DNA from: Jaapia argillacea MUCL 33604
Lineage: Eukaryota; Basidiomycota; Agaricomycetes; Jaapiales; Jaapiaceae
Assembly: GCA_000697665.1 (NCBI GenBank)
Contig: KL197716.1
Location: 223,385-269,658 of the forward strand
Length of the DNA: 46,274 nucleotides
Reading direction: 5' to 3'
Positions 1 through 46,274 of this stretch are shown here, one piece after another (position 1 is the stretch's first letter; every line of letters begins with the position of its first letter). Made by a program: the position numbers and the translations under genes. The notes under the pieces were generated by a model. The model searched no databases, had not been told where the DNA came from, and saw only the letters and a program-made list of their open reading frames with translations.

Positions 1-298
1 TCCATTTTTACATAATGCTTCCTTTGCTATGCACCCTTTTGTACCATCCCACATGCAACTCCCAAATTCAGTCGTAAATCCCATGCTCATTGTGTAGGCT
101 TGTGCAGTTGCAAGAATGTCTTACTTGACTTTTTCGACTGGAACTTGAATACTTGGGCTTAACTTCGCTTTCTGAACTTGGCCTGCGATGGTGAACTTGG
201 TCTGACTTGGGAGCAACTTGCCTAAGTCGACAACCTATCCAAGACTCACAAGTTGTGTAAGTGATTTGTAGTTTTGCTGATGTTGGAATTATCATCCA
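1..298. other. Unassigned left flank, no gene seen
   Basis: No gene is recognised here. The stretch is enriched in a short AACTTG/GACTTGG word between about 95 and 235, giving a mildly repetitive texture. Homology to the second duplicated segment begins only at about 299. The open frames present are short and resemble no family I know. Confidence 0.3.
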
Positions 299-477
299 TA
301 TCGAAGCGTTATCTCAGACTCATCGAGGCATACTGCAACGGTTGGGCTATATGAAGGGACCCAGGAGACTTGCTTAACGGTGATAGATGCCAAACGGACA
401 AACAGAGCTGAGACGGTGTGATCGAGGTGGTAGCTGATTCAGGAGTTCGAACCGAACTTGGCCGTGCTCCCGGCAAG

Positions 478-690
478 CTAGCGCTCATGCAACTTCTGCT
501 CATCCAACCACTCACGCATCAGGACAGTGTCTGCTACAGTATGATCACCGTGGCTCTCATCACACTTCTGTTCCAGTCCACTCGGCACAGGGGATGAAGC
601 GTCTGTAGCAAACGCCGAGGCAGACTCCAAGCGTGTCCATATCAGCAGTCCCGGCGGGGGGGAGGAACAGGAACATTGTCTCTGAGATGG
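478..690 (-). pseudogene. Conserved minus-strand ORF tail, copy 1
   Basis: The minus-strand reading frame ending at the TAG at 478-480 finishes with MREWLDEQKLHER. Copy 2 has the same ending at 16153. The two frames differ by substitutions and by two 3-nt indels, which is the pattern expected for coding sequence. Further 5', near 705, this copy has two extra bases relative to copy 2, so one of the two copies is frameshifted or an exon edge lies there. No family was recognised. It could also be a shared untranslated tail whose indels happen to be multiples of three. Confidence 0.35.
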
Positions 691-699
691 TGGGAGTCG

Positions 700-2613
700 T
701 TCAGACAGAGTGTGTTTAGGTGAGTTTCAATCCCTACAAGGATACCACAGCCTCCCCGCTGAACCATCACCCCTCATTTCCTCCCCAAAGGTCATCGGGT
801 CTATGCAAACGAACCTTCCCACTCACTCTACACCCTCGACCAATCACGATCGCAGTACCAGTCCCAACTTCTCCTTCGTATCTTCGACGACATCCAAATA
901 ATCCAATCCAATAGTAGCACCTTCGCAATTTTCTACCTTACTGGACCGTATAACACCCAGAGCCAACGTGATACGATCCTGCTGGCACTTTGTATGGCCA
1001 AATCCGATTCTTCAAATGGCCTATCCACGATTCATAATAGAAACGCTGTACCATTCATACAACTCAACATCATCTATCCGATTTGGGTCTTGAGCTCCTA
1101 CCCTCCTGATCAGTGCCATTCAATATTCATCATCTGTCCTCGCAATCTGAGTGGAACTTTACTAGTCGGTGGGAGGATAAATGCAGGAACGACAAGAGTG
1201 CACGACTGGCGGAAATCGGAGGTTCGGGTGTGTCTCTTCACCACCAAATCAAATGGTTCTAGAACTTTGCAGCGAAGCCACGCTGGTCCTCCTCTCAGCC
1301 CCAACCTCTCTATTGCCCTTCGCGAAGAGTCTTAAGTTCTCCTCGACATCTTTCGGATCTGACATGAAGGTCAGTGGTAGCGGATGAAGGTGTTGGATTA
1401 GACAACCCTGCTCACCAGGTTATGAAGGCTGGCTACATGCTATCTAGGCTGTGGAGGGAATTTGGTCATGAAGGTTGGAGAGAGGTTGGGACATGCGTGT
1501 CGGAGGTTGGCTGGTGAACTAATGGTGAAATCTGGGTCCGTGGAACTTGAAGATAAGGGGCCTTCCATGGTTGCGACAAGTTCATCCAGCTCCACTTTAT
1601 CTGGTCTCTCTGGCTAAAGCATACTCCTACACTTTCTCCCCAAGGTCTCAGAATCGCCACCAGAGACCAAGCCCACATCACTCTGCACCCAATACCAACC
1701 ACGAGCCCCGAGCGTTCGACTGCACATTCGCGAAAGTCACGAACAGTCCTATTCAACATCATCATCGCAATTTCACACCTCGATCGTAACGAACTTGACG
1801 AGATCTACCTGCCGTGAACCCCATTTGTCCAAACCTTTCATTTCGTGCTCAACCAACGCACTGTGGGAAGCTATCCACCGATTATTGTGAGATATTGAGT
1901 GGTGAGCGGCGAGGTTTTACTGAGGATATGGAGTGGTTAGGGTAGATGTATTCAAGAGAGAGAGCAAGGTCCAACTCTTCATTTCAAGATTCTTGGCGGT
2001 CTCTGGGCAGGTCATGATTCGATGGAAGAGGACTGTCGGTGTTTGTTCCTCATGTAACAGATAACCTTCAAAACCAAATCTACCTCCTCGTTGCTGTCAC
2101 TACTTGCTATCGTCCAATTGCGTTAAGCAGTCTTTACTTCTCCTCGTCATTGAGAATCAGGCATTTAGCTGGGCTAGGTCTTATCGGAGCAAGCATGATC
2201 TCACAAAACCAACATATGTACATCGGCTGGCGCAGCTTGTTGTTGATAGACCCTAGGCAGACACCAGCTAGAATCTAGTCCCCCATACCCTCGACTACCT
2301 TCATTAGAATCCAACGAGCGTACGGCCAATTGGTAGCCCCCTCACAGAGTTGCTCGGAAATGGCCTCTCGTGAGGACCAAGTAGTGGGAAAGGACACACA
2401 TCCTTGCACAATCTAAGCCATTGAGGACGAGGAGGGGAGAAGATGGCCAAAGTATCAGCGACAGGATGTCACTAAAGCCGCGTCCGTGAATCTGCAATGG
2501 TGAAACACGCATCATAATCTGGCCAAAAAGCAGGGCAGCGACTTGAGACATGACATACCAGTGGTACGATCTCTTCCTTGAGCGCCCACGGCTGATGTGA
2601 GGACATTCAGTGG
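700..2613. other. Duplicated stretch without an assignable gene
   Basis: This part of the duplicated segment keeps several short open frames on both strands in both copies (for example around 994-1387 and 16674-17067), but no motif or family is recognisable and the frames overlap each other on both strands. Preservation here follows from the recent duplication and is not evidence of coding. The region lies downstream of the DUF6533 pseudogene. Confidence 0.3.
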
Positions 2614-4368
2614 TTACACCTCGACAACATCAGGGAGAATTTCTTGTGGGTGTGAAGACTCGACACCTTGTTCCCGAGGGTGTTCTGGATTGCCTCCAAT
2701 ATCAGGGTTAGGAGCTAAATTCCGTAACTGACTCTATATCTCCTGGGTTTCAAGGCACATCCGATGCCGGTGGGAGGCCTGGCGGATGTTCAGGACGAGG
2801 CAGGAACCCAGAGTACAAGTCATTGTGACCGAGAAGCTCCCCATGATTTGTAACCCTCCTCACTAGTGTCGTTTCATCAGTACTTCAGTTACTTTGAGAA
2901 GAAGGCCAGGAAACGAACCGGGAGAGCGAATAGGAAAATGGTGGTCAACAGGGATGTTGTGAACACCCTTCTGAAATGATCAGCTGGACCAGCGCAAGGA
3001 AACGGGGAATGAGACGCATGCGAAGAAATATACGAAACTATCCCGAAGGAGGACCTCTGTGACAATTTCCGTCCGCCATCTGTACTGAAATCTTGACAGG
3101 TGTAGAACAGCCTTGTACAAAGCGAGAAGGAATAGGACAGCCTCGAATGCCATGATACAGACCCAAGTGACCCAGACATGCTTGGGGACCTTTTGGATTA
3201 CACACCGGGTGCGTCTGGCTAGAGGGGCGGCAACAACTAGCAGAAACAAGGCGGAGGGTCAGATGGTGTTCTCGCGAGACGAAAATTGACATACCTATGA
3301 AGTTCGCGTTGGAAGAGAGGAAGAATGCCAGCGCACCAGCGATTTGTATGAGATAGCATATGGCCATGGCACCCGAAACCAGCGCTGAGCGCTCATACAT
3401 GGCGAATATTCAGAGTTGCATGGTAACTGTCAAATTTAAGGATTATAATGAGCGATCCGGAAGCAGCAATGGTTGGAGGTTGGCGTACTTTGGACTATCC
3501 AAGTAGGAATCAATGTTGTCCAACCTTGCAACACAAACATCAACCGGCCTGAAGAACCAGAAGTTTAGAAAATCGCCAAGCGAGAGCGGGAGCTGTCAGG
3601 CGTACATCTAATACTCCCGTAAGCACTCGAGAAATTGATTACGAGGATGTATGAAGACTAGAAGGCACGCACTGCTGTAAGATTACAGTCAGCGGGGACT
3701 CTTGGGATGGCTGATGAATGCACGTAGGTATTCAACCCTTCCACGAGAATTACTAAGACATATGAGACTGTTTTAGTCTGGTTAGTAGAGGTAGAACGTT
3801 ACCTACAAGCAGTGTTTGCCCTGGAGATAGAGGCGAAGCGCTAGGTTCAACGTTGTGCAAACACCCGAAGGCAAAGAATCTCACAAGATCATCCCGTTGC
3901 CGCAGAATCGGGTCTACCATCGAAGAAGTATGAAGAAGCCACATAATTGGATCGAAAACAACAAGAAAACTCACCAGAAAGTAGAGAATTTTTGCAGCAG
4001 ACCATCGTTGGTTCTACGGCGCCGTGATGTGGGTAACGCCATTCATGCAAAGAAAAATTGAAGACAAACCCAAATCAACTTGACCTCGCACCCTCCATCA
4101 GGAATAATCGCCAACAAATGGTTTTCTGGGGACATACCTCCTGATCCAGTGTGACAACTGGACAACAAATAGGTTAGATGTCGATCGGCGTCCGGGACAG
4201 AATGCCAAAATCGTACTGTAATCGTAGAATGAGGCAGTGGCAGCTGAAACTGGAGAACGAACTCGCGATTAGAAATGTGTCCACTCAGGTTAAGCGAAAC
4301 ATGCCTTGACAGATTCGACTGATTTCAATACCATAGACATACATGATGACATCGGCTTGAGCTGACAT
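2614..4368 (-). pseudogene. DUF6533-type membrane protein pseudogene (copy A)
   Basis: This is the counterpart of the intact gene at 18272-20017 and follows the same exon order from ATG 4368: FYDY..VTLDQE, the 15-nt micro-exon VKLIW (4070-4084), NQRWSAAKILYFL, then hydrophobic exons including the AMYERS and KHVWVTWVCIMAFEA segments. At least three lesions separate it from copy B. One extra base at about 3660 shifts the frame of the SSVCLL exon into a TAG. The donor after the LLRDSFVYFFA exon reads ATGCGT instead of GTGCGT (about 3018). The acceptor of the last exon has changed so that the equivalent frame opens with TGA (about 2848). The last exon otherwise retains the GSRLxLNIR motif. Some spliced product could still be made, but not the full multi-pass protein. 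Confidence 0.8.
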
Positions 4369-4706
4369 ACTAACAGGACAAGCAACGCTTGAGTTAGAGC
4401 TCACGCGAAGTTCTGGTACGGGGAGTTTTGGCAAGTGAGTGACTGAAATAATTAAGATCACTTGGGCCCCCCACAGTCAAGTCGGGAGCTTTAGGCATTT
4501 AATTAAGTTAAGGAGGGAACGTACCTGGATCTGGCATGGCTAGACAGCATGGGGTGGGATGGTTTCTCTCCTAGGCCCTCCTCCAGCCTCGAGGCCATGT
4601 TGTCTGGTGGAAACAATTGTGAGGAAACTGCACTTGGATGTTTTAAATATAGATCAACGTAACTGCAAATATCGTAACCCTGGGTGCATTGGCAGGAGCT
4701 TGTGCC

Positions 4707-5056
4707 AGGACCCCTGATAATAGAGGGAGAGCTCGGATATAAGAATTTGAGCCTCATTGCACTTACCAGGACACTATTTGGGCCAAAATTACCTGGATTA
4801 TACCCTACATTTTCATGTTTCGGAGAGTATTTTTGCCGGGATGAGTATATCCGACCTCTTTGTCGCTGGCTTCAGTGGCTTGGCAGGCTTACGGGCAGTC
4901 CGTTGCCAACATTTTCGGGGTTGGACCTGTACAGTTATCCGACCTGTTGGCCAAAACGGACAGCTTTGACCGGGATTATGCCCGACCTCAGCGCATTTTG
5001 AGGGTAATTCTGACTGGGACTGTGATCTGACCCCTCCCTCTATTATCGAGGGTCCT
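4707..5056. mobile_element. 350-bp TIR element (MITE-like)
   Basis: The ends are inverted repeats: AGGACCCCTGATAATAGAGG on the left, and on the complementary strand of the right end AGGACCCTCGATAATAGAGG, followed by GAG in both. The 8 bases before the left end (CTTGTGCC, 4699-4706) and after the right end (CTTGCACC, 5057-5064) agree at six positions, consistent with a decayed 8-bp target duplication. The interior has no coding potential that I recognise. The block has no counterpart in the second duplicated segment. An 8-bp duplication would suit a hAT-like MITE, but the family assignment is an inference. Confidence 0.6.
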
Positions 5057-5395
5057 CTTGCACCTTCCTTAAGTACTAGTCAGATGACTGACGGACTCCA
5101 ATGGAGCTGAGGAATAGAGGAAAATGTCCGTACCGCCATCTATAATGAAAGGGAAGGGTCGTGGCGTGTGTCGGGGCGAAGAATGGCCCGACAGGAATAG
5201 AGCTAAGAATCACTGGATGCGCTAAGGACGTACTTACAATAATGACGACAAGTCTGGCGAGCAAATAGAGTTGCCCCGTTTCGCAATATGTACTCCCACT
5301 GGTACTAGCTTGAAAACTATTGATGTGGGATTGATTCCGATCCGTGACGTTTTGGTTGGCTCCAAGCACAGACAATAGATATCAGATGCAGTCCG

Positions 5396-5746
5396 CCTAG
5401 GCATGGGTTGTGGATTCCGTACAGATACACCTCTGCACTGTCAATGAGAGTGAGGGCGAAAAGCCTCTTGGTTTAAGTCCTTCAATGGCGTACACGCCTC
5501 ACAGCATCATAGCGATCATCTCCAACTGTTAAGACACGCTGGAACCGTGTAGGCAGTCGACCAGTGGGACCAGTGAGCTCGATGATCTTGGCGTTGACTA
5601 TGGCAATAAGTTGTGAGGCAGTTTTGTCATGGCAACCTCTCACGCGTCCCAATAGAACTGAACCTCAGAACCAAATCACGAGTCTGAGTGTTCCGCAGGT
5701 GGTACTACTACCAAGCTTCAAGCTTGAAGGTTGCCAGTTCGCAGGC
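5396..5746. other. Gap before F-box pseudogene
   Basis: No gene is supported. An open frame runs from 5564 into the F-box reading frame, but comparison with the paralogues at 35697 and 37576, which begin about a dozen residues before the LPxEL motif, favours the start at 5747. The stretch probably holds the former promoter and leader. Confidence 0.35.
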
Positions 5747-6966
5747 ATGCTGACGCTCAATCCAAACGCTGCTCACCCTGCAACAGCGCCGCATCTACCT
5801 GTAGAACTACAAGGGTTGATCTCAAGCTTCGTCCTCGAAGCCAGAGACCTCTACAACCTCTGCCTCGTCTCCAGAGCCGTCAACGCATACTCCACTCCCA
5901 TCCTATACCATACAATCATAATCTCCGACAATTACGATGCTTGGTCTGCCACCATACTATCCTCCAACCCTCAGTCACCATTTGCTACTATGGTCCACAA
6001 ACTCACCCTCCTCTGCCCACCCAATTGGAGCAGGTCTGGCAGCCTTCTCAAGGCTGTGTGCGATGTTCTCAAGACACTCACCAATCTTATCGACCTCTCC
6101 ATCATCGATTCTCCACTGCAAACCTCCTCCCTCGCATCCAGATTGTTGCCCTCGTTAGACTGTGCACCATTTCAACTGCGCCGATTTTCCTTGGTTAGCG
6201 TGGGCTATGGTACCCTTGAAGACTCAAAACACCTACTACACGTACTAAAATCTCAATCCGAGTTATGCGAGCTGTGTTGGTGAACGCCAACACCAATCCA
6301 GTTCATTCTATCCGATGATGTCGCCCCTCACATATCAGCTCTTGAGACCTCCAATCGTGGAATCTTGGATGCCTTTGCCAATCGTCCCATAAAACGGCTC
6401 CGAATCAATACCTCTGCCGCTACTGAGCGCGGTTTGATTGACGAACTCGCGGGTTTTGGACGGTCATTGGAGGCACTCTGTTTGTATAGAGATCATACAC
6501 GCGATGGATGGGCGATCACGATAAGGATCTTCACGGAGACTCTCATCCGCTCGATCGCAAAGGGTCTGCCCTATCTGAAGCACTTCTCTCTGTACAATAG
6601 TCACCTTCAGGTAAGCATCCATGATAACTCTGTAACAGGGCAGGGCTAACCGAATCATAGGGCTGTGCCTGAGACGATCTCTTAGCATCTTTTTCTTCAT
6701 TCCATCTGGAAACCCTCATATTGGGCGCCAGCACCCCATTAATATGGCTCGAAATTCCCCTTTCCAAATCCAACTTGATGATCGCGAAGCGATTCATGGA
6801 ACTTTCTACCTCCTTGAAGCAAGTAGCTGTGTCTGCGTGGGATGTGATGCCAGGACGGTACAGGAGGATGGAGGGCGGCGGGATAGAGGGCGGTGGGATA
6901 GAGGAGGGTCGGGATGTCGAGAACGCATTGGACGAGGGGTATTGGCGAATTGCTCCATTGGCATAG
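5747..6966 (+). pseudogene. F-box-like protein pseudogene (family member 1)
   Basis: The first exon, 5747-6610, encodes an F-box-like start (LPVELQGLISSFV then NLCLVSRAVNAYSTPILYHTI) and a leucine-rich middle. An intron 6611-6660 (gtaagc..atcatag) is followed by exon 2, 6661-6966, ending in DEGYWRIAPLA. The intact paralogue at 37576-38780 has the same layout: exon 1 in phase 0 and exon 2 of exactly 306 nt ending in PEYWRFVPLT. Two in-frame TGA codons break this copy, at 6281-6283 (after SELCELCW, where the paralogue reads QLCELSF) and at 6670-6672 early in exon 2. Frame and length are otherwise kept, so decay is recent. A 15-bp repeat near 6869-6905 gives an EGGGI duplication. F-box proteins normally recruit substrates to SCF ubiquitin ligases. 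Confidence 0.75.
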
Positions 6967-7571
6967 GTCAGTCCCGTTACGTTGGGAGTGAATTCTCAAC
7001 GATGATGCTGAGGACCGTTCCTTATATTTCCTGCCGCCGTATAGATGACCCCGTGCAACGAGTTTTCGTCATCTGAAGCGTGTACTTAAATATAACTTAG
7101 GGTCATCAACCAAGCTGGGACGACATAGAAGAGTCTTTCATGAGTGCAGGTCGGCTGCTGAATAGACATTCGCCCATCGAATTTTGTCAATCCACGTAGT
7201 GTCGCTTCGCGTAATCCAGGTGTCATTTTCCCACCTCGAGCTTCGCTGTCACCATTGCAGTTGGAGGGCAAACTCTGATCATGACCTTGTCTTTCGCGAG
7301 GCTGAATCACAATGAATTCCCCATTCGGATTCTCAGCGTATCACGTCCAAGGTTCCCGGTCTCCTTTTTCCATCATTTCATAAGGGCTCGCTCCCAACCA
7401 GTTGCTCAGGATCCACTAAGCTAACATTCTCTCAGTGTTTTTCGACTGCCGATTCGCCAGACCCAAGATGAGATATACATGGTAGAGACAAGAACAGAGA
7501 TGAAAAATACTACGAAAATCAGACAGAACACCCTCCCAACAACCTCATACAATCGACAACTTTGATTAAAT
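6967..7571. other. Intergenic, nothing recognised
   Basis: The stretch lies between the convergent ends of the F-box pseudogene (+) and the kinase gene (-). I see no conserved motif, repeat or long frame beyond short shadows. It is probably the two 3' regions. Confidence 0.35.
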
Positions 7572-10260
7572 TTAAACAACAATCCTCTTCATTTGTACAA
7601 CTACCTCTTCTGTACACAGGCGGCTCTCAATGTTTTGGCTCCAACACCTGGTAACGAGCGTCCATAGCTTGGCATCTAATACCCTTCCTTTACATTCATC
7701 CTGTGTGGGTTGTGTCGGTCGATCGCCGCGCACAACGAATTCCAGGACAGAAGACTCGTCAAATTGATGAAATGGCATGGCTTCGGTGTATAGCTGCGAT
7801 GGTTGGGAAGGTGCATAGAAGCAAGCAGGAGGTGACTTACTTCAAGACAAACACAGCCATAAGCATACACATCACTTGCGCGACTGTAAGGGAAATATCT
7901 CCCCCAAGCTTGTGGGGCAAAAACTTTGGGTGCCATCCACCTGACTCCACCCCACACAACTGTTTCTTTTGGGGATTCTCCAAGGCCAGCAAGGCCATAG
8001 TCAGTGAGCCATGGGTTGAGTTTGTTGTCAATGAGAATGTTTGCCTAATGGGAGAGAGGTTAGTTTGACAATGAAGCGAGCACCGTATGATTTACCCCAC
8101 GAAGATCACCATGCAAAACACCCTCTCCATGAAGATAATTGAGTCCCTGGGCAACTTTTTCCAGCTACGTAATTCAGCCATTTTTGGTCAGTCTACCGGT
8201 CCTGTCAGTAGGTCGAAAACCAACCAATCTGTCAACTTCCTTTGATGATAATTTCGTTTTCCGCATGTATGCCAAGACGTCCCTATGCTCCAACCAAGGT
8301 GAGACAATGGTCACATGATTCAGGAATAAATGGGAGACTCCAAGGCAAGGGAGGATATACGGATTCGAGAGGTTCGTCCATAATATTACTTCCCTAAGTA
8401 ATGCCTGTAACAGATGAATTGCTGGTCTGATAGAAACAATAACAGATCATACGCAGTTCATAACTCTCTTAGGCATTGTTTCAACACAGCGCCCACTGAG
8501 GCACTTCAGAGCCACTGTTTGGCTAGTGATGTTGAGGGCCCGGCTCAGCTCAATACCCAGGGCTTGGGCTCGGCTTTGGCAGGCTCAGGCTTCACAAATC
8601 CTGAGCCTGAGCCTCAGGCCCCAAAGAGGGCTTGGTCGGGCTGGGCTCGGGCTCAAGCCCCGGCTTGTAGGAGATAATGGTGACAAACTTCATCTTGGTG
8701 GGGGTGCGGAAGATATGGGCGTCGAGAGACTCAGAGAGAGTCGAAGGGAAGAGGACTGTCGAGGGGAGAGGAATGACCGAAATGAAGATGTGATTTGAGT
8801 CATGAGACCTGGGTGTTGGTGAGGTCGACGGTCGACAGTGGAAGCTGTGGTCGCCTGAATAAATGGGTCAGATTCAGAGGAGGTCATTACTTCGAGACAA
8901 AGACAACCGACTCACCTGAGTCACTTCTTGTCTGTCACTGATAGCTCTGAGGCCCTCTTCCATCTCGTACACTGCAATCACTGTCAATCAGATCCTCCAT
9001 CGATCATGAGAGACTGCAGCCTCGCCTAAGTTCATGGTTGTTGTTGTCGGCTCGCTAGTGATTCGAAGTGAAGCGTCGGGGGCGGCGTGAGCACCACAAT
9101 GCACCTGATGGATGGATGAAAATAAGAGTTTACAGAAAACCATGACAATAAGTTGATCTCCGAAGCAGGAATGTGGATAATGGGTCCCCATGGTATCATA
9201 CCAAGAGGACATTCGTGACTTGTCACCGCAACGTGGTGTGACAAACACACCCTCTCCCCTTGTAAGGATTGGGAGCCAGTTTAGGAAGGTGGCTGAGGTT
9301 GTGGCTGAAGCTTGGTCTTGTTTGGTTCCATTCTCGTTCATGCACGTTGGCACACTCTCTCGATTCCCCAGGTTGTCTTACACACTGTGTTGTCTACGGT
9401 CTCATTCGCTCTCTATCGTTCTCTCTTGTCGCTCTAGTATACGTTCCGGCTTATCGATATAAGATGGGTTACAGTTCTACTGCGTGACTTAGGAATGATT
9501 CATTGAGTGTCTTACACCCCTCCCAATTTTCGTGCTGCTCAGGTTCTATGTCCCTCTTATGAAAAACTGAGTACTAGAATCCACTGGCAGCACCAAATAT
9601 CTCTCCACTACCCATCATACAAAGCCTGGGCTCAAGCCTGAGGCTCAGGCTTTCCACGAACCAAGCCCGAGCCCAAGCTCTGTGCAGGCCCTCTTATCAG
9701 GTTGGGCTTGGCCTGGCTTTTGAGAATCGGGCTTGGCTTGGCTTTGGGCTTTGAGCCGAGCCCTCAACATCACTACATTTGGCCAAACCATGTCCCGACA
9801 AATGTTTGATTAAATGTCCCTCTGCTAACAGGGTTGCGGGCATTGAGTTCGATGCCTGTAAGGGAGAGGCTATTTGGAAGATGTAGAGACGCCATTGCGA
9901 CTGAGAGCAAAATCCAGTTGAGAGCGGTTCGTGGAGTTGGGGAGTATCAGTCTTCAGCGAGAGGCAGAGAAAACAAGGAGGTAGCTTGACAACAGTGATA
10001 GTGGCACTTATCGAAGGATTTCAAGATCTATTGAGGTATAAAGTTCAAGGATGTGTGAACTGGTTGTAAGCAAGCAATGGGGAACTCACCCGTTCCAGCA
10101 GATCAACAAGTTCCTGCGAGTCTGTCTCAGGTATGCTGGTAACGAATGTACAATTGAAGATCGCCGCCAATGAGTGAAGGTCGATCACTGTCATCATTGT
10201 AAGTGAGTTGTGAATCTTGCAAAGTTCGTTGGCATCTGCATTCTCTATCGTCTTTGACAA
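7572..10260 (-). pseudogene. TKL-type protein kinase gene split by a transposon
   Basis: Read on the minus strand, the kinase domain is in two pieces. Upstream of the insertion: ETDSQELVDLLER (helical N-terminal part), then NPVSRGTFNQTFVGTWFGQ, the glycine-loop strand. Downstream: a TVALK motif with the catalytic lysine, exon LLREVILWTNLSNPYILPCLGV, YLHGEGVLHGDLRG (catalytic HGD), NILIDNKL, DYGLAGL (in place of DFG), VRWMAPK (in place of APE), SDVYAYGCVCLE, and a C-lobe ending EEVVVQMKRIVV with stop at 7572-7574. Short introns with good signals separate the exons. A hAT-like element (8524-9775) sits between beta-2 and beta-3, so the gene is most likely dead, though the kinase exons are otherwise open. 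The family is the large Agaricomycete set of TKL-like kinases. The start at 10260 is the best available ATG but is uncertain. Confidence 0.8.
8524..9775. mobile_element. hAT-like non-autonomous element inserted in a kinase gene
   Basis: The left end reads TAGTGATGTTGAGGGC and the complementary strand of the right end reads the same 16 bases; similarity continues inward as GGGCT/GGGCTTGGGCTCGG-type sequence for about 150 bp on each side. The flanking 8-mers are TGTTTGGC (8516-8523) and CATTTGGC (9776-9783), an 8-bp target duplication with two mismatches. The length of 1252 bp and the lack of any transposase-like frame indicate a non-autonomous copy. Ends starting TAGTG and 8-bp duplications are features of hAT elements. 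Confidence 0.8.
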
Positions 10261-10281
10261 AATATCAGATGTGCGGCATGG

Positions 10282-12494
10282 TCAGGCTTCGCAGAAATCA
10301 GGACCCACCTGAAGTGACAAGTGGCAAGCCGGACCAGGTGACGCAGCCGACTTCCCCAGGAGAGCATCTATCTGGCAGCCGGATTGACGTACGAGTTCAA
10401 GATATTGAGAAGCCAGCCACAAGTGTGCATGAGGAATGCTAATGCAGAAGGGAGAGTTCTTCCTAGGATCGGTAACATATCAATAGAAGGAAGGGTGTAC
10501 AACCCGGATAGTCATTTCCTCTCAATTGGTTCGAGACACAGGGTTGAAAGGAGAATGAAGTATGGCATGCAACGATTCAACAATGACCTTCCCTTCAGCA
10601 TCCTTGATGCCAACGAGGCTTGACAAGTTCTCCAATGAGAGAGGCTCTGCAATGGACATGATCACTGCGAGGAGGGGGCAGAAGCTATCCTGGTAAATAG
10701 ATCGCTTGAGATGAGTGTATGCCCGTTCAAGGACCACACGATAGATGGCCTCAAGCCTTTCTTCAGGGTCATCCCTGGCGTCATCAGGTGGATTGAGGAT
10801 CAAGCGTAAATCTTCGTCCAGATCGCGGGATTGCTCAAGGAAGTCGCAGACGGCTGAAGCCCAGATGAAGAGGCCACCGGCACCGTCCAAAAGGTCTTGT
10901 CTCAGCTGGGGGTTAGGCCAAGGGAGTAGCTTGACACCTTCATTGTCAGTACAAATAGTTCTCATTCGGGTATCAAAGTATCTCGCAAGGTCATCCTGAT
11001 TTGGGGGTGCGCAGAGATCAATGTAGAGGCATAGGGTGTCTTTCAAGGGCACAATTCTATCAAACTGGGTCTCCAGGCGACTCATGAGAAACAGTTTGAT
11101 GTGGCTTTGCAGGCAATCCAATGCTTGACAAACCAACTGCAAGATATCAACAGCATCATCACATTCATCCAATGCATCCATCACAATTACGAAGGGGGAA
11201 GCGGGCGGTTTGGACGCCTTCAATGGGCCCAAGAGAAGTTCAGAAAATTGACAATCCGATGTCGATGGAATGGATTGTTTCAAAACGTCACAAAGGTGTG
11301 TCCAGAAGGATTGGTGACAGAAGGTGAGGTGGTAGGCAATCATTGCCCAAACATTGCATCTGCTACAACGGGGAGCATCATCACGAGAGAAGAAGAAGCT
11401 ACCTCCAAGACGTTTTTGCTTGTGGAGTGAGTAAGCTACGGTGTGGGCAATGGTAGTTTTCCTCAGTCCAGCCACACCACAAAGGTATGCAATGGGAGCT
11501 CTGGGGGAGGTATTTGGAAAACCCCAATCTTCGATTTCATGAAGGATTTCTGCACGAGTGCCTTCACAGCAAATAAGCGTGTCTCGCCACTCTGCACCTT
11601 GGACCAACAAAGCTTGAAGGTGATAGAGGAGATTGACTTTGGCTAACATTTTCCAGAACAACATTAGCCCTGCCATCCAAGTTCAGAGATCCAACATACC
11701 CAAGTCTTTCACGCTGGCGTGTACATCCTTCAAGTCGGCATGCACATCCTTCAAGTCGGCATGCACATCCTTCAAGTTGGCATGCACATCCTTCAAGTTG
11801 GCATGCATATCCTTCAAGTTGGCATGCACATCCTTCAAGTCAGCATGCACATCCTTCACATGGGCATCCACATCGAGCTGGTGGTGTGCCAACCGCTGGG
11901 CAATGCTCTCATTCTGTTTGGACTTTGCCCTATCAAGAAGTTGCTTCAGGCTCCTGTGACGGATTCTGGTGAGGAAACATTGGAATATCAACTCTACAAG
12001 GCTCCGACCTTGCAAGTTCATCACAGGATTGTTGTATCTCCAAGTCCACGCCATCAGGAGCACTTAAAAGCCGAACCTCAAGGACTCGGAAAGTTCGACA
12101 TGTATAGTCAGCCAATCTCTCCCATTTTTCAACGTTATCCCTGACTCGCTACAATTGCAAAATATTTAGATCAGTCCGCATGCTGGAGACAATCGTGACG
12201 ACTGACCTCGACAATCTTGAGGATCTGGACAGTCAGGCCTCCAATCGTCTTCACAAATGGGAAGTGCCCAAGAACCTCCCCAACGTCTGTCAAAGCTGCA
12301 GCTACTTCCTGGCCCACAGAAGTCACAAAGGTAGGAAGATCAGGGTCTCTCAGTAGAGATACAAGCTCTGGGGAAGGTTGTGATGGTGTCGGACTGGGTG
12401 GAACAGGAGGTGTAGGGGTTGGAGTAGCAGAGGGAGATCATGATGATAGGAACTTTGGTGTGAAACTACGAACGAATTTAACTCTTTTCCTCAT
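10282..12494 (-). pseudogene. NACHT/STAND (NLR-like) gene with multiple lesions
   Basis: From ATG 12494 the minus strand encodes a basic start (MRKRVKFVRSFTPKF), a proline-rich stretch, a helical region (PELVSLLRDPDLPTFVTSV..), a second helical exon (VRDNVEKWERLADY), then LKQLLDRAKSK followed by about seven LKDVHAN/D heptads. A 59-nt intron (gtatgt..ttag, near 11690-11640) joins it in frame to the NACHT domain: AYLCGVAGLRKTTIA (P-loop), FVIVMDALDEC (Walker B) and a helical tail. Lesions: an in-frame TGA at 12438-12440, a TGA ending the main NACHT frame at 10522, and another TGA in VHPSFY*YVTD at about 10475. The P-loop itself reads GLRKT where active members have GSGKT. The C-terminus stops at 10282 with no WD40, ankyrin or TPR repeats, so it may be truncated. 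Such proteins act as fungal intracellular recognition switches; this copy is probably not functional. Confidence 0.75.
11702..11870 (-). repeat. 21-bp tandem repeat coding a heptad coil
   Basis: A unit of 21 bp (plus strand ACATCCTTCAAGTCGGCATGC, with one base varying between copies) recurs about seven to eight times. On the minus strand each unit encodes one heptad, LKDVHAN or LKDVHAD, with hydrophobic L and V at positions 1 and 4. The array lies just before the NACHT domain of the STAND gene and is best read as a coiled-coil linker. The near identity of units implies recent unequal exchange or slippage. Confidence 0.85.
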
Positions 12495-12621
12495 CGTGGA
12501 CTGAGCGAATTGGAGAGATCAAGACAAGGTCAACAAGGATATGTAGAAGCCTGGAGACTGCAGGTCATTACATAGGCTCAAAGACGCACACTATGGGTGC
12601 ACGCCTGCTATGGTGTTTGTA

Positions 12622-13165
12622 CTACTGAGCTAAGTTATCTTCACGAACTCGAGGAGGACATTATTCATGGTGATCTTTGCATGGTAAGCAATGACTATGC
12701 CCATCAATACTATAGTGGTATTTAAAACTGCCTTCTAGGAGAATATATTTATTGACCATGACATCCGAGTCTGTCCACACATAAGTGGTTTGGCCAGGCT
12801 TCTGGCCCATAACTCTCAACCACGATACAATCTCTTTCTTTTTCCCAGGCCAATAGTTACAACCAAAAAGGGTGATGTTTGCGCATATGGATATGTTTGC
12901 CTTCATGTAAGTCCTAGCTTCACTTCACATCATAGATCTGGTAGTTCCTCCAACTATTTATCAGTTGTGGACTGGGGGAAGAATCAAAGTGAAGAAGGTC
13001 ATGTTCCGACCAGGGCATAGAAGGCCAAAAGCACGCCCAACTGAGAGATGTGGTGGTAGTTTGATGCCTGACGAGCTCTGGAATCTGATTATGCTGGGCT
13101 GGTCCAGCCGATGGGAGAAGGGGAATCAACCAACAATGAGGGAAATTGCTGAGGAGATGGGTTAA
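12622..13165 (+). pseudogene. N-truncated kinase remnant
   Basis: The plus strand encodes ELSYLHELEEDIIHGDLCM, then after an intron (gtaagc..ttctag) ENIFIDHDIRVC, SGLARLLAHNSQP and TTKKGDVCAYGYVCLH, then after another intron a C-lobe ending GGSLMPDELWNLIMLGW..PTMREIAEEMG with TAA at about 13163. These are kinase subdomains VIb to XI. The N-lobe, glycine loop and VAIK lysine are absent, the DFG position reads HISGLA so the metal-binding Asp is gone, and the APE segment is missing. It resembles the same Agaricomycete TKL family as the kinase at 7572. It starts just upstream of the STAND gene, pointing away from it. A pseudokinase is possible, but truncation favours a dead fragment. Confidence 0.7.
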
Positions 13166-13316
13166 CTCCATGTGAAATTACTTGAGGACCAGGTGTGTTT
13201 GTCGAAAGGTCCATTTATTCAGAACTGATGGTTGCTAAGGAGATGGGTGCACTACATCCTGACAAGAAGGACCAGGTGTGTTTGTTGTAAAGTCGATTTA
13301 TTCAGAAACTGACGAT
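13148..13316 (+). repeat. Tandem duplication of about 85 bp at a kinase 3' end
   Basis: Unit 1 (13148-13232) covers the last codons and stop of the kinase remnant; unit 2 (13233-13316) repeats it. Both begin GCTxAGGAGATGGGT and contain GGACCAGGTGTGTTTGT and ATTTATTCAGAA. The second unit is non-coding. Confidence 0.75.
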
Positions 13317-13513
13317 AAGTAAAACACCACCCAGGATACTCAGGAGTGTTTGAGGTCGTTGATGAGGAGGGATCATTTGGATGACTCGGAATCCTTGCCT
13401 GTCCAGAGTTTCTCCTCCAGCTAGGTGGTAGCTGGACAGTCGGACTAGCTTTGTCTTTTGTACCGACGAATTATGGCAACTTGCAGGTCATTGTCGTGGG
13501 TTAGCAGCCTGAG
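13317..13513. other. Gap before hAT-like element 2
   Basis: No gene or motif is recognised. The final eight bases (AGCCTGAG) are the left copy of the target duplication of the element that follows. Confidence 0.4.
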
Positions 13514-14476
13514 TAGTGTATGGGGAATTTCAAATCCTCCCAAACTGATGGGTAAATTTACCAGGGCCTCAAGGGATGGCAAGATTAACCTGTGTAAATT
13601 ACTGTAAATTAACGGGCATAGCTATCTGTAAATTAACGCTGGTTGACGGGTTAATTTGGCCCTAATTAACCAGTCAATTACAGAAAAACGGTCATTCAGG
13701 CCCATCCTGACAACATGAGGAGTGAAAGACCCTTAGAACTTGTTCCAATCTCGCTTCCGCTGGGGTGGCCTTGGCTGATTAGTACTGATTCGAGTCTGCC
13801 TTGTCTGCGAGACTCAAACAGGCTGATTGACAACTGATGCAGGATCAGACTGAATGCCTCTGAGGAGTGTGACGAAACTGTTGATGGACTCACCAAGATT
13901 AAGCAATCCCGGCTGCGGCAACGACAAACCATCGCACGCCTGAAAAATTCATGATCAGGTGGAGATGTGTCCAGTCACCCGTCAGGATCATTGTCGTCGA
14001 GATCAATGATGTTGGTGTTGTCCCCTTTCGTGTGGGGAGATCTATGAATACGGACATACCCCAGGATTGTACTACTTACACGATGCCACCCACGGGCGGT
14101 AGGGAGTTAATTGATGGATGAGACATATTGGTGACTTCGGCGACGAGCATTCAGCCAGGACCAGAACACCTGATTAGGCAGTCAGGGAATTTGGAAGAAG
14201 GGAATGAATTTTGATTGCTGGGGTCAGGGAACAACATAGTGTTGAAGTCAATTCAGTGTGATAGAGGACCAGATGGATAGACAAACACCGATAACATAGG
14301 CGAACATGTCCTTCTGGTAAGTAATTGGGTGGCAAACAGGTCCTAATTTTAGGATCCAAATTTACCCAAATTTACCTCGTCAATCTGGAGACCTTGGTCG
14401 AGGGAGTTGATCAACGTTGATTTACCCATGTTAATTAACCGGTGTTAATTAACAACCCCAAATTCCCCGTACACTA
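13514..14476. mobile_element. hAT-like non-autonomous element with perfect 8-bp TSD
   Basis: The left end reads TAGTGTATGGGGAATTT and the complementary right end reads TAGTGTACGGGGAATTT, one mismatch in 17. The element is flanked by identical 8-mers AGCCTGAG at 13506-13513 and 14477-14484. The interior (963 bp in all) has AT-rich TTAATTAAC/TAAATTTAC motifs near both ends and no transposase-like frame. Terminal TAGTG and an exact 8-bp duplication point to hAT. Confidence 0.85.
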
Positions 14477-14484
14477 AGCCTGAG

Positions 14485-15977
14485 AGGACCTCGGTAATAA
14501 GGAAGTGGCGCATGGAATCGAAGCAGCAACCGAACGCCAACGCTCTCGAGACTCTGGATCAGTTGGCCGCTGCGTGTCTATCATACAGGTTCCGTTCCCA
14601 ATGTCATCGAATTCAATTTTGCAAGCAACTCATACAGAGTTCATAAAATACTCATATCAAATACTAACCCACAGACAGACCAGGAGGGATCACAATCACA
14701 ACCGCTCTTCGGTTCCACAACGAACCGACCATCTACTTCGTGAAGCAGCCCAATCCAGCTTGTAACCGGAACATCTTTGGATGGAATCACGGGGGCCTTT
14801 ATCACACATCTTCCCCTTGGACACGACCCAACTCTCCGACCTTTCCTAGGCGGGGCCCTCTCCGACGATCGTAACTAGTCTGCTTCTTCTGTTGTCCCTC
14901 CGAGTCGCGTCTTGGACGTAAAGCACCTTCAGTCAAAGGGTCGACCTCCAGTCGCATCCCCAACTGGAACAGTGTCCAACCGAGTCTTCGATACAAATAG
15001 CCTGGGGGCCTCGATTCCAAAGGTTCATCGACACCTTCAAGACGGATTGAATTCGACCTTCATTCAATGATACCTCTCTGACCCATCACCCTCACGATCG
15101 ATCTGAGTAACTCGACCCGTCGCAGCCAGCCCCGTACCTCAAGCCCGACTGGACGCGGCTCACCTCCATAAATCCAAATCTCGAAGACGGCGTTTATGTT
15201 GTTTGAGGATGGCAGTATCGTGGATGGAGGGGTAATGAGGGGATCTTCGTCCTTGTTTCGACTGGAGCCGCCACAGGATCAAGGTTTCGAGATCGGTATT
15301 TAACCGTGAATTGAGTGTGAGGTGGGGTTGGAGGCGATGTCGATAGATTGAACACGGTCGACGAGTGAAGGAAGCTGACTAGTCGAAGATGCTGAGAGTG
15401 TGGCGATATTCGCCAAGAGTAAGGGTTGCAACCGGTGCTACATGGTCTTGATAGATAACTGGAGCCAATGCGAGAGCGACTGAGAAAGAACGTTTGTCAG
15501 ATCGAGAAGTGCCGCATGAGCGGAAGAGATGGGAAGAAAGGCCTATCCTCTTCACACCTTGGATGTACAACCCAGTTCTGCCGGCACTCGAATGGTGAAA
15601 CGTTTTCGGTCGAGTTGGTAATGGGAGGCTGAAGATAGACGGGGTCGATTAAGATCGGTTTGAGAAGAAATCACAACGAACTCACCATCGCCACCTTTCC
15701 CTTCTCCTATTATCCATCCAGACCTCCATTGAGTCTTCCCGCCGAGATGAGATAAGTATGAGGGGCATTTCCTTCGCCGGAACATGAACGGACTGCAAGT
15801 AGACTGCCAAGTTTAGGCACGTTCTTTGATCTGGGATGGAAGACTTGAACGTACCTCCGTGACGACGACGAGAGCGAGTGATGTTGTCGTTATGTGGCGA
15901 GTTAATGTGGCTCGACGTCCAGAGGTTTGGCAGTACTTATATGAAGGGAATTAGATCGTGGCTTGGAACGATCTCCC
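14485..15977. other. Long stretch with no supported gene
   Basis: Several open frames of 60-86 codons occur on both strands (for example minus-strand frames at 14802-15020, 15379-15570 and 15552-15785), but none shows a recognisable motif or coherent exon chain. The stretch separates the second hAT-like element from the start of the second duplicated segment. Confidence 0.35.
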
Positions 15978-16152
15978 GTATCAAAGCGTTATCTCGGACT
16001 CATCGAGGCATACTGCAACGGTTGGGCTATATGAGGAGACCCAGGAGACTTGCTTGACGGTGACAGATGCCGAACGGGCGAACGGAGCTGAGACGGTGTG
16101 GTAGCGGATTCAGAAGTTCGAAAGGAACTTGGCCGGCACTGCTCTTGGCAAG

Positions 16153-16449
16153 CTAGCGCTCATGCAACTTCTTCTCATCCAACCACTCGCGCATTGGCAG
16201 GACAGCGTCTGCTACAGTATGATTATCACCGCAGCTCTCATCACGCTTCTGTTCCAGTCCACTCGGCACAGGGGATGAAGCATCTGTAGCTAACGCCGAG
16301 GCGGACTCGAAGTGTGTCCGTATTAGCAGTCCCGGCGGGAGGGAGGAACAGGAACATGGTCTCTGAGATGGTGGGAGTCGTTCAGGCAGTGCGTTTAGGT
16401 GAGTTTTAATCTTTACAAGGATACCACAGCCTCCCCGCTGAACCATCAC
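16153..16449 (-). CDS. Small ORF with conserved C-terminus, copy 2
   Basis: The minus-strand frame ends LPMREWLDEKKLHER with TAG at 16153-16155. Relative to copy 1 it has two whole-codon insertions (an N in GDNHTV and a P in LPMREW) and no frameshift in the last 60 codons, suggesting past selection on the protein. The upstream part is serine- and proline-rich (PCSCSSLPPGLL). No domain is recognised and the true start or upstream exons are unknown. It may be the last exon of a larger gene. Confidence 0.35.
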   Translation of the reverse strand: MMVQRGGCGILVKIKTHLNALPERLPPSQRPCSCSSLPPGLLIRTHFESASALATDASSPVPSGLEQKRDESCGDNHTVADAVLPMREWLDEKKLHER

Positions 16450-18271
16450 CCCTCATTTCCTCCCCAAAGGTCATCGGGTCTACGAAGACGAACCTTCCCG
16501 CTCACTCTACACCCTCGACCAATCACGATCGCAGTACCAGCCCCAAGTTCCTCTTCGCATCTTCGACGGCATCGCAAATAATCCAATCCAACAGTAGCGC
16601 CTTCGCAATTTTCTACCTTACTGGATCGTATAACACCCAGAGCCAACGTGATACGATCCTGCTGGCACTTCGTATGACCACATCCGACTCTTCAAATGGC
16701 CTATCCACGATTCGTAATAGAAACGCTGTACCATTCATACAACTCAACATTATCCATCCGATTCAAGTCTCGAGCTCCCACCCTCCTGATCGGTGCCATT
16801 CGATATTCATCATCGGTCCTCGCTATCTGGGCGGAATGTTACTAGTCGGTGGGAGGATAAATGCAGGAACGACCAGAGTGCACAACTGGCGGAAATCGGA
16901 GGTTCGGGCGCGTCTCTTCACTGCCAAATCGAATGGTTTTAGAACTTCGCAGCGAAGCCACGCTGGTCCTCCTCTCACCCCCAACCTCTCTATCACCCTT
17001 CGCGAAGAGACTTAAATTCTCCTCGACATCTTTTGGATCTGACATGAAGGTCAGCGGTAGCGGATGAAGGTGTTGGATCAGACAACCCTGCTCACTAGGT
17101 TATGAAGGCTGGCCACACGCTATCTAGGCTGTGGAGGGAATTTGGTCTTGAAGGTTGGAGAGAGGGCTGGGACATGCGTGTCGGAGGTCGGCTGATGAAC
17201 TAGTGGTGAAATCAGGGTCCGTGGAAGTTGAAGATAAGGCCTTCCATGGTCGCAACAAGTTCGTCCAGCACCGCTTTATCTGACTGAAGCATACTCATAC
17301 ATTTCCTCCTCGAGGCCTCAGAATCGCCACCAGAGACCAAGCCCACATCACTTTGCACCCCATACCAATCATGAGCACCGAGCGTTCGTCTGCACCTTCG
17401 CGAAAGTCATGAACAGCCCCATCCAACATCATCGTCGCGATATTACACCTCGATCGTGACAAACTCCACGAGATCTACCTGCCGTGAATCCTGTTTGTCC
17501 AACCGTCTGGCTTTCGTCCCACGCTCCACCGATGCACTTTCGGGAGCTATCCAGCGGAGTGGTGAGGTTTTAGGGAGGATATGGAGTGATTAGGGTGGTT
17601 GTCTTCTGGTGAGAGCAGGGTTCAATTCTTCGTTTGAAGATTCTCGGCGGTTTCTGGGCATAGCATGATCCGATGGAAGGCGACTGTCGGCGTTCGTTGC
17701 TATGTAACAGATAACTTTCAAAACTAAATCTACCTCCTCGTTGTTGTCACTGCTGGCCATCGTCGAACAGCATTGAGCACAATCATTATCTCTCCTCACC
17801 AGTGAGAATTAGACTTTTCGCCGGGCTAGTTCTTATCGGAGCAAAAATGATGTCACAATACCAACATATGTACATTGACAGGCGCTGCTCGTCGTGAATG
17901 GACCGCAGGCGGACACCAGCTAAAATCAAGTCCCCCATACCCTCGACTACCTCTATATTTTCATGAGAATTCAACGAGCGTACGGCCGATTGGCAGCCCC
18001 CCGCAGAGTTGCTCGGAAACGACCTCTGGTGAGGACCAATCAGCGGGAAAGGGCACACGGTTGGCCACGATCCAAGCCGTTGAGGACGAGGAGAGGAGAA
18101 GGTGGCCAAAGTATCGGCGACGGGATGTCGCCAAAGCCGCAGCCATGAATTTGCGCTGGTGAAATACGCCTCATCATCTGGACAAAGGAACAGAGCAGCG
18201 ACTTGAGACACGACATACCAGTGGTACGAGTAGCACTCTCTTCTTTGAGCGCCCATGGCTGATATGTGGAC
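16450..18271. other. Duplicated stretch without an assignable gene, copy 2
   Basis: Counterpart of 700-2613. The longest minus-strand frame (17786-18256) is not preserved in copy 1, where the equivalent region is interrupted, and it contains no recognisable motif. I see no gene that I can support here. Confidence 0.3.
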
Positions 18272-20017
18272 TTACACCTCGACAACATCAGGGAGAATTT
18301 CTTGTGGGTGTGTAGACTCGATATTTTGTTCCCGAGGGAGCTCTGGATTGCCTCCGATATCAGGGTTAGGAGCTAAACTCCGTAACTGATATTCTATCTC
18401 CTGGGTGTCAAGGCACAATCGATGCTGGCGGGAGGCGTGACGGATGTTCAGGATGAGGCGTGAACCCAGAGTGCAAGTCATTGTGACGGAGAAGCTTCCC
18501 ATAATTTGTAAGCCTCCCTGCTGGTGTCCTTTCATCAGCGGTTCGGTTACTTTGAGAGGAAGGCGAAGAAACGAACCGGCAGAGCAAATAGGAAAATGGT
18601 GGTCAACAGATATGTTGTGAACACCCTTCTGAAAAAATCAGTTGAACCAGCCAAGTGGGCGGAGGGTGAAACGCACGCAAAGAAATACACGAAACTGTCC
18701 CGAAGGAGCACTTCTGTGACGACTTCTGTCCGCCATCTGTGCTGAAATCTTGACAGGTGTAGAATAGCTTTGTAGAAAGCGAGAAGGAATAGGATAGCCT
18801 CGAATGCCATGATACAGACCGAAGTGAGCCAGATGTGCTTGGGAATTTTTTGGATTATACACCGAGTGCGTCCAGCTAGAGGGGCAGCGACAACTAGGGA
18901 AAACAAAGCAGAGGGTCAGATGATGTTCTCATGAGACGAAAATAGACATACCTATGAAGTCGTGGGTGGAGAGTAAGAATGCCAGCGCAACAGCGATTTG
19001 TATGAGATAACATATGGCCACGGCGCCCGAAACGAGAGCTGAGCGCTCATACATGGCGAATATTCGGAGTTGCATGGTAACTGCCAAGTTCAAATGAACG
19101 ATGGGGCAGACGCAATGGTGAGAGGTTGGCGAACCTTGGACTATCCAAGGAGGAATCAATGTTGTCCAACCTTGCAACACAAACATTAACCAGCCTGGAG
19201 AACGATAATTTAGCGAAACACGAAGTGAGAGCGAGAGCCCCACCATACGTACATCTAATACACCCATAAGCGCTCGAGATGTTGATTACAAGTATGTATG
19301 AAGACAGAAGACACACACTGCTGTAAGATTAGCATCAGCTGAGACTCTGTGGATGGCTGAAGAACGCACGTAAGTATTTAACCCTTCCACAAGAATTACT
19401 AATATAGGTGAGACCGTTTTAGCCTACTTAGCAGATGTAGAATGTTACCTACGAGCAGTGTTTGCCCTAGAGATAGAGGCGAATTGTTGGGTTCAACGTT
19501 GTGCAGACATCCGAAAGCAAAGAACCTCACAGAATCATCCCATTGCCACAGAATCGGGTCTACCATCGACAAAGTATGAAGAAGCCCCATATGAATTGGA
19601 TCGAAAACAAAAAGACAACCCACCAGAAAGTAGAGGATTTTCGCAGCAGACCATCCTTGGTTCTACAGCGCCGCGATGTGGGTGACGCCATTCGGGCAAA
19701 GAAAAATTGAAGACAAACCCAAATCAACTCGACCTCGCATCCTCCATCAGGAATAATCGCCAACAAATGATTTTCTGGGAACATACCTCCTGATCCAGCG
19801 TGACAACTGGACAACGAACAGGTTAGATGTGTATCGGCGTCCGAGACAGAATGCCAAAACCGTACTGTAATCATACAATGAGGCAGCAGCGGCCGAAACT
19901 GGTGAACGAGCTCGCGGTTAGAAATGTGTCGACTCAGGTTAAGCGAAACATGCCTTGGCAGAGTCGACTGATTTCAATGCCATAGACATACATGATGGCA
20001 TTGGCTTGCGCTGACAT
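18272..20017 (-). CDS. DUF6533-type integral membrane protein (copy B, intact)
   Basis: From ATG 20017 thirteen exons can be chained with lengths summing to 975 nt (324 aa). They encode MSAQANAIMYVYGIEISRLC, SAAAASLYDYIVTLDQE, the 15-nt micro-exon VELIW (19719-19733), NQGWSAAKILYFL, TRFCGNGMIL, SSVCLLSSYILVIN, WLMFVLQGWTTLIPPWIVQ, MQLRIFAMYERSALVSG, KIPKHIWLTSVCIMAFEAI, LLRDSFVYFFA, RVFTTYLLTTIFLFALP and a last exon with GSRLILNIR and a charged tail. YDYxxTLDQExxxxW and LLRDSxxYF are hallmarks of the basidiomycete DUF6533 family, multi-pass proteins of unknown function with about seven hydrophobic segments. Intron 1 (19953-19899) uses a GC donor (CAAG|GCATGT). Stop TAA is at 18272-18274. The gene lies in the second duplicated segment and is very likely functional. 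Confidence 0.88.
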
Positions 20018-20589
20018 ACTAACAGGACGAGCAACGCTTGAGTTAGAACTCGCGCGAAGTTCTGGTAGGGGGAGTTTTGGCAAGGAAGTGACTGAAACTA
20101 ATTCAGATCGCTCGGACCCCATAGTCAACTCGGGAGCTTTAGACGTTCCATTACATTAAGGAGGGAACGTACCTGGATCTGGCATAGCTGGACAGCGTGG
20201 GTGGCCGTAAGCCCTCCTTCCGCCTCGAGGTGGTGTCGTCTCGTGCCGTCTGTTGACAATTGTGAGGAACTGCACTCGGACATTTTAAATATAGATCAAC
20301 ATAACCGTCGACGCGCTTCAGACCATACTTCCGATCGTATGTTACACCGGAAGCTGACAAGCAGACGGAATACCACAACGGAGAAGTTCACCATTCAGAA
20401 TCGAAGTAAGGCCAATGCAGCCTAGAGACCTTGGAAGGGTATGTGGAAACTGTGTGCGAATACCGTAATCCACGAGTCAGATGACCAGCGGAGCCAAATA
20501 TCAGAGGAATAGGCTGAAAACGCCCGTACCGCCATCAGTGATAGGGAAGGGTCGTGGCGTTTGTCGGGGCCAAGAACCGCCCGACTGGG

Positions 20590-21364
20590 TACGGTTGCCA
20601 TAAGCCGCCAGGATGAAGCTGGACGAAGCTGTTGTCTCGGAATCATAAGGGACCTCTGGGACTGCGTAAGCATCGACGTGCGTATGGCAGGCTTATCCTA
20701 AAGGGGAAATGGCCTTCCTCGTCGTGCCTGACAGCGACAAAGCCATTTTCCCCGACGCTGATTACGTAATAATGCCCAAAATGTCAGTTACTCGTTGAGT
20801 CTTGTCCCAGCCAAGAAATCGGTGAGCCTCCCGCCGTCGCCGCGCGCAGCTCGTGCCTTCACTGTCATGGACAGTGACGGGATACTATAGTCACCACCCA
20901 TGTTTAAGTCGCAAAAACTCGTGAAATTTCAGAAAATAATTCAGATTGTTCGCAACAACTTCGAGAAGATGCAGTCAATATATATGAATTTATGGGGCCT
21001 GCCGCATGCAGTGGTAAGGATCATTTCTGAGACTCAGTGAGGACACTCGGACCAAAACAAACACGGGAACTCTTTTTTTAGCGAACGACAAGCGGACGTC
21101 CGTCAACATTGTCGGCAATGACGAGCGGGAAGGTTCCGTGTTGAGACGGATATTGCCGGCGAAGATATTGCCTCTTTGGGATAGTTACGTAATTGCCGTC
21201 GGCGAAAATGGCTTTGTCGCTGTCAGCCACGACGAGGAAGGCCATTTCCACTCTAGGATATGCCTGCCATACACCAGTTCATGCTTACGCAGTCCCAGAG
21301 GTCCCTTACGATTCTAACACGACAGTTCTTGACAGCTTTGTCCTGGCGGCTCGTGGCAACGCTA
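20590..21364. mobile_element. 775-bp element with long TIRs and exact 8-bp TSD
   Basis: Inverted repeats of about 200 bp (20590-20790 and 21180-21364) begin TACGGTTGCCATAAGCCG and, on the opposite strand at the other end, TAGCGTTGCCACGAGCCG. The flanks are identical 8-mers CGACTGGG at 20582-20589 and 21365-21372. The corresponding site in the other duplicated segment (near 5190, GCCCGACAGGAATAGAG) has no insertion and serves as an empty site. Long TIRs with an 8- or 9-bp duplication suggest a Mutator-like or hAT-like non-autonomous element. No coding content was found. Confidence 0.85.
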
Positions 21365-21582
21365 CGACTGGGATAGAGCAAAGGATAACTGAATAAACGT
21401 ACCAAGGACGTAGTACGTACTTACAATGACGAGAAGTCTGGCGGGAACAAATGGGGTCGTCCCGTTTCGCAAGATGTGCTTCCACTAGCTTGAAAAACTA
21501 TTGATGCAGGATTGATTCCGATCTGTAACATTTTGGTCGGCTTCAAGTGCAGACTATAGATATCAGATGCAGTCAGCCCAAG

Positions 21583-22120
21583 ACTCCCAACCCACTGGGG
21601 TGGAGTACTCTACGTGGACTCTACGTAGAATCGGCGGGTTCCAGTGGACGTGCGAATTCCACCGGATTCTACCTGTCCTACAGTTCCTTGACAGTTGCAA
21701 ATCATTCGTCCTCGCCATCGCCTGTAATGACCATCCGTAACACTATCAATGTTTTAGATATACATGTCGTTACGCGATATCCCATTCCTCCCATCCTAGA
21801 ACAGTTGTTGCGGCTACTACCTCTGTTTATATATATATATTGTATTCACCCAAAAATTTCAATTACTTCTTGTTTCCTCGGACATGTAGTGACATATTTA
21901 ATGTTTAAGCATGACTAGGATTTGGGGTATCGAGCTCCCACAAATCAAGTCAGTGTTGTCTGCAACGGCAGGCGGGAGACTTCGACGCTGTTGACAGGCT
22001 CGCGGCGTCTGTCTAAGTCGATTGGATGTCACGAATCTGTGTGACGGTTGTCCACGAAGACTTGACAGCTGGACGCTCCGTGGACTCTACGTGGAGACTC
22101 CACCCCAGTGGGCTGGGTGT
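21583..22120. mobile_element. Putative TIR element adjoining the duplication end
   Basis: CCCACTGGGGTGGAGT at 21591 is matched by the same 16 bases on the complementary strand ending at 22112; similarity extends inward (CTACGTGGACTC/CCACGTAGAGTC) and outward (ACTCCCAA/ACACCCAG). No convincing target duplication is seen, so the exact ends are uncertain. No gene content is recognised. Confidence 0.5.
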
Positions 22121-22320
22121 TCTCCTCAGTTCCGAGACTTGGTTGGACCAGCAGATGCCTAGTCATTTCTCGGGATTTAGACCCCCACAACTCCCTACCA
22201 TTCGCAATAATCGTGTTCGGACTCGATGCACTGCAGGCTGTGCAAAGCTGTGTATCGCTCAAATCTTAGTTGGCAGCAACCAACGGTCAAGCATTGACCT
22301 CCATCTTAGATTATTCTTGA

Positions 22321-23564
22321 ATGTCTGTCGCATTCAGCTTCGGGTCGTTTGGTGACCTGGTCACCCTCGCCCAACTCTGTGCTCAAGTGATCAGTATCTT
22401 GACAAGTACGTCTGGGGCTTCTCAAGCCTACCAAGACCTTGTCCTCGATGTTGCACGCCTCCAGAACTTCTTGGATCAGCTTGAAATAGCTGCCAGGGCG
22501 ACGAGGAGGCCAGCAACAGGTGCCGTTATCTCTGAGCTCGAGGTGAAGGACGTGTTGCAGGCGTGTCAGGTTTCGCTGGAGAGGATACAGCAGCGAGCCA
22601 CACGTTGCCTGACAATTGTTCAGAGGAAGGCAGCAGGTCGACCTTGGATGGACACCTGGCGTCGAGCAGGTTGGATGCTCTTCAATCAAAGCGAGCTTGT
22701 CAATTTTACATCTGAGATTCGTGACCTCAATGTTGTGTTCGTTCGCATCCTATCGTCATTGACTTGGTATGTAATCTGTCAAGTTTGTTCGGACGTGTCA
22801 TTGAGGTTCAATTGTATATTCGAAGTGACACTGTGCAAGTTGTCCAGGAAGTGACACAGAAAGTCAGCGACACCTCCGATGACATTTCCAACGTTGTATC
22901 CGTTACCCAATGTGACGTGAAAGCCATCCTGACTATTGTTTCTGGCATCGAAGCTCACCTCCCGCGTCGCCTTGGTTATACTTGGGAAGGCGACACGCGG
23001 AACACCGTATCCTTCGAAGATGGTCTTGGGCGTAAATATTTGCTTCCTCTGGAACTTTGCTCAACTTCGTCGGTATGTAGCCTTCCAAACTTTGCTATTC
23101 ATCCTCCGGTATTAAGGATGGAGAGACAGGATGTCGATCACCTCGCGATGATGCTTGTCAATTCTTTCGCCGAGCTCCTTCCGGAATTCTTTGGCGATTC
23201 AGCCAGATCATCCATCTCAACGATGTTACTGGAGACCCAAAGCAAGATCAAACAACCCGACCCCGCGAGGGTGCGGCCCTTTAAAGCAGGGGAGTCAGTG
23301 AGGATGTGGGTTCTCATGGAAGCCGCACACAAGGCACCTGCTTCCTTGCGTCGGTGTCATCCCCTTGTCGATATCGTGACCAGGTGAGTAGGTCCTACGA
23401 AGTGGTAGGAACATTTTAACATGGTTCACTACAGTCGCCCCGACTTCTCAGATAGTGAAATTTACTTTGAAACATCGAACCACATAAGTCTTGCTCGTTG
23501 GCCTATTTGTGAGCAAAGTTCAACCCTGTTGGTGCTGGCCTCCTCTGTTTCTTCCTCCCGATAG
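22321..23564 (+). CDS. Probable fungal ubiquitin-like-domain (ULD_2-type) protein
   Basis: Exon 1 begins MSVAFSFGSFGDLVTLAQL and continues as an alpha-helical region like the N-terminal domain found in many fungal STAND and ankyrin proteins (LVLDVARLQNFLDQLE; SEIRDLNVVFVRIL). After an intron near 22767-22825 the frame reads VTQKVSDTSDDISNVV, then GYTWEGDTRNTVSFEDGLGRKYLLPLELC, matching the start of ubiquitin-like domains in this group. Another intron near 23073-23125 leads to a segment with FKAGESVRMWVLMEA, resembling the usual KPGxxVxM end of the domain. A last exon after gtgagt..ctacag ends at TAG 23562-23564. Exon edges are inferred from frame and splice signals. The domain name is from memory of the family and was not searched. 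Confidence 0.5.
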
Positions 23565-23949
23565 CTACGTAGGGGATTCAGCTGATGAGGTTGAAGACCA
23601 CCACACGGAATTGCATCCTGCATCACCAAGCGAAGATGTCTGTACCTGTATGGAATGAGATTTATGTCTCCCCACATCTCCGACGAACATGTCCGTGACT
23701 TTCGCCTTGGCTTACTTCATCACCCTCGCTCGGCGCTGGGGTCATTCACCTCTTATCAAACCCGCCTGAGGGGCAAAGAAACCGCTCGGAAAGCTCTTCC
23801 CATGAAATCTCACAAGAATTTCACAACCTGGTCTATTCCTCCCCCCTCACTGATCTACACCAACTCAACACAATATATAGCGTATATGGTTTTCACAACA
23901 ACGTGTATAGGCACAAACGTGATGGACAGAGCCAGGATTAACTCGGCAT
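23565..23949. other. Convergent intergenic region
   Basis: Lies between the 3' ends of the ULD-type gene (+) and the Pho88 gene (-). An open frame at 23655-23993 on the plus strand overlaps the Pho88 last exon and has no family features, so it is not called. Confidence 0.4.
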
Positions 23950-24937
23950 CTACTCATCCTTCTTGCCTCCTGGTCGCTTCTCTGCCTCGGTGATGGCTGC
24001 GTTGTCGGTTTCGGGGCCCATACCTGAAAGACGGGAAGGTGGAATCAGATCATAGATTCGAAGGGGAAGGAGTGTGAAAGAGGCGGGAGACATCCCGCGC
24101 CAACGCCTCGCGGCGAATATTTATAAATGACGGAGGTCCGATGGAGCAGCGACATATTGCCATGCAATCCACCAGCGCACAACTCCAAACCAACCAAGGG
24201 CAAGGAGATGTACTCACCACCAAACAGACCTCCACCGGCCTTGAACGGCCTCTTCAAATCTCCCTCTGCAGCCTTACCAAATATATGAAGTTGTACGGGT
24301 TTCGCGTCATACAGATTCTTCACGCCCATCAAAGCTTGCATGAACAAGGGTTGAGTGTATTTCATGTAAATGTGGAGGAAGGCCATCATTGCGAGGGACA
24401 TGTAGGCTCCTCGGAGGAGTTTGGAGGTTTCGGTTAGGTCGTAATCCCGGACTGTCGTTGTGATTAGGGGGCCAGCTTCTTTGGACTGGGGTGAAGGGTT
24501 AGGATGGTGTGTGGATGAGAATTTTTGGGGAGAAGGAGTACCATTGGGTTTGAGTTCTCAACTGGAGGAACAGTTAATTAGGGGAGGGCGAGAAGATGGA
24601 GTGAGACGAACCATATTTGAGAACGGTCTGATCGTTCTTCTGCTTGATCTGGGGGATTGAATACCGAATGAGTGGTAGAGACTAGTAAGAGGGCTTAGAA
24701 TACTCACCTTCATCGAGGTGTAATAATATGCGCCCAAGATGATGACTTGGCTGACAACGTATCCAATACGAACGTATGTCAGGATCTGGGGGTCATCAAA
24801 AGGCACCTTTCGTGCCACTGAAGTCGATAAAATGCAAGGTGTACCTGTCAGTTCCAAAAGGATAAACTTCGCAATAGGGACTGACGTTGCATCACTACCA
24901 AAGATATGACCAAGTTCTGGATAGCTGGGCTGGACAT
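23950..24937 (-). CDS. PHO88: Pho88/Snd3-like ER membrane protein
   Basis: Start ATG 24937 gives MSSPAIQNLVISLVVMQ, then after an intron ARKVPFDDPQILTYVRIGYV, SQVIILGAYYYTSMK, exon KQKNDQTVLKY, a short linker, TTTVRDYDLTETSKLLRGAY, MSLAMMAFLHIYMKYTQPLF, ALMGVKNLYDAKPVQLHIFG, AEGDLKRPFKAGGGLFGG and a last exon ending EAEKRPGGKKDE with TAG at 23950-23952. This is the full colinear pattern of the Pho88 family, about 190 aa. In yeast the protein sits in the ER membrane, was first linked to phosphate uptake, and acts as Snd3 in SRP-independent targeting. It shares a 393-bp divergent promoter with the Slm1-like gene. Confidence 0.92.
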
Positions 24938-25330
24938 ATTGCTGATGTTTCGAGGGGAGAATTAGGAAGATGTAACGACCAAGACCGTAGATGAACAAAG
25001 ACCAGGAGGATGACCGTAGGACGGGAAAAAAGTGTCACTCGACAACCGAGTGTATGAGTTTGGAGCAAGGGAGAGATTGCCAGCGCGAAAATTCCAGCGA
25101 CACGTAGCGTGCGACCCAAACTTTGAATTGATGGCAACTTGCGAGGTGGTTCGTGCCTGAAAGAAGCATTTGGAGTTCGCTTATGTCACCTTCCCAATTG
25201 GGAGAGGTGCCCGCATTCGGAGTGACGTCAGACCGAGTCTCCATCCATACCGCCTGCGCGTATAAGAACGTGGACTCTGACCACTATATCCCCATAATCT
25301 TACTAAAGTCTTTGATACTCGCTGCTCGAC
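24938..25330. promoter_or_regulatory. Bidirectional promoter, Pho88 / Slm1-like
   Basis: A 393-bp gap separates the two divergent start codons and contains no supported gene. It carries the palindrome TGACGTCA at 25223-25230, the classic site for ATF/CREB-type bZIP factors. Function is inferred from position only. Confidence 0.5.
25223..25230. promoter_or_regulatory. CRE-type site TGACGTCA
   Basis: A perfect ATF/CREB-type palindrome midway between the divergent Pho88 and Slm1-like start codons, 286 bp from the former and 101 bp from the latter. Confidence 0.5.
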
Positions 25331-27502
25331 ATGAAGAACGACGATAGCGTGTCCATATCCAGGGCAACTTCCACCTCGAGGCATTCGAGGAAAGGCTCAA
25401 CTGCGTCTCGCTCGCAGTCACTCATCAAGAGGAACGTTGCTCCACAGGATTTGAGGCCTTCGGATGTGTTGATCGAGAGGTTCACCGCTTGGAAGGCCAT
25501 TGTAAAGCAATTGATTGCATACTTCGAGGTGAATCTTGTCGGTATTACTCCATGTTGGTCTTCTGACGATCTGGGGTTTAGGGCATAGCAGACATTGAGA
25601 ACAACACCGCCCGAGAACTCACAAAACTTGGGGCAGTCATTCAAGTGCCATTCCGTGCCGGTAACCAGTTTCTTGGCGAGGGTGGTTTGCAGGTATGTCG
25701 ATCTTTGCCAGATTCAGTGCAAGTCGCTTCTCTTCATCATTGTTGTATTTTTGGTTCGATGGTGGTGCATCGTGTACTTTCATCGCTTCCGCTTTTATTA
25801 TACCCCATCCCCCCCTTGGGCTGAGTATTAGGGCCTTTCGCTCACTCCGACTTTGCAGGATGTCTTCTATAGCATTCGTGACAAGAGTCGTGTTATCGCC
25901 GACCACCATGCCAATCTTGGTCGTACCATTGATAGTTCCATCGTGCAGCACCTCCAGAAGCTTCGCTCCGAGATCAAAGCGCATATCAAAGTATGTTTTA
26001 GCGCCCTTGCGAGCTGTTGCCCATCTCATTGGTCCCTTTGCTATTCGCAGAACGTCCAAAACGATACCGGAAAGCTGGCTACTAGCGTAGCGAAGGAACG
26101 AGAGTTGTCGGCCAAACTCATTGGAGACCTCGCAACCAACATCTCCATCTTCAAGAATACTCCTATGGGTGTAACGCCCAAGAGTGACCCGTGCGTTCTC
26201 TCTGTCCTAATGAGATCCTCAACCTCATATATACATTTTGGTCATCCCTAGGTACGTCGTCAACACTGGCGTCACTCGCCAACTCCGCAAGCAAGTTCAC
26301 GAAGAGAACGCCCTCCAAAAGTCCATCATCATAATGCAACAAAACTCTGCCCATTTCGAGTCCGGCATCGTTCGCGCCATTCAATCAGCCTGGCAAACCT
26401 ATGACGAATGGCAATCTCGTGCTTCCTCCTCTATTCAAAACACCCTTTCAGGCCTCTCAGCTCAGTTCGCGGCGATGGAACCTGATAAGGAGTGGATTGG
26501 TTTTAGTTCGAGGAGCGATCATCTGTTGGATCCCGAGACGCCATTGAGGGATCCGGAGAACATCAATTATCCCAGTAAGGAAGATCCAAGTGTTTTGGCT
26601 GTACATACCGGTTATATGGAGAGGAAGAAGAGGTTTACGAGGACGTACAAGGAGTCGTATTATGTCCTCACTCCCGCTGGATACCTCCATGAGTATCCCT
26701 CTTCCGACCCCGTATCTTCGGCTGCACCCTCGTTCTCGCTATTCCTCCCGATGTGCACGCTTGGTCCTCCCAGTTCTACCCACGCCAAGTCCCACAAATT
26801 CCATATCGAAGGGAAGAAGGATGGTTCGGGCACGACTAAGGCCGGTGGCTGGAAGAGCATGAGTTTGAGAGGTCGAGACCATGCTTGGAGTTTCCGATCG
26901 AGGAGTCATGAAGATATGATGGAATGGTGGAACGATATTCGGATGCTCTGCGCTCGTTATCTCGTCGCTTCTGAAGCCCTTGAACGATCCGGACCTGTTC
27001 AAGCAGCCGTACGCGCTGTTGGGTACCAGAGTGAGGGAGAGGATGATGAAGAGGATTCGGAACAGGAAGATGAGGGGAGTAGTGTTGAGGAGGAAGAGGA
27101 AGGACAGGAGGGGGAGGATGAGGGAGAGTTGTATGCTGATGCTAGGGAAGGTGGGGAAGAAGAGTTACCTGGGTATAGTATTGGAGAGAAGGGGTATGGT
27201 GGAGGGTTGGAGACGGGACCTCATGGGTATGCTGTGAGTAGGTCTGGTTCTTTGGATGGTTTAAGGTGCCCATGCTAACGTTCCTTCGCTTCAAGGTCGA
27301 CAAGAAGCCAGGCGCTAATAGCAATGGGAATGGGAATGTGGGACGAAGGCCTAGTAAACGTCAACAGGAGAAGGCGCCTGAGGGGAGGGCGCCTCGCTCT
27401 CATGATTATGCTGATGGTGAAGGGACGACTGATGATGAAGGTGCTGGACCCGCGGATGGGGGCCCTGCGCCAGTGGAGAGTCGGTTTGCTGAACATTTGT
27501 GA
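25331..27502 (+). CDS. Slm1/Slm2-like F-BAR plus PH domain protein
   Basis: Six exons (25331-25528, 25582-25692, 25859-25990, 26051-26190, 26252-27233, 27296-27502) sum to 1770 nt, 589 aa. The N-terminus is Ser/Arg-rich, followed by PSDVLIERFTAWKAIVKQL and GIADIENNTARELTKLGAV, then long helices (DKSRVIADHHANLGRTID; KLRSEIKAHIK) typical of the F-BAR-like part of Slm proteins. The PH domain follows (VHTGYMERKKRFTRTYKES; HAWSFRSRSHEDMMEWWNDI). The C-terminus is a long acidic Glu/Asp stretch and a low-complexity tail. Yeast Slm1/2 bind PI(4,5)P2 at the plasma membrane and carry TORC2 signals; a similar role here is inferred. The exon 1/2 junction keeps YFE|GIADIE in frame by using the TTTAG acceptor at 25581. 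Confidence 0.85.
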
Positions 27503-27966
27503 GGTAGTCGCTCGGGGACTTTGATGCATTTGATGGTCACCGTATGGCTTGTAATCGTATGTGATGATCCTTATATCGTACAATCTATCCTGTTGTAATG
27601 TATGCGCGGACAGTCGAGAGACGTCGCTTGGTTCGTTCATCTGTTTCTGAGAGTAGAGCTAGTCTTTCTACGCAAAGAGACGCCAAGGTGATTCTAAGAG
27701 CAGCAGGGGAAGGCAACTCGCAACACCGGAAGCCCCGTTCGTCGTGATCTCCCTCCCGTAAGCAGAGTTGGAAGGTACGTTTAACTTGGGAGTCTTCCTG
27801 TTTTTGTGGAAGTTGGTTCCCCGTCCACCGTACTATCGAAGGTCTCAACAGAATTCAGGCATATGGTACCTTTAGTCAACACATGACGACAAAACTGCGC
27901 TCGTAAACACACAACAATGACAACTGGGGAGACAAGACAGTCCCCGAAACCTCTAGGGGTCAACCC
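27503..27966. other. Convergent intergenic region
   Basis: Holds the 3' ends of the Slm1-like gene (+) and of the dsRBD fusion gene (-). No gene or repeat is recognised. Confidence 0.4.
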
Positions 27967-30033
27967 CTAACTCACACCTCCTAGAGTCCCAGCCGGCATC
28001 CCAGCCCTCTGAGCCTCAAGAGCCTTAATCGCTCGCCCAGCAGCTTGCTCCTTCGCGTCAGGTTTGTATCTGGCCGTTGCGCGTCCATACTCAACTCCAT
28101 AGACTTTTGCCCAAGAACAGAATTCAGATTTCCGATGAATAGAGAAGACGGTAAAGAAAGGGACGTACCATAGCATATCACAGTCCACTGAGGGTCATGC
28201 TGGGGCCCTACGACCACCTCTTCCCACCGGAGAAAATTATGACGGCTGCCTCCTCTGGATTGCAAGAGGTTGTTGAGTAGAGTATATTTGGTAGGGGCTT
28301 TTTTTGACGATCCAGTGACAGCTTGCTGCTTTTTAGGGCGCGAAGTGCTTTCAGCGGTGTCCGTCCCCCTTGGCGATTGAGTGACTGTTTCATAGAGGGG
28401 GGTATAGCCCGGCTGTTCTCGCGGGCGCGAAGTGTTTCCAGCAGCGTCTATCCCCCTCGGCGATTGATCGACCACTGTATCAGGCAAAATAGCGCCGGAA
28501 TGCTTTCGCGGGAGCAGGTATACACAACCTTCAAGTTCTCCAACGGTTAGGGGATGGAGTGAGACTGAGCAACTATACACACCGGAACGACGGGCTGGGG
28601 AGTACAGCTCCAAAACACGGACAATGATATCGGAGTCTTGGGGCAGTGGCAAGTCCTTATCGAGGGTCGAATATTAATACAGTGATACCAGGAGTGAAAG
28701 GGAGTTATGCTGACTTCGTGAAGAGCGTCGCACCATATCTTGTCGTGCGTTATCGCTAACTCCGCATCTGGGAACTGGAAAAACAGTCAGACATCCGAAA
28801 CGAGGATAATAGTTCACAAACGCTATCTAGAAGGCATTTGTTGATGACATCGGAGGGATGGTAAGTCTAGGAGACTGCGTTCCAACAAGTTCGAGGTAAA
28901 ATATGCGGGGTATAGGCGTACCTCTGATAAAGACCCGATAGGATCAATGGTAACTTCCAAACCAGTTTCGTCGTCGCTGGGGGCATTTGCTCGGCGGTAC
29001 AGTGCCGTTGAACTTCCTGGTTGGGAGGAAGAACCCGAATGACTCGTCGCCGATGATTTAAGCGCGGAGGAACTTCCCGAGATTGGTCTCCGCACGATTT
29101 CTCTGGCCGCTTGGATGGTTGACACTTCGACGTATCTCCTGAGTAGGAACCTCGACTTCATGGCAATCTTCAACCCTCGAATAAATGCTCCTTGATTCTC
29201 TCTCCCATGGTAACCCTCAGCAAAACGGTGCCTAGGGCCAACTCGCATAGTAGAGGGCCCCGATTTTTCCCAAAAATACGTATTGGAGATGTCCCCACTA
29301 GCAACCTGCGTCGCAGTGAACTTTGCAGAGAAGCTTCCTCCTGCGGAAGTACCGGAGTATGCTCCAAGCGCCCATGACTTAGCTTTATCCCAGCCTGTAA
29401 TGAGGTACAGAGCATTGTCGTTGGGGATGCGTCGACCTCTTGTCTCCTTGGCGTACTTGTACCAAGCTACCCCATGCTGTAATGCCTGATCGAAGAAGAT
29501 TGCTACGTTTTGGTGATCCTGGCGGTGGCCTCCTTCGGGAAGGACGAGCATAGCCCCTTCATTGGAGGACGAGGAAAACTGATATCCTGCACCCAAGCCG
29601 ACAGGCGCGCCACTGCGTGTTCGGAAGACAAGATTAGCAAGCAAGAAGATAGTGAAGACTGGGCCTCATCTTACACTGGAGCCATCTCTAGAGACCCCGC
29701 CATGTCGAAAGCTCGGGCGTCTATCGATTTGCTGCCAATCACGCATGACTGAGGGAAAAAGTCTGGCGTATCGAAGGTGTCACCGGGATCCAACTCGATC
29801 TGCTGAAAGCACCCCGGACGTCGCGCATTGAGAGGATGCTCTGCAGGTAAGCAGATGTTGAAAAGGACGTCCCAGCCGCCGTCATGAGTGACGATGCCAA
29901 CATCACCAATCGTCACTCCATCTCTTCGATACTCATCCGGCAGATTATTCTGTGGTTCGGGTATCCAGAGGGGATAACCATGCTTTTTGGGAAATAGGAG
30001 CTTCGAATAGACCTCGTGGGCTGCTTCTGACAT
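27967..30033 (-). CDS. GYPLWxPEP-family protein with C-terminal dsRNA-binding domain
   Basis: Six exons on the minus strand (30033-29675, 29612-28922, 28866-28822, 28774-28715, 28655-28169, 28103-27967) sum to 1779 nt, 592 aa, all in frame. Residues about 1-350 carry GYPLWIPEPQ, GDVGIVTHDGGWDVLFNIC, EGAMLVLPEGG, GRRIPNDNALYLITGWDKAK and YHGRENQGAFIRG, a widespread Agaricomycete family of unknown function. Two small exons add TYHPSDVINKCLLDS and FPDAELAITHDKIWCDALHE, the usual end of that family. The next exon holds a twice-repeated SPRGxDxAxxTSRPxxQ linker and then YTLLNNLLQSRGG, GPQHDPQWTVIC and, after a last intron, KEQAAGRAIKALEAQ, a dsRBD-like alpha-beta-beta-beta-alpha pattern. The fusion rests on an intron 28714-28656 whose removal keeps frame; two separate genes is the alternative, but the downstream part has no ATG start. 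Start 30033 is chosen because it precedes the family motif closely. Confidence 0.72.
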
Positions 30034-30462
30034 CGATGAGCAAGTACAAGAAGTAAACGTGCCAGACGGCGCCAACGCAGAGCATTCCCTAATCCATCCT
30101 CCATTTCAGTGGACAGAAATGGCAGTATGTAGAAGCGCCCAAGAACCGTCATTTGAAACCACGAGTCGGGAGAATAGCCTGCAGTTCGTCAAGCTTTGTG
30201 GGGGTGCCACGGTTCTGGATGAGCAGCAACAAGCTGCAGGCACCGAGTCAATCCGACTCAACCAAGTAGCAGGGCATCACAGTTACTGTTGATACCGGAT
30301 ATCGGTCATCGTGGCCCTCCGATATAGACGTAGGCAAGACGCGTCTCCACTTCGGCATAACTGAGCCCAAGACCGAAATTTCCGTCATGACGAGCTCGCA
30401 TCGTGAATCGACACTGCAGCCTCTCGCTTTCTGCTACGACATCCTCGCCCAGGACTCGCTAA
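30034..30462. promoter_or_regulatory. Divergent intergenic region, dsRBD fusion / ABC1 kinase
   Basis: A 429-bp gap between two divergent start codons. No specific regulatory motif is recognised; it presumably holds both promoters. An alternative ATG at 30075 would extend the minus-strand gene by 14 codons into it. Confidence 0.35.
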
Positions 30463-32732
30463 ATGCCACTGGCCCGGTGCCAATCCATCCGTGGATGCCT
30501 CAGACCTTCTAAGCTTTTTCATCATCCTTCCACTTCGCGAACTGGAACCTCGGCATTCAATCGGGGATATACTTCTGCTGCTGCGCCGAAAGTTTCACGG
30601 CTTCGAAAGCGAGCGGTACGGAGTGCAGCTCTTGGAGTGGGGATTGGTGGGATATGGGTGGTGGATAGAGAATTCAACGCTTCTGCAATCGCGAGAAGTT
30701 TGCGGACGCTCTATACAGTAAGTCCCACTTGAATCTATCTCATCCTGGCCTCTAAGCAGAGTCTGGCGCGGATGGCAGATTCTTTGATAAGTTCCCCAGA
30801 ACCCGTTCTGTTACTCATATCGTCCTTCAGTGTGCAGCCATCACGCTTGACTACAAGTTCAACTTCACACCAGAAAAGAGCGAAGAAATCCCTATCGTTC
30901 ACGAGCGTGTCGGTAACAGAGTTTATGAGCTCCTCACCGCCAATGGTGGTCTTTATATCAAGATAGGTATGCTCTTCCTTCTGATCGCCTTCGCCCCTAA
31001 CCCAGCTAAATCTCCGCCGACTTGTACAGGTCAAGCAATAGGAGCAAATGCCGCCCTCCTTCCCCGCCCCATCCAAGACAAATTCGGAAAACTCTTTGAC
31101 GACGCACCCCAAGTCCCTTACTCCCAAATCCACCAAGTCTTCCTATCCGAATTCCATCGTCCCCCTTCCGGTCCTACAGGTATATTTGAAGAGTTCGATG
31201 AGGAAGCAGTCGCGAGCGCCAGCGTCGCCCAAGTACACAAAGCAAAGTTGAAAGAGGAAGATGGAGGAGGTTGGGTGGCGGTTAAGATCCAAAAACCTGA
31301 TGTTAGTAGACAGGTGGAGTGGGATTTGGGAGCGTTTAGGGTTGCAATGTGGGTTTTTGAGAGGTGGTTGTTTAAATTACCCGTATATTTTGCTGTCGGT
31401 AAGTCTTACCAGTCTCCATCCATCACCACCTAACTCTCGTGGGACGTGGCAGACTTTATCTCTCAACATCTCAGAGAAGAACTCGATTTCGAGCGAGAAG
31501 CAGCAAACGCAGTCCAAACGGTATCCTTCGTAGCCTCCGAACCTCGCCTCGCCTCCCGCGTCTACATACCCAAAGTCTACCCCTCACTCACCACCAAACG
31601 CGTAATGACAGCCGAATGGATCGACGGTGTCAGACTCTCCGACCGTGCAGGCATTCGACGATTAATGGGCGAAGAAACTCACGCTGATGCCGAAGCTCGG
31701 TTAAAAGAAGCAAAGGCAGCTGAAACCCTCAAAAAGTCGTTTGGCGATCCGAATTTGAGGCTGAAAGGTGGTGTGAAGACGATTATGGAGATTATGATTG
31801 AGCTTTTTAGTGCTCAGATATTTAGTTGGGGTTGGGTTCATTGTGATCCTCATCCTGGTAACGTTATTATCAGACCCCACCCTACGGATCGTACCCAGGC
31901 CCAACTTGGTAAGCTATTCCCCCTTCGATATGGCATCGCGTTTCTCGTGAACTTATTGGATGGTCACAGTTCTGATCGATCATGGTCTCTACGTTAAATC
32001 ATCCGAAGACTTCAAACACCAATACGCCTCGCTCTGGAAAGGTCTCCTCGAAGGCGATTACAGCGCCGTAACAACCGTTGCGCAAGAATGGGGTATCGGT
32101 TCTCCCGATTTGTTCGCCAGTGCTACTCTCCTCCGCCCAACAAAGTTCCCAAGTACTGGCAATGGAGAAGGAGGAGTGGAGGATTTGTCGAATTTGAGTC
32201 AGTATGAGATGGGATTGAGAATGAAGAAGAAGTTGAAGGATTTTTTGTTGGACGAGGATAAGATGCCGAAGGAGTTGATATTTATTGCTAGGAACATGCG
32301 GTGAGTGGTTTCCTTTGACCAGATGTTGATCCCATATGCTGATGGTGTTGCACCAGGCTTGTTCAAGGTACACCTCCCTCTCGCTCATCCAGGTGATCTT
32401 TCGAGGACTAACCGATCCTTGCAGGTAACAACCAAGCCCTCGGCTCACCCGTCAATCGAATCAAGATAACTGGCTACTGGGCTTCCCGCTCTCTAACAAC
32501 CACACCCAACCTAACGTTCTCAGAACGAGTACGAGAATACTGGCACTACCTACGTTTTAGAAGCATCATGTTCTCTTTGGATTTGGCCTTTTGGTTGAGT
32601 GGGTGTAGGGCTTGGGTGAGGAGGAGACTGGGTTATAAGGCTGAAGGGTTTGAGGATGAGTTGGAGAGAACTATGGCTGGGTTCGCGATGAATAACTTTG
32701 GGGTTGATATCGGGCCTGCTTTTGAGGGCTGA
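30463..32732 (+). CDS. Mitochondrial ABC1/ADCK-type atypical kinase
   Basis: Seven exons (30463-30717, 30831-30966, 31030-31398, 31453-31908, 31970-32300, 32357-32367, 32425-32732) sum to 1866 nt, 621 aa. The N-terminus is rich in Arg, Ser and hydroxylated residues and poor in acids, like a mitochondrial presequence, followed by a hydrophobic GVGIGGIWVV. ABC1 motifs in order: NGGLYIKIGQAIG (KxGQ), ASASVAQVHKA (Ala-rich loop), WVAVKIQKPDV (lysine), EELDFEREAANA, WVHCDPHPGNV (catalytic loop) and VLIDHGLY (metal-binding Asp). The arrangement suits the ADCK1/Mcp2-like branch linked to mitochondrial lipid homeostasis rather than Coq8, though the branch is an inference. One exon (32357-32367) is only 11 nt and is needed to keep RLVQGNNQALG in frame. 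Transcribed away from the dsRBD gene; converges on the MRJP gene. Confidence 0.9.
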
Positions 32733-32987
32733 TGGTAGGTAGGTTGGTGTATGAACGTGTTAATCGAACTGATGTTGGTGGTTGTATTTAGTCGTTCATG
32801 CCCACTCGGATTTCCGGCGGTGAGGAGATCCTCCCTGATGTCGTGTCTGTCGATCGGCGAGCAGATTACCTCTTAGACTTTACCTTATTCCCACTATATT
32901 ATCTGGAGCCTCGTCCATTGCAATTGCGGTTCATCAATCGTTCGGCATATTGTCCAGCAGTACAACGAGACAGTGCCACAGCATACT

Positions 32988-34498
32988 CTACGTCAGCTGG
33001 ATCTTCCCTGCACCGATAGGTACGCTGAAGATGCCATAAGGCGGAATGCGCTTGTCGGTGCCGTTGTTGATAGCAGGTTGGAGCCAATACTGGTTGACGG
33101 TGAAGTAGAGACGATTGTTCGTCGCGACTGACAAGGTATCCTTGAAATGGACGCACTCAGCATTGGACGCCCAAACTGGTCCAGACATCGGTGGAAGCGA
33201 ACTTACTGGCCACTGAATTCTTGGATCGCGCACGAATGTCGTAAAGGTACCAGTCGCAGCATTGTGGATGTTGATCGAGTTTTGTTCGGGGGCTCCAATG
33301 TAGATCAATCCGCTGGAGTCAGTCTCCATCCCATCGGCATGACTCCCTCCGCTTTGACCATGGAATTGGGTCATTGCGATGGCATCGTTGGCGGCATTTG
33401 GGTTTGCGATGGATGGTTGGACGAGGAGGAAGGAAGTGGGAACGCGGTACAGGCGTCGAGAAGACAGAGGTGTGAAGAAAAGATATTCGCCGTCTTGGTG
33501 ATAAAGTTAGTAGAAAATTCGTCTGAAATAGAATGATTATCGACAGACCAGCGCTAAGAGCAATACCATCGGCGCCTGTGGTGAGGTGACCCATAAGTCC
33601 GCTTCTGACAGGCTGGAAAGGTTCGCCATCGTAGGTGCTGACGAACCCTTGATCACCGCGCGTGTATGGGATGCTGTCGAGATGCCTCCACGCCTCTCCG
33701 GTACCAAGGTCGATGACGATGATACCATTGCGGCCTTCGTCGCTGTTAGGGGTGGTTCATCGAGGTAAAGAAATCCGAGGAAGGCAGAAGGGCGTACCTT
33801 GAATCGGTGATGTATGCGACTCCTTTGCCAGAGGGGAGTGTAGAAGGTCTCAAGTCGAACCTGACGTCGTTCAGGTACGAATCGGGATATGCGACATTGG
33901 GCGGGAGAACGTGGTTGGCAATGACCGTTCCATTTTGATCAAATCCAACCAGCTTCGGACCACCATAGCTGCTGTAAACCATCTGACCATTCGACAACGG
34001 TCTGCCTGTATCCAAGGCCCATACCCGGTCTAATTCGTCGACAACCACGCTTTGCACGCTGATGAGGTGATCGGGGTCACCAGCGCCGTATGCTGTGTTG
34101 CTGGCGTTCAAAAATCCACCAGGGGGAGTATTATATTCCGCGGACGGGAATGGAGCTTCAGTCGTATAGTTCGTGATCACCCCGACGGTGAATTTGGTGT
34201 TGGCTGTGTTGAGCTGAGTGGGAAAATTGGCATAAATTTTGCCAGTTGAAGAAACGCTCAGCCCGGTTGGCCACTGAATGAAATGTTAGGAGAACGTTCG
34301 GGCCACAAGTTGGAAGGGAAGACAATATACCTGATCATAGAAAAGGTGTTCGAGCTGGAGTGGCGGCCCATATGTACCATTGTCATACACTTGCAATGGC
34401 AAATAGTCACCAGAATACCGGGGATCAAGCAGTCTGGAAGCACTGCAAAAACCGAGCAAAGTAGCTACAGTGGCAAGGGCTAGAAATACGCGTAGCAT
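32988..34498 (-). CDS. Secreted yellow/MRJP-family protein
   Basis: Four exons (34498-34331, 34273-33798, 33742-33549, 33493-32988) sum to 1344 nt, 447 aa. The start MLRVFLALATVATLLGFCSA is a typical signal peptide. MRJP/yellow family signatures follow: WPTGLSVSSTGKIYANFPTQ, VQSVVVDELDRVWALDTG, SYLNDVRFDLR, AYITDS, NGIIVIDLGTGEAWRHLDS, GADGIALSADGEYLFFTPLS, SRRLYRVPTSFL, GGSHADGMETDSSGLIYIG and NRLYFTVNQYW. The fold is a six-bladed propeller in known members. Function in fungi is not established; some relatives bind small amines or act in pigment pathways. The start at 34498 is preferred to an ATG 15 codons upstream because it gives a clean signal peptide. Several N-glycosylation sequons are present (for example NYT and NGT). 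Confidence 0.9.
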
Positions 34499-35696
34499 AT
34501 TTGGAGAGAGGGGGGTAGAAGAGCGCTCGCCGTAGGATGCCAATCAATAGCTTCTTATAGAGTTCCAGTTGGGTATGTTCGTCAAAGATGACGCCTGGGT
34601 TTACTAATGTTGGAAGGAATTCAGCGGGGAGGTGGAAAATCGAATACAACTCACGAGAAATCCTACTTTTATCCCAACGTATTCCAGGTCTCTACACTTC
34701 TGGCATCGCGTAAAGAAGCTATTCCGACGAACGAACATGTATCAGGTGCGTCATGATGGCGCGGAAAAGCCAATGTGACCATAGCCGTGAAATATACTTG
34801 CCGATAGTTGAGGCGACGGGGAAGGCACAAATAGCGAGGATTATATGAATGCTGAAGCAGAAACAGAACAAATTTCCTTCCTCTTCCACACACAGAAGAC
34901 TGAGTGACGTCATTTACCATCCTGAGGGCGTCGAAGACAGGCGGAGGAGTTACAAAGACTTTCACACCAAGGGAGATGCAGTAAAGCTTCGAGAACTCTT
35001 ACTCAGGAAAACTTGACGAGTAGAAGCGGGCAGTCTCTCAGAGTTTCAAGAGATGGCGTCAGAAAGCAGAAGGAAACCCAAGGATGAATGTTCGAAAACT
35101 GTCCAGTCATCCAGCGGGGCCCCAAGGTCAGATTTGAGAAGGCAACGAAGGATATGTCCAGTGACCGTGATTGGGTAAGATCAAGTAATATACCAACTTG
35201 AAGCGGACCTGAGGTTTCGCCAAACCTCGAGGAGTCGGAGGGGAGCCGAGCCAAGCCTAAGCAATGGACAGTCTCAGAGAAGATTGGAGGACGGGACTAT
35301 CAAGTACATTGCCTTTTTTTGTTGCGATACTTTGGCAAAGCGATTTATGCTGCAGGGAGAACAAGACCCAGCAGTTAGGCAAGAGAACTGACGTTGAAGG
35401 CTTCCATTTCCACCGAGCCAGCGGAATTGCCGAACGTCGCGCGTCACAGAAACCGGGTGGAAATTTTGAGGGTGTTACCGTGACGCCATCCAGGCGATAA
35501 GCATCCACATCGCAACCTATCACAACTCGATCGCCGCACCTCGTCGACTCAACCTGCAAAGCCACCTTCATCACCATAGAACCAGCTAGCTCCTGAATCT
35601 GTGAGAAGCTACCGTCTCTGACTTGTCGGAACTCGTTACTCAGTAAGCTTCCCTTTCGTATCAGCGTCCATCTGACGCTGCACCCTCCCACCCATC
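34499..35696. other. Intergenic, upstream of MRJP and F-box pseudogene 2
   Basis: No gene is supported in this 1.2-kb divergent gap. It contains TGACGTCA at 34905-34912. Its last 110 bases or so (TCTGTGAGAAGCTACC.. onward) are similar to 37480-37575, so the tandem duplication of the F-box genes included 5' flank. Confidence 0.45.
34905..34912. promoter_or_regulatory. CRE-type site TGACGTCA
   Basis: The same palindrome occurs about 407 bp upstream of the MRJP start codon. Two perfect copies in 46 kb are close to what chance allows, so function is only suggested by position. Confidence 0.35.
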
Positions 35697-36882
35697 ATGT
35701 CAGCTGAGGTTGTAAAACCCCGAGTCATAGAACTACCCTTTGATCTCTACGATGCGATTCTTGGTTTCGTTCAGGACAAAAGTGATCTTTGTCACCTTTG
35801 CCTGGTGTCGAGTATCCTGCGGGAGCGGGCCACTCCATTATTGTATTCCACCATCCTGCTCTCCCACCATCCTCAATCTTGGTGCACGACAATCAACAGT
35901 AACCCTCATCTTGCTGGGATGGTGCATACGGTCGCGATTGTTTACCATGATTCGTGGACCCTTGGCGAATTTTAGCAGATCTGCGGTTCATTAAACCGAC
36001 TAGCGAACCTCCGCGATCTCGCTATCAGCGATCACAGAGTGCGGGTCTAACGGCGGACGACTACTTGACCCTGCTGCGACAAAGCACATTTCGCTTGCGT
36101 CGCTTCCGAGTACATGCGTATCGCTTTCGCAGCTACATGCCACGTGAGCTGGTGCTCTCAATATTGGAATGGCAGCCTGAGCTTTGCGAGTTATCATTTC
36201 TGGTTTCAATTACCATCGACCCACGCCGGCCCCCTTTGATTATTCCGTCTCACCTCGCCCCTCACCTCATCTCGCTGGAAACCAATGACGACATCTTCCC
36301 TATTGTATTCGCCAGCCCTCGACCTCACATACGCCTGCGCCAGCACATGCTGCATTTTGACGATCCTCTCGATCATCTTCGCACACTTTCAATAACCGTA
36401 AAAGCATACGCTTTCCATCGAGATCATTGATTTCGGCACAGTTATGGGATTCCTGCAGAGGACGTGATTCAGAAAATTGCGTCACAGCTGCCAGACCTAG
36501 TTTTCCTTTCTCTTGTTGATGATCACCTTGATGTAAGCTTGTTTCATCTCCTCGTCGCACACTCCACACTGAAATTTTTGACAAGTCCATTGGAGGAGCT
36601 GACACCCAAAATCTCCTTTTGACCTTCGCCCCCTTTCGAAAGCTCCGCACTCTCGTCCTTGACGTCGACGGTGGTACATCCCCACTACCTCACGCGGAGA
36701 TTGACTGCTTCCAAATCGCCAAACTCTTGATGCAGATATGTCCTTCTCTGTGTCGAATCGCCATAGCTGTTGGGGGTCTTGATTCTTGTTATGTCAGAAC
36801 TCCCACTGGTGTCGTTGCGGATTTTGAAGCCGCAGAACGCCTGTTAGATCCAGAGTATTGGCGTTTTGTCCCGTTGGATTGA
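35697..36882 (+). pseudogene. F-box-like protein pseudogene (family member 2)
   Basis: Begins MSAEVVKPRVIELPFDLYDA and aligns along its length with the intact gene 37576-38780. Lesions relative to that gene: CAG to TAG at 35973-35975 (GEF*QIC versus GDFQRIC), a 4-nt deletion at about 36045 that shifts the frame, and a TGA at 36428-36430. The intron is at the same place (36533-36585, GTAAGC..ACAAG). Exon 2 (36586-36882) remains open and ends PEYWRFVPLD. Exon 1 length (836 nt) is not a multiple of three, confirming the net shift. The copy is dead unless short fragments are used. Confidence 0.85.
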
Positions 36883-37575
36883 CTGGTACCGAATTTTCAG
36901 TTTACTGTCCTGCGTCGCACCGAAGAATCTCCACTGTCCCTTGTCCCGTCGATTCCGTTCCACCTGTAAGAGCATGACTCTTCAAGTTGTCCCCTTTCCT
37001 ATCCCGATATCCGTTCATGACTCGTGATGACCTTAATGACAACGACTCGGTCCCATTTTATGTACTTAGCTATATAAACCCACACCGCTCACAAATACTC
37101 ACTAGACAGACATCGTCTCACCCCTGTCCTCGTATCTCGTAGTTGCCCTTGGAGCGAGTACTTACCAGTAGTACCAACTCAAAAAACATTGTTCGACTGT
37201 TATCGTGAACGCCCTCGTATTGAACTCAAGGTGATCACTCAGTGCTCTCTCGGATCGAGTTTATAAGCATTTGAATAATAGCTATCTACGCTAACGAGAC
37301 TGACGGTATGCAAGTTCCGTCTATTGCATGCCACAAATCGCGGCTTCGTTACGGTGACGGTGACGCTTTCCACCCTTCAACCATCGCTGCCTGCAGCCTC
37401 TGCAGCTCACCGACGGATCGTACCAAATCGATCAACGAAGCCCTCCTCGCGATAGCTATAGAAACATTTCTGTCTGCAATCTGTGAGAATGTACTTCTCT
37501 GACTTGCCGGAACTTATTACTCAGTAACCTTCCTTTTCGTACCAGCCTCCATCCGACGCCGTATCCTCCCACCTC
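36883..37575. other. Intergenic between tandem F-box genes
   Basis: No gene is seen. A TATA-like GCTATATAAACCC lies at about 37069-37081, roughly 500 bp before the F-box start; its target is unclear. The last 100 bases or so repeat the upstream flank of the preceding pseudogene. Confidence 0.4.
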
Positions 37576-38780
37576 ATGTCAGCTGAGGCTTCACTGGCAG
37601 CGCCACGAGTCCCTCAACTACCCGTTGAGCTCTACGATTTGATTCTTAGTTTCGTCCAGGACAAAAGTGACCTTTGTCGCCTCTGTCTGGCGTCGAGGGT
37701 CCTGCAGCAGCGCGCCACTCCATTCTTGTATTCCATCGTCCACATCTCCGACCATCCTCAGGCTTGGTGCGCCACAGTAAACAGTAACCCTCATATCGCT
37801 GGGATGGTCCACACGGTCGCGATCGTTTATAGTCGTTCATGGATCCTTGGCGATTTTCAGCGGATCTGTGGTGCGCTAAACCGAGTAGTGAACCTCCGCG
37901 ATCTCGCTGTCAGCGATCCGCTAGGGCGTGCAGGTCTTACGGCGGACGACTACTTGACTCTGCTGCGACAAAGCACATTTCGCTTGCGTCGATTTCAAGT
38001 ATATGTGCATCACTTCGGCGGCTACGTAGAGCGTGAGCTTGCCCTCTCAATACTCGAATCTCAACCTCAGCTCTGCGAATTGTCATTTATGATATCAATT
38101 ATCACCGATCCTCACTTGCCACTTTTGACTATTCCCTCTCACTTGGCCCCTCGCCTCATCTCACTGGAACTGAACGACGACATATCCCTGAAGGCATTCG
38201 CCAGCCCTCGCCCTCTCTTACGTCTGCGCCAGCGCATGGTACGTCATGGGGATTGTATCGACCATCTCTACACACTCTCAACATCCCTACAATCATACGC
38301 TCTCCATCGAGATTGGGATGGTTACGATAGGACTGCAATTCCCGCAGAAACTGTCGTTCGTCGGATTGCATCGCAGTTGCCAGACCTACTGTTCCTCTCT
38401 ATCGTCGATGACGCTCTTGCTGTAAGCTCGTCTCATTGCACTACCACGTGCTCCACGCTGATGTTTATGAAAAGTCCTATGGAGTATATGATCCACAGGA
38501 TCTTTACAACTTCCTTTTGACCTTCTCGCCCTTTCGAAAACTTCACACCCTCGTCCTCGACGTTGCCAATCGCAGATCGCCGCAGCGTAGAACGGAGACG
38601 GACTGCCTCCAGGTTGCCAAACTCTTGATGCAGATCTGTCCTTCTCTGCGGCGAGTCGCGATGGCTGTGTGGGGTCCTTCGTCCTGCTATGTCCGGACAC
38701 CTAATGGTGTTGTTGAGGACCTTACAGCCGCCAAATACCTGTTGCACCCAGAGTATTGGCGGTTTGTTCCGTTGACGTGA
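37576..38780 (+). CDS. F-box-like protein (family member 3, intact)
   Basis: Two exons, 37576-38421 (846 nt) and 38475-38780 (306 nt), joined across GTAAGC..AAAAG, give 383 aa. The N-terminus has an F-box-like segment, VPQLPVELYDLILSFVQDKS then LCRLCLASRVLQQRATPFLY. The rest is leucine-rich without regular LRR spacing (LRDLAVSDPL, FRLRRFQVYV, QLCELSFMIS) and the C-terminus is PEYWRFVPLT. It is the only one of the three family members here with an open frame. The predicted role as a substrate receptor of an SCF ubiquitin ligase follows from the family and is not shown. It arose by tandem duplication with the broken copy at 35697. Confidence 0.82.
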
Positions 38781-39888
38781 TTGGCGCTGTAATTTTTTCA
38801 GTTTAGGGTCCTTCATCCTGGAGTATCCCCATGGTACGTCCTCCATCGATTCCGCTCGAGTCCGTACCTTGGACGGTTGAAAGTCTACCAAGGCCGTTTA
38901 CTCAAACTCTGTTCAGAACTTCAACAGTACAAACCCCTCAACGAATTCAGCCCTGAATGCGAGTCATCTTGAACCCATGAATATGGAGGATAGGACGAAA
39001 GTTTCCGAGCATTTCTTGTTCAGCATTTGAAGGATAGCCGTACACCCTAGGCTACATCACGTCATCACGCCCTGAATGTGTTAGTTTCGACTTCTACTTC
39101 ACCCAGTGAACCACGCAACTATTCCACGTACATATATATGTCCTCTCATGTGAATGGCCTGATTGGACACGAATCATTAGTGAATGAATTTGGAGAGACT
39201 GAGTGGTGACGGTCCAATAGGCCGATCCCAGGAGACAATAGGAACAGTTTTCTAGTTCTTGAGCTCGGTACAAATGGGGAGACCGTATCCTGCAAGACCT
39301 CTCAAGCTCCGAGACAAAATTCTCCACGCCAGTCTCCTTGCATGATACCCGATGGAGCCTTTAGGAGCGAGGACTTGTCAAGGAACAGCACCAAGGCGAT
39401 TGGAAGCACGTAGTCGACTTCAAGGTATCAACCGCCAAACCGCAAAAGAGAGAAAAGCATCCATGGACGTGGCATTGGGTGAGTACATGACTGAATATTT
39501 CTTAGCTGAATGGAGGCAGGGAAGGCAAGGCGTCAGGGCCAAGCCGGTGGCGTAGGATCTTTGCCCACGATCAACTCACGACAACTCGTCGCACTCCAAT
39601 TACTGAACTACTTGTTCAGACATTCTCCCGTCATTTTCTTCTTGAAAAGTTCTACTCAATTTGAAAGTCGATAACGACGGTAACAATGGTGCTAGTACCT
39701 TTGTTACATCGATCGGATGTGCGCATCGACCCAGCGTCGCATTGAGTTTGACCCTGAACTATTTTGTCTTGTCATACTATCATTGTTCCCGCCGTGTTAT
39801 ATTCTCCGCAAAACTCGATGATATCCACCAAGAAAACTGTCTGATCTGCCTCAAGAAACCCCTGCGTTTTCGTCAACACGCCGTACCC
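38781..39888. other. Intergenic, nothing recognised
   Basis: A 1.1-kb gap between the F-box gene and the MFS transporter. Short frames exist (such as 39352-39555 plus), but none has a motif or exon chain. The open frame of the MFS first exon extends upstream to 39661, yet those residues do not look like a transporter N-terminus, so the ATG at 39889 is preferred. Confidence 0.4.
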
Positions 39889-42104
39889 ATGACAGAGGGA
39901 GATGCTGAGAAGTTGGCGACGTTTGAGGAGAGGGTAGAGGTCACGGAGGTGTTTGAGAATGATATGGCCAATCCGATATGTCTAGGATCCACGCTGCTCG
40001 GTGAGTACGTCGCTCTGCTTCCTAACCTAGACAAATCTGACTCACGAACAATCGCAGAGCGCGATGGAGTAAAAATCCTGATACCCACGCCCTCAGAGGA
40101 TCCTAATGACCCACTCAACTGGTCTCAGACCTTTAAAATCTACGTCGTTCTCCTTTTGTCTCTGGGAGTCATCATGTCCAACTTCCTAGCAGGTAACGTA
40201 TCTCGTCCATGCATTCGTTGCTTTCCCTAACCCCTGGTTCTCTTCAGCGGGACCCACTGTTGCCATCATCGAGATTGCAGGGAATTTTACACACCCACTC
40301 AATATACCCAAGACGGCCTACTTCTTCACCATCACTGCTCTCGTTCAAGGATTGGGACTGGCCCTTTGGATGCCTCTTTCAGCGAAGTATGGTCGTCGCC
40401 CCGTTCTCGTTTTCTGTTACATTGGTTACGTTCTCTCGGCTTTGTGGGGGGGATTATCCAAACAATACGGAAGTGAACTCGCCGCACGCTCGGCTGTATG
40501 TGCATCTCTTTCAACTCGTCCATGTCTCTCCCACTGAATTATCCCCTTAGATCGGGTTCTTTGGTGGCGGTGCTGAGGGTCTCGCACCAGTGATAATCAC
40601 AGATATCTTCTTTTTGGTGAGCTCAGAGGCCTGTATTCGATTCACGGATGACATCGCCAACCTACATTTCAACAGCACGAACGAGGCACATACATGTCAT
40701 TCTACAATGTCTTCCTATCTGTAGGAGTATCTGGGGGTAGTGAGTCCTCCCATCTCTATTTGTCGACTAAATTCATTCCTGATTCTGTTCTTAGTTGTCT
40801 TTGCAGCTTTAATAACACATGTTCGCCCCTGGCAGTATGTCTACTGGGTCAGCGTTGCTGTGATTGGCTTCAATGCCCTCCTTGTCCTCTTTACCTTTCC
40901 GGAGACTGCTTATCGCCGAGATTCTGACAATATTATCGAGCAGAAGGAGAAGAGGTCGTATTGGCAGCGCATCAGCTTATTCACAGGACAGTACACAGAG
41001 GAGAAACTTTTCAAGATGTTTGTGAGGCCCGCTTTCACGCTTCTTTTGCCCAGTGGTGTGTATTGCCTCCCCTGATCTCGCTTATTTCTTAACTAATTCG
41101 GTTTGTTCAGTTCTGTGGGTCACATTTGTTTATGGTTCAATACTAGGTTTGTAAGTGTAAACGGACTTTCTCTCCCCATCCTAGATAATCACGACTCACT
41201 TCCAATAGTTTGGTCGCTGTTTCATCCAACTTCGCTGTTGCCCTCGCCGCGCCTCCGTACCACTTCACCTCGTCCGTCTCCCGCTTTCTCTGCACGTTAT
41301 CAGAAACGTCCTGACGCCATCTCCCCAGTCTACAGTCCGGATTGTGTTTCATAGGAGGGGCCGTGGGCGCCCTTCTAAGTTTGCCACTCGGTGGCCATTT
41401 CGGTGATTGGATCGCGGATCTCTTCACTCGTCGAAATGGAGGTATCAGAGAACCTGAGATGCGGCTTCCTGCGATGTTCCCATGTATCGTGCTGGGTATG
41501 TCTATCTCCTCCTGCTCCCAGTGCTCCTTCAAACTTCAACTTTCCCAGGTCCTCTTGGACTTCTTATCTACGGTCTTACGATTGGTAGAGGCCTCCATTG
41601 GATGGGCGCGGTCGTTGCCCTTGGACTTCTCAATTTTTCAATTTGCGTGTAAGTTTCCCCCTCCGAGTTATTCGGCTTTGATAACAACCGAGCCCTCTTT
41701 CACTTTATCTCTCTCAGAGTAACCAACGTGACAATTGTGTACGTTGTTGACATTTACAAACCCATCGCGGCGGAAGTGGTGGTCGCCATACTTGCGACCA
41801 AGTCCGTTATAGGCTTCGTGCTTTCATTCTATACAAATACGTGGGTTGAGCAGCGGGGCTACATTGAAGGTGCGATTCCCAGTGTCGTCTCCCTGTCTTT
41901 CGGCGGACTCAGTCCTGGGTAACAGCGTTCGGTACTATGACGGCAATATCAGCCATTATCCTTTCTTTTACGTTCCTCTTCTACATCTGGGGAGCGAATC
42001 TTCGTCAGAGAAGTTTCCAATGGCGGACTTCGCAAAGGATGGTGAAATGGCATATTGACCGCGATGATGGTGAGGATATTTCTCAACTCCATTGCGATAT
42101 TTGA
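39889..42104 (+). CDS. MFS transporter (drug/organic-solute type)
   Basis: Twelve short exons (39889-40000, 40058-40192, 40248-40495, 40551-40616, 40676-40739, 40795-41055, 41111-41150, 41209-41275, 41336-41495, 41549-41648, 41718-41869, 41926-42104) sum to 1584 nt, 527 aa. A soluble acidic N-terminus leads to SEDPNDPLNWSQTFKIY, the usual lead-in of fungal MFS carriers, then hydrophobic segments. MFS motif A-like ALWMPLSAKYGRRPVLVF follows TM2, ERGTYMSFYNVFLSVG resembles the fifth-helix motif region, and the pair RPWQYVYWVSVAVIGF plus FPETAY marks the end of the first half. The second half includes LPLGGHFGDWIADLFTRRNG, a second motif A. Substrate cannot be told. The C-terminus is short and basic then acidic, ending with TGA at 42102-42104. 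Confidence 0.85.
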
Positions 42105-42554
42105 TGTCATCCTGAGTCTCAGGTTCCCGGACGAAAGCAGATGTACATCAACCTGTGCTGTGATCGCAGGCACTTTGGTACATGGTGGACATGGTCTTCT
42201 CGTTACAACGTCGTACTTGTTGGCTCCGGGATAGTTGAGCAAGCATGCCTTTGGTGCGATGCGACTCGTAACCCAAAAAGTAGACATCCATGAAAATGTC
42301 ATGAAGTTATCTCCGATCTGATGTAAACAGTGGCATAACAGTGATCTAGACAGACAATACACCCACCCCACCTCAACCTCTCGGAGAGTACCTTGAAGTC
42401 ATGGTTCATGTGTAGATACGCTCCCCGGCCTACCATGACAATCTTTCACGGATTGTCGATAAATTAGCGAATACAAGCCCTCGCTATCATACCACTATGC
42501 CCGGCCCGACCGTATGACATATCACCAAAATAATGTCCAGTCCAGTCACATCTA
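42105..42554. other. Convergent intergenic region
   Basis: Separates the 3' ends of the MFS gene (+) and the third DUF6533 gene (-). No gene or repeat is recognised. Confidence 0.4.
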
Positions 42555-44242
42555 TTACCTCCTCTCAGGATCATCAAGCGACCACCGATTCACTATGTTC
42601 AGATCCAGCTCCTGAAGCTGGTAGCCAATCTCTGCCGTATCGACACATTCCTGATGTCGATACGAGGCTTTTCGGATGTTGAGAACAAGTCTGGAACCCA
42701 AGGTACATGTTATTGTACCTGTGTAGCTTCCGAAAACTTCGATCCACATGGGCTATATTTTTCATCAGTTAGTGAACCAGTTCGCGAAAGAGCTAGGTAA
42801 GAGATATACTGGAAGGGCAAATAGGGCGATGGTGACCAGTGTGTAGGTGGTGAAAGCTCTGGAATGTACAACATGATTAGCAGTGAACAATGATGGAATC
42901 TACCAAAACGTACGCAAAATAATAAAGGATATTATCCCGCAGTAAGACGTCCGAAACGTTCCCTCCCTTCCACCATTTATCGGTGCGACACAGACGAATG
43001 ATGGTTTTATAGAGAGCAAGAGAGAAAAGAAGTGTTTCGAAAGCCATGATGCAGGCCCAGCCCGCATACGAGAATCTAGGTAACTTTGTGATTAAACAAA
43101 AGGTGAACCCGGGGAATGACTGGCTGATGACTATAGGCTTTGATTAGTAGCTGGGGAGCGGTGAGGGGGACAATATCACCTTCAAAGCCATGAAGGTCCG
43201 ATGTAGTGATCACTATGACGGCGATGATCTGGAGAGTGAAGGATGTGGCCATAAGAGTGGCAATCCACATCGAGCGGTCATACAAGGCAAACAAGCGGAA
43301 TTGCATGATAACTATACGTCAAGGTCAACGGACTGTCACGCATCCAGGATGGACGGCCGACCTTGGACAACCCATGCTGGGATCGTTGCTGCCCAATTCT
43401 GGAACTCTGCTGCTGCCTTGCCTGGTACAACTCAGATTTAACGGGAAACGACGGGGAGACGAGAGTAAAGGAGAAGGACGTACATCTGAAACCGGTGGAG
43501 GTCGAGTTCTAGTCCATGAGTGGTATACGGCGACGTTCGGTCGAATGTTTGCTCACCCCTACATGCGGAGTAAGCAGAAATTAATGGCGAACTGTCAAGA
43601 GAAACATACAGAGTCTGATGGGATATCAACCAGAAGGGCTGGATGGCATTGTTGTCAGAAAAGGAGGAGAGTGCGACGTCAAACTGCTCTCACAAATCAG
43701 GACAGCGCTGTACGTCAAATATAGCATCAAGACCCTTCATTCCCAAGTGGCAAGGCCGTGGGTAGATACTTACATTATCACAGCGTTTCCGCAATACCGT
43801 GTCTACGAAACCGGGAGTTCAGGCGAAGATCATGGATGGGTTTTATAAACATAACTCACCACGAAAAACAGAACCTTTGCAATCGACCATCGCTGCTTCT
43901 AAAGCCAGCTGGGTCAATGAAGCACAACAAGAGGGCAGAATTCCTGTTACGAACCCAGATCAACTCGACCTGAACAGATGGCTTCAGCCTCGATCCTAAC
44001 CAGAATTGGAGAGCAACACACCTCGTCGCTAAAGGTGATGACTGCTCCCAGAGTTAGTCCGATCATGAGGCGGGGGAGGAGAAACTGACGATGATCGTAA
44101 AGCGCCGCAGCCGTCGCCGAAGCTACGAGGCACAGAATCCACTGTTATCTCTAAATTGACAGTGAGTCGCGATGGAGCACGTACCCCTGCATAACCGACT
44201 AACTTGTATGTCTACCAGCAAGCCGACAAGGTCACCAGACAT
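42555..44242 (-). CDS. DUF6533-type integral membrane protein (paralogue C)
   Basis: ATG 44242 gives MSGDLVGLLVDIQVSRLCR, then SATAAALYDHLITFSDE, the 15-nt micro-exon VELIW (43955-43969), KQRWSIAKVLFFV, TRYCGNAVIM, a cysteine-containing exon ending SPLISAYSACR, FQNWAATIPAWVVQ, QFRLFALYDRSMWIATLMA, TFCLITKLPRFSYAGWACIMAFE, LLRDNILYYFA, AFTTYTLVTIALFALP and a last exon with GSRLVLNIRKA ending at TGA/TAG 42555. Exon order and intron positions mirror the pair at 2614 and 18272, but the sequence is clearly more diverged, so the locus is an older paralogue. Intron 1 has a standard GTACGT donor. I could not settle every junction in the middle (about 43560-43720), so one exon edge there is uncertain and a lesion cannot be excluded. 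Confidence 0.75.
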
Positions 44243-46022
44243 GAGACGAGAAGAGAAATCTACAGTGACGGCGAAGATTGGGAGGGTGCAAACATGGAGG
44301 TGCAAACCAACGGAGTACCCGCATCAACGTTGATGCATGAACGCATTAGCTCTTATTGCCCTTGGTTGTTGACATTGCCTGATAAGTGTTAGCGTGTTGA
44401 TGCCGATCGACGGGCAAGAATCTCGAGATAGTCCCGCGTTCTGTCATGCAAAAGTTCTTGTGCCTGCAGGTCCGCGGGCTTTCAATTCCTGCCGCGACAC
44501 TGGGTATCTTGAGTCGCCGTCCACACACAAGGGTTTGGAATTCTGAAGCTGATGGTCGAGAGTCAATGAATGCAGCGGATATCTATCATCATCTATGTTG
44601 AAGGGCGGGGTGGATACAAACTTGAACACTCAAGCGTTGACGAACTTGACAGTCTGGTCTGTCCAGACCGTGCCAATCAGATTACCGAAGAATTTCCATC
44701 AGCCATGTGCGAAGTTCAACTCAGCGTAAACCCAGCAAGTTACCGATACACCCTATCAGCGAGAAGCAGACTTCATCAGTACGATGGGGATTCAGGAAGG
44801 GTAGCAATTGAGCGAGATAACAAAGAGGAGAGTTCATTGGCCCATGAGTGACGAGCCCAACACTCACGCTTGTAGATCAGTCGAAGGCCCGTGTTCTCTC
44901 CGATCTATGTCAGTCAAGGGTGGCTATCCTGTGAGAAAACCGGTGAACTGATTCCTATCTGACCCCCAGTCCTGGTAGTCCCGTGACTACAGAGCGACCG
45001 AATGGCAAATGCGAACTTGGAGGTCTCCGTGAGGAAAATCTTCGAATTGGGGGAGTGGGTAGGCAATAACGCAGTGAGACTGGAGGCATCCAGTGACGTT
45101 AATTCTCCCTCAAAGGATAGGAATTGTAGCACTATACATGGGGGGACCGGGAATCTAATGACCAAGGGACGGCGTAGTTGCGATGTATGGAGAAAATGCC
45201 AAGTGGATAGAGGAGAAAGCGACGGGATTATGATATAATTCTGGTCGGATATGGGTTGGGCTGGTCGTATGAATTATCAGGTGGTCCTGATTAATAGTAC
45301 CAGATAAGGCTTGACTCCGGGGACTCCACACCTTGGAAGGTCAAAACAGCCTGCGAGGTACCAAAAGTGCTAGGTCCTTTCACCAGAAAAACGATTGAAG
45401 ACGAATGATAGCCAAGAAGGTACATCCAGGCTCACCTCACAACGATCACCACATTGGCATCAACTCTTGGATGCCATTGAGCCGATGCCAGCGAGTATTC
45501 TGCTAGCGGCGACGGCTCGTATTCGTCAAAAGCCTACGGTCGAGAGGCCAGGGTTTTGTATCAAGAGGTGAGTCTGTGAAGGCTGACGAGCGGCTCGCCA
45601 ATGTATTGTCATCACTAGGCTGCACTGAGTGTCCTCAGCAGTCATGATACGCGCTATTCCTTGACCTCAATATGGGAAGGTCCCAACACAGGGGGAACGG
45701 CAAAGCTCCGCTCATTTCGGTGCCATCCGTCCCCGATTCAAATCTTCATGAAGCTGTTCGGGAGGATCGAACGTCGGTGAAAAGGAGAGGAAAGAAGTCA
45801 ATCGGGTGGTAATTTCCGTTTGGGTATGCGTCGATACGGAAAATGGCTGTATTCAAAGGAGACGATATAGCGTTTGAAATCCCGCAAGCAACTGGTACTT
45901 ACCGCCGCATACACGACACATGGCGACGACAGCCTCCCAAGTCCAACAGAGCCGCATTCAGCATTGCGCAGATCGGTGGTGAGGCCGGTGAGCACTGAGG
46001 TCGCGGGATCATCTCGTTCGAA
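44243..46022. other. Unassigned right flank
   Basis: Several frames of 60-95 codons occur on both strands, none with a recognisable motif or exon chain. The first few hundred bases presumably include the promoter of DUF6533 paralogue C. I see no RNA gene. Confidence 0.3.
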
Positions 46023-46090
46023 ATCCTAATCCTAATATCCTAATCCTATCCTAATCCTAATATCCTTCCTATCCTTCCTATCCTAATATA
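46023..46090. repeat. Degenerate CCTAAT/TATCCT short tandem repeat
   Basis: About 68 bases are composed of CCTAAT, CCTAATAT and CCTTCCTAT units. The hexamer differs by one base from the common fungal telomere unit CCCTAA, so the array is telomere-like but not telomeric sequence. Confidence 0.7.
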
Positions 46091-46104
46091 TGAAGGGAAG
46101 GATG

Positions 46105-46120
46105 TCACGTGCACACGTGA
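46105..46120. promoter_or_regulatory. Twin E-box palindrome
   Basis: TCACGTGCACACGTGA is a perfect 16-bp inverted repeat holding two CACGTG E-boxes with a 2-bp spacer. CACGTG is bound by fungal bHLH factors such as Pho4 and Cbf1. No target gene is visible in the window; it may serve a gene beyond the right edge. Confidence 0.45.
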
Positions 46121-46274
46121 TTTTTAGCTAAGCGTTAGTCAGCTCGGCTGTGCTCCCTAAGAGAGGGCGGTTAATTTCCGTTTTGGGAGAGAAACGTCAA
46201 ACACGACCAACGCCTCAGCCACCTCGGATGTCTCCGTGGTCTGCGTCCGTGGTCTCGCGGGTCTCGCGGGTCCA

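Follow-up and report, generated by a model that had tools for sequence, protein, structure and literature searches.

The locus studied here raises the question of how a protein kinase gene of Jaapia argillacea MUCL 33604 came to be interrupted in the middle of its coding sequence, and whether any product can still be made from the interrupted copy. It lies in a stretch of 46,274 nucleotides (contig KL197716.1, hereafter C8, positions 223385-269658), referred to below as the window, in which the host gene would occupy about 12.5 to 7.57 kb of the minus strand, with an N-terminal exon, an NPHP3_N exon and kinase exons. The original prediction, made from the letters of the window, had placed a hAT-like element inside the kinase and had hinted that the product might still be made.

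The interrupting segment has sharp borders. It extends from 8524 to 9775, a length of 1,252 bp to which a nested solo LTR contributes, and is bounded by terminal inverted repeats of 24 bp, at 8524-8547 on the plus strand and 9752-9775 on the minus strand, which are 96% complementary. Outside these ends stand the two copies of an 8-bp target site duplication, TGTTTGGC at 8516-8523 on the left and CATTTGGC at 9776-9783 on the right, identical at 6/8 positions. The borders first given for the element and its flanking repeats thus proved exact, and the two mismatches reported in the duplication were found again. None of the 31 matches to the hAT dimerisation profile PF05699 (Dimer_Tnp_hAT) that a profile search returned across the genome falls inside 8524-9775.

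The same ends recur throughout the genome. A 16-base terminus was found at 39 sites with at most one mismatch in 43.7 Mb, the two ends of the window element included, compared with a single site for the reversed control; this recurrence is not due to chance. With positions 8500-9800 as the query, at least 54 piecewise matches were obtained genome-wide, the window's own included, and at least 16 of the matches listed cover only the nested LTR segment. Ends were searched, with a tolerance of up to 3 mismatches, in 22 regions, of which 13 hold a two-ended copy (the window element not counted), ranging in length from 357 bp (L046, L047) to 5.8 kb (L018). When the flanks of these 13 copies were compared by eye, 12 showed perfect 8-bp repeats (L009, L010, L012, L015-L021, L046 and L047) and the remaining one (L011) a repeat matching at 7/8 positions. 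The other nine regions show one recognisable end or a variant end only, and some of them contain masked stretches. Short terminal inverted repeats, as judged from these ends and from the terminus count, are common to members of this hAT family.

The longest copy provides the link to a transposase. Indeed, one of the 31 PF05699 matches lies within the same-ended 5.8-kb copy at L018:1514-7308, with 31.5 bits in the genome profile search and an E value of 8.3e-8 against Pfam; no transposase family was found in the other four L018 ORFs scanned with Pfam. Because of the shared ends, the 8-bp repeats and the dimerisation domain in this same-ended copy, the segment 8524-9775 is classified as a non-autonomous hAT element. 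The hAT membership proposed originally is thereby borne out, and the family that it expected to share these ends does exist, with at least one predicted transposase-bearing relative in L018. The ends also read CACTA, and we considered whether the element might belong to the CACTA superfamily, whose duplications measure 2-3 bp. This assignment was rejected on account of the 8-bp duplication in 13/13 other two-ended copies and of the hAT transposase domain in the same-ended copy.

Several observations concern other members of the family. A second PF05699 match (C35:90421-90585) begins 365 bp inward of the terminus in L025, a copy for which no far end was found; these two are the matches, of the 31, for which the ends were examined. 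A variant terminus, TAGTGTTGTGCAGGGC, related to the family ends, occurs at L025:4800 and L026:1556, and the copies ending in it are possibly a sister hAT family. In L012, minus-strand ORFs at 1041-1442 and 6773-7375 (134 and 201 aa) abut the element on both sides; since they reach it from both flanks, this copy may also sit in an exon, and neither of the two ORFs matched Pfam. Known genes were sought beside other copies as well, and none of 10 ORFs, taken from 7/13 copies for which 93 flank ORFs were listed, had a Pfam match at 0.01.

The element of the window has itself been a target. A 256-bp insert with TG...CA ends occupies 9261-9516 and is flanked on both sides by the 5-bp duplication CCCCT (9256-9260 and 9517-9521). 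It shares 95.7% identity with a copy at C25 and has at least 16 matches elsewhere at 79-96% identity, and the copies of the hAT element on C26, C17 and C21 are devoid of the 9261-9516 segment. Furthermore, CCCCT occurs twice in the window element and once in the C26 copy, which represents the empty site. The insert shows what is expected of a solo LTR, namely the ends, the 5-bp duplication and an unoccupied site in a sister element, and it came in later than the hAT element. It had been overlooked in the original description.

The model of the host gene was built on the sequence of three gene copies, from which its exons and introns are deduced, as is the assignment of NACHT and kinase to a single gene. 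The predicted first coding exon is at 12207-12494 and the NACHT-type (NPHP3_N) exon at 10309-11634, the latter scoring 72.3 bits for a cut-off of 24.8. The kinase would begin with a stretch carrying a degenerate glycine loop (9784-9853, the start being a prediction), which has no Pfam match by itself and reads up to the insertion; past the insertion follows the stretch whose TVALK motif contains the beta-3 lysine (8453-8515), supported by the reading frame and by alignment with the paralogs. Four further predicted exons are open: alpha-C to hinge (8225-8404; PF07714, 11.7 bits, below cut-off), the HGD catalytic loop (8096-8164; PF00069, 18.9 bits, below cut-off), the DYG and APK motifs (7841-8044; Pkinase, PF00069, 40.1 bits, over cut-off, scored at 8044-7676) and the last kinase exon (7572-7793; PF07714, 16.2 bits, below cut-off), all on the minus strand like the preceding ones. 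Among the five kinase stretches compared with Pfam, one thus passes the cut-off, three stay below it and the glycine-loop stretch gives no match. By eye, the lysine of TVALK and the aspartates of HGD and DYG are present, as a protein kinase domain requires, and the glycine loop is degenerate.

In all three gene copies NACHT precedes the kinase and the predicted introns are short, and the two parts most plausibly form one gene rather than two neighbours. Kinase relatives are numerous, with at least 166 matches genome-wide. In the window copy, a 21-bp tandem repeat (7.6 copies, 11716-11874) lies in the putative coiled-coil coding part, and the paralogs mostly have other sequence at this position. 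Adjoining the host gene on the plus strand, at about 12576-13165, the motifs HGDL and ENIFID and a C-terminal stretch can be recognised by eye in broken frames; none of three ORFs of this suspected second, degraded kinase-like relic (about 12.6-13.2 kb) matched Pfam at 0.1.

Two paralogs on the same contig, about 135-160 kb away, offer natural empty sites. One is L043 (C8:389.9-391.8 kb) and the other is split between L044 and L045 (C8:367.5-376.6 kb). The minus strand of the window reads WFGQ ahead of the element and TVALK past it, and the site is uninterrupted in the paralogs, which read WLGQTVAMK (L044) and WVGRNVAVK (L043) with no intron there. The insertion accordingly sits where the original prediction had put it, between the glycine loop and the catalytic lysine, with the ancestral frame still visible on both sides. 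The element and the kinase had been found at that stage; the paralogs, the upstream stops and the transposase-bearing relative had been overlooked.

Further features set the three copies apart. The second paralog is itself interrupted by some 7 kb of unrelated sequence (L044:~4050 to L045:~4195, C8:368.5-375.7 kb) with inverted-repeat-like ends and a masked middle, located about 60 bases beyond the point of interruption in the window copy. The window copy retains the DFG-type aspartate (DYG, in the exon at 7841-8044), where L043 and L045 have glycine (GFG); these paralogs may for this reason be pseudokinases. Synonymous divergence between L043 and the L044/L045 copy is 0.20 in the kinase part and 0.48 in the NACHT part, a disparity suggestive of gene conversion or recombination between them.

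The left copy of the duplication (8516-8523) matches the sequence of L044 at the empty site, and therefore the right copy (9776-9783) is most likely the one that changed. Two mismatches in 8 positions of the window repeat stand against 1 in 104 positions over the 13 other copies. The chance of at least two mismatches in 8 bp, for 3-6% divergence between flank copies, is 0.02-0.08. The excess at the window repeat appears mild and, over 14 copies, not decisive; being thus unremarkable, it calls for no special cause, and an explanation of that kind was set aside.

The fate of the gene is best read upstream of the kinase. Across the five exons that precede it, the window copy has 3 in-frame stops, the second paralog (L044/L045) 5 and L043 none. 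Those of the window are at 12440-12438 in the first coding exon and at 10524-10522 and 10482-10480 in the NACHT exon, and one of them falls in a column shared with the second paralog. A further possible stop at 9949-9947, just before the glycine-loop stretch, counts only if the piece is exonic; near this position a stop is also found in L044 and none in L043. The window copy and L044 have another residue in place of the Walker A glycine ahead of the lysine. With three stops in its N-terminal and NACHT exons, where L043 has none, the window copy very probably yields no kinase product, contrary to the hint that one might still be made, although its kinase exons are, as first noted, open on both sides of the insertion.

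All three window stops resemble CpG-decay-type changes relative to L043. Branch-specific changes of the CpG type account for 16/64 such bases upstream of the element and 17/74 downstream in the window copy, for 3/34 and 0/30 in L043, and for 26/86 upstream in L044 and 2/34 downstream in L045.

Two points speak against reading the locus as an ordinary hAT insertion in a decaying gene copy. On the one hand, the kinase exons are open and their dN/dS with the paralogs is 0.59-0.60 (0.31-0.34 for the NACHT part), not 1. These estimates reveal constraint on the window gene copy in the past; the synonymous divergence of this copy is 0.40-0.50, compared with 20 changes over 975 sites on the element's own branch, and the branches over which dN/dS is measured therefore mostly predate the insertion. 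On the other hand, the two flank-repeat mismatches would arise by chance in a few per cent of cases given the element's own divergence.

Whether the gene was already dead from its stops when the element arrived, so that the insertion changed nothing, bears on the order of events only and is compatible with decay of the copy. We place the probability of this order slightly short of even. The three in-frame stops favour it, of which the one in the shared column may predate the split from the second paralog, and constraint on the kinase appears weak even between the paralogs, with a dN/dS of 0.95 in the kinase part of L043 versus L044/L045. Against it, the shared stop may have arisen twice at this position.

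Alternatively, splicing could take the element out of the transcript, in the manner of introners or of maize Ds elements turned introns. Read on the minus strand, a GT starts at 9776, where the altered flank repeat adjoins the element, and an AG ending at 8523 marks its junction with the other flank repeat; the implied intron is 1,254 nt long. Counted from the reading frames, its removal would leave the frame intact and insert two additional codons. The acceptor hexamer, CACTAG, recurs as one predicted acceptor of L043. Should the left flank copy represent the ancestral sequence, to which the match with L044 points, the GT of the junction would stem from one of the two changes in the right copy. 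Published parallels exist, too: parts of a report on introners (PMC9860276) describe introners that come with 8-bp duplications and contribute four residues, and passages of another (PMC3443670) discuss how introns may originate from inserted transposons and cite a paper on the creation of introns by maize Dissociation.

The remainder of the evidence weighs against removal by splicing. Both candidate donors, GTAGTG at the junction and GTGATG inside the element, have T at position +5, where the predicted donors of the gene (8 introns in each of 3 gene copies) have G in 21/24 cases, A in 3/24 and T in none; introns 4 and 5 are tentative in this set, the acceptors of the former not being clean and the latter depending on whether the piece near 9949-9947 is exonic, and the donor of intron 8 in L045 was read as GTAAAT. 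Predicted introns of the host gene and its paralogs measure 46-66 nt, and the implied intron would be about 20 times longer. By this yardstick, which is that of eight predicted introns in three copies of one gene, the donor +5 and the length fail and the acceptor fits. Furthermore, the upstream stops persist whatever becomes of the element, and because the ends TAGTG...CACTA are found family-wide, the GT/AG pattern is for the most part not special to this site. Splicing of the element is thus weakly possible, and as an account of the locus we regard it as highly improbable.

A broader version of the same idea fares marginally worse: the family ends (TA-GTG...CACTA, then G at some targets) would by their nature let the spliceosome remove a suitable insertion in frame, the altered duplication would add a second GT donor, and what interrupts the NLR-kinase gene would be a hAT element of introner-like character. 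Finally, an ordinary old kinase intron that happens to resemble a transposon can be dismissed as next to impossible, given that the two paralogs L043 and L044 read through the site with no intron, that the same ends and duplications occur at 13 other places, and that no support for it was found in comparing the two paralogs and the 13 other element copies.

Taken together, the whole reading that we prefer, and hold with high though not complete confidence, is as follows. A non-autonomous hAT transposon, presumably mobilised in trans by transposase from longer same-ended relatives, entered the part of one copy of a locally duplicated, predicted NACHT-kinase gene that codes for beta-2/beta-3, in a single insertion that generated the 8-bp duplication usual for such elements. 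An LTR retroelement later entered the hAT element and was reduced to a solo LTR, and stop codons were gained separately in the N-terminal and NACHT exons. The window copy is now a decaying pseudogene, very probably without product. Because it is also broken elsewhere than at the insertion, ordinary gene decay appears a better description than a new mechanism.

The locus offers a clear and internally controlled case of a duplicated NLR-kinase copy in decay, in which duplication, transposon hits and stops can be followed side by side. The ends of a hAT family in the J. argillacea genome, a transposase-bearing relative and natural empty sites are now on record. Should splicing nevertheless prove true, this hAT family would join the transposons known to make introns, a prospect that the present evidence disfavours.

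Among known systems, the window element is closest to non-autonomous hAT transposons of the Ds type, with which it shares the 8-bp duplication, the short inverted ends and the existence of transposase-less copies having the same ends as a domain-bearing copy. Indeed, the relation of Ds to Ac, as outlined in passages of one source (PMC3260210), is the same as that of the window element to the longer copy. The window element differs in its subterminal sequence, which consists of GGGCTTGG/GAGCC-like repeats in place of the Ac hexamer. The nested insert is comparable to the solo LTRs of LTR retrotransposons in its 256-bp length, its TG...CA ends, its 5-bp duplication and its 16 or more related matches. 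Introners with TIRs and TSDs and intron-turned maize Ds resemble the element in having GT/AG at or beside the ends and a removal that keeps the frame, but its donor context and length do not fit the predicted introns of the host gene, and the implied 1,254 nt compare with introner family medians of 30-654 nt (PMC9860276). As for the host, it is akin to fungal NLR genes of the NACHT/NPHP3_N type in its NPHP3_N domain and in its duplicated copies on one contig. Its kinase is C-terminal to the NACHT-type domain, unlike the PKinase class that a table in PMC4986451 places among the N-terminal annotations.
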